Shown: positions 1-64,000 of the stretch, one piece after another
How the letters are laid out: the number at the start of each line of letters is the position of its first letter
Numbering within the stretch: position 1 is the stretch's first letter
Assembly: GCA_016214035.1 (NCBI GenBank)
Contig: JACRPF010000006.1
Location: 145,458 to 209,457 of the forward strand
DNA: 64,000 nt
Reading direction: 5' to 3'
From: Spirochaetota bacterium
GTDB taxonomy: Bacteria; Spirochaetota; Brachyspiria; Brachyspirales; JACRPF01
Program-made: the position numbers and the translations under genes
The notes under the pieces: model-generated
The model's database searches: none
Told to the model about the DNA's origin: nothing
What the model saw: only the letters and a program-made list of their open reading frames with translations

Positions 1-326
1 ACCGCCACACCGCCGAGCGTGAGCAGATACACCATCGTAATGATATCCGCATGACCCGCGAGGATATTGACGCGTGAGCCCAGCGGCAGAAACGCGATGA
101 CACTCAGAATGGACGCGAACGCGAGCATGGGCGCTATGGTGAACGCGAGGCCGCCGCTTTTCATGTTGTCCTTGCCGAGCAGCTTCAACAGATCGCGGTA
201 CGGCTGAATTACCGGAGGCCCCTGACGGGACTGCACCCGGGCTATGATCTTTCTGATAAGTCCCTCGAAGAGGGGTGCAAGCGCGAGAAACAGAAGTACG
301 TTGATGATGCTGAATACGATATCCAT
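1..326 (-). CDS. HyfC/HycD-type hydrogenase membrane subunit (partial, 3' end off window)
   Basis: This reading frame is not in the ORF track because it runs off the left edge. It starts at ATG 326 and reads MDIVFSIINVLLFLALAPLF, then a cytoplasmic loop with RVQSRQGPPVIQPYRDLLKL. That loop is the signature of the NuoH/HyfC/HycD/EchB family, which forms the membrane foot of complex I and group 4 hydrogenases. About 108 residues are visible, with at least two membrane segments. The start lies 4 bases after the stop of the large-subunit gene and has a GAGGAAA Shine-Dalgarno-like stretch overlapping that stop. It is therefore in the same operon. The small subunit and ferredoxin-like subunit expected for such a complex are not in the window and may lie further left. 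Confidence 0.88.
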   Translation of the reverse strand, partial: MDIVFSIINVLLFLALAPLFEGLIRKIIARVQSRQGPPVIQPYRDLLKLLGKDNMKSGGLAFTIAPMLAFASILSVIAFLPLGSRVNILAGHADIITMVYLLTLGGVA

Positions 327-330
327 CGTG

Positions 331-2019
331 TTATTTCCTCGCCGTGGCGGTCAGCGCAAGCGCTTCAAGTTCGGCACCGGTCATACGCACCACATCACCT
401 GAACGCACATCGATACGTGCGAGACGGTCCGTACATGAGAAACACGGGTCGATGCTGCCGATGATGATGGGAAGATCGGCGAACTGTTCGTCCATGAGCA
501 TGAGCGGCACGCCCTGGAGATTCGGGTACGTGGGGGCGCGCACACGCCAGCGCTCGGGCCGGTTATTCTCGCCGGTGATGAGATAATGCACCGATTCGCC
601 GCGCGGGGCTTCAACCGCCATGACCGCGTGGTTACCGGGTTTCAGTTCTTCGGCATATTCGGTCATGAGCGCGCCGTCGGGCATGTCGGCCAGCGACTGG
701 CGTATTATCTTGATAGCCTCGAACGTTTCGAGTATGCGCACCACAAGCGTTCCCCACACGTCGCAGCTGTCGACAACGGGTACATCGAATTTCACCGCAT
801 CGTACGCCGCATACGGGACGTCACGACGGACATCGATATCCACACCGCGGGCGCGCGCCACCGGTCCCACAAGACCGTATTTGATCGCCTGTTCTTTGGT
901 GATGGTGCCCACACCTTTCGTGCGCCGGTGTATCAGCGAATCGTTGGCAACCGCTTTATGTATGGTGACAAGCTCGGTCTCTATCTTCTTGATGACGGTA
1001 AGCAGTTCTTCCCTGAGATCCGGGGTTACATCGCGCCTGACACCGCCCACGACAATCATCCCGTAGGTTTTGCGGTTACCGGTGAGTTTTTCACCGAACC
1101 ACATGAGCGCCTCACGAACGCGCCACGCCTGCATGAACACGGTGTCGAAACCGATGAGATGACCGGCGATGCCGAGCCAGAGCAGATGCGAATGCACCCG
1201 TTCTATCTCAAGCATGATGGTGCGTATATATTCCGCGCGCCGCGATATCCTGAGCCCTGAGGCGAGTTCCACCGCCTGCGAATACGCGGCCGCGTGCACC
1301 GATCCGCAGATGCCGCAGATGCGTTCGGCGATAAACGGTATTTCGTTGTATGAAACCTGTGTCTGACAAAGCTTTTCAATGCCGCGATGCACCATGAATC
1401 CGCGGTACTCGCAGCCCTTGATGGTCTCGCCGTCTACATACACGGCGAAGTGTTCGGGTTCGTGAAGTGTTGGATGGAACGGCCCCACCGGAACCACCGT
1501 AGTGCCCGCGGGCGCCTCATCGAGCTGAAAAGCGACCTTGTCTGCCGGCGGCGGCATGAGATTCCACGGAACTTCTTTCCGCATGGGATATATGCCTTCG
1601 GGCCAGTCATCCGATAAAATAAGACGTTTGGGATTCGGATGTCCTGTGAATGTCATCCCGAGCAGGTCGAAGCATTCACGCTCAGACCAGTCGGCACCGG
1701 GGATGTCGGGGGTTATCGATTCGAACGAAGGATCGTGCTCCGGGGCGCTCGTGCGCAATGCGACAAAAACGCCGGGCTTGTCGAAACAGAACGAATGGAT
1801 GAGCGACAGCGTTTTGTTCTCGGCGAGCGTGTCATAGCCGATACCCACCTGATAGCGCGCGCCGAGCTCGATGAGCGTGCGGGCGGCCTGGCGAAGCACG
1901 GTCCGGTTCACGTCAACATAGATGCGGCGCGTATCGCGCGTGACACCGACGACGCCGCCGGGTATCGCCGCTTTGAGTTTTTCTTCTATTGATTCAATCG
2001 ATTCGATGGTCATTATCAT
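331..2019 (-). CDS. hycE: Group 4 [NiFe]-hydrogenase large subunit, HycE/HyfG type (NuoC-NuoD fusion)
   Basis: Catalytic subunit of a membrane-bound energy-converting hydrogenase. Residues up to about 150 form a NuoC-like 30-kDa domain and the rest is the NuoD-like hydrogenase domain, as in E. coli HycE (569 aa; here 562). Both nickel-binding motifs are intact: ERICGICGSVH near residue 233 and DPCFSCTDR near residue 526, so this is a true hydrogenase and not a complex I NuoD. The C-terminus after DPCFSC is the part removed by a HycI-type protease, encoded two genes upstream. Starts at 2019 and 2013 (MIMT) are both possible; GAGGACT precedes them. The gene lies 10 bases after the hyfB-like stop, in the minus-strand operon 8300 to 1. 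Confidence 0.95.
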   Translation of the reverse strand: MIMTIESIESIEEKLKAAIPGGVVGVTRDTRRIYVDVNRTVLRQAARTLIELGARYQVGIGYDTLAENKTLSLIHSFCFDKPGVFVALRTSAPEHDPSFESITPDIPGADWSERECFDLLGMTFTGHPNPKRLILSDDWPEGIYPMRKEVPWNLMPPPADKVAFQLDEAPAGTTVVPVGPFHPTLHEPEHFAVYVDGETIKGCEYRGFMVHRGIEKLCQTQVSYNEIPFIAERICGICGSVHAAAYSQAVELASGLRISRRAEYIRTIMLEIERVHSHLLWLGIAGHLIGFDTVFMQAWRVREALMWFGEKLTGNRKTYGMIVVGGVRRDVTPDLREELLTVIKKIETELVTIHKAVANDSLIHRRTKGVGTITKEQAIKYGLVGPVARARGVDIDVRRDVPYAAYDAVKFDVPVVDSCDVWGTLVVRILETFEAIKIIRQSLADMPDGALMTEYAEELKPGNHAVMAVEAPRGESVHYLITGENNRPERWRVRAPTYPNLQGVPLMLMDEQFADLPIIIGSIDPCFSCTDRLARIDVRSGDVVRMTGAELEALALTATARK

Positions 2020-2029
2020 AGTCCTCGGT

Positions 2030-3889
2030 TCATTGCTTCACGTTGCCGCCGGTCCACCAGAGCAGCTTCTTCAGTGCGGAGAACATATGCGTGCTCGTAT
2101 ACCGGTTCGAATTTTTATGGTCCTGATAACCGCACAGCCACGGTTCGGTTTTCTGTTCCTTCGCGCCGCCCGAACGCTTCAGCAGTGCCGCGAGAATGAA
2201 CGCACCCGCGATGACCGCAAGTATCATGAGCGGCAGCGCCGTTGCGACGATGTTCGCTCCGATGCCGGGAATCATCAGCGAAACACCGGTTTTCCTGTTC
2301 ACGATCTGTTCACCGAACGCGGACGCCGCGAACAGCGATTCGAGCGACGAAGATTCCGATGCGCGGAACACCGCGGCGATAAGTTTATAAAATGCTATAG
2401 GGAAAAGGCCCTGCACGATGCAGACCAGCGCCAGCAGCAGTTTCGGCAGGAGCATCGAGAACGGGACTTCCTTCACCGGATGGGGCACGTTCCACTGAAC
2501 ACCGGATGCGGCGAACGTCATGCCGAAGAGTTTCACATAACAGGCAAGCGTAAGCGCGCTCGTGAACAGCGCCACGATACCGAAGAGCGCGAGCCACGGC
2601 ACCGTGCTTCCCGCGAGAAGCGATGACGCGACGATGGTCCATTTGCTCGCAAATCCCGAAAGCGGCGGCACTCCCGATATCGCGAGCGATGCGACCGCGG
2701 CAAGCGTTGCGGTAACCGGCATGAGCGCCATAAGCCCGCCAAGCTTGTTAAGGTCTTTCGTACCGGTGGCATAGAGCACGCTGCCGCTTGAAAGAAACAG
2801 AAGCCCCTTGAACACCGCGTGATTGATGACATGATAGAGCGCGCCGATGATGGATATAAGCGCAAGCGCTTTGACGAACGGCGAACTGCTGTACATCATA
2901 AAGAGTGCGCTGCCTACGGCGAGAATGATATATCCCACCTGCCCGATGGAGCTGTACGCGAGCAGACGCTTCGAATCGTTCTGCTTCATCGCCTGCGCGG
3001 TACCCACGAACAGCGTTACCGCTCCGGCTGAAGCGATGATAACACCCCATATGGTGCCGTTGAAACCCTCTGGTGTCATCCAGAAAAACGTCCGCAGAAT
3101 ACCGTAGACGCCGGTCTTGATCATGACACCCGAAAGCATGGCGCTCACCGGTGACGGAGCGATGGAGTGCGCGTCGGGCAGCCACAGCTGACCGAACGGG
3201 AATACCCCGGCCTTGAAGCTGAAACCCACCAGGATGAACCCGAACACGGCGAAGAGCGCCGCGGGTTTCATCGCCGCCATCTTCATCGTGATGTCATGGA
3301 GCGTATCACCGATGGCGATGCCGTTGACGAAGAGCGTCCCGGTGATGATGAGCACCCACGCAAGTTCCATGAGTATGAGATATTTGTTCGCGTTACGGAC
3401 ATTGCCGGGAACGCGATGCTCGAACCGGATGAGCGCATAGGAAGCCACCGTCATGAGCTGCCAGGAGATACTGAACCCCATCGACAGATCGTCAACGGTG
3501 AGTATACCCATCATGCCGAGCACGAAGAGCGGGAAGGCAATATAGTACCCGGCAAGTTTGTAGTCCTTGAAATGATCCATGTAGCGTATCGAATAGAGCG
3601 CGCTCATCACCGACATACCGGCGACCAGCGCAAGAAAAAGCGCCGAAAGCCCGTCGATGAGGAAGACGTATCTGACACCGAAGAGATGATATTCGTATGG
3701 CGCTATCGGCCCGGTAAATACCGCCTGGTAGCAGAGCGTGAGCACCACCGCTGCCGCGGCAGTCGTCAAAATCAGATTAATAATCCCCGCGGTCTTACGT
3801 GCACGGGATATGAGCGGCGATAGCACCGCGGATGCGATAAGCAGACAGACCGCCGTGACCGGATGTATGAGCTGAACAAGAACATTCAT
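2030..3889 (-). CDS. hyfB: HyfB/HycC-type proton-antiporter-like membrane subunit of hydrogenase
   Basis: A 619-residue polytopic membrane protein of the NuoL/NuoM/MrpA family, which carries ion translocation in complex I-like enzymes. Hydrophobic segments run from residue 8 to about 570. The central region GVFPFGQLWLPDAHSIAPSPVSAMLSG is typical of the family. The C-terminal tail with EPWLCGYQ is specific to the HyfB/HycC branch that partners HycE-type hydrogenases. The start codon overlaps the stop of the maturation protease gene by 4 bases (ATGA), which indicates translational coupling. With HycE and HyfC it should form the membrane arm of an H2-evolving, ion-pumping complex. Only one antiporter-like subunit is visible, but more could lie beyond the left edge. 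Confidence 0.93.
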   Translation of the reverse strand: MNVLVQLIHPVTAVCLLIASAVLSPLISRARKTAGIINLILTTAAAAVVLTLCYQAVFTGPIAPYEYHLFGVRYVFLIDGLSALFLALVAGMSVMSALYSIRYMDHFKDYKLAGYYIAFPLFVLGMMGILTVDDLSMGFSISWQLMTVASYALIRFEHRVPGNVRNANKYLILMELAWVLIITGTLFVNGIAIGDTLHDITMKMAAMKPAALFAVFGFILVGFSFKAGVFPFGQLWLPDAHSIAPSPVSAMLSGVMIKTGVYGILRTFFWMTPEGFNGTIWGVIIASAGAVTLFVGTAQAMKQNDSKRLLAYSSIGQVGYIILAVGSALFMMYSSSPFVKALALISIIGALYHVINHAVFKGLLFLSSGSVLYATGTKDLNKLGGLMALMPVTATLAAVASLAISGVPPLSGFASKWTIVASSLLAGSTVPWLALFGIVALFTSALTLACYVKLFGMTFAASGVQWNVPHPVKEVPFSMLLPKLLLALVCIVQGLFPIAFYKLIAAVFRASESSSLESLFAASAFGEQIVNRKTGVSLMIPGIGANIVATALPLMILAVIAGAFILAALLKRSGGAKEQKTEPWLCGYQDHKNSNRYTSTHMFSALKKLLWWTGGNVKQ

Positions 3890-4380
3890 TGCACAATCTC
3901 CTCAACTGACGCGGTGCTCGGTGCATGCCGCATAAACAATGCCACCGCGGCATCGGCACTCTGCCGTACCTCGGGCGATATCCCCGCGCCGAAACCGGTA
4001 TCCTTCGCTTCGATGCCGAAGAGCCACACCTTTTTTCCGGACTTCTCGAATATCGATGACGATAGTGACAGCGCGGCTTTATGCGTTGTTGCGCCGGCAT
4101 GCTCGATGAACGACGCCATCGGACCGAAGACAACGGATCCAGGTACGCCGCCGGTGGTTACCGCATCGACGATGATCACATTCGGTTCTGTCCGTTCGGC
4201 GATACGAAACACATAATTCTCAAGTACATCCTCAACGTTCAGCACCGCAAGCCCCGGCGCCTTGTTGACGAGCGTATCGGCGATGTACGGCCCCGCGGCG
4301 TCGTCGTGCCGCAGATAATTACCCACGCCCACGACGCATGCGCCTTCGGCAAGACACTTCGCTACCCCGAGAGCAGGCAT
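3886..4380 (-). CDS. hycI: Hydrogenase maturation protease (HycI/HyaD family)
   Basis: Nickel-dependent endopeptidase that trims the large-subunit C-terminus after NiFe cofactor insertion. The ORF track starts at 4488, but residues before MPALGVAKC are arginine/histidine-rich and are the shadow of the upstream gene. ATG 4380 overlaps the upstream TAA by one base (TAATG) and begins the family core VVGVGNYLRHDDAAGPYIAD, in which N and DD correspond to the metal-binding region. A second family block is IIVDAVTTGG. This gives 164 residues, the usual size. It overlaps the next gene by 4 bases. Its position directly among the structural genes indicates a dedicated role in maturing the HycE-like subunit. 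Confidence 0.9.
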   Translation of the reverse strand: MPALGVAKCLAEGACVVGVGNYLRHDDAAGPYIADTLVNKAPGLAVLNVEDVLENYVFRIAERTEPNVIIVDAVTTGGVPGSVVFGPMASFIEHAGATTHKAALSLSSSIFEKSGKKVWLFGIEAKDTGFGAGISPEVRQSADAAVALFMRHAPSTASVEEIVQ

Positions 4381-5213
4381 TATATCTGCTCCCCGAGCGT
4401 CTTGATCTGATGATAGGTATACACCGGCCCGTCGGTGCACACGAGCGTGCGTCCGATGGAGCAGTGCTGACATTTTCCGATGCCGCATTTCATATGCCTT
4501 TCGAGCGTGGAGATGATATTGTTCTCATCGAGTCCGCGTTCAACAAGCTCCTGAATGACGGCATTAAACATGACCGGAGGTCCGCAGACAAAGGCAACTG
4601 TATCTTTGAGCGGTATATCCGTTTTTTTTATGAGCGTATGCACGAAGCCCGTGCTGCCGTCCCATCCCGGAACCGGATTGTCCACGGTGACGAACGTTTC
4701 GAAACCGGGCGCCGTTTTCCATTCCTTGAGGTTCTGCTGATACATCAGTTCGCGCGGTGTCCGTGATCCGTAGAACAGAAGTATACGCCCGAACTGCTGA
4801 TTGTTCTGCATCACATGCATGATGGACGAGCGCAGCGGGATGAGCCCGATGCCGCCGGCCACATAGATGACGTTCTTGCCTTTGATATCCTCGAACGGGA
4901 ATCCGTTGCCGAACGGTCCGCGCACGCCGATCTTGTCGCCCACTTTGAGATCATGGAGGGCATTAGTCACTTTGCCGATTTTGCGGAGCGTTATATGAAA
5001 ACGGTCGTTTGTGGGACACGCGGGAAGTGATACGGCGAATTCGCCCGCGCCGAACACCGTGCACATGATGAACTGACCGGATTTGAACGCGAACGGTTTT
5101 TTATCCGGCCGCTGATCGAACGTTAGGTAGAAGGTCTTTACGTCGACTATCTCGTCGCGTATCTCGTCGATCGTGGCGATCTCCGGTATTGTGGTGTTTT
5201 CGATGTCAGCCAT
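4380..5213 (-). CDS. hydG: Sulfhydrogenase gamma / AsrB-type FAD-NAD(P) oxidoreductase subunit
   Basis: A 277-residue ferredoxin-reductase-type flavoprotein like HydG of Pyrococcus sulfhydrogenase and AsrB of anaerobic sulfite reductase. Residues 10-105 form the FAD-binding barrel. Residues 105-235 form the NAD(P) domain, with YVAGGIGLIPLRS and FVCGPPVMFNAV. The C-terminus carries a [2Fe-2S] cysteine set, HMKCGIGKCQHCSIG followed by LVC. In known complexes this subunit exchanges electrons between NAD(P)H and the HydB iron-sulfur subunit. It overlaps the hydB-like gene by 8 bases and precedes hycI. Here it would link the pyridine nucleotide pool to a membrane hydrogenase, which is an inference from gene order. 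Confidence 0.92.
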   Translation of the reverse strand: MADIENTTIPEIATIDEIRDEIVDVKTFYLTFDQRPDKKPFAFKSGQFIMCTVFGAGEFAVSLPACPTNDRFHITLRKIGKVTNALHDLKVGDKIGVRGPFGNGFPFEDIKGKNVIYVAGGIGLIPLRSSIMHVMQNNQQFGRILLFYGSRTPRELMYQQNLKEWKTAPGFETFVTVDNPVPGWDGSTGFVHTLIKKTDIPLKDTVAFVCGPPVMFNAVIQELVERGLDENNIISTLERHMKCGIGKCQHCSIGRTLVCTDGPVYTYHQIKTLGEQI

Positions 5214-6282
5214 TCCGGTTTGCCTCTTCGTTGATGATCTCGCGCCGGATATAGGTTACGACATTCGGCATGCCGATGTCGCCGGGGCATACCCAGGCGC
5301 AGCGTCCGCAGCCCACACAGCCGGGACGCAGATATTTCTTCGATTGCGAATATGACAATTTGCAGAAGAACCGTTTACTGCGCCGGTCCTCGACGGGCTT
5401 GCGCGGATTGTGTCCGCCGGCCATGCGCGAGTAACCTTCAAAAGCGCACGAATCCCAGGTGCGGTTTCGGTCCGCAGCGCCGGATCCGGTGACCGCGTCG
5501 GCCACATTGAAACACGAGCAGCTCGGACAGACGAAGGTGCAGGCGCCGCACTCGAGGCACTGGTCGCCGATGTAGGTCCAGACATGGTCGTTGATGAGGC
5601 CCGTGGTGATGCGGTTGACCACGCGTGACATCCACGCCTTGTTCTCCTGCGCCACCGTGTCGAACAGCGAGAGCGATGTATCTATCGCCGCCGATTTTTT
5701 CTGCGTGAACGATGCATCGGCTTTTTTCAGCCGCATCGATTCAGCCAATGCCGTGCCGCGCTCGCTTCCGGTCTCAATGAGATACACATCGCCGAGTTCA
5801 GTGAGATTGAGATCATATCCTTCGCGCGCCGAGGGGCCGCTGTCCGTGCATGAGCAGAAACATTCGCGGAACGGCGACACACAGGTATTGGCTACGATGA
5901 ACGTCCGTTTGCGGAAGCTCCGGTACATCTCATCGATGTAATCCTGTCCAAGAAAAAATCGGTCAAGACACTGAAGTCCGGTAAGATCGCAGGAACGAAG
6001 ACCGAACAGCGCTTTCGATGTTTCATCGAAGAGCGGTGTGATATCCACTTTCTGCGCGGTCCTGTCATACTTGTACCTCATGATTGTTTTATAATGAGGA
6101 AACATGACGTGCTTTGCGGGTATCGCCGGCAATGCGGCAGTAAGACTGATGCGTTCAACATCCTCGGTGCGCGAGAACATCACCTGCAGTGAATCCTTTT
6201 CAAGGACGGGCCCGTAGACCTGATAGGTCTTCTTGAGCTCCCGCGCGATATCCATCACCCTGCTTTTTTCTATTATGTACAT
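5206..6282 (-). CDS. hydB: Sulfhydrogenase beta / AsrA-type iron-sulfur subunit
   Basis: A 358-residue electron-transfer subunit of the HydB/AsrA family. The N-terminal part contains the family cysteines CDLTGLQC and CVSPFRECFCSC. The C-terminal part carries two [4Fe-4S] ferredoxin motifs, CLECGACTFVCPSCSC (about residue 242) and CVGCGRCAWVCPGD (about residue 321). In sulfhydrogenases it passes electrons between the flavin subunit HydG and the hydrogenase or reductase core. It begins 2 bases after the molybdopterin oxidoreductase stop and overlaps hydG, so the three are co-translated. Apart from the unusual partner set, the sequence looks complete. Confidence 0.92.
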   Translation of the reverse strand: MYIIEKSRVMDIARELKKTYQVYGPVLEKDSLQVMFSRTEDVERISLTAALPAIPAKHVMFPHYKTIMRYKYDRTAQKVDITPLFDETSKALFGLRSCDLTGLQCLDRFFLGQDYIDEMYRSFRKRTFIVANTCVSPFRECFCSCTDSGPSAREGYDLNLTELGDVYLIETGSERGTALAESMRLKKADASFTQKKSAAIDTSLSLFDTVAQENKAWMSRVVNRITTGLINDHVWTYIGDQCLECGACTFVCPSCSCFNVADAVTGSGAADRNRTWDSCAFEGYSRMAGGHNPRKPVEDRRSKRFFCKLSYSQSKKYLRPGCVGCGRCAWVCPGDIGMPNVVTYIRREIINEEANRNG

Positions 6283-6284
6283 CG

Positions 6285-8300
6285 TTATACCTTCACTATC
6301 CGTACCGGGATGGCGGCATCCTGGCCGAGCTTCATGATACTCCGGTGCGCGAGGAAGAAATTGGTTACCATGTCATCCACAAAATAGGCGACGTATGCGG
6401 TGCGCGGCTTCACCTTGTCGGTGATCTGAACCATCGCCTCCATGGCGCCGTACGGTGAAACAAACTTTGCCACGCCGCGGTCGCGTATGCCGAGTGCTTT
6501 CGCATCCTCCGGGGATACCGCCACATAGCCGCGCGGATACAGAAGCAGCGTTGCGTTGTATTCACGCAGCGGTATGTTCGTCTTCTTCATGAGATTATTC
6601 TGATGCCAGTAATGCTGCGCCTCGCCGACGACCATGAGCACCGGATATTCCTCGCTTGCGGCGGGAACGCTGAAATTCCATTCCGTCGGAACGAAGTTCA
6701 TCTTCCGCGGCGAGTTTTCAATGCTGAAACGCGCCGTGCCTTTGGGATTTTCCGCCGTACACGGCCACTGTATGCCGAAGCTCTGTTCGAGCGCATCATA
6801 GCGATAGCCGGAATATACCGGTGTCAGCTGCGCAATCTCATCCATGACATCCGATGCCGAGGTGTACGTCCACGAACAGCCGGCCTTTGCCGCGATGGCC
6901 GTATACAACTGCCAGCCGGGCATTACATCGTCCTGCGGCGGACGCTTCTGTTTGAAAAGCTGCACGCGCCGTTCGGTATTGGTGAATGTCCCGTCGCTTT
7001 CGATGTACGGAGCTATCGGCAGCACCACGTGCGCATAATCGGTGAAACCATTCCTGAATGAACCGACATATGCGATGAAATCCACCGATTTCAGTTCCGC
7101 GCTGTGATGAATGACTGTATTGTCATGATCAACGACCACGAGTGCGCGAAGTGAACGGTTCGTGTTGGTGAGCAGGTCCTCAACCGTGCGGCCCGGACGC
7201 GCGCTCAGACGAACGCCCCATGCCTTATTGAACTTGTCGCGCACCGACGCGTCGCTCACCGGCTGATATCCGGTAAGGAGGTCAGGCGCTATCCCCATGT
7301 CGTAGGCGCCCTGCAGATTGGAAATGCCGGTAACCGGATTGACCCCGCATCCCTCTTTGCCGATCTTGCCTGACGCAAGAAAAAGATTATACAGATAACC
7401 TATAGTATCGCTGTCAAAGCCCGAGATGCCCGACGAGAAGAACGCCATCGCCGACGGGGCGCGGCAAATTTCACGTGCGGTCTCCTTAAGGAGGCTCAGA
7501 TCGATTCCCACATCCGCTTCGACATCGGCCACTTTGAGGAACGACAGACAGCCGAGGAACGCTTCATAGCCCTCAGTCTGCCGCTTGATATAATCGCTGT
7601 CGACGAGGTTTTCCTCGATAAGCACTTTCGCCATATAGGCAAGCGCCATCTTGAACGTGCCGGGACGTATCTGCAGAAAGCGGTTCGATAATTTCGCGAT
7701 CTGCGTATGACGGCTGTCCATAGTGACGACCGTGGCGCCGTTACGCGCGGCCATATGTATCTCGCTGCCGATGATGGGATTCTGTTTGGTGATATCGGCG
7801 CCGATGACGAATATATATTTGGATGATCTGATCTCTTCCAGCGATCCGAGCATGCCCGCCATGCCGGTGCCGCGATGCATGACATCGATGCTGTTACGGT
7901 GTCCGGGGTCTGAGTCGAGACACACATTGTGCGTGGAGAACGCCGTACGGGCCAGCTTCATGAACGTGTAATTTTCTTCATTTGACGAACGCGGTGAGCC
8001 GAGGAACCCGATGGCGTCCTGCCCTTCGTTGCGAAGCCTTGAGACGTTCTCTACGAAGAAACGTATCGCCTCATCGTAACTCACCTCAACGAGCTTGCCG
8101 TCTTTTCTGATCTGCGGTTTCGTGATGCGTTCATTCGTATTGAGAAGCTCATGCACGTGCCAGCCGCGCACACAGAGGCGGCCCTTGCTTACCGGATGGC
8201 TTTTTAGTGGAAACACCCCGCGAACATTCCCGTCACGCACATCGAGCAGGTGACCGCAACCGGTCCCGCAGAACGTGCATATGCCTGTTCTATAACTCAT
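6285..8300 (-). CDS. Formate-dehydrogenase-like molybdopterin oxidoreductase lacking canonical catalytic residues
   Basis: A 671-residue relative of FdhF/FdhA. The N-terminal [4Fe-4S] motif is intact: C8, C11 and C15 in CTFCGTGCG, and C43 in GRLCVRGW. Molybdopterin-binding blocks and the C-terminal dinucleotide-binding domain (from about residue 555) are recognisable. Aligned by eye to E. coli FdhF, the selenocysteine-histidine pair falls on G133-H134 (SDPGHRNS). The catalytic arginine of NPVRGQNN is T324 (NPVTGISN), and the lysine after the fourth cluster cysteine is R45. No in-frame UGA is present. It is first in the operon, with AAGG ahead of the ATG. It may be a redox scaffold like NuoG or act on another substrate; formate oxidation should not be assumed. 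Confidence 0.85.
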   Translation of the reverse strand: MSYRTGICTFCGTGCGHLLDVRDGNVRGVFPLKSHPVSKGRLCVRGWHVHELLNTNERITKPQIRKDGKLVEVSYDEAIRFFVENVSRLRNEGQDAIGFLGSPRSSNEENYTFMKLARTAFSTHNVCLDSDPGHRNSIDVMHRGTGMAGMLGSLEEIRSSKYIFVIGADITKQNPIIGSEIHMAARNGATVVTMDSRHTQIAKLSNRFLQIRPGTFKMALAYMAKVLIEENLVDSDYIKRQTEGYEAFLGCLSFLKVADVEADVGIDLSLLKETAREICRAPSAMAFFSSGISGFDSDTIGYLYNLFLASGKIGKEGCGVNPVTGISNLQGAYDMGIAPDLLTGYQPVSDASVRDKFNKAWGVRLSARPGRTVEDLLTNTNRSLRALVVVDHDNTVIHHSAELKSVDFIAYVGSFRNGFTDYAHVVLPIAPYIESDGTFTNTERRVQLFKQKRPPQDDVMPGWQLYTAIAAKAGCSWTYTSASDVMDEIAQLTPVYSGYRYDALEQSFGIQWPCTAENPKGTARFSIENSPRKMNFVPTEWNFSVPAASEEYPVLMVVGEAQHYWHQNNLMKKTNIPLREYNATLLLYPRGYVAVSPEDAKALGIRDRGVAKFVSPYGAMEAMVQITDKVKPRTAYVAYFVDDMVTNFFLAHRSIMKLGQDAAIPVRIVKV

Positions 8301-8333
8301 GATCCCGGCCTTCTCAGAGTTGATACAAAACTA

Positions 8334-8346
8334 TTCCCATAGGGAA
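8334..8346. promoter_or_regulatory. 13-bp inverted repeat in hydrogenase operon leader
   Basis: TTCCC-ATA-GGGAA, perfect 5-bp arms, sits about 7-20 bases after the predicted transcription start of the minus-strand operon, a position suited to a repressor site. The match is short, so chance is possible. Confidence 0.3.
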
Positions 8347-8359
8347 AAGAATTTCGTAT

Positions 8360-8387
8360 AAGATAAACCAAATGAAGGATTTGTCAA
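8360..8387 (-). promoter_or_regulatory. Predicted promoter of the hydrogenase operon
   Basis: On the minus strand TTGACA (8387-8382) is followed by 16 bases and TATCTT (8365-8360), about 60 bases before the oxidoreductase ATG. It lies in the 234-base gap between divergent genes. I see no sigma-54 GG/GC element at this site. Confidence 0.5.
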
Positions 8388-8461
8388 GTAAAATGCTATG
8401 GAAAAATGGGAGAAAACGGGATTATCCAACCGCCATGGCACTATTATCACCCCCGGGGGAC

Positions 8462-8489
8462 TTGACGGAAACCGTGAACGAGATATGCT
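8462..8489 (+). promoter_or_regulatory. Predicted promoter for the SEC-C motif gene
   Basis: TTGACG (8462-8467), 16-base spacer, TATGCT (8484-8489). The gene's ATG is 45 bases downstream with AAGGA at 8523-8527. Confidence 0.4.
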
Positions 8490-8533
8490 ATAGGCAACAG
8501 CGTGAAAATAAGTTCGCGCGATAAGGATGAAAC

Positions 8534-8845
8534 ATGGAAAAAAACGAACTTGCGAAACGCCTCGCACTGGGCCGTAACGAGAAATGCCACTGCGGATCGG
8601 GTAAAAAATACAAGCATTGCCATATGCCCGCCGACGAAACAGCAATGCAGGCGATACGGCAGAAAGAAGAGGCGGCAAAGGCCGCTGAAGCCGCGGCAGA
8701 CGCCGGAAAAGAGGAAAAGACCGCCGAAACGCATGACAAGCATACATACAAACGCCAGGACTATGTTGTAAAAAATCGTCCGACGGCGCCGGCCCATGCG
8801 GGGGCATCGCAGGTCAGTCTGCCCAGAAAATCCGGCGGGGGCTGA
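8534..8845 (+). CDS. Small SEC-C motif (zinc-binding) protein
   Basis: A 103-residue protein whose N-terminal half contains LGRNEKCHCGSGKKYKHCH, the SEC-C motif (CxCx8CH) first described at the SecA C-terminus, where it binds zinc and contacts SecB and ribosomes. Free-standing SEC-C proteins are common and mostly uncharacterised. After the motif comes an alanine/glutamate-rich, probably helical stretch (residues 40-65), then a basic, low-complexity tail. No signal peptide is present, so the protein should be cytoplasmic. AAGGA precedes the ATG by 6 bases. It sits alone between the divergent hydrogenase operon and an AraC regulator; a role in protein targeting or quality control is only inferred. 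Confidence 0.8.
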   Translation: MEKNELAKRLALGRNEKCHCGSGKKYKHCHMPADETAMQAIRQKEEAAKAAEAAADAGKEEKTAETHDKHTYKRQDYVVKNRPTAPAHAGASQVSLPRKSGGG

Positions 8846-8881
8846 TCGTCCCATTTTTTCAGCTGCGATAGCCTAACCGCG

Positions 8882-9679
8882 ATGATGATACAAGCCGCCG
8901 GACTGAATAAAAATAAAACCACCTATTTCACCGCCGCCAAAGGGCGTGTGATGTATTATCATTCGGCGATTTATCTCATCAAGGGTGAAGGCTTCTTCGA
9001 GGACGAAACTACTCCATACACGCGCATCACGCCGGGCACCGCGTTCTATCTGTATCCAGATATCTGGCATCACTTCGACCCGAAGCCGGGCACGAAGTGG
9101 AACGAATATTGGGTAACGTTCGACGGCACCATAGCAAAAACAAAGTTCGGCGATCTGATACCTCCGCCGCGAAAACCGGTATTTTATATCGGCATGGACG
9201 ACAGGATAATCGAGGCGTATGAAGCGCTCTACAACGCCTGGTATTTCAAGACGCCGGGGCACGAGGTGCAGAGCGTTTTTCTTCTGCATGAGATACTCGC
9301 GCGCATGCACATGAAGATCAACCGCATCCCGATGACGCGGACGAAAAGCCCCGTTGAACGCGTGAAGACCTATATGCGCGAGAACATCAATGCGCTCCGT
9401 ATCGATTATGACGCACTTGCCGCACAGGAAGAGATGAACTATGAACAGCTTCGCAAATCGTTCCGCGCCGAGACCGGCATACCGCTGACCACCTATTTCC
9501 TCATGTTGAAACTCAATCGTGCGAAGGAGCTTCTGCTCAATTCAGACGCCACCGTCGGCGATGTGGCCAAACGCTGCGGGTTCGCCGGGCAGTATTATTT
9601 CTCCCGTTTTTTCAAGGAAAAGGAAGGCGTTTCGCCGCAGCAGTTCCGCAAGAACAACTTCATACTCCGCGCGCGCTGA
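8882..9679 (+). CDS. AraC-family transcriptional regulator
   Basis: A 265-residue regulator with an N-terminal cupin-like sensing domain (about residues 1-150, including GEGFFEDETTPYTRITPGTAF and a WHHFDP motif) and a C-terminal double helix-turn-helix (about 165-262). The second helix-turn-helix has the AraC signature: VGDVAKRCGFAGQYYFSRFFKEKEG. Family members with this layout sense sugars and control adjacent glycosidase genes. It converges with the GH141-like gene, whose stop lies 14 bases away. I see no strong SD before ATG 8882 or 8885, so the start is uncertain by a few residues. Confidence 0.88.
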   Translation: MMIQAAGLNKNKTTYFTAAKGRVMYYHSAIYLIKGEGFFEDETTPYTRITPGTAFYLYPDIWHHFDPKPGTKWNEYWVTFDGTIAKTKFGDLIPPPRKPVFYIGMDDRIIEAYEALYNAWYFKTPGHEVQSVFLLHEILARMHMKINRIPMTRTKSPVERVKTYMRENINALRIDYDALAAQEEMNYEQLRKSFRAETGIPLTTYFLMLKLNRAKELLLNSDATVGDVAKRCGFAGQYYFSRFFKEKEGVSPQQFRKNNFILRAR

Positions 9680-9692
9680 CAGCTTCCCGCCG

Positions 9693-12389
9693 CTACTCCA
9701 CTCCGATGAACATGTCGTCGAAGAATATTTCGCCGTCCGCCTGCGAGTTCGCCGTGATACCCGCCCATGTAACCGACTTGAAATGAGCGTGCACGAACGG
9801 CAGCGACTTTTTTATCTCAGTGCCGTCATACTTCAGCAAAAGATCATACGCCGCATTGTCGCCGTTGATCACAAACGTAATCGCAGCGACCACCCAGGTA
9901 CCGGGTCTGATATCCGCTATTTTGTTTTTCCCCGCCATGACCGTGCCGTCGGGATTGAAATCGATCTGCGGCCCCGTCTCATCGACAAAACCTTTGCCGC
10001 GTACCTCGACGCGGAAGTTCACCGGCTGTGAAGCGCTGATCATCGCGGCGAACGACATGCGGAATCTGCCGCTCTCAATGTTCTTGAACTGGGCGAATGC
10101 ATGCGGGTTGTATGATTTTGAGATATCCTTCCGATCGGTGCATTTCAGCGATCGTTTCCCGCTGAACGCAGCGTCCTCGGTTACCGCGAACGTCGCATCT
10201 TTTTCCTTACGGATAGTGAACTCATTGGGCTCGGTGCCTACGGCCATCGATTCGAAATCAAGATCCACACGCGACAGTTTCGACAGATCAAATCCGTTAT
10301 CCACCGGAATGCGCGGCCGCACCGCAAATTTTTTCGGCAGCGACCTCCACTCATCGTCACCGTACAATCCCGCCTTTTTTATCTCATCGTCGAACGGGAC
10401 AAAACCGGCCTTTGTCACAGCCGGTGACGATGGATCAACGGTGAAATCAAAACGGTTTGGATCGCGGAACAGCGGGTCTTCGATTATCGAATCGCGGTCG
10501 TAACCGAGCTTCTGATAATCATCGAATGACAGGTTCATGAACGTCATGTCGCGGTCGCCGGCGGTGTTCCAGTAACAATTGCGGGAGATTTCCGGAGGCA
10601 TGCTGCCGCTCTCCATTTTTCTGCCGATGGCAATCCTGTTCGAGCCGATGTAGATATTGTTCGATGCGGCGAAATGATTGCGCCCCGTTTTACCAAGACC
10701 GCCGCGGGTGATGAACCCGTCACGGGCGAACGCGCCGATGTTGTTGCGGAAGGTATTGTTCGAACCCCAGTTCTGGAAATACGCCGACCAGTCCACGTTA
10801 TACGCGAGATTGTTCTCCACGAGCGCGCCGCGCGACATCTCGTCGAGATAATAGCCCGCGAAACCGGCATGTATGAACGGATATGCAACGGTATCGCACG
10901 TAATATTGTGATGCACGTGTGTGTCAAGCGGACCGAACTGATAATAACCGGCGGCGTCGCCCTGGTATCCAAGCCCGAGATAATGCAGATAATTATATGC
11001 GACCTCATGCCCGCCGGAATAATCCTCCCCGTTATATGTCCAGCGCGCGTCGGATGATATCGGGTCCCAATGCACATCGAAAATATCGTTATGCGTGATG
11101 CGCGTGTATGAACAGAACCGGTTGATGATGCCGTAGCAGCCGTGCCAGATAGTCCCGAGCCGGTGCAGTATATTGTTGTCAATGGTATTATGCAGCACGC
11201 GTATCTGTTCTTTCGGCGCAGTTTTCTCCAGCGTTTGAAGCGTTTTCAGATCGGTGATGCCTATCTGTATGCCGCCTGACCCCATGTCCCAGATGTGACA
11301 ATGCACGACGGTATTGCTCTGACACCCCGTGTCGAGTTCCATCGCATACTCGCCCAGATGCGCTATCTCGCAGTTGGAAAACATCGACTGACGCATGTTC
11401 TTCGCATAGATGCCCGCGCTCAGATACATATGACCCTGGCGGTAGACGCCGTTGTGTTTATCAAGATCGCCGTCAACATGCGCAAAGGTGATATCGCGGA
11501 ACTCAAGATACTGCGCCGGCGTTCCGTAATCTGCCGATACGATTTCCATTATGCGCGTCATGAGCACCGGCGCGATGACATCCGCGCGTGACATATCCTC
11601 GCCGGGCTCGGGATAGTAATAGAGCGTTCCGGTGACGCGGTCGAGATACCACTCGCCGGGATAATCCAATGCCTCAAAGACATTGGCGACGTAATACCTG
11701 AAGTTCTTTTCCCAGAAGTCAACCGGACGGCCGTGTGTGCTCTCGAATTTAACCACGCGTTTCGCCGCATCGGCGGCGGTTATGCGGTGCATCGTCGGCG
11801 TCCATGAATTAATCTGAATGATGTCGATATCCGTCAGGTTCTTCCACTGCGGATCTATATCGCCGGAAAAATACACGAACGCCTTATTCGACTGCTCGCC
11901 CTGCGCGCGGCCCTTGGCCCGCATCATTTTCTCGTTCTCGTTGGGTTTTCGTGCCCGTGTTTTGCTCACACTATTCACATAGAGCGAATTGAAAAACCAC
12001 CGTTTGGACAGCACATCAGGAACGTTCAGCTCATAGAAATTCTTCCCCGCTGTTTTCTTCCATGTACCGGTTATCTTTCTGCCGCCGCTGATTATCGCAC
12101 GTGCATCCGGAAGTGCGCGATACACTGTCGGCGCGCCGGACGCCCCGGAGTCTTCCGCGGACATGCTCAGCTTTTCGGCGAGGTGATACATCCCTCCGGC
12201 AAGCCATACCGTAACAGTATCGCCAGGGGACCGTTTTCTTTCAGCGCGTGCCGCCGTCTGCGCTCTGGTGATACTCGCAAACGGCTTGTCTTTTGTACCG
12301 CTGTTGCCGTCATCACCGCCCGGTGCAACATGGATATCAGCCGCGACAAGAAAAGCGGCGAGCAGTACGAATGGCAGGAAAATGCGCAT
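9693..12389 (-). CDS. Secreted right-handed beta-helix protein, GH141-like
   Basis: An 898-residue exported protein with signal peptide MRIFLPFVLLAAFLVAA. It opens with IHVAPGGDDGNSGTKDKPF, then the VTVWLAGGMYHL and YRALPDARAIISGGRKITG blocks typical of GH141-type parallel beta-helix enzymes (known members are alpha-L-fucosidase and xylanase). Helical repeats rich in NNI/HN turns run from about residue 290 to 640. A lectin-like jelly-roll domain follows from about 720 to the end. Substrate cannot be told from sequence. It is preceded by its own promoter and by a xylR-like gene on the same strand, whose product is the obvious candidate regulator. Confidence 0.75.
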   Translation of the reverse strand: MRIFLPFVLLAAFLVAADIHVAPGGDDGNSGTKDKPFASITRAQTAARAERKRSPGDTVTVWLAGGMYHLAEKLSMSAEDSGASGAPTVYRALPDARAIISGGRKITGTWKKTAGKNFYELNVPDVLSKRWFFNSLYVNSVSKTRARKPNENEKMMRAKGRAQGEQSNKAFVYFSGDIDPQWKNLTDIDIIQINSWTPTMHRITAADAAKRVVKFESTHGRPVDFWEKNFRYYVANVFEALDYPGEWYLDRVTGTLYYYPEPGEDMSRADVIAPVLMTRIMEIVSADYGTPAQYLEFRDITFAHVDGDLDKHNGVYRQGHMYLSAGIYAKNMRQSMFSNCEIAHLGEYAMELDTGCQSNTVVHCHIWDMGSGGIQIGITDLKTLQTLEKTAPKEQIRVLHNTIDNNILHRLGTIWHGCYGIINRFCSYTRITHNDIFDVHWDPISSDARWTYNGEDYSGGHEVAYNYLHYLGLGYQGDAAGYYQFGPLDTHVHHNITCDTVAYPFIHAGFAGYYLDEMSRGALVENNLAYNVDWSAYFQNWGSNNTFRNNIGAFARDGFITRGGLGKTGRNHFAASNNIYIGSNRIAIGRKMESGSMPPEISRNCYWNTAGDRDMTFMNLSFDDYQKLGYDRDSIIEDPLFRDPNRFDFTVDPSSPAVTKAGFVPFDDEIKKAGLYGDDEWRSLPKKFAVRPRIPVDNGFDLSKLSRVDLDFESMAVGTEPNEFTIRKEKDATFAVTEDAAFSGKRSLKCTDRKDISKSYNPHAFAQFKNIESGRFRMSFAAMISASQPVNFRVEVRGKGFVDETGPQIDFNPDGTVMAGKNKIADIRPGTWVVAAITFVINGDNAAYDLLLKYDGTEIKKSLPFVHAHFKSVTWAGITANSQADGEIFFDDMFIGVE

Positions 12390-12418
12390 GGGTATATCCT
12401 GTTTAAAAAGCTTAATTC

Positions 12419-12447
12419 AGTATAGGACAACCGGAGATTTCTGTCTA
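12419..12447 (-). promoter_or_regulatory. Predicted promoter of the GH141-like gene
   Basis: Minus strand TAGACA (12447-12442), exactly 17 bases, TATACT (12424-12419), 30 bases before the ATG at 12389. Spacing and -10 are near consensus. Confidence 0.55.
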
Positions 12448-12456
12448 CAAAAATTC

Positions 12457-12469
12457 CATGTCGTACATG
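12457..12469. promoter_or_regulatory. Inverted repeat CATGT-CGT-ACATG upstream of the -35
   Basis: Perfect 5-bp arms with a 3-base spacer lie about 10 bases upstream of the -35 element, a typical activator position. The XylR/AraC-type gene directly upstream could encode the binding protein; this is inference. Confidence 0.4.
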
Positions 12470-12478
12470 CGTAAAAAA

Positions 12479-13732
12479 TCACGGTTGCCGCTTGCGCCAC
12501 GCCTGCGCGCTGATGCCGTATTCCTTTTTGAAACAGTAATTGAAACTGTGGTGACTCTTAAAACCTGTCCGAGAGTAGATGTCAATTATGGGAATATCCG
12601 ATTCACGGAGCAGCGCGGCCGCTTGTAATAGACGCCAGCGATTCGCCGCCGCGGTGAAGTTCACGCCGAACACATGTTTGTATTTCGCAAGAAAGTACGC
12701 CCGGTCGAGATCGAGCGCATGGGCGATTCTCGCGGAAAAAGCGCTGTTTGAAATACCGAAATCGGTCTGCGCGGCGATGAGACGCTCGACCGCATGCCGG
12801 AATGCATCGGCGGAATCATCGGCATGCCGCTGTGTCGAAGCGCGGACCATGAGCGTGCCGGGAAGAAGTATCCGCGCGCTTCCCCCCCGCGGTGGTGATG
12901 ATTGCAGGAGCCGCATCCCGGTCCTTCCCATCTCAAGGTAGTCGATGCGGACCGTTGTCAGAAACTCAACGGATGCCGGATCGGTAATATTCTGAATATC
13001 GTCAATACCGGCAACAGCGATATCCCCGGGAATGCGTATACCGTGCGAACGGGCGTATGCGATGAAATTATACGCGATGAGATCGGTATCGAATATCACG
13101 GCATCGGGCCGTTCTTTCGCAGCCAGAAACTGTTCGAAGTGTTTATAAAATACCGGCGGGTGATTCTTATAGGTCGACCGGGCAAGATCGCGCGACGCGA
13201 ACGGCGGAGTAAAAACGCCGCGGGCAAAGTCATAGCCGTGCACCCACTGCTGCTTCGGTGCAATGCCGCGATCTTTCATGCAGGAAAGATATGCGTAGAG
13301 CCGGCGCGACACATACCGGAAATTCCGGTAAGCAAAAAAGCCGATACGCGAGAACCCGGAAGCTGCCAGATGATCCACCAGAAGCTTCACCGCCTGAACG
13401 TCATCGGCACCGGTGAACGAATCGCCGTCAGATGCATCGTTCATCAGAAACACCGTACGCATGCGGTCCGTAAGCGCCGAAAGTGCCGGATCACGGATAT
13501 CGTCGAAATGCATGACTAAAAGCCCGTCGTACTGCCGGTATTTTTTTTCACGCATGAACCGTCCGAGATCGAGCGTACGGTCGCATGCGGTGATGGATGC
13601 GTTACGCCGGCGCGCTTCATCATAGATGCCGCGATACAGATCGTAATATTTCGGGAAATTGAGCGGTGTTGAAAAGTCGCTGCCGTTGGTATCGTACTTC
13701 CGGTTGAGCAGGATGTATCGTCCGCCCGTCAT
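12479..13732 (-). CDS. XylR-type regulator: LacI-like sugar-binding domain plus AraC helix-turn-helix
   Basis: The track gives a start at 13804, but its first 24 residues overlap the upstream deacetylase gene. ATG 13732, 8 bases after that stop, gives 417 residues, near the 392 of E. coli XylR. Residues 1 to about 290 form a periplasmic-binding-protein-like sensor (PDAVIFDTDLIAYNFI and IPGDIAVAGIDDIQNIT are LacI/XylR hallmarks). The last 100 residues form an AraC double helix-turn-helix ending FKKEYGISAQAWRKRQP. Family members activate pentose or oligosaccharide genes when ligand binds. It is probably co-transcribed with the deacetylase and is followed by the GH141-like gene with an inverted repeat at its promoter. 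Confidence 0.88.
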   Translation of the reverse strand: MTGGRYILLNRKYDTNGSDFSTPLNFPKYYDLYRGIYDEARRRNASITACDRTLDLGRFMREKKYRQYDGLLVMHFDDIRDPALSALTDRMRTVFLMNDASDGDSFTGADDVQAVKLLVDHLAASGFSRIGFFAYRNFRYVSRRLYAYLSCMKDRGIAPKQQWVHGYDFARGVFTPPFASRDLARSTYKNHPPVFYKHFEQFLAAKERPDAVIFDTDLIAYNFIAYARSHGIRIPGDIAVAGIDDIQNITDPASVEFLTTVRIDYLEMGRTGMRLLQSSPPRGGSARILLPGTLMVRASTQRHADDSADAFRHAVERLIAAQTDFGISNSAFSARIAHALDLDRAYFLAKYKHVFGVNFTAAANRWRLLQAAALLRESDIPIIDIYSRTGFKSHHSFNYCFKKEYGISAQAWRKRQP

Positions 13733-13740
13733 GCTGCTGT

Positions 13741-14541
13741 TCAGCCTATCGTTACGGCAGTACCGCCGGCTATCGCCACCGGTGCGCCTTTTGCCAGAAT
13801 CCATACCGTCGTCGCAGACGGATTATGTACCATGGTGCAGTCTGCCGAGAAACGCAGCGCGCGCTGGGCGTTCACATAATCGACGATCTCGATGTTCGTT
13901 GCATACCAGATATCGCTTCGTTTTCCGATGCGTTCACCGAAACGCTCTATGACATCCCAGTTCCTGTCATTATCGAACTCATAGCTGTGGCCCCAGAAAT
14001 AGAAAAGCATCATGCGGTCGCGCGGGTCTTCCGCGATGAAGCGGTCGGCAAGCGCCATAACGTCCGCTTTATGATGACACGTCGGATGCCATGCGAGAAA
14101 ATTCTCCGGCATGTGAAAGTTCTGATGCGACGCCGTTGTCCGGGCGTACTCGATACCGAGGCTCGGAAGCACTGCGATAACGCGGCTGTCATACGTTCCG
14201 AACGGATACGACATGCCGCGAATGGGAAATCCCATCACGGCTTCCAGCGCCGTCCTGTCGTCGGTGATCTCTTTCACGATCTGCGCCATCGGCGACCAGA
14301 TGAGATGCGGATGCGTTGCCGTATGCACTGACACCTCGTGATTCTTGAACAGCGACGGCAGTTCTTCCTTTGTGATATGTGTCGCATCGCCGAGGAACGC
14401 CGAGTTCAGGTGGAACGCACCGCGAAGACCGTAACGGTCCATGATCTCAACTAACTTTCGGTCAGCAATCTTCCCGTCATCATAGCTCAACGTAAGCGCT
14501 TTCCGTTTTCCTTCGGGGAAAAGATTCGTATATACGCGCAT
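13741..14541 (-). CDS. Polysaccharide deacetylase (NodB homology, CE4-like)
   Basis: A 266-residue NodB-domain protein. Motif 1 is LSYDDG (residues about 18-23; the family TFDDG) and motif 2 is HTATHPH, the zinc-binding HxxxH. The pattern MSYPFGTYDSRV is the usual arginine/proline-containing third block. Such enzymes remove acetyl groups from carbohydrate polymers, and acetyl removal helps xylanases. No signal peptide is visible, so the substrate may be an imported oligosaccharide. About 50 residues after residue 215 form a C-terminal extension ending VAIAGGTAVTIG. The gene lies upstream of xylR in a likely two-gene operon. Confidence 0.82.
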   Translation of the reverse strand: MRVYTNLFPEGKRKALTLSYDDGKIADRKLVEIMDRYGLRGAFHLNSAFLGDATHITKEELPSLFKNHEVSVHTATHPHLIWSPMAQIVKEITDDRTALEAVMGFPIRGMSYPFGTYDSRVIAVLPSLGIEYARTTASHQNFHMPENFLAWHPTCHHKADVMALADRFIAEDPRDRMMLFYFWGHSYEFDNDRNWDVIERFGERIGKRSDIWYATNIEIVDYVNAQRALRFSADCTMVHNPSATTVWILAKGAPVAIAGGTAVTIG

Positions 14542-14556
14542 CGATATCTCCTCGGA

Positions 14557-14874
14557 TTATTTCTTTGCAACCGTACCGCGATCTTCGGGTGACGCCGGCG
14601 GGTCGTCACGCCATTTGACATTGGTGATGAGCAGGAACATACAGATAATAAAATCAAGAACGATGATGGTAAACGGCAGCCCGACGATAAGCGCCTGCCC
14701 GCCGATCTCCCGTTTGGTGAGCATGGCGGCGGTATTGATCACAAAGAATGCTATGGCGGAAAATGACAGAAAAATGGTGATAAACAATATCGCGCACATG
14801 ATGACGACAAAGACGTTATACAAATTCGTATTCTGGTTTATCTTTCTCGGAAAGATACGTTCAAACAGTTTCAT
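14557..14874 (-). CDS. Small membrane protein of unknown function
   Basis: A 105-residue protein with two strongly hydrophobic segments (about residues 22-49 and 62-86) and a charged, proline-containing C-terminal tail (DDPPASPEDRGTVAKK). The N-terminus is basic (FERIFPRKINQN), so both ends are probably cytoplasmic. I do not recognise the family. It ends 15 bases before the deacetylase start on the same strand and could be the first gene of that operon. Confidence 0.6.
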   Translation of the reverse strand: MKLFERIFPRKINQNTNLYNVFVVIMCAILFITIFLSFSAIAFFVINTAAMLTKREIGGQALIVGLPFTIIVLDFIICMFLLITNVKWRDDPPASPEDRGTVAKK

Positions 14875-14985
14875 AATGACTCCTCGCGCTAGTATACCGC
14901 AGGCGGACGGGAATGCAAATCAAGGACTTGAGATTGACAGACCGATAGTACCGTATCACTGAAAAGCCTTGATTTCCTTTGATTA

Positions 14986-15014
14986 TTGACAGAAAACGGG
15001 AAATGTAGTAAAGT
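14986..15014 (+). promoter_or_regulatory. Predicted promoter of the GH5-like gene
   Basis: TTGACA (14986-14991), 17-base spacer, TAAAGT (15009-15014). A TATAGT alternative overlaps at 15014-15019. The ATG lies 44 bases downstream with a GGAG SD. Confidence 0.6.
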
Positions 15015-15015
15015 A

Positions 15016-15033
15016 TAGTAAATCGTTTTACTA
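15016..15033. promoter_or_regulatory. 18-bp LacI-type operator candidate
   Basis: TAGTAAATC-GTTTTACTA has 8 of 9 symmetric positions around a central CG, the architecture of LacI/GalR-family operators. It sits immediately downstream of the -10 box, so binding would block initiation. No LacI-type repressor gene is adjacent; the nearest LacI-fold protein is the XylR-like regulator. Confidence 0.5.
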
Positions 15034-15057
15034 ATATCGAATGAAACGGAGCGGATT

Positions 15058-18000
15058 ATGGCAAAAAACAACCACCTCGCAGCTGCAATTGCCGCCATGG
15101 TGCTGTCGGGGTCAGCCGGCATCGCACAACATGTGGCGTATGATAAAAACGGACGTCTGCAGATAGACAGCGGCGGAATGATGCTCATCGACGGCGAGTC
15201 GCTCCTGCTTATGGACGCAAACTGGAAATCGGTGTCATCACCTACGAGCGCAAAGCCCGCGCTGAGCACAAGCCCGACGGGAGTATCGCTTGCCGAGTGG
15301 AGCGACAAGGGCGGCACGCTCACGCGTCAGGTCTCGCAGGCCAAAGACGGTACGCTCACCGTCAGATATGAATTCGAATTCAAGAAAGGCCTCAACGGAA
15401 AATATATCGAGCTTACGCTGAACATTCCGCGGTCCGCCTTCGACTCACTGAAACCCGCGGGCAAGGGTGCCGATGTGGTGCAGTTCGGACCCGCCGGTTC
15501 GGTTGACAGCATCGCCGGCACGGTACGCATCGATCCCGCAGGATCATCCGCCGTCTGGCATCTGCAGGATATGCGCGAGGTGTCGTGGAACGGACAATTC
15601 CGCATGATGTTATCAATGGCCTATGATGCAGAAAACGGGACCAAGGCTGTCGGTGCACTCGCCATATCAATCACCCCGCGCATCCATCCGGCGTTCGTCC
15701 CTGTCACGTTATCAACCGCTGCCGCACGTCCGTTCATCGACAGGAACGGTGACGGCTGGACCGGGCAGGGCTCAGGCAACGATCTGCGTATCCTTCCGTC
15801 AGGCCTCATGACGCTTTCCGGAATACCATTCGATATCACCGGACGCGCGGTGCTCCTCAAAGGCGAACACACCGCTGGATTTCCCGTGACCACGGGCACC
15901 ATGCAGCTTACGGCACCTGCCGCCTGCGATGCGCTCTATATGCTGCAGGCAACCGCATGGAGCGCCGAATATGACAAACCGGTTGCAACGTATAAACTTA
16001 TGTATGCGGACGGCACCTCGGCAAGTATTCCGGTGAAATACGGACGCGATATCAACGACTGGTGGATGGCACGTCCGCCGACAGACGCAAAGCTTGCATG
16101 GACCGGCGCCAACGGCAGCGCCGAAGTGGGACTTTCTGTAATGAAAGTCACCAATCCGCGTCCCGACAAACAGATATCCGGCATTGAATTCGTTTCAGCG
16201 CAGACGGCTGCGACACCAATACTCATCGCGGCAACGGTACTGAAATCGGGAGTGCTCACCGCCGCTGAAACAGAGGCTGTGTCCAACACGTACACAAAGC
16301 GTGACCAGGCAGCGATTGATATGTCAGACTGGTATGAATGTCCCATTGCATGGCGCGGTACCATTCAGCCGGGATCAGCCCTCGACTTCAGCGGGCTCAA
16401 TCACAAACCCGCCGGTAAATTCGGTTTCGTGAAAAGCAGGAACGGTGTTTTTGAATTCGAGAAAGAACCCGGCAAACCCGTTCGTTTCTGGGGGATCAAT
16501 TTCGCCATTGCGGGTCCGTTCCCCGACAAAGAGCTTGCCGCAGGCATTGCGCAATGCGCCGCCGCACAGGGCGTGAATCTGGTGAGACTGCATCTCTATG
16601 CTTCAAGTTACACGTTACTTGTGGGAGATAACGGCGAGATCAATAAGGAAATGCTCGACAAAATGGAATTCCTTGTCGCCGAACTTGAAAAAAACGGCAT
16701 CTACATCTTCATGGACCTCAATGACGGTCTTCCGTATGAAGCGATGAACGGCATGACCAATGTGCCGTTCAAGAATCTGAAACTCGCCAGCATCTTCGAC
16801 CCCGAACTCAGAAAGGCGACAAAACGTCTCGCAACGGAACTCTTCACCCACGTAAACCCCTACAACGGCAAACCGCTCGCGTCCGACCCCGGTGTTGCCA
16901 TGTTCGAGATCATCAACGAGTGCAGCATGTTCATCGACTGGGGAACGCTGCAGAAAAGTGTGCCGGAGCCGTATTTGGGAAAGCTGAAAGTGATCTGGTC
17001 TGAATGGCTTGCGAAGAACGGCATCGCTGACCGTCCGCTGCCGGATTCTTTTAAAGTGGACAACACTACACGCAAATTCGCCGAAGAGCTTCAGCTTCAG
17101 TATCTGCAGGAAATGGGAAGTCATCTGCGGTCGCTCGGTATCAGAGCACCGATAAGCGGTGATAATATCACCTTCGCACTCGGTGAGCTCAGAGCGTCCG
17201 TGAACGCGAAGATGGATTACATCGGCGAGCATTCATATTTCGATCACCCCAACGTATCAAGCAGGCCCATGACATATAACGACAATAAGGCGATAACGCG
17301 CCCCGTCTCGCAGCTGCCGCTCATCTCCGACCTCGCGAAAGGCGCGCTGAACGGATATCCGCTCGTCAACGGTGAATGGAATTTCTGCTTCCCTAATGAT
17401 TACCGCTGCGAGGGTATTCCGTACGCCGCGGCTTACGCCGGTTATCAGGATTGGGGCGGCATGGTATTCTACTGTGCCACAGGCTCATTCGACGGCGGCA
17501 GATGGAGCCGCTTCACCAACAATCCGGGAATACTGATACACTCGCAGCAGACCGACCCCGCAACCTGGGGATTATCGCATGTGGGCGCTGCATTGTACCG
17601 CCGCGGAGACGTTGCTCCCGCGAAACGCGACCTAGAAGCGATACTCCCCGACTCCGCCATCGACGACAATATCCTGCCGATACGCAAGATGCCGTTCCTG
17701 CCCGCACTCGGCAGATACCGCATGACATTCTCCGGACCTGACGGAAAATCGAACTGGCTCGGCGATCTATCCCGTTCCGATCTCGCCCCCGCCGATGCGT
17801 ACCGGAAAGTGCTTGAAAAGATCGGCGACACGGAATCGGGCGGAGAATATATCGTCAGCGACACGAAGCAGATACGGCGCTATGCCGCGATGGGATTGCT
17901 GTTCATCGACACGCCGAAAACGCAGAGCGTAAACGGCAGACTGTGCGATATTCCCAAATCCGGCGACGGACTTTCCGGAATGAAGGTAGAGTCAGCGATG

Positions 18001-18336
18001 ACATGGGCGTCGGTGAACGTGACCTCCATCGACGGTAAAGACATTTCATCATCCGGGCGGCTTCTGGTAACGGCAGTGGGAAATGCACGCAATAAAACCA
18101 CTAAGATAGATGCCGCAGGCGGACTGATATTCAACATGGGGGCCGCTCCGGTTATCGCAGAACCGGTAAACGCAAAGATATCAATTAAAAATGCGGCCGG
18201 AACGAAGGTGTTCGTCATCAATCCGCTCACCGGAGAACGGGTGAAAACAATCCCTTCGGTGCGTTCGGGAGATACACTCACATTCTCAATCGACAATGGA
18301 TGCAAGAGCATCTATTTCGAGGTGGCGGCGAACTGA
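15058..18336 (+). CDS. Large secreted clan GH-A glycoside hydrolase (GH5-like)
   Basis: A 1092-residue protein with signal-like N-terminus (AAAIAAMVLSGSAGIAQ). Residues about 25-440 form a beta-rich region. The catalytic barrel begins near residue 450 with KFGFVKSRNGVFEFEKEP and VRFWGINF. The acid/base is probably E621 in FEIINEC and the nucleophile E773 in LVNGEWNF, at the strand 4 and strand 7 positions of clan GH-A. Residues after about 870 form C-terminal beta domains. The GH5-like assignment rests on these motifs, and the substrate is not predictable. It has its own promoter and palindromic operator and is not in an operon with the downstream oxidoreductase, which also has a promoter. 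Confidence 0.78.
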   Translation: MAKNNHLAAAIAAMVLSGSAGIAQHVAYDKNGRLQIDSGGMMLIDGESLLLMDANWKSVSSPTSAKPALSTSPTGVSLAEWSDKGGTLTRQVSQAKDGTLTVRYEFEFKKGLNGKYIELTLNIPRSAFDSLKPAGKGADVVQFGPAGSVDSIAGTVRIDPAGSSAVWHLQDMREVSWNGQFRMMLSMAYDAENGTKAVGALAISITPRIHPAFVPVTLSTAAARPFIDRNGDGWTGQGSGNDLRILPSGLMTLSGIPFDITGRAVLLKGEHTAGFPVTTGTMQLTAPAACDALYMLQATAWSAEYDKPVATYKLMYADGTSASIPVKYGRDINDWWMARPPTDAKLAWTGANGSAEVGLSVMKVTNPRPDKQISGIEFVSAQTAATPILIAATVLKSGVLTAAETEAVSNTYTKRDQAAIDMSDWYECPIAWRGTIQPGSALDFSGLNHKPAGKFGFVKSRNGVFEFEKEPGKPVRFWGINFAIAGPFPDKELAAGIAQCAAAQGVNLVRLHLYASSYTLLVGDNGEINKEMLDKMEFLVAELEKNGIYIFMDLNDGLPYEAMNGMTNVPFKNLKLASIFDPELRKATKRLATELFTHVNPYNGKPLASDPGVAMFEIINECSMFIDWGTLQKSVPEPYLGKLKVIWSEWLAKNGIADRPLPDSFKVDNTTRKFAEELQLQYLQEMGSHLRSLGIRAPISGDNITFALGELRASVNAKMDYIGEHSYFDHPNVSSRPMTYNDNKAITRPVSQLPLISDLAKGALNGYPLVNGEWNFCFPNDYRCEGIPYAAAYAGYQDWGGMVFYCATGSFDGGRWSRFTNNPGILIHSQQTDPATWGLSHVGAALYRRGDVAPAKRDLEAILPDSAIDDNILPIRKMPFLPALGRYRMTFSGPDGKSNWLGDLSRSDLAPADAYRKVLEKIGDTESGGEYIVSDTKQIRRYAAMGLLFIDTPKTQSVNGRLCDIPKSGDGLSGMKVESAMTWASVNVTSIDGKDISSSGRLLVTAVGNARNKTTKIDAAGGLIFNMGAAPVIAEPVNAKISIKNAAGTKVFVINPLTGERVKTIPSVRSGDTLTFSIDNGCKSIYFEVAAN

Positions 18337-18356
18337 ACGCGCGGACTTCGTAATAC

Positions 18357-18386
18357 TTGCATTACAACCTTCCTTCATGATATACT
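18357..18386 (+). promoter_or_regulatory. Predicted promoter of the Gfo/Idh/MocA gene
   Basis: TTGCAT (18357-18362), 18-base spacer, TATACT (18381-18386), 33 bases before the ATG, which has GAGGAG upstream. Confidence 0.45.
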
Positions 18387-18418
18387 GCCGCATCACGTAA
18401 TCATGAGGAGCACGCAGC

Positions 18419-19492
18419 ATGTCACAAAAAGCCGACGGAATGAATTATGCCCCGCAGGGAAAGCCGAAGCCGGTGGTAAAACCCGGTGAATTCAAATTCG
18501 CGGCTATGAACCTCGACCACGGCCATATCTACGGCCAGTGTAACGGCCTCATCGAGGCGGGCGCGGAACTGGCGGCGGTGTACGACCCGGACCCCGCAAA
18601 AGTAGAGGCCTTCGTCAAGAAATTCCCGCAGGCGGAACCAGCAGCGAAGGCAGAGGCGATACTCGAGGACAAAGATATAAAACTCGTCGCCGCGGCTGCC
18701 ATACCCAACGAACGCGGACCGCTCGGCTGCCGCGTGATGAAGCACGGCAAGGATTACTTCACCGACAAAACGCCGTTCACCACACTCGCGCAGCTTGCCG
18801 AGGCGAAAAAGGTTGTTGCCGAAACGAAACGTAAATACATGGTCTATTTCTCGGAGCGCCTCCACGTTGAATCGGCGGTATACGCAGGCGAACTGGTGAA
18901 ACAGGGCGCCATCGGCCGTGTGGTGCAGGTCATCGGGCTTGGGCCCCACCGGCTCACCGCCCCGTCGCGTCCGGCATGGTTCTTCAACAAGGAACAGTAC
19001 GGCGGCATACTCACCGACATCGGCAGCCATCAGCTTGAACAGTTCCTCTTCTTCACGGGCAATGAGAACGCGAAGATACTTGCGGCCAAGGTCAGCAATT
19101 ACAACAGCCCCGCATATCCCGAGCTTGAGGATTTCGGCGACGTGACGCTTGTGGGCGACAACGGCGCCACCGGTTATCACCGCGTGGACTGGCTCACGCC
19201 CGACGGTCTCTGTTCATGGGGCGACGGCAGACTGTTCCTGCTCGGCACCGAGGGCTTCATCGAACTGAGGAAATATCTGAATCTCGCCGCGTCGAAAACG
19301 GGCGACCATGTGTTCTGGGCTGATAAAAAAGGCGAGCATCACGAAGAGGTAGCCGGTAAAGTGGGTTATCCGTTCTTCGGAGAGCTCATCCTCGACTGCA
19401 TCAACAGAACGGAAAAAGCGATGACGCAGGAACACGCGTTCAAAGCGGCCGAGCTCTGCATGCAGGCGCAGGCGGCGGCGGTTCGCGTTTAA
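18419..19492 (+). CDS. Gfo/Idh/MocA-family NAD(P)-dependent oxidoreductase
   Basis: A 357-residue protein of the sugar and inositol dehydrogenase superfamily. The Rossmann domain spans about residues 25-150 (FAAMNLDHGHIYGQCNGLI, then AAVYDPDPAKVEAFV). The catalytic-type domain follows, with YFSERLHVES and DIGSHQLEQFL, where D-I-G-x-H is the conserved metal or substrate block. The usual EKP motif is replaced by DKTPF. No signal peptide is present. Its likely role is oxidation of a sugar or sugar acid released by the surrounding glycosidases, but the substrate is unknown. Its last 4 bases overlap the convergent glycosyltransferase gene. Confidence 0.85.
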   Translation: MSQKADGMNYAPQGKPKPVVKPGEFKFAAMNLDHGHIYGQCNGLIEAGAELAAVYDPDPAKVEAFVKKFPQAEPAAKAEAILEDKDIKLVAAAAIPNERGPLGCRVMKHGKDYFTDKTPFTTLAQLAEAKKVVAETKRKYMVYFSERLHVESAVYAGELVKQGAIGRVVQVIGLGPHRLTAPSRPAWFFNKEQYGGILTDIGSHQLEQFLFFTGNENAKILAAKVSNYNSPAYPELEDFGDVTLVGDNGATGYHRVDWLTPDGLCSWGDGRLFLLGTEGFIELRKYLNLAASKTGDHVFWADKKGEHHEEVAGKVGYPFFGELILDCINRTEKAMTQEHAFKAAELCMQAQAAAVRV

Positions 19493-20463
19493 CGTTTCGA
19501 TGCCTTGTTATCGTTAAAGCCGTAACGGTCACGGACGATATAAAGCGGTCTGGCTTTCACCTCGCGGTAAATACGTCCGACATACGCACCGATGATGCCG
19601 AGCGATATGAGCTGAACACCGCCGAAAAAAAGAATGACGGCTACCGTGGACGACCAGCCGCGCACGCTTCCCGCAGGATGTATGAATTTATCAACGACTA
19701 TCCACACAAGATAGAGAAAAGCGACAGCGGTGACGAACACGCCGGCGTAACTCGCGAACATGAGCGGCTTTTCCGAAAACCCGGTGATGCCGTTGAGCGC
19801 GAAGCGTATCATCTTGCTCAGCGTATATTTTGTTTTTCCGGCGTAGCGGCTGTCGCGGTCATACGCGAGCGCGCAGTGACGGTACCCCACCCATGACACG
19901 AGCCCGCGCACATACCGGTTCTCCTCGCGGAGCTGCCCGAGCGCGTCGACCACGGCGCGGTCCATGAGTCTGAAATCTCCCGTATCGAGCGGCAGGTTCA
20001 CGTCACTGAGCGAATTGATGAAGCGGTAGAACAGTTTCGCGGTAGCCAGCTTGAAGGCGTTCTCGCCCTTACGCTCTTTGCGCTGGGCATACACGACCTC
20101 ATAACCTTCGCGCCATTTCTCGACCATCGCGGCAACAAGCTCCGGCGGGTCCTGCAGGTCTCCGTCGATAACGACGACAGCATCGCCCCTGGCAGCGTCG
20201 ATGCCGGCGGTTATCGCAAGTTGATGGCCGAAGTTCCTGGAAAAATCAATTATCTTCACGTTCGTATCGCGCGCCGATAACGCGAGCAGAAGCGGCAATG
20301 ACTTGTCCGTACTGCCGTCGTTCACAAATAGCATCTCGTAACGTGTACCGGGAATGGCCGACAATGCCGCACGGGCGCGGCGATAGAACTCGTCGATGAT
20401 GCCCTCTTCAAAATAAACCGGAACGACGAGTGATATCAGCGCGTTTTTTTTATTCGTTTTCAT
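19489..20463 (-). CDS. Family 2 glycosyltransferase with C-terminal membrane anchor (GtrB/DPM1-like)
   Basis: A 324-residue enzyme that likely transfers a sugar from a nucleotide donor to polyprenyl phosphate. The GT-A catalytic domain has ISLVVPVYFEE, FVNDGSTDKS and the metal-binding DGDLQDPPE. The block FSRNFGHQLAITAGIDAARGD is typical of bactoprenol glucosyltransferases. Two membrane helices follow at about 240-262 and 275-298, and the tail is basic. The enzyme should act at the cytoplasmic face in glycan decoration. It is monocistronic and converges with the Gfo/Idh gene. Confidence 0.9.
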   Translation of the reverse strand: MKTNKKNALISLVVPVYFEEGIIDEFYRRARAALSAIPGTRYEMLFVNDGSTDKSLPLLLALSARDTNVKIIDFSRNFGHQLAITAGIDAARGDAVVVIDGDLQDPPELVAAMVEKWREGYEVVYAQRKERKGENAFKLATAKLFYRFINSLSDVNLPLDTGDFRLMDRAVVDALGQLREENRYVRGLVSWVGYRHCALAYDRDSRYAGKTKYTLSKMIRFALNGITGFSEKPLMFASYAGVFVTAVAFLYLVWIVVDKFIHPAGSVRGWSSTVAVILFFGGVQLISLGIIGAYVGRIYREVKARPLYIVRDRYGFNDNKASKR

Positions 20464-20503
20464 AGCGCTATTTCATCATACCCGGACGTATTTCGCAACA
20501 ATA

Positions 20504-21112
20504 CTATTTGAGCCGCATCCTTGGGAGCCCCAGTTTCAATTCCATCGCCACCAGACGGACGGCCATGATGACCGCAATAGTCCCGGCGAATGTTATGGTG
20601 TCGGGCAGGCCGAATGAACGGAGCATAAAAAACACGATGCCGCCGATGATGCAGGCGAGCGCGTATATCTCTTTTGAAAAGATGAGCGGCACGTCGTTGC
20701 AGAAAACATCGCGCAGCACGCCGCCCATGACGCCGGTGACAAGCCCCATCACCACGGCGAATACGGGAGCGATGCCTATCGACAGCGCTTTCTGTATGCC
20801 GATGACGGTGAATACCGCGAGCCCCACCGCGTCAAAGATGAGTATGACATTCCGTATGCGGAGTATATAGGTCGCGAATATGAAAGCGATTATAGATGCC
20901 GCAATGATGACGATGAGGTAACGTATATCGGAGATCCAGAACACCGGCACAGCGCCGATGAGCACATCGCGCGTGGTGCCGCCGCCAACCGCGTTGATGA
21001 ACGCGATAAAGAACGCACCGAAAAGGTCCATGCGCTTTTTACCGGCGGCAAGCGTCCCGGTTATCGCGGAGACGAAGACGGCGAAGAGGTCGAGGATGTA
21101 AAGGACTTCCAT
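20504..21112 (-). CDS. TRIC-type/UPF0126 membrane channel family protein
   Basis: A 202-residue protein with about seven hydrophobic segments. It has the duplicated UPF0126 (YicG/YadS) layout: AFINAVGGGTTRDVLIG in the first half and GLVTGVMGGVLRDVFCND in the second. The GGGTTRD and GGVLRD glycine-kinked motifs are the family signature of prokaryotic TRIC channels. E. coli relatives have been linked to glycine uptake. Length and both repeats are complete. There is no visible functional link to its neighbours. Confidence 0.9.
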   Translation of the reverse strand: MEVLYILDLFAVFVSAITGTLAAGKKRMDLFGAFFIAFINAVGGGTTRDVLIGAVPVFWISDIRYLIVIIAASIIAFIFATYILRIRNVILIFDAVGLAVFTVIGIQKALSIGIAPVFAVVMGLVTGVMGGVLRDVFCNDVPLIFSKEIYALACIIGGIVFFMLRSFGLPDTITFAGTIAVIMAVRLVAMELKLGLPRMRLK

Positions 21113-21236
21113 GGTCCGGAAAGTTTATCCGAGTGTTTAAAAAATGCAAATTACTGCATCGCTTGGTAAACAATGTTACCGAACGATGCGGCATATTGCA
21201 ATAATCACACGATACACTTACGATGATCGTTCCTGC

Positions 21237-21243
21237 AAGGAGG
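21237..21243 (+). promoter_or_regulatory. Shine-Dalgarno that fixes the NAD(P)-binding protein start
   Basis: AAGGAGG lies 5 bases before ATG 21249. The track start at 21144 has no such signal, and its 35 extra residues lack family features. Confidence 0.85.
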
Positions 21244-21248
21244 AACAC

Positions 21249-22169
21249 ATGCCCCAAGTGCTGATCGCCGGATCAACCGGATATCTCGGTTACTATATGA
21301 CTGAAGCGTTCAGCCGCGGGGGATTTCAGGTCACCGCAATAGCCAAGGACCGGAGTGAGGAACGAGCGGTACAGACATTATGCGCGATGGGCGCTCAATG
21401 TGTGTATGTTGATGCGTCCCGTCGTGAATCGTTCAGCACTGCGCTTACCGGCATAGATGTCGTCATCTCCTGCATGGCAGCGCCGGGAGGCGGAAACGAT
21501 GCCCAGGGTGATTTCTGGGCTATCGATCGTGACGCGAACATCCGTCTCGCAGAGGAAGCGGCGGATGCCGGCGTGAAGCACTTCATCCTGATGGCCACGT
21601 TCGAAGGTCCCCACTCGCGCCGTCAGACCGCGTTCAGCGACGCAAAAGAGACTGCGGTAGATGCAATCACCGCACGTGCATCGGCGTGCGGCATGATGCT
21701 CACCGTACTGCGCCCCAACGCGTACTTCAAAGACCTCACCAACAGGGCTTTCACCTCCGTACGAGAGAAGAATACATACACGATATTCGGTGACGGGACT
21801 GTCCGCATCAATCCGATACACGGCGCCGATGTCGCGGCGATCGCGCTTGCGTGCGCACAGGGGACTATGGCCGGCGGAAGGCAGTATCCTCTCGGAGGTC
21901 CGGACACATTCACCTTCAGGGAACTCGGCGAACTTGCCGCTTCAGTACTCGGCACAAAAGATACGCTCAAAATAAAAGCACGGTCGATCGCGCCGTTCAG
22001 GATCATCGCGTTCATCGTGGGCATGGGTGCGCTATTTTCACGTTCGCTGCGCCGGCGCCATGCGCTCATCACCTGGATGCTGTATGCCCTCACCCATGAC
22101 GCCATTGCTCCGTCATATGGGACACACCGGCTCGCAGACGAATTCCGACGGAAGGCAGCCGTGCCTTAG
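21249..22169 (+). CDS. NAD(P)-binding SDR-type protein (NmrA/complex I assembly-like)
   Basis: With the start at ATG 21249 the protein is 306 residues and begins directly with the Rossmann strand MPQVLIAGSTGYLGYYMTEA, matching the GxTGxxG nucleotide-binding motif of atypical short-chain dehydrogenases. Further matches are GIDVVISCMA, VKHFILMATF, and the substrate-domain blocks LRPNAYFKDL and PIHGADVAAIAL. The canonical YxxxK pair is replaced (FSDAKETAVD keeps the lysine), as in NmrA-like and NDUFA9-like proteins. It may be regulatory or act on a hydrophobic substrate. The gene stands alone on the plus strand. Confidence 0.82.
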   Translation: MPQVLIAGSTGYLGYYMTEAFSRGGFQVTAIAKDRSEERAVQTLCAMGAQCVYVDASRRESFSTALTGIDVVISCMAAPGGGNDAQGDFWAIDRDANIRLAEEAADAGVKHFILMATFEGPHSRRQTAFSDAKETAVDAITARASACGMMLTVLRPNAYFKDLTNRAFTSVREKNTYTIFGDGTVRINPIHGADVAAIALACAQGTMAGGRQYPLGGPDTFTFRELGELAASVLGTKDTLKIKARSIAPFRIIAFIVGMGALFSRSLRRRHALITWMLYALTHDAIAPSYGTHRLADEFRRKAAVP

Positions 22170-22415
22170 GCATCATTCTGCCAATCAGATATAAATCCAC
22201 GCCGGCGGGAAAACTCCGGCCGGACCAGGTAAAACTAGACTCCTACCGCGTGGTGTCCGACACCGGCGAACTCGACTTGGACTTGACGAAAAAACAGCGC
22301 GGCGTTGTCACGATTATGGGTTATGTGAAGAACACCTATGCGGGATGGATCGTCGAGGGTGATAGAGATCGGCCCGCGCTACAAAACGCTCTGGTACGAG
22401 ATTACCGCACGCTGA
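22170..22415 (+). pseudogene. Frameshifted 3' remnant of a protein-coding gene
   Basis: The 283-base gap after the SDR gene is coding-like. One frame reads ...LRPDQVKLDSYRVVSDTGEL and then GYVKNTYAGWIVE. A +1 shift then gives VIEIGPRYKTLWYEITAR and a stop at 22415. That last peptide recurs at 25257 as VVDIGTRCKTLWYEITAR plus stop, which shows it is a real C-terminus. No start codon or full-length gene is present. The family is not recognised. Confidence 0.55.
22365..22415 (+). repeat. 51-bp direct repeat, copy 1
   Basis: GAGATCGGCCCGCGCTACAA begins this copy. It matches 25207-25257 at 46 of 51 positions in the same orientation, with 26 consecutive identical bases. The two copies bracket the agarase-like and GH10 genes. 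Confidence 0.9.
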
Positions 22416-22452
22416 AAGAGCACAGCTGAAGGCGGCAGAAGCACCCGCGGGA

Positions 22453-23649
22453 TCATTCCTGCGTATCGCAGAGCGCCTTGAGTACCGCCTGATAGATTGC
22501 TCGCGGCTGGAACTGCTCATCAAACAAGCGGACCTTCTGCCCGACCAGCCAATGCCGGTTGACCGCCTCTGAAAGCCCCCAGATATCGATGCGGTTCACT
22601 CCGGCTTCCCGGGCCGCCTTCACAATGCCGTAGTAGCGCTCAGCCTGAAGCTTTTCATAATCCGCCGGGAACGGATTTCCTTTTTTCCACCCCGTCCCCA
22701 TACTCACGTCCAATTCGGTTATGTAGACCTCCATGCCCAGGTCTTTGAAGCGCCGGATATTTTTTTTGATGCTGTCCCAATCGTAGGTCCGGTTGACCTG
22801 GAGATGACCCTGAAAGCCCACCGCATCAACGCGGACACCGCTGTTGAGCAGGTGTTTGATTAATTGATAGAGGGCGTCGCTCTTGCGGTTGATCTCTTCC
22901 ACTTCGCAATCACGGATCTCCAGCTTTCCGACGGCCATGGAGGCATACTGCAGCGCCTTCCGGAAAACAACGGGATGCTTCTCATTGACTTTGGCATCGC
23001 CGTTCAAGCCGGACTGGTCGGCTTCGAATCCCATGCGCAACCACACACAGTCCTGCGGGCCGGTTCCGTCCTTTTTATATTCTCCGCCCGCAGCTTTATA
23101 GACGAACATCTCATTGAAAATATTCCAGCCGTCCATCTTGCGCATGTTGTCATTCGCGGTCATGAGTGCAATTATGTACCGCTGCAGAAGCTTATCCAGC
23201 TCCTCTGATGTGTATTGGTTTTTCCAGAACCACTGGGGAAAATATGTGTTCGGACCGACCATGAGGTGCTGCAGGATTTTCTGCCGGTGTTCGAGACCCC
23301 AGTTCACGAGGGCATTCAGCCCGTCGGTCCTGAAGACCATCTTCTCAATTGTGGCGGGAGCCGCATCGGGCCACGACCCCTGATAGGACGGATAGACCTG
23401 CACCTGAAGTCCTGTGCAATTCCTCAGCTGCAGTTCGGCGCACTGCTCCGCAAACTCCCCCGCGATAACGGAATCACTCCTCCCGGTTGCACTCGACTTC
23501 GAGCCGATAATGGTCTTCCCCGCATAATCCTTAAGCGCCCTGGAGGGATCAAAGAGCGGCCTGTCATTACCGATCGCCATCAGCGGTGAGACAAAGGCGA
23601 TCTGACCCACGCCCAGTACATGCAGAAATGTTCTCAGGTATTGATTCAC
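22453..23649 (-). CDS. GH10 endo-beta-1,4-xylanase (exported)
   Basis: A 398-residue GH10 enzyme with a hydrophobic leader (YLRTFLHVLGVGQIAFVSPLMAIG). The catalytic acid/base is E180 in GWNIFNEM and the nucleophile E312 in VYITELDVS. DAVGFQGHL, IWGLSE and LFDEQFQPRAIYQAV are further GH10 blocks. It hydrolyses internal xylan linkages outside the cytoplasm. Translation starts at GTG 23649, which overlaps the upstream stop (GTGA), with GAAGG before it, so it is coupled to the agarase-like gene. The two genes share a similar leader peptide, suggesting that the exported signals have a common origin. Confidence 0.9.
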   Translation of the reverse strand: MNQYLRTFLHVLGVGQIAFVSPLMAIGNDRPLFDPSRALKDYAGKTIIGSKSSATGRSDSVIAGEFAEQCAELQLRNCTGLQVQVYPSYQGSWPDAAPATIEKMVFRTDGLNALVNWGLEHRQKILQHLMVGPNTYFPQWFWKNQYTSEELDKLLQRYIIALMTANDNMRKMDGWNIFNEMFVYKAAGGEYKKDGTGPQDCVWLRMGFEADQSGLNGDAKVNEKHPVVFRKALQYASMAVGKLEIRDCEVEEINRKSDALYQLIKHLLNSGVRVDAVGFQGHLQVNRTYDWDSIKKNIRRFKDLGMEVYITELDVSMGTGWKKGNPFPADYEKLQAERYYGIVKAAREAGVNRIDIWGLSEAVNRHWLVGQKVRLFDEQFQPRAIYQAVLKALCDTQE

Positions 23650-25079
23650 TTTTCACCTTCCGTTTCCACTCCGTATATACGTTCGTACAGTTTTTTGTGT
23701 ATCCCGGCGTAGCGCTGCACCGTGCGCACATATGGCCGGCCATCCTGCTGCACCAATCCCTGTTTCAGCACGTTACCTTGCGGCATAGCAACGGGCAGGT
23801 CGATATATTCGCAGCGATGAATGCCCACCATGTTCGGCTGCGCAAAGGCGTCATCCAAGTAGTGCGCCCAGAGATCCGCCGCCGCGTCTTCGGTGGGCCA
23901 CGATCCCCACATCCCCGACGGGAATTGCGGCGTGGCAAAGTTCACCGCGAAATCGCAGATTAATATCGGCTTGCCGGTGAGCTCAGCAATACGGTCAAAC
24001 GCCGCCTTGTCAAAACGGGCAGCCATTCCCTTTATTGGAATCGGCTGAATCGCCACGCCGTCGATATAGGGAACCGCCTCTTTGATGACATCTTCCAGCC
24101 CCAGATCAACCGACGCATAACGATCACCGAAGATCAAATGTTGCGGATCGAGTTTTCGGATCTCGTCATGACAGAACTTGTAATACTCCCGGACCAGAAC
24201 TGCAACGAACGCTCTGTCGTCATCCATGACTGACTGATCGTCCGGCCGCAGATTTGCCCATGCCCGTTCCGCCAGGAGACCGGCACGGTCCGCCACAATT
24301 GTCCCGTACGCTTCATTGACAGCAGCCACCGTCTTCCGCCGTTCCAGAAGAAAATCAACATATCGTATTTTACCCGGCGCACCGGCCGCCAATCTGCGAT
24401 AGGCGAACGGCCAGTCGTTTCCCTTCCGCCGCAATTCAAGGTTCCACCATTGCGGCAGGTCCACATACATATATCCGATGAGGTTTTTCAATCCTTTCAC
24501 GGGCTCGACGTACTCTGCTATACTCCGGGCGAGATCGCGGCGCACAGTTCCATCGAACAGATCAATGCGTTCGGGATTTTTTGAATACCGTGAGATTTCG
24601 AGCAGTTCCAATGAAACCACCGCCGGCATCTCATTGAGCATCGCCTGCCGGTTCTGCTTATTGACCCCGCCATAACCAGCCGAATTGAACCCCCAGCGGC
24701 GCAGATTTTCGGCAGCATCCCTTGTGAATGCAGTGAAATCACGATGATATGCCGCATCAAACAACGGAAGTGCACACGCCGCCAGGATGTGTGTCACACC
24801 CAGCGAAATCATGCTGTTGCCGTCCGGCGTTACCAGCCACCAGCGGTCTTTTATCTGCTGCAGTGAAAACCACCCGGTCGCCCGGCCTTTGATACTCCTC
24901 GAACCGCCGTACGAATCCAGATCGAGACGCGCCTTGACGTCCGCCACTTCAACCTGCCTGGCGGTTGTGATGTCATAGGCGCCGAGATTGGTTCCGGCGG
25001 CGCACAGAACAGCCGACGGCGTGATGGCGATGATGCCTGCACCGAGAACGTGCGGCAGTATGCGCAGATATTTGCACAT
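23646..25079 (-). CDS. Agarase-like clan GH-A glycosidase (exported)
   Basis: A 477-residue protein if started at ATG 25079 (MCKYLRILPHVLGAG), where the signal peptide resembles that of the downstream GH10. Starts at 25148 and 25226 are open, but they add a charged stretch before the hydrophobic core. GWFSLQQIKDRWWLVTPDGN followed by SLGVTHI is typical of GH50/GH86-like beta-agarase relatives, in which a binding domain precedes the barrel. A candidate catalytic region is IGYMYVDLPQWW and a strand 7-like region is KPILICDFAVNF. Neither shows the expected glutamate clearly, so activity is uncertain. It is the first gene of a two-gene cassette with GH10. Confidence 0.68.
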   Translation of the reverse strand: MCKYLRILPHVLGAGIIAITPSAVLCAAGTNLGAYDITTARQVEVADVKARLDLDSYGGSRSIKGRATGWFSLQQIKDRWWLVTPDGNSMISLGVTHILAACALPLFDAAYHRDFTAFTRDAAENLRRWGFNSAGYGGVNKQNRQAMLNEMPAVVSLELLEISRYSKNPERIDLFDGTVRRDLARSIAEYVEPVKGLKNLIGYMYVDLPQWWNLELRRKGNDWPFAYRRLAAGAPGKIRYVDFLLERRKTVAAVNEAYGTIVADRAGLLAERAWANLRPDDQSVMDDDRAFVAVLVREYYKFCHDEIRKLDPQHLIFGDRYASVDLGLEDVIKEAVPYIDGVAIQPIPIKGMAARFDKAAFDRIAELTGKPILICDFAVNFATPQFPSGMWGSWPTEDAAADLWAHYLDDAFAQPNMVGIHRCEYIDLPVAMPQGNVLKQGLVQQDGRPYVRTVQRYAGIHKKLYERIYGVETEGEK

Positions 25080-25206
25080 GATTCTTACGATCAATGGCGG
25101 TATAAAAGCGGAAAGGTGTTTGCGGCTTTCATTGCGGCTATCTCGCATGATATCAATATACTCCGGTGAACCGTCATTGTCAATGCCGCCTGTCGGAGTC
25201 GTCGTA

Positions 25207-25257
25207 GATATCGGTACGCGCTGCAAAACGCTCTGGTACGAGATTACCGCGCGCTGA
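25207..25257 (+). repeat. 51-bp direct repeat, copy 2
   Basis: GATATCGGTACGCGCTGCAA begins this copy, the same 3' coding remnant as at 22365-22415, ending in an in-frame TGA. It overlaps the upstream extension of the agarase-like frame, which argues for the internal start at 25079 or 25148. Confidence 0.9.
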
Positions 25258-25264
25258 CCGTCGC

Positions 25265-25293
25265 TTGAAAATCATTTCCACGCGTGATATAGT
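25265..25293 (+). promoter_or_regulatory. Predicted promoter giving a leaderless transcript
   Basis: TTGAAA (25265-25270), exactly 17 bases, TATAGT (25288-25293). The ATG at 25303 lies only 9 bases after the -10 element, so the mRNA would start at or just before the start codon. No SD is visible. Confidence 0.55.
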
Positions 25294-25302
25294 GTCATTA
25301 TT

Positions 25303-26832
25303 ATGGCCATATCGCAGAAAGTATATAAAGCACTCCGCACTACTCTTCAGGCAGCTGTCACTTTATTCGCATGTTCTTCCATTATATTCAGCGCGCCGGC
25401 GCGTCAGGCGGATTCGTTCATGGACTCCATCGGCGTCTGCGTGCATATGTTCATGAACGGGCTTTACACGAACAATTACAGTTTTGTAAAATCAAAACTC
25501 CTTGCGGCAAACATCAGGCACGTTCGCGACGACCTTGCTGTTGACCGGCCTATCGGGACGGCGGCATGGAAGGATATGGCGGCAAGCGGCATCAAGATCG
25601 GATTTATACTGAATCAGGCATGGGCGACTGTCGATACCTATCGTTCATATTTAAAGACGAACGGACTCATAAGCGCTGCCGACTATTTTGAAGGACCGAA
25701 CGAATTTGACGGTGCGCAGTCAAATTGGGTCAGCGTATTATCGAATTATCAGGCGGACATCTATACGAAGATGAAGGGCGATCCGGAAACGGCGTCAATT
25801 CCCGTGATAGCTCCGTCGTTCATCATCAATCACGCGTCGTACCGGTCGAATCTGGGGAATATCAGCGCCATCGCCGATTACGGCAATTGTCATCCGTATC
25901 CGGGCGGGGCGATGCCGTCGACAAGTCAGACAACGAATGAGATCGCAGCATGCGCCATCACCACCGGAACGAATCCGGTGTTCATAACGGAGATCGGTTA
26001 TCAGAACGCGACCAATACCACAAACGGTCATCACCCCGCATCCGAACTGGCCGCGGGCATTTATCTCCCGCGCATATATTTCGACATGTTCTCACGCGGC
26101 ATCGTCAGGACCTATTACTATCAATTCCTGGATCACATCACCGACGGCGGAGCGCTGACGAACGTAGAAGCGTACTTCGGTCTCATACGTTATGACCTGA
26201 GCGATAAGCCGGCGTATACCGCGCTCAAAAACATGACCGCGCTGGTGAAAGACCCCGGGCCATCATTCACGCCAGCCGGTCTTGTGTTTACCGTGAGCGG
26301 TACGCCGGTGAAAACCGTGCTGCTGCAGAAACGGGACGGAAGCTTTTATCTCGCACTCTGGCGCGAAGTATCGGTGTGGAATAACTCGTCACGCACGAAT
26401 ATCATACCGCCGGCATCGAATGTGACGGTAACACTGCCGGGCGCATATACGGTTGCGGTCTACAGTCCCACGGACTCGTCAAATGCCCTGCAGAATTTCA
26501 CCAATGTAAGCAGCATGACGCTAAGTCTCCAGGGTGAAGTGAAGGTCCTGAAGATCGAATCAATTACAAGCAGCACCAACCGCATCATCACCGCACTCAG
26601 CGGCGTCCATTACAAGAAGGACGGTGTATCCATCGTTTTCATCGATATTCCGGATAGTACTGAGGGTTCGGTATACTCGCTGACGGGACGGATGATCGCA
26701 ACGCTCACGAAGGATGCCCGCGGACTTGTGTGGAACGTATCGGGAAACGCCCGAACGATCCCCGGTGTGTATCTCTGCAGACTTCGTACGTTGACGGAAA
26801 CGAAGATCGTTAAGGTAATCATGAAGCCGTAA
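25303..26832 (+). CDS. Secreted clan GH-A glycosidase with C-terminal sorting-like domain
   Basis: A 509-residue protein with an N-terminal signal (ALRTTLQAAVTLFACSSIIFS). The barrel's likely acid/base is E134 in YFEGPNEFDG and its nucleophile E230 in NPVFITEIGYQ, at clan GH-A strand 4 and 7 positions (GH39/GH5-like). Residues 340-430 form a beta domain. The last 75 residues (VFIDIPDSTEGSVYSLTGRM to GVYLCRLRTLTETKIVKVIM) match the pattern of type-9-like C-terminal sorting domains. The same pattern closes the M14 protein two genes on. It is transcribed alone, apparently from a leaderless promoter. Confidence 0.78.
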   Translation: MAISQKVYKALRTTLQAAVTLFACSSIIFSAPARQADSFMDSIGVCVHMFMNGLYTNNYSFVKSKLLAANIRHVRDDLAVDRPIGTAAWKDMAASGIKIGFILNQAWATVDTYRSYLKTNGLISAADYFEGPNEFDGAQSNWVSVLSNYQADIYTKMKGDPETASIPVIAPSFIINHASYRSNLGNISAIADYGNCHPYPGGAMPSTSQTTNEIAACAITTGTNPVFITEIGYQNATNTTNGHHPASELAAGIYLPRIYFDMFSRGIVRTYYYQFLDHITDGGALTNVEAYFGLIRYDLSDKPAYTALKNMTALVKDPGPSFTPAGLVFTVSGTPVKTVLLQKRDGSFYLALWREVSVWNNSSRTNIIPPASNVTVTLPGAYTVAVYSPTDSSNALQNFTNVSSMTLSLQGEVKVLKIESITSSTNRIITALSGVHYKKDGVSIVFIDIPDSTEGSVYSLTGRMIATLTKDARGLVWNVSGNARTIPGVYLCRLRTLTETKIVKVIMKP

Positions 26833-26949
26833 CGGTGGAACACGGATCATAGTTTCAACTCATAGACAAAAACAGCGCCTTCATGCCGCTATCGCCGTAT
26901 GGAAAAGTGATCAACGCCGCTGCGGCACGCCGCGAGAACGCATGACCCG

Positions 26950-26968
26950 TTATGCAAAAGTTGCATAA
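26950..26968. promoter_or_regulatory. 19-bp perfect inverted repeat upstream of the M14 gene promoter
   Basis: TTATGCAA-AAG-TTGCATAA, perfect 8-bp arms, ends 5 bases before the -35 box. The right half-site GTTGCATA (26960-26967) recurs as a direct repeat at 26980-26987, exactly 20 bases on, inside the promoter spacer. This is the layout expected for a regulator able to bind direct half-sites. Confidence 0.6.
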
Positions 26969-26973
26969 ATTTG

Positions 26974-27002
26974 TTGACAGTTGCATATAAATTGCTTATA
27001 CT
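26974..27002 (+). promoter_or_regulatory. Strong predicted promoter of the M14 carboxypeptidase gene
   Basis: TTGACA (26974-26979), 17-base spacer, TATACT (26997-27002): near-consensus. The ATG is 19 bases downstream with GAGG at 27011-27014. Confidence 0.75.
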
Positions 27003-27021
27003 GTATTCACGAGGTACCACT

Positions 27022-29811
27022 ATGAAAAACATATCATTTCGAAGATTGCTCATACGTATGGCGGCAATCGCAGCAGCGTCATGCAGCGTATTCGCAGGAA
27101 CTTTGACCGTCGCGGATTTTTCATTTAACGGCGAGTATGGTTCAAAGGGAGCAGTTATCTCGTATGTCAGCGAGAATCGATTCAAGGTGGTCCTCGGGGC
27201 GGCACCGGGACACGACAACTGGCCTAACATGCTGCAGTTCATCATCTCGAGCAATGCACTCGGCAAATCGATAAGAATTGACACCTTGTTCAATTCTGCT
27301 GCAGAGTGGGATTACCATTATAACCATTACTTTTCTTCATACTCATATGACAGAGTGACCTGGTATCCGCTTACGTATCAAAACACAAACTACTCATGGG
27401 AACCGCGTGATGACTGGATCATATTACCGGTTATGCAGCAGGATAAGGTTTACTTCGGGCATATGATCCCGATGAGTTATGAAGAAACAATACGGATTGC
27501 AGATAAATACAAAAATAATCCCTGCGTTTTTATTACAAATATCGGACAATCCGCGGAAGGCAGAAACATATACCGTTTTGTGATCACGGATCCAAACAGC
27601 CCGGTACCCCGGACAAACCGATGGGGTATGTATTTCTCTCAAGTGCATCCGGGTGAATGTAATGCCGCATGGCGTAATGTCGGGATGATGGAATGGCTGC
27701 TTGGCGATACCGAAGCGGCAGCCGATGCGCGCAGACGGACCATCTGCCACTTCGTTCTTCTTGCCAGTCCCGATTCTGCTAAATACGGATTCTATCGGGT
27801 AAATACGCTTGGTGTTGATATGAATCAATCATACAGATCTGCCGGTTCATCTGCAGCAGCGCAGACCCCCGAAGCTTATGTCATGCAGCGAGATCTTGAG
27901 CGCATCATGGCAACCTCGGAAAAGATCACGATAAATTGGAATAATCACAATTCAGAATTGAGGGTGTATAATCACCCGGTAAAAATCGGATCGGAAATAA
28001 GCATCCTTGGCGGAACGAATCTTCTGGCGGCATACTTCAGACAGAGTGACCTATTGAACACTATCTATGATCCGATGGATAACTCAAAAAGCCTCATCGG
28101 GTCGTCATGGGCGGGCGGGCCTTGTGTGCAATTCGGTATTTCCGGATTTCTATGCGAAGGCGGCGGCAGGTTCCGCACCATGTATACAAATAAAACAGCC
28201 GGAGAAGCAACAATTCGGGGCTTGACCGCTTTTTATAAAAACACGAAATCCGGGGAACCTGTTGTGCCGATTATTACGGGTGTGCTGCCGAGTCTGACGA
28301 CGAACAAAGCGTTTACCATCACACTTGATGTGACTGCCGATTATGGCTATTGGTCAACGAACGGCGGTTCATACCGGCAGTTCACCACAAGCGGCGTGAG
28401 CATCCCTATCGCGGCCACAACAACGCTATCGTATTATGGACGCAATGCGGGCGGATATTCCAGCGTAACAAATACAAGAACCTACACGATTGATATGGAT
28501 GCACCTACAGTGAGCGGCGTACCTGAAAGCTGTACCACGAACAGGCCTTTTGCTATTACTTTGGATGTAAACGAAAACCACGGTTATTGGTCAATCAATG
28601 GCGGTGCATATCAGCAAATTACAACCAACGGTGCAGCACTCTATATCGACCGCACGACAACGCTTCGTTATTACGGCATGGATGCTTTTGGAAATGCAAG
28701 CGCAACAAACACGAAATCGTATGCATTCTCTGTTGCCGGCTGTGTCTATGAAGGGGAAATCGCGACGCTCTACAGGGCAGGCATTGCTGCAAATCAAAGC
28801 GGTTACACCGGTACCGGATTCATCGACTTTTTCAATGAGATCGGCAGTTCTGCCGCATGGAACATCACTGCGGGTGCGGCAAAATCATATACAGCGATAT
28901 TCCGATACGCGAACGGCATCACACCGGCAAGACCATGCGCCGTCTCTGTCAACGGCATCGATAGCGGCACGGTCATGTTTGAACCTACCGGCAGCTGGGC
29001 TTCCTGGCGCTATGGTGTCGTTGAGACGGCTCTCGCCGCCGGTGCATATGCAGTGAAACTGATGTCTGCTGTTTCGAACGGCGGACCGAATGTTGATTCT
29101 CTGATGTTTGGATATGATTACGAGGGCGAAGAGGCGGCGATAATATACCGGGGTGTTGTTGCAACGAATTGGACAGGATTCTGCGGTAAAGGATTTCTTG
29201 ATCTTGAGTCGGCGGCGGGAAGTTATGCTGAATGGAATGTTGTTTCCAGCACCGCACAGACGGTGACGATATTAGTCCGATATGCTAACGGTCTTGCAGC
29301 CGATCGGCCATGCGACATCGTGGTGAACGGCACTGCTGTTGGCCGAAACACGTTTGTGTCAACAGGTAATTGGACTGATTGGAAATATGCACACATTGCC
29401 GTACCGTTTACTGCCGGGGTGAATTCTATCCGATTTGCCGCAGCAAGCGCGCTTGGCGCGGCGAATATTGATAAGTTCACGGTTGTCTACGGAATTGAAA
29501 TGGGTGCTGTTGCAAAATCCGCTGCTGATGAAAATACGATGATAACACCACAGGCAGATACGGTCAGCGTGCAGAACATCCCATTTCGCGGTGTTGGAAA
29601 TATCACGTTCTTAAATGTACCGCAAGGCGCATCGGCGCGTATATATTCCCTTTCCGGCATGCTGATTGCTGAAGTTCAAAGCTCCTCGTCACATGAGCTC
29701 TCATGGAATGGCAGAGCATCTGACGGGAGTACGGTGAAACCCGGTGTGTATTTCTGCCAACTGAGTTCATCACAGGGCATAAAGATCGTTAAGATAATGG
29801 TGAAGAAATAG
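27022..29811 (+). CDS. Secreted M14 zinc carboxypeptidase with carbohydrate-binding modules and sorting-like C-terminus
   Basis: The start at 27022 follows GAGG and gives 929 residues with a signal peptide (RMAAIAAASCSVFAG); the track start at 26971 lies inside the promoter. Residues 27-130 resemble the N-domain of cytosolic-type carboxypeptidases. The M14 catalytic set is complete: zinc ligands H209 and E212 (QVHPGE), third ligand H309 (NNHNSE), a VDMNQSYR block, and general base E379 (FLCEGGG). Next come two chitobiase-type repeats (YWSTNGGSYRQ and YWSINGGAYQQ), two CBM35/CBM6-like modules opening YEGE, and a sorting-like domain ending GIKIVKIMVKK. A peptidase carrying sugar-binding modules suggests an action on glycoprotein or cell-wall peptide. 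Codon use looks more AT-rich than its neighbours. Confidence 0.87.
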   Translation: MKNISFRRLLIRMAAIAAASCSVFAGTLTVADFSFNGEYGSKGAVISYVSENRFKVVLGAAPGHDNWPNMLQFIISSNALGKSIRIDTLFNSAAEWDYHYNHYFSSYSYDRVTWYPLTYQNTNYSWEPRDDWIILPVMQQDKVYFGHMIPMSYEETIRIADKYKNNPCVFITNIGQSAEGRNIYRFVITDPNSPVPRTNRWGMYFSQVHPGECNAAWRNVGMMEWLLGDTEAAADARRRTICHFVLLASPDSAKYGFYRVNTLGVDMNQSYRSAGSSAAAQTPEAYVMQRDLERIMATSEKITINWNNHNSELRVYNHPVKIGSEISILGGTNLLAAYFRQSDLLNTIYDPMDNSKSLIGSSWAGGPCVQFGISGFLCEGGGRFRTMYTNKTAGEATIRGLTAFYKNTKSGEPVVPIITGVLPSLTTNKAFTITLDVTADYGYWSTNGGSYRQFTTSGVSIPIAATTTLSYYGRNAGGYSSVTNTRTYTIDMDAPTVSGVPESCTTNRPFAITLDVNENHGYWSINGGAYQQITTNGAALYIDRTTTLRYYGMDAFGNASATNTKSYAFSVAGCVYEGEIATLYRAGIAANQSGYTGTGFIDFFNEIGSSAAWNITAGAAKSYTAIFRYANGITPARPCAVSVNGIDSGTVMFEPTGSWASWRYGVVETALAAGAYAVKLMSAVSNGGPNVDSLMFGYDYEGEEAAIIYRGVVATNWTGFCGKGFLDLESAAGSYAEWNVVSSTAQTVTILVRYANGLAADRPCDIVVNGTAVGRNTFVSTGNWTDWKYAHIAVPFTAGVNSIRFAAASALGAANIDKFTVVYGIEMGAVAKSAADENTMITPQADTVSVQNIPFRGVGNITFLNVPQGASARIYSLSGMLIAEVQSSSSHELSWNGRASDGSTVKPGVYFCQLSSSQGIKIVKIMVKK

Positions 29812-29924
29812 AATAATCGGCTGCTTCGATTTTGTTTCTTAAAATCATCCGATTTTTTCACAAGATTTACCAAGATTTTTTCCGCATTCCGGTGTAAACT
29901 GATAGAAAAATCAGGAGTCCCGAC

Positions 29925-31478
29925 ATGAACAAACTGTGTGCGCTGTTGATAATGGCCGCCGTGAGTTTCGGTGCCGGTGTTACCGACATCCCGCGGCTGC
30001 AGCCTATCCCGAATACGCCGGATATCAGCAAGTCATCATGGACACCCGCTGGCGGCTGTTCCACGACGAACACCGTGGATGGCAGGATCGTTCTCACGAC
30101 CGAAGTCCCCGCCGAGCAGGCAAAGGGTCATCACTGGTTTGAGACAACGCTCGATCTGAAACCATATCGCGGAAAAACGGTGACGTTCTTCGTCCGCTAC
30201 CGCACGCTGAACGTTTCCAAACCGCCGCAGGATTACAACGGCGTGAAGTTCATGCTCACGTATAAGAACGGCGAGAAAGGCACGCAGCAGTATCCCGCCG
30301 CTAAAGCGCCCTTCGGCACGAGCGACGGCTGGCAGGATACCGCATTCAACGTTACGTTCGGCAGTGAGGTGACCACCGGCATTCTGTCGCTGGGACTGCA
30401 GGAAAGTTCGGGGAAGATCGAATTTATCCTCGACAGTCTCCAGACCGGATACGTCTTCAGTCCGGAGGGGCGGATCAATCTCGAATATAAGATCACGTAT
30501 CCTGACAACATTCTGAACCACAAACGGCAGCGGGGATTCATGTCGCCGCGTACCATCACGACGAACGATGTGGACACGCTCCGTTCATGGAACGTGAATC
30601 TCATGCGCTGGCAGATTACACGCAACTGGGGAAAGATCGGCACCGAGACCGACCTTGACGAATACGACACCTGGCTCAAGGGCAAACTCGATGACCTCGA
30701 CAAGGCAATTTCATTGCTGAAACCGGCCGGCATCAAGGTGGTCATCGACCTGCATTCGCCTCCGGGCGGAAAAGTGTCGGCACACAATATGCGCATGTTC
30801 TTCGATAAAAAGTACGCCGATCATTTCATCAAGGTATGGCAGACCATCGCCAAACGTTACAAGGGCAATCCCGGCGTCTACGCGTACGACCTTGTGAACG
30901 AACCTGTGCAGACAATGCCCGCACCGTTCGACTACTGGAATCTGCAGCGCATGGCCGCCGAAGCGATACGCGAGATCGATCCGGACACGCCGATAATGCT
31001 CGAGTCCAATGAGTCCGACCGGCCGCAGACCTACGCGTATATGTCTGCGCTGCGCATGAACAACATCATCTATAAAGTGCACATGTACTTTCCGCTCTCG
31101 TACACGCATCAGGGCGTTTTTTCCACGGGCGCATTCACGAAGATGCCATACCCGGGACTCCTTGAGGGCGAACAGTGGGACAAAGAGAAAATACGGAAGA
31201 CACTGCAGCCGGTGCGCGACTTTCAGCTCAGGCATACTGCGAAAATATACGTCGGCGAGTTCTCGGCCATCGCCTATGCCCCCGGCGCTGAAAAATATAT
31301 CAATGACTGCATCGAAATATTCGAGGAATACGGCTGGGACTGGACCTTCCACGCATTCCGCGAATTCGCCGGCTGGAGCGTTGAACACGACGGGCCGGAT
31401 GTGCAGCATCTGGCGCCTGCACCCGACACGCTCCGCAAACAGGTGCTCTTGAAGTATTTCAAACTCAACGAGAAGTAA
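29925..31478 (+). CDS. Secreted GH5 endoglucanase-type glycosidase
   Basis: A 517-residue enzyme with signal peptide MNKLCALLIMAAVSFGAG. Residues about 30-180 form a beta-sandwich, likely carbohydrate-binding. The GH5 barrel spans about 185-515. Its acid/base is E326 in YAYDLVNEPVQ and its nucleophile E445 in AKIYVGEFSAI. VVIDLHSPPGG and YKVHMYFPLSYTHQG supply the strand 3 and strand 6 motifs. It likely acts on beta-1,4-glucan, mannan or xyloglucan outside the cytoplasm. AGGAG precedes the ATG. It stands alone between the M14 gene and the radical SAM pair. Confidence 0.9.
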   Translation: MNKLCALLIMAAVSFGAGVTDIPRLQPIPNTPDISKSSWTPAGGCSTTNTVDGRIVLTTEVPAEQAKGHHWFETTLDLKPYRGKTVTFFVRYRTLNVSKPPQDYNGVKFMLTYKNGEKGTQQYPAAKAPFGTSDGWQDTAFNVTFGSEVTTGILSLGLQESSGKIEFILDSLQTGYVFSPEGRINLEYKITYPDNILNHKRQRGFMSPRTITTNDVDTLRSWNVNLMRWQITRNWGKIGTETDLDEYDTWLKGKLDDLDKAISLLKPAGIKVVIDLHSPPGGKVSAHNMRMFFDKKYADHFIKVWQTIAKRYKGNPGVYAYDLVNEPVQTMPAPFDYWNLQRMAAEAIREIDPDTPIMLESNESDRPQTYAYMSALRMNNIIYKVHMYFPLSYTHQGVFSTGAFTKMPYPGLLEGEQWDKEKIRKTLQPVRDFQLRHTAKIYVGEFSAIAYAPGAEKYINDCIEIFEEYGWDWTFHAFREFAGWSVEHDGPDVQHLAPAPDTLRKQVLLKYFKLNEK

Positions 31479-31531
31479 TAATCTTCCATAGCTATTTGCT
31501 TTTTAATTGATAATTAGCTATTGTAGACGTT

Positions 31532-32449
31532 ATGACCGATGATGCATCGAAACCTCGAGCCAGGGCTACGCTTACCAGCGTCCACATACTGCTTACCTAT
31601 GCGTGTAATTTCTCCTGCGACCACTGCTTTCTGTTCTCCGGCCCCGAGGCGAGAGGCACGTTCACCGTCACTATGCTCATAAGCATGCTCGATGATATCA
31701 AAAAGTCAGGCATTGCGAACGTATGTTTCGAAGGCGGCGAAGCTTTTTTGTATTACCCGCTCCTTGTCGAAGGAATACGGTACGCACACGAACTCGGACT
31801 GAAGACAAGCGTGGTCACCAATGCGTACTGGGCACGGTCCATTGCGGATGCCGAGCTCTGGCTGAAACCATTGGCCAGTCTCAGTGTTGGTAAAATAAGC
31901 GTGAGCGCCGACGCGTTTCATTTCGGCGACGAAGTGGAGAATTCTGCGAAACGCGCGCTCGCGGCGGCAAAAGCACTCGGAATTCCGACGAGTACGCTCC
32001 GCACCGAAAAGCCAGCGATACAGTCCGTAGACGGAAAACGAACGGTCGGCGGCACTACGCTTTTCAAGGGACGGGCGGTCGAGAAGTTCATCGACGGACT
32101 GCCCCGGCGGCCGTGGGAAGAACTCGTAACCTGCCCGCACGAGAAACTGGCAGAACCGTCACGTGTGCATCTTGACGCGTACGGCAACGTCCATCTCTGC
32201 CAGGGCGTGTGCATGGGCAATGCGCTGAAAACGCCGTTATCAGCATTGATCGATAATTATCACGCTGAGGACGATCCGATCTGCGGACTTTTGCTTGACG
32301 GCGGACCGGCGGCGCTTGCTCGTAAATATAACCTGCCGCACGAAGCGTCATATGTGGATGAATGCCATTTCTGTTATATGCTTCGCCGCGCATTGATAGA
32401 AACCTATCCCGATATTCTGGCGCCGCGGCAGGTGTACGGGATTACGTAA
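31532..32449 (+). CDS. Radical SAM protein with extra C-terminal cysteines
   Basis: A 305-residue S-adenosylmethionine radical enzyme. The cluster motif is CNFSCDHC (CxxxCxxC) in LLTYACNFSCDHCF, and GGEAFLYYPL is the SAM-binding GGE block. The C-terminal third holds additional cysteines (TCPHEKL, HLCQGVC, DECHFCYML), suggesting a SPASM- or twitch-like auxiliary cluster, as in peptide- and protein-modifying members. The substrate is unknown and no obvious precursor peptide is adjacent. The next gene, an acetyltransferase-like protein, starts one base after the stop, so the two are translationally linked. Confidence 0.85.
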   Translation: MTDDASKPRARATLTSVHILLTYACNFSCDHCFLFSGPEARGTFTVTMLISMLDDIKKSGIANVCFEGGEAFLYYPLLVEGIRYAHELGLKTSVVTNAYWARSIADAELWLKPLASLSVGKISVSADAFHFGDEVENSAKRALAAAKALGIPTSTLRTEKPAIQSVDGKRTVGGTTLFKGRAVEKFIDGLPRRPWEELVTCPHEKLAEPSRVHLDAYGNVHLCQGVCMGNALKTPLSALIDNYHAEDDPICGLLLDGGPAALARKYNLPHEASYVDECHFCYMLRRALIETYPDILAPRQVYGIT

Positions 32450-32450
32450 C

Positions 32451-32927
32451 ATGATGAGTAAAAACCTGGAGCGGATGATAAAGCTTGCCGATGAGGCCTT
32501 TGCCGCACGCAAGGACCCCGACCAGATATCGGTCACTTCGAAAGACAGAAAAAAACTTGAACGCATACACCCGGCGACGATGTCGCAGCAGGAGAACGCA
32601 GACGGGCCTGTCGCGTGGATGCTGATAATCCCCACCACGCACGACATCATGAATGAATTTATCAGCGGGCATATAAATGAAAAAGAGCTCCTGAAGCGAA
32701 CACCGTTGAAGGCGAACTATGAAACCGCCTATCTGTGCTCGGCGCTCGTGCTTCCGGAGATGCGCGGACAGGGCATCGCCAAGGATGTCGCAAAAAAAGC
32801 ACTTACGTCCATGATGCAGGACCATCCGATACGGGAATTGTTCTACTGGTCGTTCAGCGCCGAGGGTGACAAACTTGCGTATTCACTCGCCCGGCACTTC
32901 AAACTGCCGCTGAAAAAAAGAGTATAG
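32451..32927 (+). CDS. GNAT-like acetyltransferase paired with the radical SAM gene
   Basis: A 158-residue protein. The block SALVLPEMRGQGIAKDVAKK matches the acetyl-CoA-binding motif A (R/QxxGxG/A) of GNAT enzymes, and the fold elements around it (AYLCSALVL, then a helix, then FYWSFSAEG) fit. The first 50 residues are basic and helical. The substrate is not known. The ATG lies one base after the radical SAM stop, which argues for a joint pathway, for example radical modification followed by acylation; that is inference from context only. Confidence 0.7.
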   Translation: MMSKNLERMIKLADEAFAARKDPDQISVTSKDRKKLERIHPATMSQQENADGPVAWMLIIPTTHDIMNEFISGHINEKELLKRTPLKANYETAYLCSALVLPEMRGQGIAKDVAKKALTSMMQDHPIRELFYWSFSAEGDKLAYSLARHFKLPLKKRV

Positions 32928-32970
32928 CCGGAATCGGGAACAATAATTATCGAATAATGATGACGTAATG

Positions 32971-34596
32971 CTACGGCAGTGTGCACAATGTCTTAATGAA
33001 AAGATATCGCACCAATCTGTTATACGCGTCGCGTTCCATGGTGTTGGTGACCCGTGTAGAGACGTTCTGATATACCTGCTGAATGTCTTCCCGCGACTGG
33101 CGGTTGCTCTTCTTCACCGAGTTCATGCTCTTCTGTATGGCAGCGATAAGCGTATCGCGCTCGCTCGCACGCAGTTTGGAAAGCTCGTACCAGTCATTCT
33201 GGGCACCGGCGATATATTCTTCAAGCTGCGCCGCGGTCTTCGGTATGCTGTCCTTGAGTCCCACGGCGCGGCACACGCGGTCGATAGGTACGCCGGCCTC
33301 GACGAACGCCGTTGCTGTTGCCGGAGCTTGCGTCTGCGTCCGTGCGGAGGGTGCAAGCCGCATACCCAGCGGCTCCGGCCGTGCCGTTTTTATCTTTTCT
33401 TTCCGCTCATAGGCAAACCGCTCGAGCGAATCGTTCTGATACCGGTTAAGGTTCTTCCGTGAAAAAACAAGCATAATGGTCGACGATAACGCATTATCGA
33501 CGCCTGACGATGTGCGCGCTGCTGATATACGGGCGAGATATTGTTTGAACACGAAACTACTCAGCATGCCGCCGCTTCTTTTTTTGAGCTCTTTGGCTAT
33601 CTGCTCGGGCGTTATTTTGAACAATTCGGCATAATTAAACTGCACTACACCAGCTTTATCCGTCCGCATGAACGAGATAAGCTCAAGCGTCTTTTTCAGG
33701 AACGTGTCCGTCAGCATGAAGGCGTGTTCCCGTTTTTCATCGGCAATGGGGAGTGGAAACGCATTGGTGCGCATCTCGGCGACCGACGGATATTGTGCGG
33801 CGTACGTACAGAGATAGCGCAGATACTGCACCGCAAGCGTGTCTACTTTTGATTCCGGCACCACGACGGCGGGCAGCGTTTTAGCACCGCTGCGCAGCGC
33901 TTCGTCGGAGAGCAGTTCGAACAGGCGGGAGCGTTCGCTCTCATAGATGCGCTCGAAAAACGTATACGGGAGCGCACAGCGAAGCGCGAATCCAGCGGGG
34001 TTTCCGTCGCGATTCTTCATCGGGAGCAGCACCGGCAGCGATTCCGCAGGTGTAACAAGCGAATTGAACGCCGGTGTGAATATCGTGGAATCTATCTCCC
34101 TGACGGCGGAATGCTCAAGGCAATCCTCACGGGTGATGAGCGTTGACGGCGCAGAAAGCGCAATGCGTATGATGAGTTCCCTGCAGCGGCTGATGAGCGT
34201 TACGCTGTCATCAACCGTTTCTTCAGGCTCGGCATCGTGCGACGGAGCGCTTTCATGAAAATATACCGTGATAGCGCCGTTATCATCATCCTTATGCACG
34301 GTCGCATACCCTTTCACCTTGAGCAGAACGAACAATTCCATCAGATTCCGTATCCGCTGATCACTTGAGAAAAGCGTTGTATCCTCACGGGAACTGACGA
34401 CGGCATTGCGCTTTTTCACGACATACTTAAGCACATCCACAAGCACGCCGTAGAGCGGAATCGCCTCATATTTTCTGGTGTCCCCGAGGAACACATCGCG
34501 AAGGAATTCTTTATATCGTTCCTTGTCGGTAAGATATACCGGTATCGGCGCCGTTGTCGGTATCGGTGAATTGTCGTTATCTGAAGATTGTTTCAT
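32971..34596 (-). CDS. Uncharacterised 541-residue cytoplasmic protein
   Basis: I do not recognise a family. The protein is soluble, with no signal peptide or membrane segment. The N-terminal 20 residues are proline/threonine-rich. Residues 25-115 may form a winged-helix-like unit (LMELFVLLKVKGYATVHKDD). The middle is mixed alpha/beta, with a helical stretch at about 325-400 (ELFKITPEQIAKELKKRSGG). After a basic linker with PEPLGMRLAPSAR, the C-terminal 120 residues look helical. It converges with the GNAT-like gene and diverges from the GH51-like gene. A role in regulation or signalling is possible but unsupported. Confidence 0.7.
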   Translation of the reverse strand: MKQSSDNDNSPIPTTAPIPVYLTDKERYKEFLRDVFLGDTRKYEAIPLYGVLVDVLKYVVKKRNAVVSSREDTTLFSSDQRIRNLMELFVLLKVKGYATVHKDDDNGAITVYFHESAPSHDAEPEETVDDSVTLISRCRELIIRIALSAPSTLITREDCLEHSAVREIDSTIFTPAFNSLVTPAESLPVLLPMKNRDGNPAGFALRCALPYTFFERIYESERSRLFELLSDEALRSGAKTLPAVVVPESKVDTLAVQYLRYLCTYAAQYPSVAEMRTNAFPLPIADEKREHAFMLTDTFLKKTLELISFMRTDKAGVVQFNYAELFKITPEQIAKELKKRSGGMLSSFVFKQYLARISAARTSSGVDNALSSTIMLVFSRKNLNRYQNDSLERFAYERKEKIKTARPEPLGMRLAPSARTQTQAPATATAFVEAGVPIDRVCRAVGLKDSIPKTAAQLEEYIAGAQNDWYELSKLRASERDTLIAAIQKSMNSVKKSNRQSREDIQQVYQNVSTRVTNTMERDAYNRLVRYLFIKTLCTLP

Positions 34597-34728
34597 AGTT
34601 CCTGTTCACTTATGTACATAGTATACCGGATTCATGACGCCGCGTCAACACCGCACCACAGCAGCACACTCGCTGTTCCATATAAAGAAAACAGGATTTT
34701 ATACAAATACAATTCCCGTGAAATGACG

Positions 34729-34755
34729 TATACTGCCGGTATAACGAACGTTCGT
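34729..34755 (+). promoter_or_regulatory. -10 element and palindromic operator of the GH51-like gene
   Basis: TATACT (34729-34734) is followed by the perfect 12-bp palindrome ACGAACGTTCGT (34744-34755), which would lie at the start of the transcript. The central CG resembles LacI-family operators. The -35 is weak. CAGGAG precedes the ATG at 34770. Confidence 0.45.
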
Positions 34756-34769
34756 ATCAGGAGCATTCA

Positions 34770-36758
34770 ATGAAAAAACAGCTCACGATCATAGTACTGC
34801 TTATATGCGCATTATCCCTCGTCGCGGCTGAGGGTTTTATCAACAACGGCGATTTCGAATCCGGCACGGCAAATCCGCCGGACGGCTGGGTCATGTGGGG
34901 GCCCGACCAATTCAAAAAAGCGGAAAACTACACCGCTGACACGGCACACGCGCATAGCGGCAAAGCGTCGTTTCGCATCCATCATCCGGCAAATACGCGT
35001 GGCTACATTATCACCTCGCCGTTCGACAATGCGCTCAAGCCGGAAAAAGGCCAGGCGTATACGATTAGTTTCTGGGTAAAAGCCGACAAGCCCGGCGATG
35101 CGCGGTTCTGGACCGGCGCGTATCTTTCCACCAATCCGCTCAAGGACGGACGCTCACTCGGAAGCTACACGATACCGGTAACCGCGGAATGGAAACAGAT
35201 CACCTATACCTTTACCGAAGGCCTCGACTTCACCGTTGAAGGCTCGCCGCTCGTATATTTCTGCTTTTCTGCTGCGGTGAAACAAGAAGATGAACGGACG
35301 ATTTGGGTTGACGACATCGTCATCACCGCGAAGAAATCGGCGCTGAGCTTCACACTCATCGATGAGAGCACGGTTGCCTACCGGAAACCGCAAAGCAGCC
35401 TCAAACCCGGAAGTACACTCACGATAAGCATCGACCCGTCGAAAACAGTGCGGAAAGCGAACAGGCTCGTCGGCGGCATTTCGTTTCATAAAGTAGCCGG
35501 ATGGGCCGGAAAACCGTATTCCCGCGACGGCAAGTATACGCTCTCGGACGATATGGAAGGCGCCATCAAAGATCTCAAACTGCCGCTCACGCGCATCTAC
35601 GCCATGGGCGACGAACAATTCTCGCTCGAAGAGTCCATCGATAAAGCCGCGGCGCTGCTCGACAAGATCGGTGTGCCCCAGGAAACCGTGGTACTCGAGT
35701 TTGAGAACCAGGGCGCAAAAACGAAACTCGCTCCCGATGTGTGGGTACGCGGCGTGAAATATTCGATGAGCAAAGGGTATAAATTCCGCTACTGGGAGAT
35801 CAGCAACGAGCCGTATCTGAACAGCCCGATTTTCAAGGAACCATCCGATTACGTTGAGCATTACAAAGCGGTAAACGCGGCCATCAAGGCGGTACAGCCG
35901 GAAGCGAAGACCGTCATGTCCACAAAAGGCGATGATTTCAAATGGGGTAATTATCTCCTCGCGGCGCTTGCCGGTCATTACGACCTCGTAGCCCCGCACT
36001 GGTACAGCTGGGCGAAGGGCTTTGATTTCGAGGATACAATGCTCGGTGAGAATTATGACATCGCCTGCCGTATTGCCAAATGGACCGAACTGATAAAGAA
36101 ATATAATCCCGGACGCGACGCCGCGCAGTACGACACCGAGTGGGGTCTTTACACGCCCACGAAGAATGACGAGCCCGGCGAGAAAAACCCGCAGAACGCC
36201 AACATCATGGGTGCTGTATTCCGCGCGGCACGGCTCGTGTATTACACCGGCGACGATATCATACGCGGGGCAACCGCATGGGAAATGTTCGTCAGAAAGC
36301 CCGGTTACGGTTTCTGCACCTTCGAGGCCGGTACCGAGGAAAAGCGCACGTTCCTCTACTGGCTCTACTATTACTACAACCGTTCCGTCGGCGACAATGT
36401 GCTTGCGCTTGACGGCACCGCTCCGTTTTACACGATCAAAAAAGCGCGAACGAAAACCGAAGGCACGGATATCACCGCAACACCCGCGATCATCACCGCA
36501 ACCGCCGACGGCAAACGCATCTACGCGATGCTCGTCAACGGCATGTGGGCAAAGGAATACCCCGCGTCGATAACCGTGAACAACTTTGCACTGAAGACAG
36601 CCACCGGCATACTACTCACGCATGACGACACGAACGCGCTGCCGATACTCGACAGAAAAGAGGATTTTGTGAAACCCTTCGCCCCTGCCGTCTCGGGAAA
36701 CAGCCTCACTTTCACGCTCCCGGCGCACGCGATAGTGTTCCTCAAACTCGAGCAATAA
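34770..36758 (+). CDS. Secreted alpha-L-arabinofuranosidase-like enzyme (GH51/GH39-type) with N-terminal CBM
   Basis: A 662-residue exported protein (signal MKKQLTIIVLLICALSLVAA). Residues 22-190 form a CBM4/CBM9-like jelly roll, opening FINNGDFESGTANPPDGW and closing IWVDDIVIT. The barrel starts about residue 225. E347 in YWEISNEPYL is the expected acid/base and E457 in YDTEWGLY the nucleophile, both clan GH-A positions. A C-terminal beta domain ends AHAIVFLKLE, as in GH51 and GH39 enzymes. Its probable role is to remove arabinose or xylose side chains. It lies upstream of the intracellular GH36-like gene, which has its own promoter; both probably respond to the same sugar signal. Confidence 0.8.
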   Translation: MKKQLTIIVLLICALSLVAAEGFINNGDFESGTANPPDGWVMWGPDQFKKAENYTADTAHAHSGKASFRIHHPANTRGYIITSPFDNALKPEKGQAYTISFWVKADKPGDARFWTGAYLSTNPLKDGRSLGSYTIPVTAEWKQITYTFTEGLDFTVEGSPLVYFCFSAAVKQEDERTIWVDDIVITAKKSALSFTLIDESTVAYRKPQSSLKPGSTLTISIDPSKTVRKANRLVGGISFHKVAGWAGKPYSRDGKYTLSDDMEGAIKDLKLPLTRIYAMGDEQFSLEESIDKAAALLDKIGVPQETVVLEFENQGAKTKLAPDVWVRGVKYSMSKGYKFRYWEISNEPYLNSPIFKEPSDYVEHYKAVNAAIKAVQPEAKTVMSTKGDDFKWGNYLLAALAGHYDLVAPHWYSWAKGFDFEDTMLGENYDIACRIAKWTELIKKYNPGRDAAQYDTEWGLYTPTKNDEPGEKNPQNANIMGAVFRAARLVYYTGDDIIRGATAWEMFVRKPGYGFCTFEAGTEEKRTFLYWLYYYYNRSVGDNVLALDGTAPFYTIKKARTKTEGTDITATPAIITATADGKRIYAMLVNGMWAKEYPASITVNNFALKTATGILLTHDDTNALPILDRKEDFVKPFAPAVSGNSLTFTLPAHAIVFLKLEQ

Positions 36759-36763
36759 TATAC

Positions 36764-36791
36764 TTGACAATATCGTACGGTACTTTATCCT
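36764..36791 (+). promoter_or_regulatory. Predicted promoter of the GH36-like gene
   Basis: TTGACA (36764-36769), 16-base spacer, TATCCT (36786-36791). The spacer contains the small symmetric sequence GTACGGTAC. The ATG at 36865 follows AAGGAAG. Confidence 0.45.
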
Positions 36792-36864
36792 CACCCCATG
36801 AGCGCATCGATGTCGCACACGTATAGCTGCACCCCGGACATGCGCATCAAAGGAAGATGAGTAT

Positions 36865-38811
36865 ATGAAACAGAAACAGATCAAAACCCGCGGCGGACTT
36901 TCCTTTAACACACAACGCGGATGTTTCAGCATCACCGCCGGCGGCCTTACGCTCAAGGACTATACTGTCGCCATCGCGAGCGGCGAAAGTACCATACGCG
37001 GCACCGATATCCGCTGGCACTCATCCGTAAGCGGTGAAACTCAAACCATAACCGGCACGGGCAAAGGCGTTACCGTAACGCTCACGATATCATCTTTCAA
37101 GGACAACGAAAGTCATCGAATCGTCATCGGCGGCGAAATACGCTTTACCAAAGCGATGTCCTGCGAACGCATCGACATTCTGCATCCCGTTTCCTCCGGC
37201 ACTGTTTCGGTACTATCCATGCTCACGCACGGACACGTCATGGGCGGCTGCAATCTCTTCACGTTTCCGGGCACGAAGGCGCAGAAAAAGCCCTTCGAAA
37301 GCTGGCACTTTGCGGCATTCAAAACGGCGAATGATTTTTCGCTTGCGAGTTTCGACCTCAAAGAAACGTATCCATGCATATTCACCGGTATGCGTACGAT
37401 GAAAAATGTTCAGGCATTCACCGCTTCCATGCGCACCGAGGCGGATGTAAAAAAAGGCGACATCATCCGGCTTCAACCGCTCACTATAACATCCGGCAGC
37501 AACGGCCATGCGATGCTTGAACGTTACGGCGAACGTCAGTCTTCATCGAAAAAGGACTTCTCCAAACGGCCGATTATGTGGAACAGCTGGGATTATTACC
37601 GCTGGTGCATCAGCGAGGCCGAGGTTATGGAGAACGTGGAGTTCATCGCGAACGATCCGGTGTTATCAAAGCACGTGGAGTATATCGTGGTGGACGACGG
37701 CTGGCAGTACGCGTACGGCGACTGGGAGGTCAATTACAAATTCCCGTCCGGCATGGACGGCCTTGCAAGGAAGATACAAGCAAAGGGGATGAAGGCGGGC
37801 CTCTGGTTCGCTCCGTTTATCGTTGAAGAGCACAGTACCATCGCCGACTGGCATCCCGATATGCTCGTGACCGGCGACAAAAGACTGCCGGGGCTCGCAT
37901 TCTCCTGCATGAAGCGCATGGGGTTTATCCTTGACGCCGCATCAAGAAATGGCGGAAAATTCCTCGCCGACATCTTCGCGCGATACCGTTCCATGGGATA
38001 CGATTATTTCAAACTCGATTTCCTCCGCTATCTGCAGAACGGCGTTTACTATAACAACGGCGAACGGCCGGCAAAAGGAAAGCTCATGCGCGATGCGCTT
38101 CAGAACATCCGTAATGCCGCCGGAAATGACGCACACATACTCGGCTGCAATTTCCCGTTTGAGGCGGGCGACGGCATCGTTGACAGCACGCGCGTATCAT
38201 CCGATGTCGCACCGCGCTGGGAGAACGTGAAGATAAACGTAAAATCCATGGCTGCCCGCTACTGGATGAACCGCGTGCTCTGGTGGAGCGATCCGGACTT
38301 CGCCGTCTGCCGGGGCGACGACACCAGCGACGATACAGACCTCCGCCGCATGAATCCGCTCAATGTATTCCTCGACATGAAGAATCAGAACACCGGAATG
38401 AAAGAGCGATGGGACAACTTTGTCACCTACGACGAGGCGCGTGTGCTCATGTCGCTTGCCGTGGTCAACGGCGGCGTCATCGCACTTTCGGACAAGCTTA
38501 CACGGCTCAACGAACGCGGGCTCGATCTTGTACGTAAAACCGTGGCGGCGGATGATCGCGGACGCGGCGTACCCATCGACCTCTTCGAACACGAATACCC
38601 CGAGCGATGGGTACAGATGAATGACAAGGGCAGACGATATCTTTTCGTCAATTACGCCGACAACGCTAAAAGGCTCACTATCAAGAGCACGGATATAGAT
38701 ACGACGCTTCAGTATCGTGATTTCTGGACCGGTGAGCCGGTAATGTTAACCAAAGACTCGTTCACCGTGACAATATCCAAACACTCGTGCCTGTTTCTCG
38801 AATCGATATAG
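36865..38811 (+). CDS. Cytoplasmic alpha-galactosidase-like enzyme (GH36/GH31 clan GH-D)
   Basis: A 648-residue protein without a signal peptide. An N-terminal beta-sandwich (to about residue 225) precedes the barrel, which begins IMWNSWDYYRW. The nucleophile is D385 in YFKLDFL and the acid/base D447 in RVSSDVAPRW, the two hallmarks of GH36. VDDGWQYAYGDW and GLWFAPF are further family blocks. A C-terminal beta domain ends SKHSCLFLES. It probably cleaves alpha-galactosides after import. A three-codon ORF (ATGAGTATATGA) overlaps the start region and could affect initiation. The MFS transporter gene converges immediately downstream. Confidence 0.85.
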   Translation: MKQKQIKTRGGLSFNTQRGCFSITAGGLTLKDYTVAIASGESTIRGTDIRWHSSVSGETQTITGTGKGVTVTLTISSFKDNESHRIVIGGEIRFTKAMSCERIDILHPVSSGTVSVLSMLTHGHVMGGCNLFTFPGTKAQKKPFESWHFAAFKTANDFSLASFDLKETYPCIFTGMRTMKNVQAFTASMRTEADVKKGDIIRLQPLTITSGSNGHAMLERYGERQSSSKKDFSKRPIMWNSWDYYRWCISEAEVMENVEFIANDPVLSKHVEYIVVDDGWQYAYGDWEVNYKFPSGMDGLARKIQAKGMKAGLWFAPFIVEEHSTIADWHPDMLVTGDKRLPGLAFSCMKRMGFILDAASRNGGKFLADIFARYRSMGYDYFKLDFLRYLQNGVYYNNGERPAKGKLMRDALQNIRNAAGNDAHILGCNFPFEAGDGIVDSTRVSSDVAPRWENVKINVKSMAARYWMNRVLWWSDPDFAVCRGDDTSDDTDLRRMNPLNVFLDMKNQNTGMKERWDNFVTYDEARVLMSLAVVNGGVIALSDKLTRLNERGLDLVRKTVAADDRGRGVPIDLFEHEYPERWVQMNDKGRRYLFVNYADNAKRLTIKSTDIDTTLQYRDFWTGEPVMLTKDSFTVTISKHSCLFLESI

Positions 38812-38817
38812 GCAACG

Positions 38818-40221
38818 TCAGTCATCTTTCTTTTCATGATGTCGCGGCGCATTTAACCGCCGGAAGATGAGCGCGGGCAGCGCCACCATGCGTGACGGCC
38901 AGTCTTCTATGATAGCGGCAATCACATCGCGCGGATGGGCGCTTTCCGGTTCTTTTATGCGCAGCGCAAGCGGGATACAGAGTATGCGGAGCACCGTGCT
39001 CAACAGGAACAGATACTGATAATTATTCCACGTATGTCCGAAGAGCCCGATATCATGCCCTTCCCAGAGCTGAAGCAGTACGCCGCCGACGATAGCCGAT
39101 AATCCACCGGCGAGACCCGGTAGCGATGCGATTGCCGCTGCGAACATGCCGCGGTTCTCGCGCGGAGCCATGCGGAGCATGAACCCGTTCGTCGAAAGCT
39201 GCTGGCCGACGTTGAGCATATTGTCCGCGATGAAAAATATCGACAGGCCCCAGAAGGCGGTCTCTTTTGTTATGAAAAAAAAGATGAGCGGAGCAAGCGG
39301 CTTGAGCGCTGTGCAGAGCACCAGTACCGGACGGCTCCCGTAGCGGTCGATGAGTTTTCCCAACGGTTTGGCGCCTAACGCGCTACCGATGCCGGGTGTC
39401 CACCAGATTATCATCACCTGCCAGAGCGGAAGTCCCAGCACCTTGAGTACATAGAGGAGCATGAATACCGCGGCGATCATCGCGGATGCCGCATACGCAC
39501 AGTTCCAGATCATGTAGCTTCTGAACTGCGGCTGACGCATCGGCTCGAGTATCGTTTCGAGGATGGGACGCACATGCACCGGCGCGGGTTCGGGCTCATG
39601 TATCCACAGAAAAAGGATGATATCCACAACACCGGCGAGAACACCGCAGATGACGACGATGGTGAACGCCTCAGGCAGTGTTAATCCCAGCGAAGCATAT
39701 TTGAAGCCGAACACCGTGAGCGGGATATATGCGATGAGCCACACGATCTGCTGCCAGCGCACACGCCCGCCCCAGTAACGACTGATGATGCGCCGCGGGA
39801 TAAGGTCCCCCATCCATGAGAACCATATCGGCGGACCTATGTTCTGCAGAAGATTGGAAAGCGCGAGCATCACGAGCATGAGCGCGATGCGTGTTGACAC
39901 CGCAAGTCCCGGAATGAGCGGCGTGAGCACTACACCGAGCCACATGATGCGCCCCGATATTATCAGCCACATGAAAACCGCACGCCGGGAGCGTAGCCGG
40001 TTGCTCCATAACGCTCCCAGGAACTGGAAACTGACCATTATCATGGGAATGCCGCTGAGTATGCCGAAATGGACTTCGGTAAAACCGAGCTTGCGGAAAT
40101 AGTCGGTGGCCATCGGGCTGCCGACAGCGGCGCCGTAGAGCATCGCAAGACAGCCGGCAACGGTAACCAGCGCAAGCGAACGCTGCAGTATTGAGGGAAG
40201 TTTCACGGATGGTTTGTTCAT
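38818..40221 (-). CDS. MFS transporter, probable sugar or oligosaccharide carrier
   Basis: A 467-residue membrane protein with about twelve hydrophobic segments in two halves joined by a cytoplasmic loop near residues 205-230 (HEPEPAPVHVRP). Motifs typical of this branch are GPPIWFSWMGDLIPRR after segment 4 and GSALGAKPLGKLIDRYGSR after segment 8, the second being the MFS A-motif. Such transporters are often found beside glycosidase genes. Its gene converges with GH36, ending 6 bases from it. Substrate specificity cannot be read from sequence, but oligosaccharide import for the intracellular GH36 enzyme fits. Confidence 0.85.
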   Translation of the reverse strand: MNKPSVKLPSILQRSLALVTVAGCLAMLYGAAVGSPMATDYFRKLGFTEVHFGILSGIPMIMVSFQFLGALWSNRLRSRRAVFMWLIISGRIMWLGVVLTPLIPGLAVSTRIALMLVMLALSNLLQNIGPPIWFSWMGDLIPRRIISRYWGGRVRWQQIVWLIAYIPLTVFGFKYASLGLTLPEAFTIVVICGVLAGVVDIILFLWIHEPEPAPVHVRPILETILEPMRQPQFRSYMIWNCAYAASAMIAAVFMLLYVLKVLGLPLWQVMIIWWTPGIGSALGAKPLGKLIDRYGSRPVLVLCTALKPLAPLIFFFITKETAFWGLSIFFIADNMLNVGQQLSTNGFMLRMAPRENRGMFAAAIASLPGLAGGLSAIVGGVLLQLWEGHDIGLFGHTWNNYQYLFLLSTVLRILCIPLALRIKEPESAHPRDVIAAIIEDWPSRMVALPALIFRRLNAPRHHEKKDD

Positions 40222-40361
40222 ACGAGGTGCCTTCGCGATAAGTATACATCCTCTGCCCTATTTCATCAAATCACGTCTGCGCTGTTACACAGAGTGGCCG
40301 GATATCATTGCAATATTCGGTGATACCGGTAAAATATGCATCAGCAGCCTGCGGAGTGCGC

Positions 40362-40691
40362 ATGAACATACAGACCGAGATACAAAACAACATGCTGATA
40401 TTCACCCTGAACGGCGAGGTGGATATGTATCAGACCGCCGAGATCAGAAACCAGCTTGATGAACTGTTATCCACAAACTCCGGTATCGAACATATCCTAT
40501 TCGATTGCACCGCGGTAAAATATATGGATTCTAGCGGCGTGGGTCTTTTCGTCACCGTACGCAACAGGATGAAAAAACAGGGCATACGATTTTCGCTTTG
40601 CGGCCTGCGCGATCAGGTGAAAAAGCTCTTTGAACTTTCCGCCATCAGCAGTCTTTTCACGGTATTCCCGAAACGAAGCGACGTCGTCTGA
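40362..40691 (+). CDS. STAS-domain anti-sigma factor antagonist
   Basis: Started at ATG 40362 (GGAG upstream), the protein is 109 residues, the size of SpoIIAA/RsbV proteins; the track's extra 18 residues lack homology features. The block DCTAVKYMDSSGVGLFV contains the serine that anti-sigma kinases phosphorylate. Strand and helix order match a single STAS domain without a transmembrane part. In the known system it binds and sequesters an anti-sigma factor, releasing an alternative sigma factor. The expected RsbW-like kinase and PP2C phosphatase are not in the window. Confidence 0.92.
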   Translation: MNIQTEIQNNMLIFTLNGEVDMYQTAEIRNQLDELLSTNSGIEHILFDCTAVKYMDSSGVGLFVTVRNRMKKQGIRFSLCGLRDQVKKLFELSAISSLFTVFPKRSDVV

Positions 40692-40699
40692 CGCGTCGC

Positions 40700-41455
40700 C
40701 TATGTCTGTTGTGAACTGAAGGTGACGTTTGATACCGGGCGGGTTACGCCGTCCGGGAACGTTATCATGAGCGCTCCGGTCTCCGTTATTTCCTTGATCA
40801 CACCCGTCATCTCTTTTCCCTCATGCACAAAGCGCCTCTTCGTGCCGTAGAGCCGGTGATACGGACGCATGAGTTCGATAAAAAGCGCCGTCTCACCTGA
40901 CAGATACGCCTGATATCTGAAGAACATTTTTATAAAGCCGTTTATCAGTTCGTTCACATCGCCGTTGTATCCGTGCGCCGCAAGCGACGTGGCCGCAAAT
41001 CCGCTGTCTGGGGCTATCGCGTCGCCTGAAACGTTGATACCGATGCCGATGACCATGCGCTCGATAGCACCCGCTGCCGAATACAGCGACTCGATGAGTA
41101 TTCCCGCAAGCTTCGCGTCGCCGATATAGATATCGTTCGGATATTTTATTGAAACCCCGGCCGATACATACTGCTCTATCGCCTTGACGAGACAATAGCC
41201 CGTATAGAGCGACAGAAGCGTGTCCCCGCGAAGCGCCGGTGCAGGCAGCGCAAGCGTCATCATGATATCGCCCCGCGCTGAGCGCCACGGTCTTTTAAAC
41301 CGTCCGTAGCCGCCGGTCTGTTCATACGCGAGCACCAGCGCGGCTTTCGCAAGCGGCATGGTCTTCGCGTACGTGTTCGTCGAATCGACCGAATCGACTA
41401 CGACGACGTCCACCGGTGTGCCGGCGGTCAATGTTTCCGAATGGTACGTGAACAT
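40700..41455 (-). CDS. birA: Biotin-[acetyl-CoA-carboxylase] ligase
   Basis: A BirA-type biotin protein ligase of about 251 residues, lacking the N-terminal DNA-binding domain of E. coli BirA, so probably not a repressor. VDSTNTYAK opens the catalytic domain; GGYGRFKRPWRSARGDI corresponds to the biotinyl-adenylate loop, though the usual GRGRRGR is altered to GGYGRFKR; KYPNDIYIGDAKLAGILIE is the ATP/biotin block. The C-terminal 45 residues form the SH3-like domain. Starts at 41473 and 41455 are both open. It follows ilvN on the same strand by about 40 bases and may be part of the ilvBN transcript. Confidence 0.9.
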   Translation of the reverse strand: MFTYHSETLTAGTPVDVVVVDSVDSTNTYAKTMPLAKAALVLAYEQTGGYGRFKRPWRSARGDIMMTLALPAPALRGDTLLSLYTGYCLVKAIEQYVSAGVSIKYPNDIYIGDAKLAGILIESLYSAAGAIERMVIGIGINVSGDAIAPDSGFAATSLAAHGYNGDVNELINGFIKMFFRYQAYLSGETALFIELMRPYHRLYGTKRRFVHEGKEMTGVIKEITETGALMITFPDGVTRPVSNVTFSSQQT

Positions 41456-41497
41456 GACGACATTATAGTACAATCTGCGGCGTTGACAAGCGGTATA

Positions 41498-41782
41498 TCA
41501 GACTTCATCAAAGACACGGTGTATGCGCTCATACACCGTGTCACCGGCGTCATCGGCCACGGTAACACTCCGCACATCGACGAGCTTTTTTATCTGTTTG
41601 ACGATTTGCGTAAGTCTTCCGTCATGTGCCACGAGTATATACATCCTGCTGAGTGTCTCATCGATGGGGGCGCAGGCGATGGCCTCCATGTTGTACGCAC
41701 GTCGTGAAAAAAGTCCCGTCACATGCGACATGACCCCCGGATGATTCCTGACATCTATTTTAAGCAGTGCGCGGTTATTCAT
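41498..41782 (-). CDS. ilvN: Acetolactate synthase small regulatory subunit
   Basis: A 94-residue single ACT-domain protein like E. coli IlvN (96 residues), shorter than the two-domain IlvH type. It opens RALLKIDVRNHPGVMSHVTGLF, the effector-binding ACT motif, and continues with RRAYNMEAIA. It binds valine for feedback inhibition and stimulates the catalytic subunit. Its ATG overlaps the ilvB stop by 4 bases (ATGA). The 3' end of the reading frame contains a perfect 13-bp inverted repeat, listed separately. The transcript is controlled by the valine-rich attenuator 1.9 kb upstream. Confidence 0.93.
   Translation of the reverse strand: MNNRALLKIDVRNHPGVMSHVTGLFSRRAYNMEAIACAPIDETLSRMYILVAHDGRLTQIVKQIKKLVDVRSVTVADDAGDTVYERIHRVFDEV
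41513..41542 (-). repeat. Perfect 13-bp hairpin inside the ilvN 3' coding end
   Basis: GACACGGTGTATG, 4-base loop, CATACACCGTGTC. It encodes DTVYERIHRV of IlvN and ends 15 bases before the stop codon. There is no U-tract after it, so it is not an ordinary terminator. It may stabilise or process the mRNA between ilvN and birA. Confidence 0.85.
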
Positions 41783-43428
41783 AGTTCAGCTCCTATCATC
41801 TCATGATTCGCTTTACCCGGCGGCACGATCGGGTACACGTTCGCATCGGCGGGTATCGCCACGTCGATGAAGAGTGGCGCTTTCCCCGCGCTGTTCGACC
41901 GCAGCACATCGGCTATCGTTTCAGGCGTTGCACGCATCGCCGTTATGCCGAAACCGCGCGCGATGGTGACGAAATCGGGGTTCTTCTGAAACCGTGACGC
42001 AATATACCGCTTGCCGAAAAACAGTTCCTGCTGCTGACGCACCAGTCCCAGATGACCGTTGTTGAAAAGTATTATCGTCACCGGCAGATTGAGTTCCGCA
42101 AGCGTTGCAAGCTCCTGTATGTTCATGAGTATCGATCCGTCGCCGCTCATGCAGCAGACAGGTGTATCGGGATTGACAAGCGATGCGCCTATCGCCGCGG
42201 GCAGACCGAAGCCCATGGTTCCGAGGCCGCCCGACGTGAGCAGTTGCCGGGGACGCACGCAGTTCCACGTCTGCGCCGTCCACATCTGATGCTGCCCCAC
42301 GTCGGTGGTGACAATAACATTGTCGCCGAAATAGGACTGTGCCGCGGCGACCACATGCGCCGGATGCGTGTCGCTCACGGTGAGCGGCGGATGCATCGAT
42401 TTCAGTTCGGCGATACGCGCGCGCCAGGCGCTTCGTTTATTTTCCGTAATATGCGGCAGAAGAAGTTTCAGCGTCTGTGAAACATCGGCCACGATATGCA
42501 TATCCGTGGCCCGTATCTTCCCTATCTCCGCGTCGTCGATATCCACATGTATCACGGACGCATCGGGACAGAATGCGTCGCTGCGCCCTGTCGCCCGGTC
42601 ATCAAAACGGGCACCGAGCACGATGAGAAGATCAGTCTCTTTTGACAGATGATTCGTGGCGCTTTTGCCATGCATGCCGAGCATACCGAGATCGAGCGCG
42701 TCACCTGAAGGAAAAACACCGGCACCCATGAGCGTATGCACCGCCGGTATGCCGTTGCGATGCGCAAGCTCCCGGATGAGCTCCGACGCGCCGTTGTGTA
42801 TGCATCCTCCGCCGATGTACAGCAGCGGACGTTTCGCCGCAGTAATCATGGATGCGATGGTACGCAGTGACTGTTCATCGGGAGCCGGTTTCGCATCAAT
42901 GGCCGAACGCTCCGGAAAAGCGTCAACGCTCACCGGCGACAGCTGCACGTCCTTGGGGATATCCACGAGCACCGGCCCCTGCCTCCCCGATGCCGCAATA
43001 CGAAACGCCTCGGGAATAACCTCAAGCAGTTCCGACGCCGAACGCACCAGAAAATTATGCTTGGTTATCGGTATCGTCATGCCGTAGATGTCTATCTCCT
43101 GAAACGCATCGGTGCCGATCAGTGCTGTCGACACCTGTCCTGTTATCGCCACAATGGGCACCGAATCCATCTTCGCGTCTGCCAATGCGGTGATGAGATT
43201 CGTCGCGCCCGGACCCGATGTTGCAAAGCACACCGCCGTTTTCCCCGTTGAGCGGGACATCCCCTGTGCGAGAAAGCCCGCTGCCTGTTCATGCCGGACG
43301 AGTATATGGCGTATGCTGCTTGCATATAACGCGTCGTAGAGCGGCAGATTGGTGCCGCCGGGAATACCGGCAATGACCGATATTCCCTCCCGTTCGAGTA
43401 ATCTGATGGTGAGTTCCGCTCCGTTCAT
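41779..43428 (-). CDS. ilvB: Acetolactate synthase large subunit
   Basis: Thiamine-diphosphate enzyme that joins two pyruvates, or pyruvate and 2-ketobutyrate, at the first shared step of branched-chain amino acid synthesis. The start at ATG 43428 has AGGAG six bases upstream, giving MNGAELTIRLLEREG and 549 residues; the track start at 43467 lacks an SD. VRHEQAAGFLAQG carries the cofactor-activating glutamate, and GDGSILMNIQELATLAELN...NN is the thiamine-diphosphate/Mg motif. The FAD-domain block FDDRATGR is also present. It overlaps ilvN by 4 bases. An attenuator and a structured 5' region precede it. Confidence 0.96.
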   Translation of the reverse strand: MNGAELTIRLLEREGISVIAGIPGGTNLPLYDALYASSIRHILVRHEQAAGFLAQGMSRSTGKTAVCFATSGPGATNLITALADAKMDSVPIVAITGQVSTALIGTDAFQEIDIYGMTIPITKHNFLVRSASELLEVIPEAFRIAASGRQGPVLVDIPKDVQLSPVSVDAFPERSAIDAKPAPDEQSLRTIASMITAAKRPLLYIGGGCIHNGASELIRELAHRNGIPAVHTLMGAGVFPSGDALDLGMLGMHGKSATNHLSKETDLLIVLGARFDDRATGRSDAFCPDASVIHVDIDDAEIGKIRATDMHIVADVSQTLKLLLPHITENKRSAWRARIAELKSMHPPLTVSDTHPAHVVAAAQSYFGDNVIVTTDVGQHQMWTAQTWNCVRPRQLLTSGGLGTMGFGLPAAIGASLVNPDTPVCCMSGDGSILMNIQELATLAELNLPVTIILFNNGHLGLVRQQQELFFGKRYIASRFQKNPDFVTIARGFGITAMRATPETIADVLRSNSAGKAPLFIDVAIPADANVYPIVPPGKANHEMIGAEL

Positions 43429-43479
43429 TGATGGCTCCTGTGCATAAATATTTGGTTCTTCTTTCATACATCGTATTTT

Positions 43480-43596
43480 CTAAATATACTGTCGCTCCCG
43501 CAGTGCATCCAGCACTGCTTGCGCTAGCGTTGCGCGGGTGTCCAAATATAATTCGCACCTCCTGTGCGTGTTCTTCTGTGAATGCAGTTTTTTCAT
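43480..43596 (-). other. Possible small ORF in the ilvB leader, between the attenuator and ilvB
   Basis: ATG 43596 opens a 38-codon frame ending LDTRATLAQAVLDALRERQYI. An overlapping frame from ATG 43609 reads MNKNHEKTAFTEEHAQEVRI. An AGGAGG motif lies inside both at about 43563-43558. Joined by a one-base shift, the two halves would look like one small protein, so this could be a decayed or frameshifted gene. The DNA also holds GCAGTGC-ATCCA-GCACTGC, a perfect 7-bp hairpin (43500-43518). Coding status is unproven. Confidence 0.3.
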
Positions 43597-43628
43597 GATT
43601 TTTGTTCATATTCAAAGCCCCGCGCAAT

Positions 43629-43664
43629 AAAAAACGCCCTGCCAGTTGTTACCGGCAGAGCGTT
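43629..43664 (-). terminator. Rho-independent terminator of the ilv attenuator
   Basis: On the minus strand AACGCTCTGCC, 10-base loop, GGCAGGGCGTT forms 11 pairs with one G-U, and the run of six T begins within the stem. It lies 23 bases after the leader-peptide stop and about 200 bases before the ilvB ATG. Confidence 0.88.
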
Positions 43665-43687
43665 ATTATCGCTTGAAAGACCGGCGC

Positions 43688-43759
43688 CTAGACCACCACT
43701 ACTGCTACCTTTACTACGGAAACGGTTTCCGCGATGTGTGTGGTTGTCTGGCGCATCAT
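43688..43759 (-). CDS. Valine-rich leader peptide of ilvBN (attenuator)
   Basis: Too short for the ORF track. ATG 43759 with AAAGGA about 4 bases upstream encodes MMRQTTTHIAETVSVVKVAV followed by VVV and TAG: 23 residues with 9 valines, 8 of them in the last 9 positions apart from K and A. This is the classic composition of a ribosome-mediated attenuator that senses charged tRNA-Val, comparable in logic to IvbL of E. coli. Slow translation at the valine codons would favour an antiterminator over the hairpin that follows; fast translation would allow termination. I did not find a single unambiguous antiterminator by eye. Confidence 0.88.
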   Translation of the reverse strand: MMRQTTTHIAETVSVVKVAVVVV

Positions 43760-43775
43760 TGATTCCTTTAGCAGT

Positions 43776-43803
43776 ATATTACGTAAATATATTGAAAAGT
43801 CAA
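43776..43803 (-). promoter_or_regulatory. Predicted promoter of the ilv leader-ilvBN transcript
   Basis: TTGACT (43803-43798), 16-base spacer, TAATAT (43781-43776); an overlapping TATACT lies at 43778-43773. The leader ATG at 43759 is close behind, so the 5' untranslated part is only about 10 bases. Confidence 0.55.
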
Positions 43804-43819
43804 ATAGCCTTTACTCCAC

Positions 43820-43863
43820 CCGGCACTGAAGGCGCGGTCTCGAGACCGCGCCTTCAGTGCCGG
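43820..43863. repeat. 44-bp perfect palindrome (type A)
   Basis: CCGGCACTGAAGGCGCGGTC then TC, mirrored exactly around the centre CTC|GAG. It shares the core AGGCGCGGT-N6-ACCGCGCCT with palindromes at 44102 and 60059. It abuts the ilv promoter on one side and the 21-bp repeat array on the other. Confidence 0.95.
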
Positions 43864-43874
43864 ATTTTATTGAA

Positions 43875-44084
43875 AGACTGACATTCATACTCCTGAGATT
43901 GAAAATCACTCTCCATAGAATGATTTTTACCTTACAGAGACAGGAATTCACTCTCCCAAGATTGATTTCTATCTTCCTGAAAGTGAAAATCACGTAACGG
44001 AGAGTAAATTTCAGTCACCCTAGATTGGAATTCACTCTCCGGAGACTGAATTTCACCTTCCTGAAATTGAATTTCAATCTCCGA
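43875..44084. repeat. Ten contiguous degenerate 21-bp repeats
   Basis: Units begin at 43875, 43896, 43917, 43938, 43959, 43980, 44001, 44022, 44043 and 44064 with no insertion or deletion, and a partial eleventh at 44085. The consensus is about AGATTGAATTTCACTCTCCnn. Each unit contains a small inverted repeat (TTGAA/TTTCAA). On the plus strand the units read as heptads of the type RLxFTLx, but with an in-frame TAA in the sixth unit and a TGA just before the first. No convincing gene is present. The array lies between two related palindromes. Confidence 0.9.
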
Positions 44085-44101
44085 AGATTCCATTGCCAAT
44101 A

Positions 44102-44143
44102 AAAAACCGAAGGCGCGGTCACGTGACCGCGCCTTCGGTTTTT
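44102..44143. terminator. 42-bp perfect palindrome, likely bidirectional terminator
   Basis: AAAAACCGAAGGCGCGGTCA then C, mirrored exactly and ending GGTTTTT. A long GC-rich stem with A-tract and T-tract flanks works as a terminator on both strands. It lies 17 bases after the stop of the helical-protein gene. Its core matches the other two palindromes. Confidence 0.88.
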
Positions 44144-44160
44144 CATTTAGCGTCGTATAT

Positions 44161-44736
44161 CTATTTCATAGCCGCTTTCTTCTTCGACTTCTTGAAATAT
44201 ACCGCCATATCATCGGCAATGGTGCTCAAACCCGATACCTTGTCCTTATGCTGACGAACCGCCGCATACACATCCAATGCCGCAGCCATCGCGTCGCTTT
44301 TGACGGCAACGTGCGTTGACTGAAGCCCTTCCGCAAGCTCATTCGCCATAGCGACGATATCGGCCATATCCTTTGAAAGCTGATAATCCTTTTTGAACTC
44401 CGCAACGTTGAACACGCCCGGCAATATCTCCGGATGTGCCTCAACGGCCTGATGCGCCTTGTCGAGGAACGGTTCAAGCTCCTTTCCGGCCTTGAACAGC
44501 GAGTGCACTTCCGATGCGTCGAGTGAGAGAAGAAACCCGAGCTGACTTTTGATGCCCGAAAGTTTCTGCGTGATCTCCGCCTTGGTTTCAGGCGCGAGCG
44601 TTGCCGATACGAGATTCTGCGTAGCCATTTTCCTGTCCTCCGAAATTATATTATTACTAACGGCAGGCTTTGCAGCCTCCGCTGGTAATTCTGTAGGTGA
44701 TGAAGAAGTTTTTTCTGGTTGCTTGGAATCACTCAT
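44161..44736 (-). CDS. Uncharacterised helical protein with two possible starts
   Basis: A 191-residue, alanine-, lysine- and glutamate-rich protein, predicted mostly helical, with a basic C-terminus (YFKKSKKKAAMK). I do not recognise a named family. ATG 44736 has AAAGGA upstream. An internal ATG at 44628 (MATQNLVSATLAPETK) has a stronger GGAGGACAGGAAA directly before it. The first 36 residues are a low-complexity proline/serine/glutamate linker. Two products from one gene are therefore plausible. It is last in a four-gene minus-strand operon and is followed by the palindromic terminator. Its GC content is closer to the genome norm than that of the three genes before it. Confidence 0.7.
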   Translation of the reverse strand: MSDSKQPEKTSSSPTELPAEAAKPAVSNNIISEDRKMATQNLVSATLAPETKAEITQKLSGIKSQLGFLLSLDASEVHSLFKAGKELEPFLDKAHQAVEAHPEILPGVFNVAEFKKDYQLSKDMADIVAMANELAEGLQSTHVAVKSDAMAAALDVYAAVRQHKDKVSGLSTIADDMAVYFKKSKKKAAMK

Positions 44737-44756
44737 TGTATATATCCTTTAGAATA

Positions 44757-45281
44757 TTATGCTATATTTTTGTTTGCATGTTTTAAAATGTTTTCAATAG
44801 TTAATTTACCGTTTTCATATAATTCCACAAAAGATTCATCGAATGATCTTCCAAGAACGATAAAAAAGCCATATTGATATGAAAAATGCTCTCCACTCGT
44901 TAATATCTTTAATTTCTCCCGGTCTACCATGCGTGCATCTTCACGTACTGGCTTATTTTTTTTAACCTCAAAACAAGCAAGGTCATCCGCTTTTTCCTTT
45001 GAGCGCTTGGTGATAACTATATCAATATAATTCCCTTTGGGATTATTCACCTTTTTTATTGCATCATACCCAATCAAATGGGTTTTATTATATTCGCAAT
45101 CAATGTAATATCCATAAAAACAAATACATTCCAAATACACTGCAATCCTGTGTGTCATGCAGCGCTCGCTCAATGAATATTCAATTAGCAACGAGTCTTT
45201 GTCGTAAAAATATTTTAACGCATTTGTAACATGCAAAATAATATCATTGCGATTCATATTCGTTGTAGCCTTTGTTACCAT
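44757..45281 (-). CDS. PD-(D/E)XK nuclease-like protein
   Basis: A 174-residue, AT-rich reading frame. The core NYIDIVITKRSKEKADDLAC followed by FEVKKNK contains D87, E105 and K107 in the D-x(n)-ExK spacing of PD-(D/E)XK folds; a helix with E51 precedes it. The C-terminal half is mixed. There is no signal peptide. The family includes restriction enzymes, repair nucleases and many defence proteins, but also inactive members; activity here is inferred only. It overlaps the lipoprotein gene by 7 bases. An alternative start at 45257 (MNRNDIILHV) has AAAGG upstream. Its low GC suggests acquisition with its neighbours. Confidence 0.62.
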   Translation of the reverse strand: MVTKATTNMNRNDIILHVTNALKYFYDKDSLLIEYSLSERCMTHRIAVYLECICFYGYYIDCEYNKTHLIGYDAIKKVNNPKGNYIDIVITKRSKEKADDLACFEVKKNKPVREDARMVDREKLKILTSGEHFSYQYGFFIVLGRSFDESFVELYENGKLTIENILKHANKNIA

Positions 45282-46039
45282 ACTTGTATATCATCAATAT
45301 TGCCATTGCCACTCCACTCTACAACATGTCTTCCAGACCCAGTGATAGAAAATGTATTTGACAACCAATCGCCATAGCCGTAGCCGCCTTCCCTGTACAT
45401 ACATGCAACGCCATCGACTTTGAAACTTACAGACAATGAACTACTTCCAAATACATATGAATAAAATGATATGTTCGCTGGCCCAACAAGAGTAATCCTT
45501 ACGATAGCGTGATTAAGGTATATTGAATAATTCCCGCTGTAATGTTGTAGCCCATCAATGCGTGCCTGATATTCAGTACTATATCCTTCCATCTTCACTA
45601 ACTCAATTTCTACAGGAACCAACGCGTCATCAAATTTATATCCATTGGTATTACTTTGTACAATAACACAATTGCTTCGAGTAATTTTATTCACAGTCCC
45701 ATAGATATCTCTCACGTACATTGATAAGCTTTTTGTTCCAATCGCGCTAAAACCGGCTTCCGCATATTTATTTGTTGAATAAGCGACATCAATTACGCCA
45801 TTAAAATCTGTATCCCAGGCATAATCAAATACATCTTCGTTTACATTCTGTTCGTCCTGCACAAATACCTTTTGAACAATCTTAATGCCAATTGTCGAAA
45901 CCTGTGGATTAAATGACTTAACCGCATAAGCATCTTTGGGGTCATTTGCAGCATCAAATGGATTCAGCCTTTCTTTTTTTGCTGGTATACATCCAAGAAA
46001 AATGCTAAATACGAACAATATGACATAGTTGGCTTTCAT
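45275..46039 (-). CDS. Lipoprotein with PKD/Ig-like domain
   Basis: A 254-residue protein with a lipoprotein signal: MKANYVILFVFSIFLGC, lipobox FLGC with the acylated cysteine at residue 17. The next part, KKERLNPFDAANDP, resembles the N-terminus of many outer-membrane lipoproteins. Residues about 45-130 look like a PKD/Ig-type fold (DYAWDTDFNGVIDVAYSTN, then GTKSLSMYVRDIYG). The C-terminal part contains a glycine/tyrosine-rich stretch (REGGYGYGDW) and ends DDIQVW. The function is unknown. It lies in an AT-rich operon after a CsgG-like gene, spaced by 10 bases, and overlaps the next gene. Confidence 0.72.
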   Translation of the reverse strand: MKANYVILFVFSIFLGCIPAKKERLNPFDAANDPKDAYAVKSFNPQVSTIGIKIVQKVFVQDEQNVNEDVFDYAWDTDFNGVIDVAYSTNKYAEAGFSAIGTKSLSMYVRDIYGTVNKITRSNCVIVQSNTNGYKFDDALVPVEIELVKMEGYSTEYQARIDGLQHYSGNYSIYLNHAIVRITLVGPANISFYSYVFGSSSLSVSFKVDGVACMYREGGYGYGDWLSNTFSITGSGRHVVEWSGNGNIDDIQVW

Positions 46040-46049
46040 CTAATGCTCT

Positions 46050-46961
46050 CTAAAATTTATATGTATAAGTGAAATGAATTGAGTCTACCGCTATACGCGC
46101 ATTGATGTTTTCAAGCGGGCTAAACATCCGCGCATACAACACCTTATCCGGCATAAAAAACCAGACTACGAAACCCGCAGTACTGATGGCATATAAACTA
46201 TATGCAGAGATGTATAAGAACGTGCTTAAATCTATTTGAAACGAATAATTCGTATAATAACCAGCTATTGTGGTGGGCAAGGCCCTTTGCATATAGTTCG
46301 AGTTATAATATTTTTCAGCACCATCAGCAACAGAATACCCCAAGTAATTCAGCCCTATCGCTGCGGCAAGCCCGCCCAATGAACTCCAAAACACAATAGG
46401 TTTTGCCTTATTGTCCACCATAAAGCTTGTTGATTTATACGATGCCGTCCAAAGACTGCTTGCCGCATCACTTTTGGGCGATAAAGTATTCTTCTCTATC
46501 CCGGTAAAAACCGTTATCATTTTCATGAGCGCATCATCCGCCGTCTCCAGCGAGCTGATTTTTTCCTTCGCTGTTTTTACTATTTCACCGGTTTCTATTT
46601 TCACTTGCGCAATATAAATGACAAATACGCCGCCTAATTTCATAACACTCCCATAAAACATGTGTTCCATGTTCAGCAGCTTCCCGATTTTCACAGCGCA
46701 TGTGTTCTCTGTGCATCCGGTCATTTGAAAAGACTGTTCTTTTAGAATGGACTCCATATTATTACGTTCCAATATTGAATATTTTCCGCTCGCCACCAGT
46801 TCATTGCGAAAAATATCAGTTATTCCTGATGCCTCTTGTTTTGAAATGCCTTTCGCCTCAAAATCAATGACCCCTGCCTGTATTTTTATTCCATACGAAA
46901 GTGACGAAATAAAAAACATGAAAATAAATAAAAGTTTGAATACAGCACGAATTCTTAGCAT
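46050..46961 (-). CDS. CsgG/LpoB-like envelope protein
   Basis: With the start at 46961 (MLRIRAVFKLLFIFMFF) the protein is 303 residues with a clear signal peptide; the track start at 47030 adds 23 residues without support, and 46973 is also possible. Residues about 25-150 (AGVIDFEAKGISKQEASGIT, ELVASGKYSILERNNMESIL, CAVKIGKLLNMEHMFYGSVM) match the CsgG/FlgO-type alpha/beta domain found in periplasmic and outer-membrane assembly factors. The C-terminal half has two hydrophobic segments (about 195-215 and 255-285), which fit an anchor. It opens a four-gene AT-rich operon, and a GGAA tetranucleotide tract lies about 140 bases upstream. Confidence 0.7.
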   Translation of the reverse strand: MLRIRAVFKLLFIFMFFISSLSYGIKIQAGVIDFEAKGISKQEASGITDIFRNELVASGKYSILERNNMESILKEQSFQMTGCTENTCAVKIGKLLNMEHMFYGSVMKLGGVFVIYIAQVKIETGEIVKTAKEKISSLETADDALMKMITVFTGIEKNTLSPKSDAASSLWTASYKSTSFMVDNKAKPIVFWSSLGGLAAAIGLNYLGYSVADGAEKYYNSNYMQRALPTTIAGYYTNYSFQIDLSTFLYISAYSLYAISTAGFVVWFFMPDKVLYARMFSPLENINARIAVDSIHFTYTYKF

Positions 46962-47097
46962 TGTAACCCTCATTTTGTAGATGGAATATATTATTTGATA
47001 GAATCTTCGTTCCAGAGGACAATGGCTCATGAGCCCTTGCCCTTCGAGTATGGCGGTCGGAAGAAGAGCTTGTTGCTCGACTGTAAGAATTATTTGC

Positions 47098-47126
47098 GGA
47101 AGGAAGGAAGGAAGGAAGGAAGGAAG
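47098..47126. repeat. GGAA tetranucleotide tract (seven units)
   Basis: GGAA repeated seven times plus one G, without interruption, in the intergenic region between divergent CsgG-like and GGDEF genes. Such tracts mutate by slippage and in known pathogens tune promoters. Apart from this and the GGDEF promoter I find nothing clear in 46962-47315. Confidence 0.92.
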
Positions 47127-47237
47127 CCTTGTCTGTCATCAAATACGCCACAATTTTTCTCCAGCGGGAGTCAAACCATTGATTGAAATATATCACTTGA
47201 AAGCAGAATTGCAAGCTTTGCATCATGTCACTGAAAG

Positions 47238-47266
47238 TTGCATATCTTCCGCATCGTGATTACTAT
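47238..47266 (+). promoter_or_regulatory. Predicted promoter of the PAS-GGDEF gene
   Basis: TTGCAT (47238-47243), 17-base spacer, TACTAT (47261-47266), 49 bases before ATG 47316, which has GGGAG six bases upstream. Confidence 0.45.
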
Positions 47267-47315
47267 TAAAGCATACGCGCTTTGACCTATTATCAGAAGT
47301 ATGCGGGAGCGTCCG

Positions 47316-48929
47316 ATGACAACGACCGAACTCGGGTCATTCTTCAACAACATCAATGACATGTTGATCGTCTGCACTGCCGCGGGAGACATCGTCTTTG
47401 TCAACGATGCTGCGGTGCGTGTTCTCGGTTATCCCTTCGCCGAACTCATCAGGAAGAACATCTATGACCTGCCGCCAAAAGACGAACACGACGAAGCGTC
47501 TGCTGTTCTGCACGCGATGTTCACCGGGGAGCGGAACAACTGCTCATTGGAATTTGCAGGCAGGGATGAACGGCGCATACCGGTTTCGATGCGGATGTGG
47601 CCCGACAGATGGAACGACATGGACTGCGTCTTCTGCCTGTCAAGGGACGTCAGCGGCGAACATGAATCGCTTGAGCTATTCACTAGATTCTTCGACGCGA
47701 ACCCCGCATTGATGGCAGTCATGAGTTTTCCGGAAGGCATCTTCACGGATGTCAACGCGTCATTCCTTGCGAAACTCGGTTACACGAAGGACGAGATTAT
47801 CGGTAAACGACCCGACGATATCGGTCTTTTTCCCGATGCGGCTCAGCGGATAACCGATACACTCGCGGCAACGGGACATATCAGTGACAGTACCCTGACA
47901 ATTCGCACTCGCGATGACACCGTACTCCACGTACGCTTCTCGGGTGATGTGCTCGGCAGCGGGGGCAAAAAATATATCCTCATGACCATGACGGATATCA
48001 CCGGACAGATGCTGTTGTCGCAAAAGGCCGATGAACTGGAACAGCGCATAAATGAAATCGTCACCGGGGCACAGATAGGCACCTGGAACTGGAACGTAGA
48101 GACCGGGGCGATGACGGTAAACGAACGCTGGGCAGAAATCTTCGGCAGCGCGCTCGCGGAACTGCCGCCCGTGACCAATGAGATATGCCGACGGCTGATG
48201 CATCCGGACGACCTGAAGGAATCCGACGGCCTCCTCGAGCAGCACTTCAGCAGAAAGTCTGAATATTATGACTGTGAAATCAGGCTGAGACACAGAAACG
48301 GCGACTGGGTCTGGGTGCGTGACCGCGGCAGAGTCATCGAACGGGATGCGGAGGGACGGCCGCTTCGGATGTTCGGCACACGGACCGATATCACCGAACG
48401 AAAGAAGCTGGAAGCTCAAATATCCGAGCACTCTATCCGGGACGCGCTTACAAACATCTATAACCGCCGGCATGTTTTTGAACGGCTCGATGCGCTGGCC
48501 GATGAATTCCGTCGCGATAAAAAAAGTTTTGCCGTCATCATCATCGATATCGATCATTTCAAAAAGATTAACGACGCACACGGCCATCAGACGGGCGATT
48601 ATATCCTTCAGGAGATGGCGCTCATCATCGGAGAATACATCCGCCCCTACGACATCTTCGGCCGTTACGGCGGTGAGGAATTCATCATCGTGTATTCCGG
48701 CACACGTGAAGAGGCGGCATCATCGATGAAGCGCATACACAACGCCGTCGGGGAGCATACGTTCATGTTCCGCGAAGCACGGATACACGCCACGTTCAGC
48801 TGCGGGATAGCGGACTGCAGAGAACGCGTGAACGGCGGTAATCCGGTTGCCGCCATCCTTGAGAAAGCGGAGACGAGACTTATTGCTGCAAAACGATCGG
48901 GCAGGAACAGAATCGTGGTCTCCGATTAA
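47316..48929 (+). CDS. PAS-PAS-PAS-GGDEF diguanylate cyclase
   Basis: The start at ATG 47316 is favoured by GGGAG; the track start at 47301 lacks an SD. The protein is 537 residues and soluble. Three PAS domains precede the cyclase: about 5-120 (DIVFVNDAAVRVLGYPFAEL), 125-240 (FTDVNASFLAKLGYTKDEI) and 255-365 (WNWNVETGAMTVNERWAEIF, ending TDITERKK). The GGDEF domain is catalytically intact, with active site FGRYGGEEFIIVY. RPYD five residues before GGEEF is a consensus inhibitory I-site, so feedback by cyclic di-GMP is expected. It makes c-di-GMP from GTP in response to an unknown cytoplasmic signal. Confidence 0.94.
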   Translation: MTTTELGSFFNNINDMLIVCTAAGDIVFVNDAAVRVLGYPFAELIRKNIYDLPPKDEHDEASAVLHAMFTGERNNCSLEFAGRDERRIPVSMRMWPDRWNDMDCVFCLSRDVSGEHESLELFTRFFDANPALMAVMSFPEGIFTDVNASFLAKLGYTKDEIIGKRPDDIGLFPDAAQRITDTLAATGHISDSTLTIRTRDDTVLHVRFSGDVLGSGGKKYILMTMTDITGQMLLSQKADELEQRINEIVTGAQIGTWNWNVETGAMTVNERWAEIFGSALAELPPVTNEICRRLMHPDDLKESDGLLEQHFSRKSEYYDCEIRLRHRNGDWVWVRDRGRVIERDAEGRPLRMFGTRTDITERKKLEAQISEHSIRDALTNIYNRRHVFERLDALADEFRRDKKSFAVIIIDIDHFKKINDAHGHQTGDYILQEMALIIGEYIRPYDIFGRYGGEEFIIVYSGTREEAASSMKRIHNAVGEHTFMFREARIHATFSCGIADCRERVNGGNPVAAILEKAETRLIAAKRSGRNRIVVSD

Positions 48930-48947
48930 ACTGATCGCTCCCGGACA

Positions 48948-50153
48948 TTACAGCTTCAGGTCGGGATTGCCCGCGCCGAAATGTTTGAGCATCACAATCG
49001 GATCCGTTTCCGACGGATTATATATCTCCACACCGTCGCGCGCAGCCGATTCGCTCACGAAAAACTCGTCACTCGTCAGCTGACCGAAGCGTATCATCGA
49101 CGGTGTTTCGATGTTCCACACGCCCATCGTCCCGTGACCCTGCATCATGATAAGCCCGTACGCGGCCGCGTCCTTGATAACGACACGCTGCCCCGGCATG
49201 ACGGTCAATTCCTTCGCGCTGAACGCGTCGGAACGGTAGCATATCCACTGCTCGCTGTATCCCCGGCTTTCCATCTCTACCGGCACGGGTTTCATGAAAT
49301 GCTTCTGCGCGAACGCCGGATCGACGTTCTTCTCCCAGTCGATGACCGACATGAGATAGTCGATATTTCCAGCGCGGTCCTTCGGGGTATCCTTCCAAAG
49401 GAGCTCCTGCGGCACCACCTGGCGATTGTCGATTACCGACTGATACATGGCGAACACATCGGACGCTTTCTGCGGCTCATAGGTGCAGAGACTTCCCGGC
49501 GCATGCAGCACGCCCGGCGGTACGTCCCAACCGGTACCCGGCATGAGGCGAAAAGCCTGCGATATCGCCGTTATCCGGTTGTCGCCCTTGGTGAACGACG
49601 CGAGACAGGCGCGCACTTCGTCTTTGGTGATATGCGGCTGAAAACCGAAAAACGTATACGGAAAATCGCCGCCGTGATTGTTCACCTGCGGCGGAAAATA
49701 ATACGCCTCTGGTTTCCCGTTCTGTCCCACGAGTTTCGCGTGTTCGTCACGGTGATGGATGTGATGGGGCAGCGCCATCTGATTGTCGAAAAACTTGGAA
49801 TACATCGGCCACGCCTTATACGTATCCCACAGGCGTTTACCGATGATAGCATCCTTGAGGTCCGCCACCGCGTCGCGAAGCGTCACCTGTTCCACGCGGC
49901 TGCCGTCTTTCATGACGATAAAACTCAAGCCCTCGTTTTTCCCCGTGAGCGGCCCGTTGTCCGCCGGTGTGGTTGATGCGAACCAGCGTTCGTCGATGCC
50001 CCCGCGTTCGCCACCGAGTGCGTAATAATCATCCGGGTGAAGTTTTATTCTGCGTCCCGGTATGCAGAATGAGCGCGGCACCCAGTTCGGTGCGAGCCGT
50101 ACAATACCTTTTCCCTGTTCAAGTGCGTTCTGTGCGATTGATTTTGTCCCCAT
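48948..50153 (-). CDS. Cupin protein, class I mannose-6-phosphate isomerase-like
   Basis: A 401-residue protein. PHHIHHRDEHAKLVG supplies the histidine/glutamate metal ligands of a cupin, and GTGWDVPPGVLHAPGSL gives the second cupin motif with its histidine. The C-terminal 100 residues form another beta-barrel-like unit (MPGQRVVIKDAAAYGLIMMQ). The layout resembles class I phosphomannose isomerases, but the usual QxHP and EKPH blocks are changed. It is probably a sugar-modifying enzyme or a sugar-binding protein. No signal peptide is present. It starts 3 bases after the glycosidase-like gene with GGAG in between, so both act in one pathway, divergent from an AraC regulator. Confidence 0.75.
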   Translation of the reverse strand: MGTKSIAQNALEQGKGIVRLAPNWVPRSFCIPGRRIKLHPDDYYALGGERGGIDERWFASTTPADNGPLTGKNEGLSFIVMKDGSRVEQVTLRDAVADLKDAIIGKRLWDTYKAWPMYSKFFDNQMALPHHIHHRDEHAKLVGQNGKPEAYYFPPQVNNHGGDFPYTFFGFQPHITKDEVRACLASFTKGDNRITAISQAFRLMPGTGWDVPPGVLHAPGSLCTYEPQKASDVFAMYQSVIDNRQVVPQELLWKDTPKDRAGNIDYLMSVIDWEKNVDPAFAQKHFMKPVPVEMESRGYSEQWICYRSDAFSAKELTVMPGQRVVIKDAAAYGLIMMQGHGTMGVWNIETPSMIRFGQLTSDEFFVSESAARDGVEIYNPSETDPIVMLKHFGAGNPDLKL

Positions 50154-50156
50154 GGT

Positions 50157-52175
50157 TCACTCCACTATTATCATTTCTATCGTTTCAAGTCGCGGAATCG
50201 TCAATGTAATGCCGCCGTTGTCGAATGTGACCGGAAGCTTTGCGCCATCCGAAACGCGCGTACAGCTTTTGGGTTTTCTGCCGTCCGGGAGCTTGATGGT
50301 CACGCTGATATCATGCACCGGAACATTCGGCTGTTCACTCTGATAATTCACAAAGCCGATGAGATACGAGTTCTCGACGGTGCTTTTGTTCACGGTTATT
50401 TCAACGCATGCGGGCGCGTTCGTTTTCATCACAATGTCCGACGGCGCATGTTCGCGAAACAGCCACGCGCCGAATTCCTGCTGCGCGTCCTGTTTGAGCG
50501 AGAGCATCGGCGATGCGAGGTAAATGCATTTCCCCTTGCCGAACTTATTGACCGTAAGTCCGGCATACCCGGTTATGACACCGGGAGGATTGCTGTGAAT
50601 GGAGGCATATTCCTTCGCGTCGGGATCGAACGCCGGTTCGACAATGCGGGCGATTACCGTTGCGGTGTCCGCCGTCACGAACGGCGCGCGTGCATGTGAC
50701 GAAACAAGCCAGCGTTTGTCGTTAAAGGAGATGTAGTGAAACTTCTTTGCATATGATTTCGCGTATGATACGCCGAACACATCGGCCAGCGCAAAATTAC
50801 CGGTGGTGTTCCCGTCAAGATCATGCAGCGACGTGTTCCCGGTGGCGATGAGCGTACCGCCGTTCTTCACGAACGCCCGTATCTTTGCGTTCTCTTCATC
50901 CGACATATACGCGATGTTGTTCATGACAATCGTCGAGAGCCCTTCATAATCCTTCGACGCCGCCGTAACGGCGCGAAACGGGATGTGATTGCGCGTGAGT
51001 ATTATCGAGGTGCCGAACAGTTCGTCCGCCGCGGGTTTATTGCCGTTCGGCGTCATGATATCGGAACTTGCATTGTCGTCGATATACGCGGCGGATGAAT
51101 AGTAAAGCGCCGTGTCACCGGTTATCACCGGTTTTAGCCGTTTCACCGTCTGCATGTACGGATCAAGCGTTTTGGCAACCGCACCGAGGCGTTCATAAAC
51201 GCTTTCCTCAAGCGTACCGTCGGGGTTGATGGCATCGATAAAAAAATACGCGCCTGAGTTCGCGAGCGTGGTTGCCGCTTCGACGGTAAGTTCCGCCTCG
51301 GACTTCATCGACGTGTGGTCGCGGAGATTTACGCAGCGGCTTGTCATGAACTCGTACGGCATATTCTTCGTCGCCGCCGCAAGCACCTTGGTTCCGATGA
51401 CATGCTGATATTTTCCGCCGTAAAAATCACCCGATGTGTAATCGCACGCATCGGCGATGCCGAGTGAATATCCGTTCATCCATCCGTGCATTATCGTCGA
51501 TGTCTGATGCGTGACCGTCATATCCTTCTTCGATTTGATGAATGCCGATATCTCCTGCGTGAACGACGCCATCGAGCGTTCACGAAAACGCTGAAACGAC
51601 ACCCACTCCTTATCCTTCCAGTCGATTTTCTCAGGAATCTCTTTTCCGGTTTCCTTCAGATACTTGGCGCGGCAGCTCGGGCACACGCAGATGCCGGGCC
51701 AGAATGTCATGTCATTGAAAATGCCGTCAACATCATATGCGATGACCTCGCCTATCTGCGCACGCGTGAATGCGCGGTACTCGTCGTTGTTCGGGCAGCT
51801 CCACCAGTACCGGCCGCCGTGCTGCTTGCCGTTCGCATGCGTCACACGCCACGCGGGGTTCGTCTTCGCCGAATGGTTATGGTAGATGCTCGTGTAATAC
51901 GCCACGGGAACGATGCCGGCTTTCCGCATGAGGTTCACCGTCTCGCCGAAGATATCGCGACCCTTGAGGTTTTTGTGCATATGCCCCACTTTGGTGGGAT
52001 AGTACGCGTTGCCGTTATGACAGAGCGCGTATATCATCGCCGAGTCCACACCGGCCTTTTTCGCCATGGCGACATAGTTCACCGGATTGAACTTTGTCAT
52101 GAACGACGGGTCATCCTCAGTGATGTGGTTGTCGATCAGGAGACGTGCGTAGCTGTTTTTGTACCAGTCGTTCAT
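50157..52175 (-). CDS. Intracellular glycosidase-like protein (GH-A/GH29-like barrel with trimerisation-type domain)
   Basis: The start at ATG 52175 has GGAGG five bases upstream; the track start at 52196 adds seven residues without an SD. The protein is 672 residues with no signal peptide. The N-terminal barrel contains DVDGIFNDMTFW followed by the cysteine pair CVCPSCRAKYL, a pattern common in uncharacterised relatives of alpha-L-fucosidase and beta-galactosidase. Residues about 370-560 resemble a beta-galactosidase trimerisation domain (IRAFVKNGGTLIATGNTSL). A beta-sandwich closes the protein. The candidate nucleophile is D in FNDM. It is first in a two-gene operon with the cupin gene. Confidence 0.72.
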   Translation of the reverse strand: MNDWYKNSYARLLIDNHITEDDPSFMTKFNPVNYVAMAKKAGVDSAMIYALCHNGNAYYPTKVGHMHKNLKGRDIFGETVNLMRKAGIVPVAYYTSIYHNHSAKTNPAWRVTHANGKQHGGRYWWSCPNNDEYRAFTRAQIGEVIAYDVDGIFNDMTFWPGICVCPSCRAKYLKETGKEIPEKIDWKDKEWVSFQRFRERSMASFTQEISAFIKSKKDMTVTHQTSTIMHGWMNGYSLGIADACDYTSGDFYGGKYQHVIGTKVLAAATKNMPYEFMTSRCVNLRDHTSMKSEAELTVEAATTLANSGAYFFIDAINPDGTLEESVYERLGAVAKTLDPYMQTVKRLKPVITGDTALYYSSAAYIDDNASSDIMTPNGNKPAADELFGTSIILTRNHIPFRAVTAASKDYEGLSTIVMNNIAYMSDEENAKIRAFVKNGGTLIATGNTSLHDLDGNTTGNFALADVFGVSYAKSYAKKFHYISFNDKRWLVSSHARAPFVTADTATVIARIVEPAFDPDAKEYASIHSNPPGVITGYAGLTVNKFGKGKCIYLASPMLSLKQDAQQEFGAWLFREHAPSDIVMKTNAPACVEITVNKSTVENSYLIGFVNYQSEQPNVPVHDISVTIKLPDGRKPKSCTRVSDGAKLPVTFDNGGITLTIPRLETIEMIIVE

Positions 52176-52232
52176 GATAGCCTCCATGGCGCTCATTCAA
52201 TTGCATACATAGTAAGCCGATAGCGTATAAAA

Positions 52233-53033
52233 GTGAATAGACAAAAGATTTTCCGGATGGACAAAGTTGCGATAATGCCATACACTATCTGCATGAATAA
52301 CGTCATCGCTATAGGCAAATCCAGCAATATTACCTCATATCCGGCGCATACGCACGGCGTATGGGAAGTGGTACTATATTGCAAGGGAACGGGGACCGCC
52401 TGGAGCGGTGACCGCGAGATATCCTTCGAAGCGGGTACGTTCATCGTCAATCCGCCGGGTATACCGCACCGCGAATTCGCGCCCGACGGCTACGTCAATA
52501 TCGCCATGCTCGTCAACGAATGTCCGTTCCCGCCGGAAGCCGCCGTTGTCGTGAAAGACCCCGAACACGCGCCGATGAACACGCTCATGGAGCTCATCAA
52601 CCGGGAGTATCACCTGAAGCGCGACCGCTGGCAGACCACCTGTGATGAACTGTTCGGAACGCTCATGCACTACATACGCGGCGAGATGAACCGCGAAACC
52701 GATGACCCTGTCGTTGAAAAGATCAAAAACATGCTCGTGGACAATATTCATAATCCGCAATTCACGGTGAAACACGCGCTTACGGATATCCCCCTCTCGC
52801 GTTTCCATGCGATGACGCTCTTCAGAAAAAAGACCGGACGTTCGCCGATGCAGTATCTCATCGACCTCCGCATGCGGCTTGCGGTGCAGCTCCTGCGTAC
52901 CACCACCCTGTCGGTGCAGGAAATCAGCAGTCAAACAGGATTCGAGGACCCGTACTATTTTTCTCGGCTGTTCGCGAAAAAGAACGGAAGTTCACCTGCT
53001 ATTTACCGGAAAAAGATCGCGACAAAGCGGTAA
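52233..53033 (+). CDS. AraC-family regulator of the glycosidase/cupin operon
   Basis: A 266-residue regulator with an N-terminal cupin sensor (SYPAHTHGVWEVVLYCKGTG and FIVNPPGIPHREFAPDG) and a C-terminal double helix-turn-helix of about 95 residues. The second helix-turn-helix reads LSVQEISSQTGFEDPYYFSRLFAKKNG, the AraC hallmark. It diverges from the glycosidase-like gene with only 57 bases between start codons, so one site could control both. The intergenic region is AT-rich and contains TTGCAT and TATAAA elements. Alternative starts at 52257 and 52275 exist. Confidence 0.9.
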   Translation: MNRQKIFRMDKVAIMPYTICMNNVIAIGKSSNITSYPAHTHGVWEVVLYCKGTGTAWSGDREISFEAGTFIVNPPGIPHREFAPDGYVNIAMLVNECPFPPEAAVVVKDPEHAPMNTLMELINREYHLKRDRWQTTCDELFGTLMHYIRGEMNRETDDPVVEKIKNMLVDNIHNPQFTVKHALTDIPLSRFHAMTLFRKKTGRSPMQYLIDLRMRLAVQLLRTTTLSVQEISSQTGFEDPYYFSRLFAKKNGSSPAIYRKKIATKR

Positions 53034-53097
53034 GCCCCGAGTTGCCTGTCGTTATTAGACTATGGCAATGCTGAAACGAATGTGATATTGCCCCTTC

Positions 53098-54273
53098 TCA
53101 AAACGGCCCCTTTCTCCCCGGCGTATATTTCTTGAGCGTGGCAACGACGGTTATCGTATAATCCTTGAGTTTGAACGCCGGGATGACCGCCTTCACCGGA
53201 AAAAAGCCGTACTGTTTCGCCAGATATATCGTAATACCGGTCTTCACATCCTTCGCGGTAATCGCATCCACGCGCTTGAATTTCCCCTTCATGGCAACAT
53301 CCACATAGCCTTCGTCATGAAAAACGATATTAAGTTCCCGCTGTTCACCCCGGTCGGCCACCCAGTTGAGTATGAACGGTTTCGTTTTGTCGACCACGCG
53401 CAGCAGATAGAGAAGCGTGATGATGTCATAGGAGTTGTACGACGCCATCTCGTACCGCCTGCCGTCCGGCGAGTTCTTATTGTAGTAGATGCCGTAGCCC
53501 TTGTCGGAATAATAGATATTGGTGACGTAGTCGAAGTACTGTCCCTCACGCACCTTTTTCTCTATCTTGTATGTCTGAAACGTCTGTGCGTCGAACCACG
53601 AGTAAAAGACGTCATGCAGCGTGTAGAGATCGGAAATCGCCTCAAGCGAACTGGTCTCCGCCTGCGCCACGAACACGCGCCTGCCGTTAATCGACGCAAT
53701 GTCGGTAAGCTCAATGCTCACCATGCCCACGACGCCGCGCACCGCCGGAAGTTCATCGATGACCACCTCCACCTCGTAGACAATCGTCTCGCCGATGTCG
53801 AAGGGAATGACATACCGGTTGGTATTGCTGACATTGGACACCGCATTAGTGCCGGCCATGCCGGTGATGTCTGAAATATTCGTTTCATTCGTCGCGGCGG
53901 GGATTGCCGCAACGGCATTGGTCTGAACGGGAGGAGCGGGTTTCTGAAACAGGAGCGATTCGTCGATCGCGCTCACCGTGAATTTCTCAACGATGAGTTC
54001 TCCGGCCGCGTTCGTGCTCTCGTTGCTGTCGGCAGCATCGGTCTTCTTTTTTCTATGTCCGCCGAGTATGGACACGATGATGCGGTTCTCACCGATGCGG
54101 TCAAGCCCCGTGTCGGGCGGTCCGAACATCACGCGATCCGCCGAACGGAATACGATGAAATGGATGATGATAGAAAGTACGATATAAAAGACGATGCTTC
54201 CGGTAAGCGCCTTGAGTATGCGTTTCACATGCGGCAGCATGGAATGAAGTACTTCATGGACACGCCGCAGCAC
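53098..54273 (-). CDS. DUF3108-domain envelope protein
   Basis: A 391-residue protein. One membrane helix (about residues 24-46, GSIVFYIVLSIIIHFIVF) is followed by a low-complexity linker rich in alanine, asparagine and threonine (to about 150). The C-terminal domain starts IPFDIGETIVYEVEV and continues with YSWFDAQTFQTYKIEKKVRE, VVDKTKPFILNWV and YFFPVKAV-like blocks, matching DUF3108, found in periplasmic or outer-membrane proteins of Gram-negative bacteria. Function unknown. The track start is GTG 54273; ATG 54240 (MLPHVKRILKAL) is also reasonable. It is the last gene of a minus-strand run that includes ilvD. Confidence 0.78.
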   Translation of the reverse strand: MLRRVHEVLHSMLPHVKRILKALTGSIVFYIVLSIIIHFIVFRSADRVMFGPPDTGLDRIGENRIIVSILGGHRKKKTDAADSNESTNAAGELIVEKFTVSAIDESLLFQKPAPPVQTNAVAAIPAATNETNISDITGMAGTNAVSNVSNTNRYVIPFDIGETIVYEVEVVIDELPAVRGVVGMVSIELTDIASINGRRVFVAQAETSSLEAISDLYTLHDVFYSWFDAQTFQTYKIEKKVREGQYFDYVTNIYYSDKGYGIYYNKNSPDGRRYEMASYNSYDIITLLYLLRVVDKTKPFILNWVADRGEQRELNIVFHDEGYVDVAMKGKFKRVDAITAKDVKTGITIYLAKQYGFFPVKAVIPAFKLKDYTITVVATLKKYTPGRKGPF

Positions 54274-54291
54274 CGGTTCGTCCGTATGCGA

Positions 54292-54624
54292 TCAGTTCGG
54301 ACTGCCGGGTTCTATCTCTTTGACACCGGCCTTCTTCGCGCTCTCGATAAGCCATTTGCCGATGGAGTACGCTATATCGGGTCTGAGTTCCATACCCACC
54401 TGCACCTCGCGTATGGTGCGTTCGCCGCTGCGGCTCACCTCGATGACGGTACCCGGCGACACCTGCAGTTTCACCGATTCGGGTATGTCTTTTTTCTCCA
54501 CATAACAGTCGACAACAAGATTTCCCGCGGCGTTCAGTCCGCCCCACACGCCGGTAATCGGCACCATGCGGTAATCCTTCGACTTCGTAAAGTGAATGAC
54601 GATCTCGTTTATTTTATCATCCAT
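54292..54624 (-). CDS. Small uncharacterised protein
   Basis: A 110-residue soluble protein with strands in the first half (IVIHFTKSKDYRMVPITGVW, LVVDCYVEKK, VIEVSRSG) and a helix near the end (AYSIGKWLIESAKKAG). No signal peptide or cysteine-rich motif. I do not recognise the family; the alternation of strands suggests a small beta-barrel or sandwich. It lies 24 bases after the SGNH hydrolase gene and 18 bases before the DUF3108 gene on the same strand. Confidence 0.68.
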   Translation of the reverse strand: MDDKINEIVIHFTKSKDYRMVPITGVWGGLNAAGNLVVDCYVEKKDIPESVKLQVSPGTVIEVSRSGERTIREVQVGMELRPDIAYSIGKWLIESAKKAGVKEIEPGSPN

Positions 54625-54648
54625 ACTGCGCCCCTCCCGGTGCGTGTT

Positions 54649-55320
54649 TCATTTTCCGCCGGCACCATTCCATGAAAACCCGATGGCGTCCAGGAACGCG
54701 GTAGCCAGCACCATGGAACCGATATGATTCGGATGTATCCTGTCCCATGCGATATTCGCCGAATGCATATGCGCCAGAACGCGGTTGAACGCGGCCTGCG
54801 TGTCCACCGCGATGGCGTCATATTTTTGAGCCGTTTTTTTCACGATGGCGCCGTATTCGTCCATGCGTTTTCGCATCGCGTCGGCGGTATTGGCTTCCAT
54901 GTAATACGGCGTCATAAGCACAAGCCCGTTGAGCATCGGGCGCGTGTCCCGCACGAGACGTTCTAGTGTCGCGCCGTATTCGTCGGGGAGCACATGACGC
55001 TCGGTCTGGCGGAAACTGTCGAACTGCCGCCACACATCATTGACGCCTATCATCACGGAAAGCCAGTCGGGCTTGAGATCGATGACATCCGTCTGCCAGC
55101 GCGCGGCGAGGTCGCGTACGGTATTACCCGAAGTCCCTCGATTGGTCACGCGTATCGCATGCGCCGGATAATGAGTCATGAGAAGCGCGTCCACCTGCGC
55201 CACATAGCCGCCCCAGCCGCGACCAATGCCTTCATGCTGGCCTTCGCCTGCGGGCGTGCGTCCATGATCGGTGACCGAATCTCCGATCATCACCAGCCGA
55301 GAATGAGGTTTTATCAGCAT
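54649..55320 (-). CDS. SGNH/GDSL-type hydrolase (esterase family)
   Basis: A 223-residue hydrolase. Block I is VMIGDSVTDHG (nucleophile serine), block II has the glycine in NRGTSGNTV, block III is MIGVNDVW (asparagine), and block V is DRIHPNHIGS, with the catalytic aspartate and histidine. All residues of the SGNH set are present. There is no signal peptide. Family members deacetylate sugars, polysaccharides or lipids; given the xylan-type enzymes in the window, a carbohydrate esterase is plausible. It starts 13 bases after the ilvD stop and is probably co-transcribed with it. Confidence 0.9.
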   Translation of the reverse strand: MLIKPHSRLVMIGDSVTDHGRTPAGEGQHEGIGRGWGGYVAQVDALLMTHYPAHAIRVTNRGTSGNTVRDLAARWQTDVIDLKPDWLSVMIGVNDVWRQFDSFRQTERHVLPDEYGATLERLVRDTRPMLNGLVLMTPYYMEANTADAMRKRMDEYGAIVKKTAQKYDAIAVDTQAAFNRVLAHMHSANIAWDRIHPNHIGSMVLATAFLDAIGFSWNGAGGK

Positions 55321-55333
55321 GCAACTTTCCGGC

Positions 55334-56995
55334 TTACAACGGGAATACCGCGCCCTTGTCGGCGGATGAAACCATCTTCGCGTAGCGTGCCATGTAACCT
55401 TCTTTTATCTTCGGTTCACGCGGCTTGATATTCGCCAGACGATTCTTTATCTCATCATCGGAGACTTCAAGCGTTATCTTCTTCGCGGGTATGTCGATAG
55501 ATATCATGTCACCTTCATTAACCGCGGCGATGGGGCCGCCGAGCGCCGCTTCCGGCGAGACGTGTCCGATGGACGATCCGCGCGTTGCGCCCGAGAAGCG
55601 CCCGTCGGTGATGAGCGCAACATGTTCGCCGAGACCAACACCGGCGATGTTCGCCGTGGGAGAGAGCATCTCGCGCATGCCGGGGCCGCCGGCGGGACCT
55701 TCATAGCGAATGACGATGACGTCGCCCTTGACTATCTTGCCGCCGAGTATCGCTTTACATGCGGATTCCTCACTTTCAAATACGCGCGCGGGACCGCGGT
55801 GTTTCAGCATCGATTCGGCAACCGCGGCCTGCTTGACCACCGAGCCCTTCGGTGCGAGATTTCCGAACAGCACCGCAAGTCCGCCGTCCTTGTGCACCGG
55901 CTTATCTATGGGGCGTATCACCGCGGTATTACGGTTCCTGAAATGCTTGAGATTGGCGCCGAGCGATTTGCCGGTCACGGTGAGCGCATTTGTCTTCAGC
56001 AGTTTTTTCTTGATAAGCTCGCTCATCACGCCGTATACGCCGCCTGCCTGATAGAGATCTTCCATATGATGCATTCCCGCCGGAGCGAGCGAGCACAGAT
56101 GCGGCGTCCGTTCGCTGACCTTGTTGAACAAATCAAGCGTTATGGGCACGCGTGCATAATGCGCGATGGCAGGGATATGCAGCGCCGTGTTCGACGATCC
56201 GCCGATGGCCATATCAACCGTTATCGCGTTGAGGATAGCGTCTTTCGTAAGTATCTGCGACGGGCGTATGTTCTTTTTGACGAGTTCCATGATCTGCATG
56301 CCTGTGTGCTTCGCGAGCCGTATGCGTTCCGAATACACCGCGGGCACCGTGCCGTTGAACGGGAGCGATATACCGAGCGCTTCGGAGAGACAGTTCATCG
56401 AGTTCGCGGTGAAAAGTCCCGAGCATGAACCCGCGGACGGACACGCGCACATCTCAAGCTCCTCAAGATCTTCCACCTTCATCTTGCCGGAAGCCACTTT
56501 GCCGACAGCCTCGAACATCTTGTCGAGACCGAGCGCCTCGCCGTTCGACTGACCCGCGAGCATCGGTCCGCCGGAAACGAGTATGGACGGTATATCCAGA
56601 CGCGCCATCGCGATTATCATGCCCGGCACCACTTTATCGCAGTTGGGGATGAATACTAAGCCGTCGAACGGATGACCCTTCGCGACTATCTCGCAGCTGT
56701 CGGCGATGAGTTCACGGCTGCCGAGCGAATATTTCATGCCGTCATGATTCATGGCAAGCCCATCGCACACGCCGATGGTGGAGAACTCAAGCGGAGTTCC
56801 GCCCGCCATGCGTATCCCGGCCTTTACGGCCTCAACAAGCTTGTCAAGGTGAATGTGCCCGGGGATTATCTCATTTGCCGAATTGGCGATGCCGATGATA
56901 GGCCGGCTTATTTCTTCTTTGGTAAGACCGAGTGAATATAACAATGACCGGTGCGGGGCTTTTTCAACGCCTTTTTTCATCATGTCGCTGCGCAT
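55334..56995 (-). CDS. ilvD: Dihydroxy-acid dehydratase
   Basis: A 553-residue iron-sulfur dehydratase that converts dihydroxyisovalerate and its isoleucine-pathway homologue to the 2-keto acids. Cluster ligands are visible in [11 protein letters not shown] and [52 protein letters not shown] and [13 protein letters not shown] are further IlvD blocks. With ilvBN 13 kb away it covers three of the subunits of the valine/isoleucine pathway; ilvC is not in the window. CAGGAG precedes the ATG. The upstream gap holds repeated TGTAAAAGTA elements. Confidence 0.97.
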
Positions 56996-57016
56996 ACAAT
57001 TCTCCTGAAAAATGAT

Positions 57017-57048
57017 TGTAAAAGTATATTCATTTTACTGTAAAAGTA
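57017..57048. promoter_or_regulatory. Repeated TGTAAAAGTA elements upstream of ilvD
   Basis: TGTAAAAGTA occurs at 57017-57026 and 57039-57048, 22 bases apart, and the second overlaps the perfect inverted repeat TTTTAC-T-GTAAAA (57033-57045). They fill most of the 71-base gap between thrC and ilvD, a fair candidate operator region. Confidence 0.4.
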
Positions 57049-57066
57049 AAGTTCTACTGCAGGAAA

Positions 57067-58413
<1,347 letters not shown>

Positions 58414-58929
58414 TTATTTGGTTTCAATATAAACTGCATCAACGCCGTCGGTCTCGTCAAGCTTCACATTGACGATATCGCCGGGATTCACGGCCGGTCT
58501 CATGCCCACATAATCGGGGCTGAGCGGAAGCTCATGATTGTCGCGGTCGAGAAGCACAAGAAGCCGTATCAGCGCGGGTCTCCCGTACGCGAAAAGCGCA
58601 TCCATCGCCGCACGCACCGTGCGTCCGGTATAAAAAACATCGTCGATGAGCATGATGCGCTTGTCGGTAATGTCGAATGCGATATCCGTCTGCTTCACTT
58701 CGGGGAGTTCCGCACGGCGGCTCAGGTCGTCGCGATAGAACGTGATGTCAAGGGCGCCCATGGGTATCTCGATATCCGCCGACTGCGCGATGATCGCGGC
58801 GAGCCGCTTCATGATGATATCACCGCGCGAACGTATGCCTACGAACACGAAGTCCTTCAGCCGGTTCTCTTTTTCGATGAGCTGAAGCGCGAGACGTTTG
58901 AGCGTCACATCCATCTGCGACGCGTTCAT
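58414..58929 (-). CDS. pyrR: PyrR bifunctional pyrimidine regulator / uracil phosphoribosyltransferase
   Basis: With the start at ATG 58929, which has AAAGGAG directly upstream, the protein is 171 residues; the track start at 58944 overlaps the purM stop (ATGA) without an SD. The PRPP-binding motif is IMLIDDVFYTGRTVRAAMDA, and FVFVGIRSRGDIIMKRLA is the N-terminal block. PyrR binds pyr mRNA in response to UMP and also has UPRTase activity. No pyr biosynthesis genes are in the window, so its targets lie elsewhere. It sits between purM and thrC in one operon. Confidence 0.93.
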   Translation of the reverse strand: MNASQMDVTLKRLALQLIEKENRLKDFVFVGIRSRGDIIMKRLAAIIAQSADIEIPMGALDITFYRDDLSRRAELPEVKQTDIAFDITDKRIMLIDDVFYTGRTVRAAMDALFAYGRPALIRLLVLLDRDNHELPLSPDYVGMRPAVNPGDIVNVKLDETDGVDAVYIETK

Positions 58930-58940
58930 GATCTCCTTTC

Positions 58941-59960
58941 TCATTCGATGAAACCGTCACCCTTGCCGCGCACCACCGACCCGATGATGCGCGGTGCAAG
59001 CCGGAATGTCTTCAGGGTGCGTGTAATGGCGGCAACATTCTTCTTTGAAGCGATAAGCACCATACCGATGCCGTTATTGAACGTCTCAGTCATACCCATA
59101 TCGCTGATGCAGCCCTGTTCCTGAATAAAACGGAATATCCCTTTCGGCGACACTTCGCTTTTCATGAATGCGAGGCCCACATTATCAGGTATGACGCGCG
59201 TGGCGTTGCCGAGAAGCCCGCCGCCCGTGATATGCGCCGCTGCCTTGATGAGTTTTCTGCCGGTGAGCGCGAGGAGCGCCTTCACATAAATCGTTGTCGG
59301 CTCAATGAGCATGGCGCCGAGTGAACGCTTGAAACCGTAGTTCTTTTTCAAGTCGAGTTTCGCCGTCTCGATGACTTTGCGTATGAGCGAATAACCGTTC
59401 GAATGAAAACCGCTCGACGGAATACCGATGAGCACGTCGCCCTGAACGATATCCTTGCGCGGCAGTATCTCTTTTTTCTCGGCGACACCCACGGCGAATC
59501 CTGCGAGATCGTACTCGCCTTTTTTATACATATCGGGGAGTTCCGCTGTTTCGCCGCCCACGAGTGCGCATCCGGCCAGTTTACAGCCGTCGACGATGCC
59601 TTTGATGACAGTTTCATACGGTATCGACGAAAGGGAACCCATCGCGATGTAATCGAGAAAGAACAGCGGCCGTCCGCCGGTAGTGACCACGTCATTCACG
59701 CACATGGCCACGAGGTCGATGCCCACCGTATCGTGTTTCCCGATCATTGAGGCGAGCAGGAGTTTTGTTCCCACGCCGTCGGTGCCTGACACCATCACCG
59801 GATCCTTGTACTTCCGGTCGAAACCCACGAGCGATGCGAAGCCGCCGATGGGCGTGAGCACCTGCTTCGTATATGTCGACTTGACGTTCTTTTTTATCCG
59901 TTCGATAAGTTCGTCCGCGTATTCGATGTCGACGCCGGCTTTTTTGTAGGAGAGGCTCAT
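58941..59960 (-). CDS. purM: Phosphoribosylformylglycinamidine cyclo-ligase (AIR synthetase)
   Basis: Fifth step of purine synthesis, ATP-dependent ring closure. The start at ATG 59960 (AAGGATACAC upstream) gives MSLSYKKAGVDIEYADELIE and 339 residues, as in typical PurM; the track start at 59999 adds unrelated residues. VSGTDGVGTKLLLA, MCVNDVVTTGGRPLFFLDY and GGETAELPDMY are diagnostic, as is AAHITGGGLLGNATRV. It is the first gene of purM-pyrR-thrC, an unusual mix of purine, pyrimidine-regulatory and threonine functions. Confidence 0.96.
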   Translation of the reverse strand: MSLSYKKAGVDIEYADELIERIKKNVKSTYTKQVLTPIGGFASLVGFDRKYKDPVMVSGTDGVGTKLLLASMIGKHDTVGIDLVAMCVNDVVTTGGRPLFFLDYIAMGSLSSIPYETVIKGIVDGCKLAGCALVGGETAELPDMYKKGEYDLAGFAVGVAEKKEILPRKDIVQGDVLIGIPSSGFHSNGYSLIRKVIETAKLDLKKNYGFKRSLGAMLIEPTTIYVKALLALTGRKLIKAAAHITGGGLLGNATRVIPDNVGLAFMKSEVSPKGIFRFIQEQGCISDMGMTETFNNGIGMVLIASKKNVAAITRTLKTFRLAPRIIGSVVRGKGDGFIE

Positions 59961-60004
59961 GTGTATCCTTCTTTGCCGTATTGTATTTCGCAACGGCACA
60001 CATG

Positions 60005-60032
60005 ATTATATCAGTTGAGGTGAAAAAATCAA
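60005..60032 (-). promoter_or_regulatory. Predicted promoter of the purM-pyrR-thrC operon
   Basis: TTGATT (60032-60027), 16-base spacer, perfect TATAAT (60010-60005), 45 bases before the purM ATG. Confidence 0.65.
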
Positions 60033-60058
60033 ATTATGGTTGTTTTTATAACTAACAC

Positions 60059-60086
60059 GCAGGCGCGGTTATATAACCGCGCCTGC
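60059..60086. repeat. 28-bp perfect palindrome (third member of the family)
   Basis: GCAGGCGCGGTTAT|ATAACCGCGCCTGC. It has the same AGGCGCGGT...ACCGCGCCT arms as the palindromes at 43820 and 44102, with centre TATATA. It lies 9 bases after the decarboxylase stop and before the purM promoter; there is no long T-run, so it may be a structural or regulatory element more than a terminator. Confidence 0.93.
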
Positions 60087-60095
60087 TGAGAATCT

Positions 60096-61697
60096 TCAGG
60101 AAACGATCTCTTCATACTTCTCGCGGTGCTTCATCATCACCACGCTGCCGTCACGCAGTATCAGGACGCGTGCCGGACGTGCATGGAGATTGGTGTTCGA
60201 CGCATAAAACTGCGCGCTGTAGGCACCGGTGTCGTGCGTGAGAAGGACGTCGCCGCGTTTGGGCTTTCGTATCAGCGCCACTTTGTACCGCGCCGGAAGA
60301 TCGGTGGAGTAGCATTGATTGCCGGCGATGAATGTTTCAAACGGGAAAACATCCTTTTTCCCGAGGTCATTCGCGACAGCCCACTTGTTCACCGGTACGT
60401 TCGAGAACAATCCGCCGAACGAGGTGACCCCGGCGTCGATGGTTACGAGGTTGTAGAGTTCATTCATTCTGCGCACCTGCACAACGCGGGTGAGCGTTAT
60501 ACCGCTCTTTTCAACGAGACTGCGCCCGGGTTCTATCACGAACGTGGGCTCGCCTATTTCCTTGAGCGCCTCGATGGTGGTGACACGCCTGCCCTTCACG
60601 GTTATCGTCCCAGACAATATCGCGCGGAGCATTTTTTCACGCGGATACGATGTGTAGTTCTCTTTGCCGGTCCACACGACAGGATTCTCGGCGTCCTTGA
60701 TGATGCGAAACCCGCCGTTATCACCGCCCCAGACCCAGTACTTTGTGGTATCGCCTTTCAGCGCACGCTCATGCCCGTAGCGTATCTTTTCCTTGATGTC
60801 AGACCACTCGCGTTCTTCCAGATAGTTTACCGGAAATCCGCCGCCGATATTGATATGCGTGCACGGAAAACCCGCCTTCTGCGCATCGATGGTAAGTTCG
60901 ATGAGTTTGCCGGTCACATGGAGATACGGCTCAAGGTCAATCACCTGCGATCCAACGTGTGTATGGAAACCGATGAAACGCATATGCGGATGCGCCGCAA
61001 GCAATTTAAAGAACGGCTTTACCGATGAAATCGAGCAGCCGAATTTCGTCCACCAGCCGGATGTGGTGAAAAGCACGTCCTTGCTCGTACCCATGGCAAA
61101 ACCGCAGATACGGAGCATGACACGGGGCGTTGCGTTCATCTCGCGGGCAATCTGCGATATGATAAGGAATTCCTCGGTATCATTGCAGATTAGTATCATA
61201 TCTTTCGATATCGCAAGCCGTATCAGCGCATCCGATTTCGCATTCCCGTTCACTTCGATGTTCTTCGGTAAAACACCGCCGTCGAGCGCGCTCTGCGCCT
61301 CATTGTCGGAGGTGACATCGGCACCGATGCCCTCCTGCGCCATGACCTTCAATACAGCTATCTGCGGATTAGACTTCGCCGCGAAGCGTATCTCCCCTTT
61401 CGGGTACAATTCCTGAAAAACAGTTTTATATGCCGTTATCGCCGCAACAATCGGCGACGAATGATACACGTGCAGCGGAAGATCATAGTGCTTTTCCAGC
61501 CACGAGACCGGATAGCCGCCGATCATCGCTTCCGGACCGCTCAGGTCGATGAACTTTTCACCGGAAACGCCGGACGGTTTGAACGCGGTCTCGTCACGAC
61601 GGATGTTGTCCGTCTCTTTATCACGCTGATTACCGGCCAGTAAGCCCGCTGCTACCGTACCGGATATCGATGAGAATAAAAAGCGACGCCTGTCCAT
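60096..61697 (-). CDS. Exported LysA-fold PLP decarboxylase with Tat-like signal
   Basis: A 533-residue member of the diaminopimelate/ornithine decarboxylase family (fold type III). The N-terminus MDRRRFLFSSISGTVAAGLL carries a twin-arginine-like motif and hydrophobic stretch, unexpected for this normally cytoplasmic family. The PLP lysine is in RFAAKSNPQ. HTHVGSQ, GGGFPVNY, EPGRSLV, DAGVTSFGG and GNQCYSTD (with the substrate cysteine) are all conserved, and DTGAYSAQFYAS supplies the second-subunit tyrosine. It may decarboxylate an amino acid outside the cytoplasm. AAGGA precedes the ATG. It is not in an operon with a known lysine gene. Confidence 0.85.
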   Translation of the reverse strand: MDRRRFLFSSISGTVAAGLLAGNQRDKETDNIRRDETAFKPSGVSGEKFIDLSGPEAMIGGYPVSWLEKHYDLPLHVYHSSPIVAAITAYKTVFQELYPKGEIRFAAKSNPQIAVLKVMAQEGIGADVTSDNEAQSALDGGVLPKNIEVNGNAKSDALIRLAISKDMILICNDTEEFLIISQIAREMNATPRVMLRICGFAMGTSKDVLFTTSGWWTKFGCSISSVKPFFKLLAAHPHMRFIGFHTHVGSQVIDLEPYLHVTGKLIELTIDAQKAGFPCTHINIGGGFPVNYLEEREWSDIKEKIRYGHERALKGDTTKYWVWGGDNGGFRIIKDAENPVVWTGKENYTSYPREKMLRAILSGTITVKGRRVTTIEALKEIGEPTFVIEPGRSLVEKSGITLTRVVQVRRMNELYNLVTIDAGVTSFGGLFSNVPVNKWAVANDLGKKDVFPFETFIAGNQCYSTDLPARYKVALIRKPKRGDVLLTHDTGAYSAQFYASNTNLHARPARVLILRDGSVVMMKHREKYEEIVS

Positions 61698-61855
61698 AGT
61701 GGTCCTTGCTTAAATACATCCACGAATGGCTCGTGCTTCGCAGAGTTTATTGCGGTCTATGAGCATGCTGGTAGTATATGTATCATCGGTGTTCCGTCAA
61801 GCCCCTCACGAATCCGTGGTTCAGATTGCAATCGACACATCACCGTCACTGAGGT

Positions 61856-63151
61856 TCAGTACACCGGCGTGAATACCTGGATACGATTATTATATGAATC
61901 GGCAACATATACGCGCCCGGCACTGTCGACAGCAATACCCAGGGGGCCGCCGAGTTCACCGAGGTTCGTACCCGATGCACCCCAGGTCGCGATAAACCCT
62001 CCCGATGAGGTGAACTTTTGTATTCTATTGTTGTTCGCGTCGCAGACATAGATACTCCCGCCTGTATCCATGCCGATGCCGAATGGGATATTGAAATTAC
62101 CTTTGTTCGTACCGAATGTCCCCCACTTCGTGATAAAGTTTCCCGTATCGGTGAATTTCTGGATACGATGATTATTGTAATCCGAAATATAGACATTGCC
62201 GTTATTGTCAGCAAACGGATATATCATGTAATTGAAAAGCCCATTGGCGCTTCCCGATCCGCCCCAACTGGTGACAAACACGCCATTATTGCTGAACTTC
62301 TGCAGACGATTCAATGCCGTATCGGACACATACACACATTCATATTTATCTACGGCAATACCGACAGCAGTCATGAAAAAACCGGAAGCGGTACCGGCAC
62401 CTCCCCAGTTAGTGATGAAAATTCCATTACTGGTGAACTTCTGTACCCGGCAATTCCCGTAATCGGCGACATAGACATCATTATTGCTGCCGATAGCCAG
62501 ACCATGCACATAAGCGAACTGCCCCGCCGAGGGTCCGTTGCTTCCCCACGTGGCGATGAATGTCCCGTTACTGGTGAATTTCTGTACCCGACAGTTCGTG
62601 TAATCGCCGACATATACGTTACCCTCACTGTCGATTGCCACGCCGCGTACACCGCTGAACTGTCCGTTCCCGTTTCCATATGAACCCCAGGCATATGCCG
62701 CCGTATAGTTGGTCGATACCGGTACATTTGTCACGGTAATCGCTACGCTGTTCGTCACCTGAATGCCGTTAGCGTCCACTGCAACAGCTTTGATCGTAAA
62801 TGCTCCGGCTGATACGTTAGTCCATGAAAAACCATAAGGAGCATGGGCGTCATTCGTTAGTAACACCACGCCATTATAAAATGCAACATTCGTTACCGTG
62901 CCGCTGCCCGGTGTTACACTTGCCGCGATGCTGATTGAAGCGGGTGCCGCAAACAGGCTGCCGTCTGCAGGCGACGTGATCGCTACCGTAGGTGCCTGAC
63001 GTCTCGTAGCGCCAATCGCATTCGAAGTAAGCGCTTTCGAACCGCCGGGCTCATTCCAGAGCGTATCACGTTTCCCGCGGAATAGATCATACGACAGTAC
63101 GGCGGTGATACAATAAGTCGATACAATTACAAGCAATATCGCTTTTTTCAT
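61856..63151 (-). CDS. Secreted six-bladed NHL beta-propeller with Ig-like domain
   Basis: A 431-residue exported protein (signal MKKAILLVIVSTYCITAVLS). Residues about 52-145 form an Ig-like domain of the type seen in glycosidases (PTVAITSPADGSLFAAPASI, then IKAVAVDANG). Six NHL repeats follow, each with the pattern G(I/V)AxDxxGxVYVxDxxNxRxQKF, from GVRGVAIDSEGNVYVGDY to ADSYNNRIQVFTPVY. They would close a six-bladed propeller used for protein or ligand binding. Repeat units are close in sequence, so recombination may be recent. AGGAG precedes the start. It is followed 150 bases on by the decarboxylase gene. Confidence 0.88.
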   Translation of the reverse strand: MKKAILLVIVSTYCITAVLSYDLFRGKRDTLWNEPGGSKALTSNAIGATRRQAPTVAITSPADGSLFAAPASISIAASVTPGSGTVTNVAFYNGVVLLTNDAHAPYGFSWTNVSAGAFTIKAVAVDANGIQVTNSVAITVTNVPVSTNYTAAYAWGSYGNGNGQFSGVRGVAIDSEGNVYVGDYTNCRVQKFTSNGTFIATWGSNGPSAGQFAYVHGLAIGSNNDVYVADYGNCRVQKFTSNGIFITNWGGAGTASGFFMTAVGIAVDKYECVYVSDTALNRLQKFSNNGVFVTSWGGSGSANGLFNYMIYPFADNNGNVYISDYNNHRIQKFTDTGNFITKWGTFGTNKGNFNIPFGIGMDTGGSIYVCDANNNRIQKFTSSGGFIATWGASGTNLGELGGPLGIAVDSAGRVYVADSYNNRIQVFTPVY

Positions 63152-63173
63152 CCCCTACACTCCTGCCCCTCGG

Positions 63174-63785
63174 CTAAAACCTTATTCGATATCCGACCCC
63201 GATCTGAGGGATAAAATTCACGCGTTTCGAAAATATAATGCTCCCCGAACCCATCAGATAAATATTATACGCGCCGATCAATATCTCGGGGGTAACCTCA
63301 AGCCCACCCGATGGAACCGCACTGTCCCCCGCCACGTACAGATAATTATAACCGAACCGCAGGCGCCCATCAAGGATAAAAACGCTTTCACCGAGAAGAT
63401 GTATGATGCCGAACGCGCTCCCGCTGATGAATATGAGCGCGTAATCATTTTCCGCTATTTTCTCCTGTGAATAATCAAAGCCCGCTGCTATGCCGGCACC
63501 CAGAATACCCCAGCGCAGTTCTCCGTTTATTCCGGCAATTGCGCCGTTTCCAGCTTCAAATGATACCGCCCAGGACTTCTGTGCATTGGTGCTGGTTTCA
63601 TGCTCATTTCTGCTTTCATCGGCGACTGATGCTTCGCGAATGGAATTCGTTACCCGGCGTTGCGTATCCTGGGCAACAATAGCAGGACTTTCCTGTGCCG
63701 AAAGAAATGTGATGGAAAAGAATATGCCTATGAAGAAAAAAGCGCACCAAAAAAAAATACTATTATCATCAACCAAATGAACCAT
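63174..63785 (-). CDS. Small outer-membrane beta-barrel-like protein
   Basis: The start at ATG 63785 has CAGGAG eight bases upstream and gives 203 residues; the track start at 63833 has no SD. A strongly hydrophobic signal (FFWCAFFFIGIFFSITFLSA, ending before QES) precedes a 50-residue charged linker. From about residue 70 to the end, alternating amphipathic strands with glycine and aromatic residues (WAVSFEAGNGAIAG, ELRWGILGAGIAAGFDY, RLRFGYNYLYVAG) finish with aromatic F, as in outer-membrane barrels. About eight strands are possible. Function unknown. It lies 22 bases before the NHL protein gene and is likely co-transcribed with it. Confidence 0.72.
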   Translation of the reverse strand: MVHLVDDNSIFFWCAFFFIGIFFSITFLSAQESPAIVAQDTQRRVTNSIREASVADESRNEHETSTNAQKSWAVSFEAGNGAIAGINGELRWGILGAGIAAGFDYSQEKIAENDYALIFISGSAFGIIHLLGESVFILDGRLRFGYNYLYVAGDSAVPSGGLEVTPEILIGAYNIYLMGSGSIIFSKRVNFIPQIGVGYRIRF

Positions 63786-63948
63786 GAAACAACTCCTGCG
63801 CGAATCACCCGTTATATTCTGAATATACCGCATTCCAGTGGAAAATCAAGCGAAGAACAGCCCTGGAAAATTCCCACTTAAAATGCCTATTTTATTGAAT
63901 TCGGTTTCATGATATCCTCATCCAATATTAATGCTTGGGAGGCATCGT

Positions 63949-64000
63949 ATGGAACAATCTTTTCGCGATTGGATAAATCACAAACTTGATAACAAGTGGC
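63949..64000 (+). CDS. Start of a plus-strand gene, cut by the window edge
   Basis: ATG 63949 is preceded by GGGAGG at 63937-63942. The 17 visible codons read MEQSFRDWINHKLDNKW. That is too short to assign a family. It diverges from the outer-membrane protein gene. Confidence 0.55.
   Translation, partial: MEQSFRDWINHKLDNKW

What the first reader, a model, noticed from the sequence alone, without database searches (positions are those of the whole stretch)
43820..44143. Composite noncoding element: ten 21-bp repeats bracketed by long perfect palindromes
A 44-bp palindrome, 11 bases, exactly 210 bp of 21-bp units without indels, 17 bases, and a 42-bp palindrome with the same core. Units diverge strongly in sequence yet keep exact 21-bp phase (two helical turns), so spacing has been retained. 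No ORF, tRNA or mobile-element gene explains it. It may be a protein-binding array (nucleoid, partition or recombination site), a structured RNA, or the remnant of a heptad-repeat gene (frames read RLxFTLx).
Basis: seen in the sequence. Interest (0 to 1): 0.75.

Follow-up and report, generated by a model that had tools for sequence, protein, structure and literature searches.

The report
21-bp phased noncoding DNA arrays
The strange stretch is really two things side by side: a pair of copies of a dispersed hairpin-forming repeat of the kind linked to a bacterial transposase, and one of roughly fifty noncoding DNA arrays in this genome whose sequences differ from place to place but which nearly all repeat every 21 base pairs (two turns of the double helix), hinting that spacing rather than sequence is what is kept.

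Summary
It is best read as two repeat classes lying together. (1) The palindromes belong to a dispersed family of perfectly self-complementary hairpins. There are 15 exact cores genome-wide against 0 for a control pattern. They flank and interrupt a REP-associated tyrosine transposase gene elsewhere in the genome, so they are REP/TIR-like, and they covary in the stem. (2) The array is one of about 16 noncoding 21-bp-phased arrays in 1.26 Mb sampled (about 50 per genome). In this genome 21 bp is almost the only minisatellite period; a different genus of the same family has a few, and other samples have none. Unit sequence differs by locus. Some arrays form dispersed families whose copies differ by whole units. 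Copies show no codon-position bias and about three times fewer indels per substitution than non-array repeats, so they are not coding. A 21-bp array also lies downstream of the orthologous gene in the other genus, without the palindromes. I favour a DNA-level array whose helical phase is constrained, probably a platform of protein sites; a neutral 21-bp minisatellite is the main rival.

The parts
43820..43863 (.). Left 44-bp perfect palindrome: core AGGCGCGG-TCTCGAGA-CCGCGCCT with locus-specific self-complementary arms (REP/TIR-like dispersed hairpin)
   Evidence: same core in 15 exact copies genome-wide
43875..44084 (.). Ten 21-bp units without indels; consensus AGAnTGAAaTTCACtCTCCnG, roughly self-complementary about two axes 10.5 bp apart
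44102..44143 (.). Right 42-bp perfect palindrome, core AGGCGCGG-TCACGTGA-CCGCGCCT, with A/T runs on both sides, so it also looks like a bidirectional intrinsic terminator for the gene at 44161-44736
60059..60086 (.). Third copy of the same palindrome family in the window (GCAGGCGCGGTTATATAACCGCGCCTGC), no array beside it
44161..44736 (-). 191-aa protein gene of unknown family; its ortholog in another genus is also followed by a terminator-like hairpin and then a 21-bp-phased array

Best explanation
Two independent repeat classes lie together between a gene and the ilv operon. The palindromes are copies of a dispersed hairpin repeat, REP/TIR-like, spread by or derived from a REP-associated tyrosine transposase (RAYT) in the same genome; the right copy probably doubles as a terminator. 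The 21-bp array is a noncoding, DNA-level minisatellite of a lineage-specific class: arrays arise by tandem amplification at 21 bp, drift freely in sequence, but keep 21-bp (two-turn) spacing because the units work as an array of approximately dyad-symmetric sites on one face of the helix, most likely bound by a dimeric or oligomeric DNA-binding protein with low sequence demand (nucleoid-type or insulator-like). Shown: the exact phase, the genome-wide class, the absence of codon constraint, the relative lack of indels, the palindrome family and its RAYT link. Inferred: the bound protein, the insulating or architectural role, and selection as the cause of the spacing.
For: Period 21 (with 42 and 63) is nearly the only noncoding minisatellite period in 1.26 Mb of this genome by two methods; the few 28-bp hits lie mostly in the same arrays. 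There are a few arrays in another genus of the family, none in 0.38 Mb of the phylum or 0.98 Mb of other bacteria apart from coding heptads and AT-rich or coding artefacts. Unit similarity does not fall with distance in most arrays. Dyad symmetry exceeds column permutation (p<0.05) in the window and in L032, L037, L042, L043, L146, part of L176 and G001 L143. Diverged copies align over 331-372 bp without gaps at 61-66% identity, with no codon-position bias. Mismatches per gap are about 30 in arrays against about 9 in non-array repeats. A 21-bp array (p<0.0005) follows the orthologous gene in G001, without these palindromes. Palindromes: 15 exact cores against 0 for the control, flanking and interrupting a RAYT that passes the NCBIfam equivalog cut-off, with compensatory changes in the stems.
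Against: No binding protein was identified. Unit sequence differs between loci, which is unusual for protein sites. Column-rate heterogeneity exceeds a neutral coalescent clearly only in L030a and G001 L143; in the window p=0.127. Not all arrays are dyad-symmetric (L030, L045, L154, L170a and the young L026 and L158). Arrays sit in convergent, divergent and tandem intergenic gaps alike, so no single regulatory position is evident. Arrays were detected by phase, which favours indel-free ones.
Confidence: 0.42

Rival explanations
1. Neutral minisatellites: this lineage has a mutational process that creates tandem duplications of 21 bp (slippage or a two-turn ruler); arrays then decay with no function.
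For: Young, 85-94% identical arrays with other sequences also have period 21 and no dyad symmetry (L026, L158). Dispersed copies differ by whole numbers of units, allowing for a few 20-bp units. Column variation in several arrays fits a neutral coalescent.
Against: Flat similarity with distance, dyad symmetry in many old arrays, fewer indels per mismatch than in non-array repeats, an array kept beside an orthologous gene in another genus.
Confidence: 0.35
2. Structured noncoding RNA: the array is transcribed and the self-complementary units fold into a long hairpin ended by the palindromic terminator.
For: Window z -4.9 and -6.0 on the two strands; strong folding also in L032, L037, L045.
Against: No within-unit covariation in the window (z -0.2). 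Folding is at background in L026, L030a, L154 and G001 L211. Both strands fold alike, as any palindromic array must. No Rfam match.
Confidence: 0.1
3. Remnant of a gene encoding a heptad-repeat protein (21 bp = 7 codons).
For: 21 is 7 codons; some dispersed copies read as heptads such as VYVQHIP over tens of codons; a coding-looking heptad array does exist in another bacterium (L103).
Against: Mismatches between copies are roughly even over codon positions (20/25/18, 34/31/48, 57/41/47, 36/47/45). 20-bp units break the frame. Stops in every frame of most arrays, including the window. No intact homologous gene was seen in the sampled sequence.
Confidence: 0.05
4. One mobile composite: a non-autonomous element in which two REP/TIR hairpins mobilise the array between them, like a minisatellite-bearing MITE.
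For: Two hairpins bracket the array at 11 and 17 bp; another array has one hairpin about 40 bp away (L005/L037). Minisatellite-bearing MITEs are known (PMC4596501).
Against: Both loci were the starting point or were found through the palindrome, so the association is ascertained. Of the other palindrome copies examined, none but L005 has an array nearby. The array next to the orthologous gene lacks these palindromes. No second copy of the bracketed unit exists in the genome.
Confidence: 0.08

Closest known systems
BrickBuilt, a MITE carrying a 23-nt minisatellite, Porphyromonas gingivalis (PMC4596501)
   Same: Short tandem units of about two helical turns without spacers, strictly intergenic, 19 copies in one genome, leader/tail ends, often beside predicted terminators
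   Different: One sequence family with 23-nt units; here 21 bp with different sequences at most loci. Terminal inverted repeats were not found for most arrays here
REP elements and TIR-type repeats flanking RAYT/TIRYT genes (PMC2817692, PMC3733652)
   Same: Dispersed extragenic palindromes, stems kept by compensatory changes, flanking a REP-associated tyrosine transposase gene; wholly self-complementary TIRs and dimers are described
   Different: No GTAG or CGTC tag at nearly all copies examined; perfect loopless palindromes with locus-specific arms; only about 15 exact cores; applies to the brackets, not to the array
Overabundant intergenic heptameric repeats (Xanthomonas, Nostoc; PMC4692102)
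   Same: Genome-wide preference for one intergenic repeat length, sequence and length vary between relatives
   Different: 7-nt near-identical G-rich units; here 21-bp degenerate units
Helically phased operator pairs such as ArgR boxes (recalled, not tested)
   Same: Palindromic sites about 21 bp centre to centre, two helical turns
   Different: Pairs rather than 10-30 units, and one shared consensus; here the sequence changes from locus to locus

Membership tests
REP (GTAG/CGTC-tagged) | Short palindrome in many extragenic copies | tested here: inconclusive
   15 exact 24-bp cores (control 0), plus diverged ones; low copy number for REPs
REP (GTAG/CGTC-tagged) | GTAG or CGTC tag at one end | tested here: not met
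   Flanks of the copies listed; a GTAG beside only one (L248)
TIR-type repeats of RAYT/TIRYT genes | Copies flank a REP-associated tyrosine transposase gene | tested here: met
   Gene L245 1408-2007, NF047646 83.7 bits over cut-off 80, palindromes on both sides and inside
TIR-type repeats of RAYT/TIRYT genes | Mobilised by that transposase | not testable with these tools
   No strain pair with empty sites; the RAYT ORF itself carries a palindrome, and its HUH motif reads HVY by eye
Minisatellite-bearing MITE (BrickBuilt type) | Tandem units of about 21-23 nt, intergenic | tested here: met
Minisatellite-bearing MITE (BrickBuilt type) | Leader and tail with terminal inverted repeats and many copies of the same element | tested here: not met
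   The window element is single-copy in the genome; one other array family has shared ends but no terminal inverted repeat was identified
CRISPR array | Near-identical repeats separated by unique spacers | tested here: not met
   Contiguous 21-bp units 57-74% alike, no spacers; cas genes not sought
Heptad-repeat protein gene | Open frame and codon-position bias of substitutions | tested here: not met
Structured RNA | Compensatory covariation in stems | tested here: not met
   Window array z -0.2; weakly positive in some other arrays
Phased operator array of one regulator | One consensus shared by all sites | tested here: not met
   Unit consensus differs between loci

The most novel reading that the evidence does not exclude
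A class of bacterial DNA element defined by spacing, not sequence: dozens of intergenic arrays per genome, each with its own roughly palindromic motif, all locked to 21 bp and kept nearly free of indels, read by a protein that recognises helical phase and dyad symmetry rather than a fixed sequence.
Probability: 0.25. Interest if true: 0.85.

Novelty: new variant of a known kind. Interest (0 to 1): 0.58.

Why it matters
Repeat finders and family databases look for shared sequence, so an element class that shares only its period would be missed; here it was visible only by autocorrelation. If spacing is under selection, it gives a direct, testable case of DNA selected for helical phase in bacteria. 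If not, it shows a lineage with a sharply tuned 21-bp duplication process, which is itself unexplained.

Tried and rejected
Rfam at gathering thresholds: nothing. Whole-element DNA search in the own genome and 60 relatives found only the palindromes elsewhere; the two weak array matches in distant genomes lie in sequence without 21-bp phase. Heptad gene rejected by codon-position counts and stops. Conserved RNA stem in the window rejected by column shuffling. One-composite-element idea weakened and by G001. Promoter-proximal regulatory array rejected as a general rule, because arrays also lie between convergent genes. A first intergenic-masking attempt removed nearly all noncoding DNA and is not used. 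Orthologous loci of L154 and L170 in G001 showed no array. The named-genome scan did not show the organism; from genome sizes and kinship I suspect Spirochaetota near Brachyspira, not tested.

Full report
OBSERVATION. The description is accurate to the base. Left palindrome 43820-43863, 11 bp, ten 21-bp units at 43875-44084, 17 bp, right palindrome 44102-44143. The combined 21/42/63 autocorrelation over 126 bp is 0.60 against 0.26-0.38 for other lags and 0.30 +/- 0.016 in shuffles. The best non-integer period is 21.0. There is no Rfam match and no convincing ORF.

THE PALINDROMES. Only nine perfect palindromes of 26 bp or more occur in 1.26 Mb sampled, two of them here. The core AGGCGCGG-n7-8-CCGCGCCT occurs 15 times in the genome against 0 for the reversed control pattern. 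The central bases differ between copies (ATATATAT, TCTCGAGA, TCACGTGA, TTATATAA, TGATATCA) but remain self-complementary in nearly all. The arms outside the core are locus-specific and yet mirror each other. This is strong covariation, as expected of a hairpin. The genome has three Y1-transposase genes. One passes the NCBIfam cut-off for REP-associated tyrosine transposase and has these palindromes upstream, downstream and inside its reading frame. REP-associated transposase genes flanked by REPs, or by self-complementary TIRs that also form dimers, are described (PMC2817692, PMC3733652). The usual GTAG/CGTC tag is absent at nearly all copies, so I call these REP/TIR-like rather than REPs. The right copy has T runs in both directions and lies just after the gene at 44161-44736 (-), so it probably also terminates transcription (inference).

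THE ARRAY IS ONE OF MANY. Other loci brought in by the palindrome search also held 21-bp arrays of quite different sequence. I then sampled 1.264 Mb of the genome. Regions with high self-identity cluster at 21 bp: 20 at lag 21 against 0-5 at any other lag from 15 to 33, and the five at 28 lie mostly in the same arrays. Tandem Repeats Finder, an independent method, gives the same: nearly every array with period 9 or more is 21 or close to a multiple of it. After removing coding repeats there are 15 noncoding loci (16 arrays): the window, L026, L028, L030 (two), L032, L037, L042, L043, L045, L146, L149, L154, L158, L170, L176. Four were in stretches chosen because an array was known there; the other eleven, in about 1.14 Mb, suggest about 50 per genome. 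Another genus of the family (G001, 0.70 Mb) has a few (L143, L200, L211). Samples of the phylum (0.38 Mb) and of other bacteria (0.98 Mb) gave only coding heptads and composition artefacts.

ANATOMY OF THE ARRAYS. Units within an array are mostly about 45-65% alike (85-94% in the young arrays L026 and L158), and in most arrays similarity does not fall with distance. Many, not all, are self-complementary about axes 10.5 bp apart: p<0.05 against column permutation in the window and in L032, L037, L042, L043, L146, part of L176 and G001 L143, but not in L030, L045, L154, L170a or the young arrays. Within the window there is no excess covariation inside units, so the sequence consensus rather than pairing is what is shared. 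L028, L032, L149, L176, L233, L236 and L237 are related copies of one dispersed family; six of them share a right end, and they differ by whole units, allowing for a few 20-bp units. Between copies, mismatches are roughly even over codon positions. Long stretches align without gaps at 61-66% identity, and mismatches per gap are about 30, against about 9 in non-array dispersed repeats of the same genome. That argues against coding and for constraint on length, but the non-array control is small, and finding arrays by their phase is itself a bias towards indel-free ones.

CONSERVATION. The 191-aa gene beside the window array has an ortholog in G001 (28% over 122 aa, E 7e-12; a CsgG-like neighbour is shared, 38%). 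It too is followed by a terminator-like hairpin and then by a 21-bp-phased array (p<0.0005, lag 21 the best lag), without the REP/TIR-like palindromes. So array and palindromes can part company. Two other loci tested showed no array in G001.

INTERPRETATION. The brackets are most likely ordinary members of a transposase-linked hairpin family. The array belongs to a lineage-specific class with one period and many sequences. Either spacing is selected (a helically phased platform of protein sites), or the lineage duplicates DNA in 21-bp steps and the arrays decay neutrally. Column-rate tests do not settle it: the window departs from a star phylogeny (p=0.001) but not from a coalescent (p=0.127), while L030a and G001 L143 depart from both. 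I put 0.42 on the first and 0.35 on the second. RNA folding is strong in the window (z -4.9 and -6.0) but at background in several arrays.

COMPARISON. BrickBuilt of P. gingivalis (PMC4596501) is the closest described thing: a 23-nt minisatellite in an intergenic MITE. It has one sequence family, unlike this. Literature searches found no report of a sequence-diverse 21-bp class; the library is open-access only.

Noticed in passing
window 43756-43688 (-) and 43664-43633 (-): Probable branched-chain amino acid leader peptide MRQTTTHIAETVSVVKVAVVVV* followed by a terminator, upstream of the acetolactate synthase gene 41779-43467 (-): looks like a classical attenuator.
   Followed up: partly
L028 675-1020; L032 13334-14004; L149 17561-18308; L176 8142-8516; L233; L236; L237: Dispersed family of long 21-bp arrays, most with a shared right end GGAATATTTTTGTTGTTTTGG, and unit-number differences; the longest copy has about 32 units in near-perfect register.
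   Followed up: partly
L245 1754-1803: A 50-bp near-perfect palindrome of the bracket family sits inside the reading frame of the REP-associated transposase without breaking it.
   Followed up: partly
G000 C6 about 8430 and 10101 (L247, L248), C9, C12, C18, C20, C22: Copies of the palindrome carry arms unique to each locus yet perfectly mirrored, as if the flank had been copied into an inverted repeat.
   Followed up: no
L149 16135-16172; L154 5181-5206; L166 16356-16399: A second family of perfect palindromes with core GGAGCATGCTCC.
   Followed up: no
L158 14754-15100: Young 21-bp array (about 94% identical units) directly upstream of a Mutator-type transposase gene.
   Followed up: no
L154 3441-3671; window 43875-44084; G001 L143 3835-4044: Units two apart are more alike than neighbours, a weak 42-bp higher-order alternation.
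   Followed up: no
window 47098-47126: GGAA tetranucleotide repeat, 7.2 copies, upstream of a CsgG-like gene.
   Followed up: no
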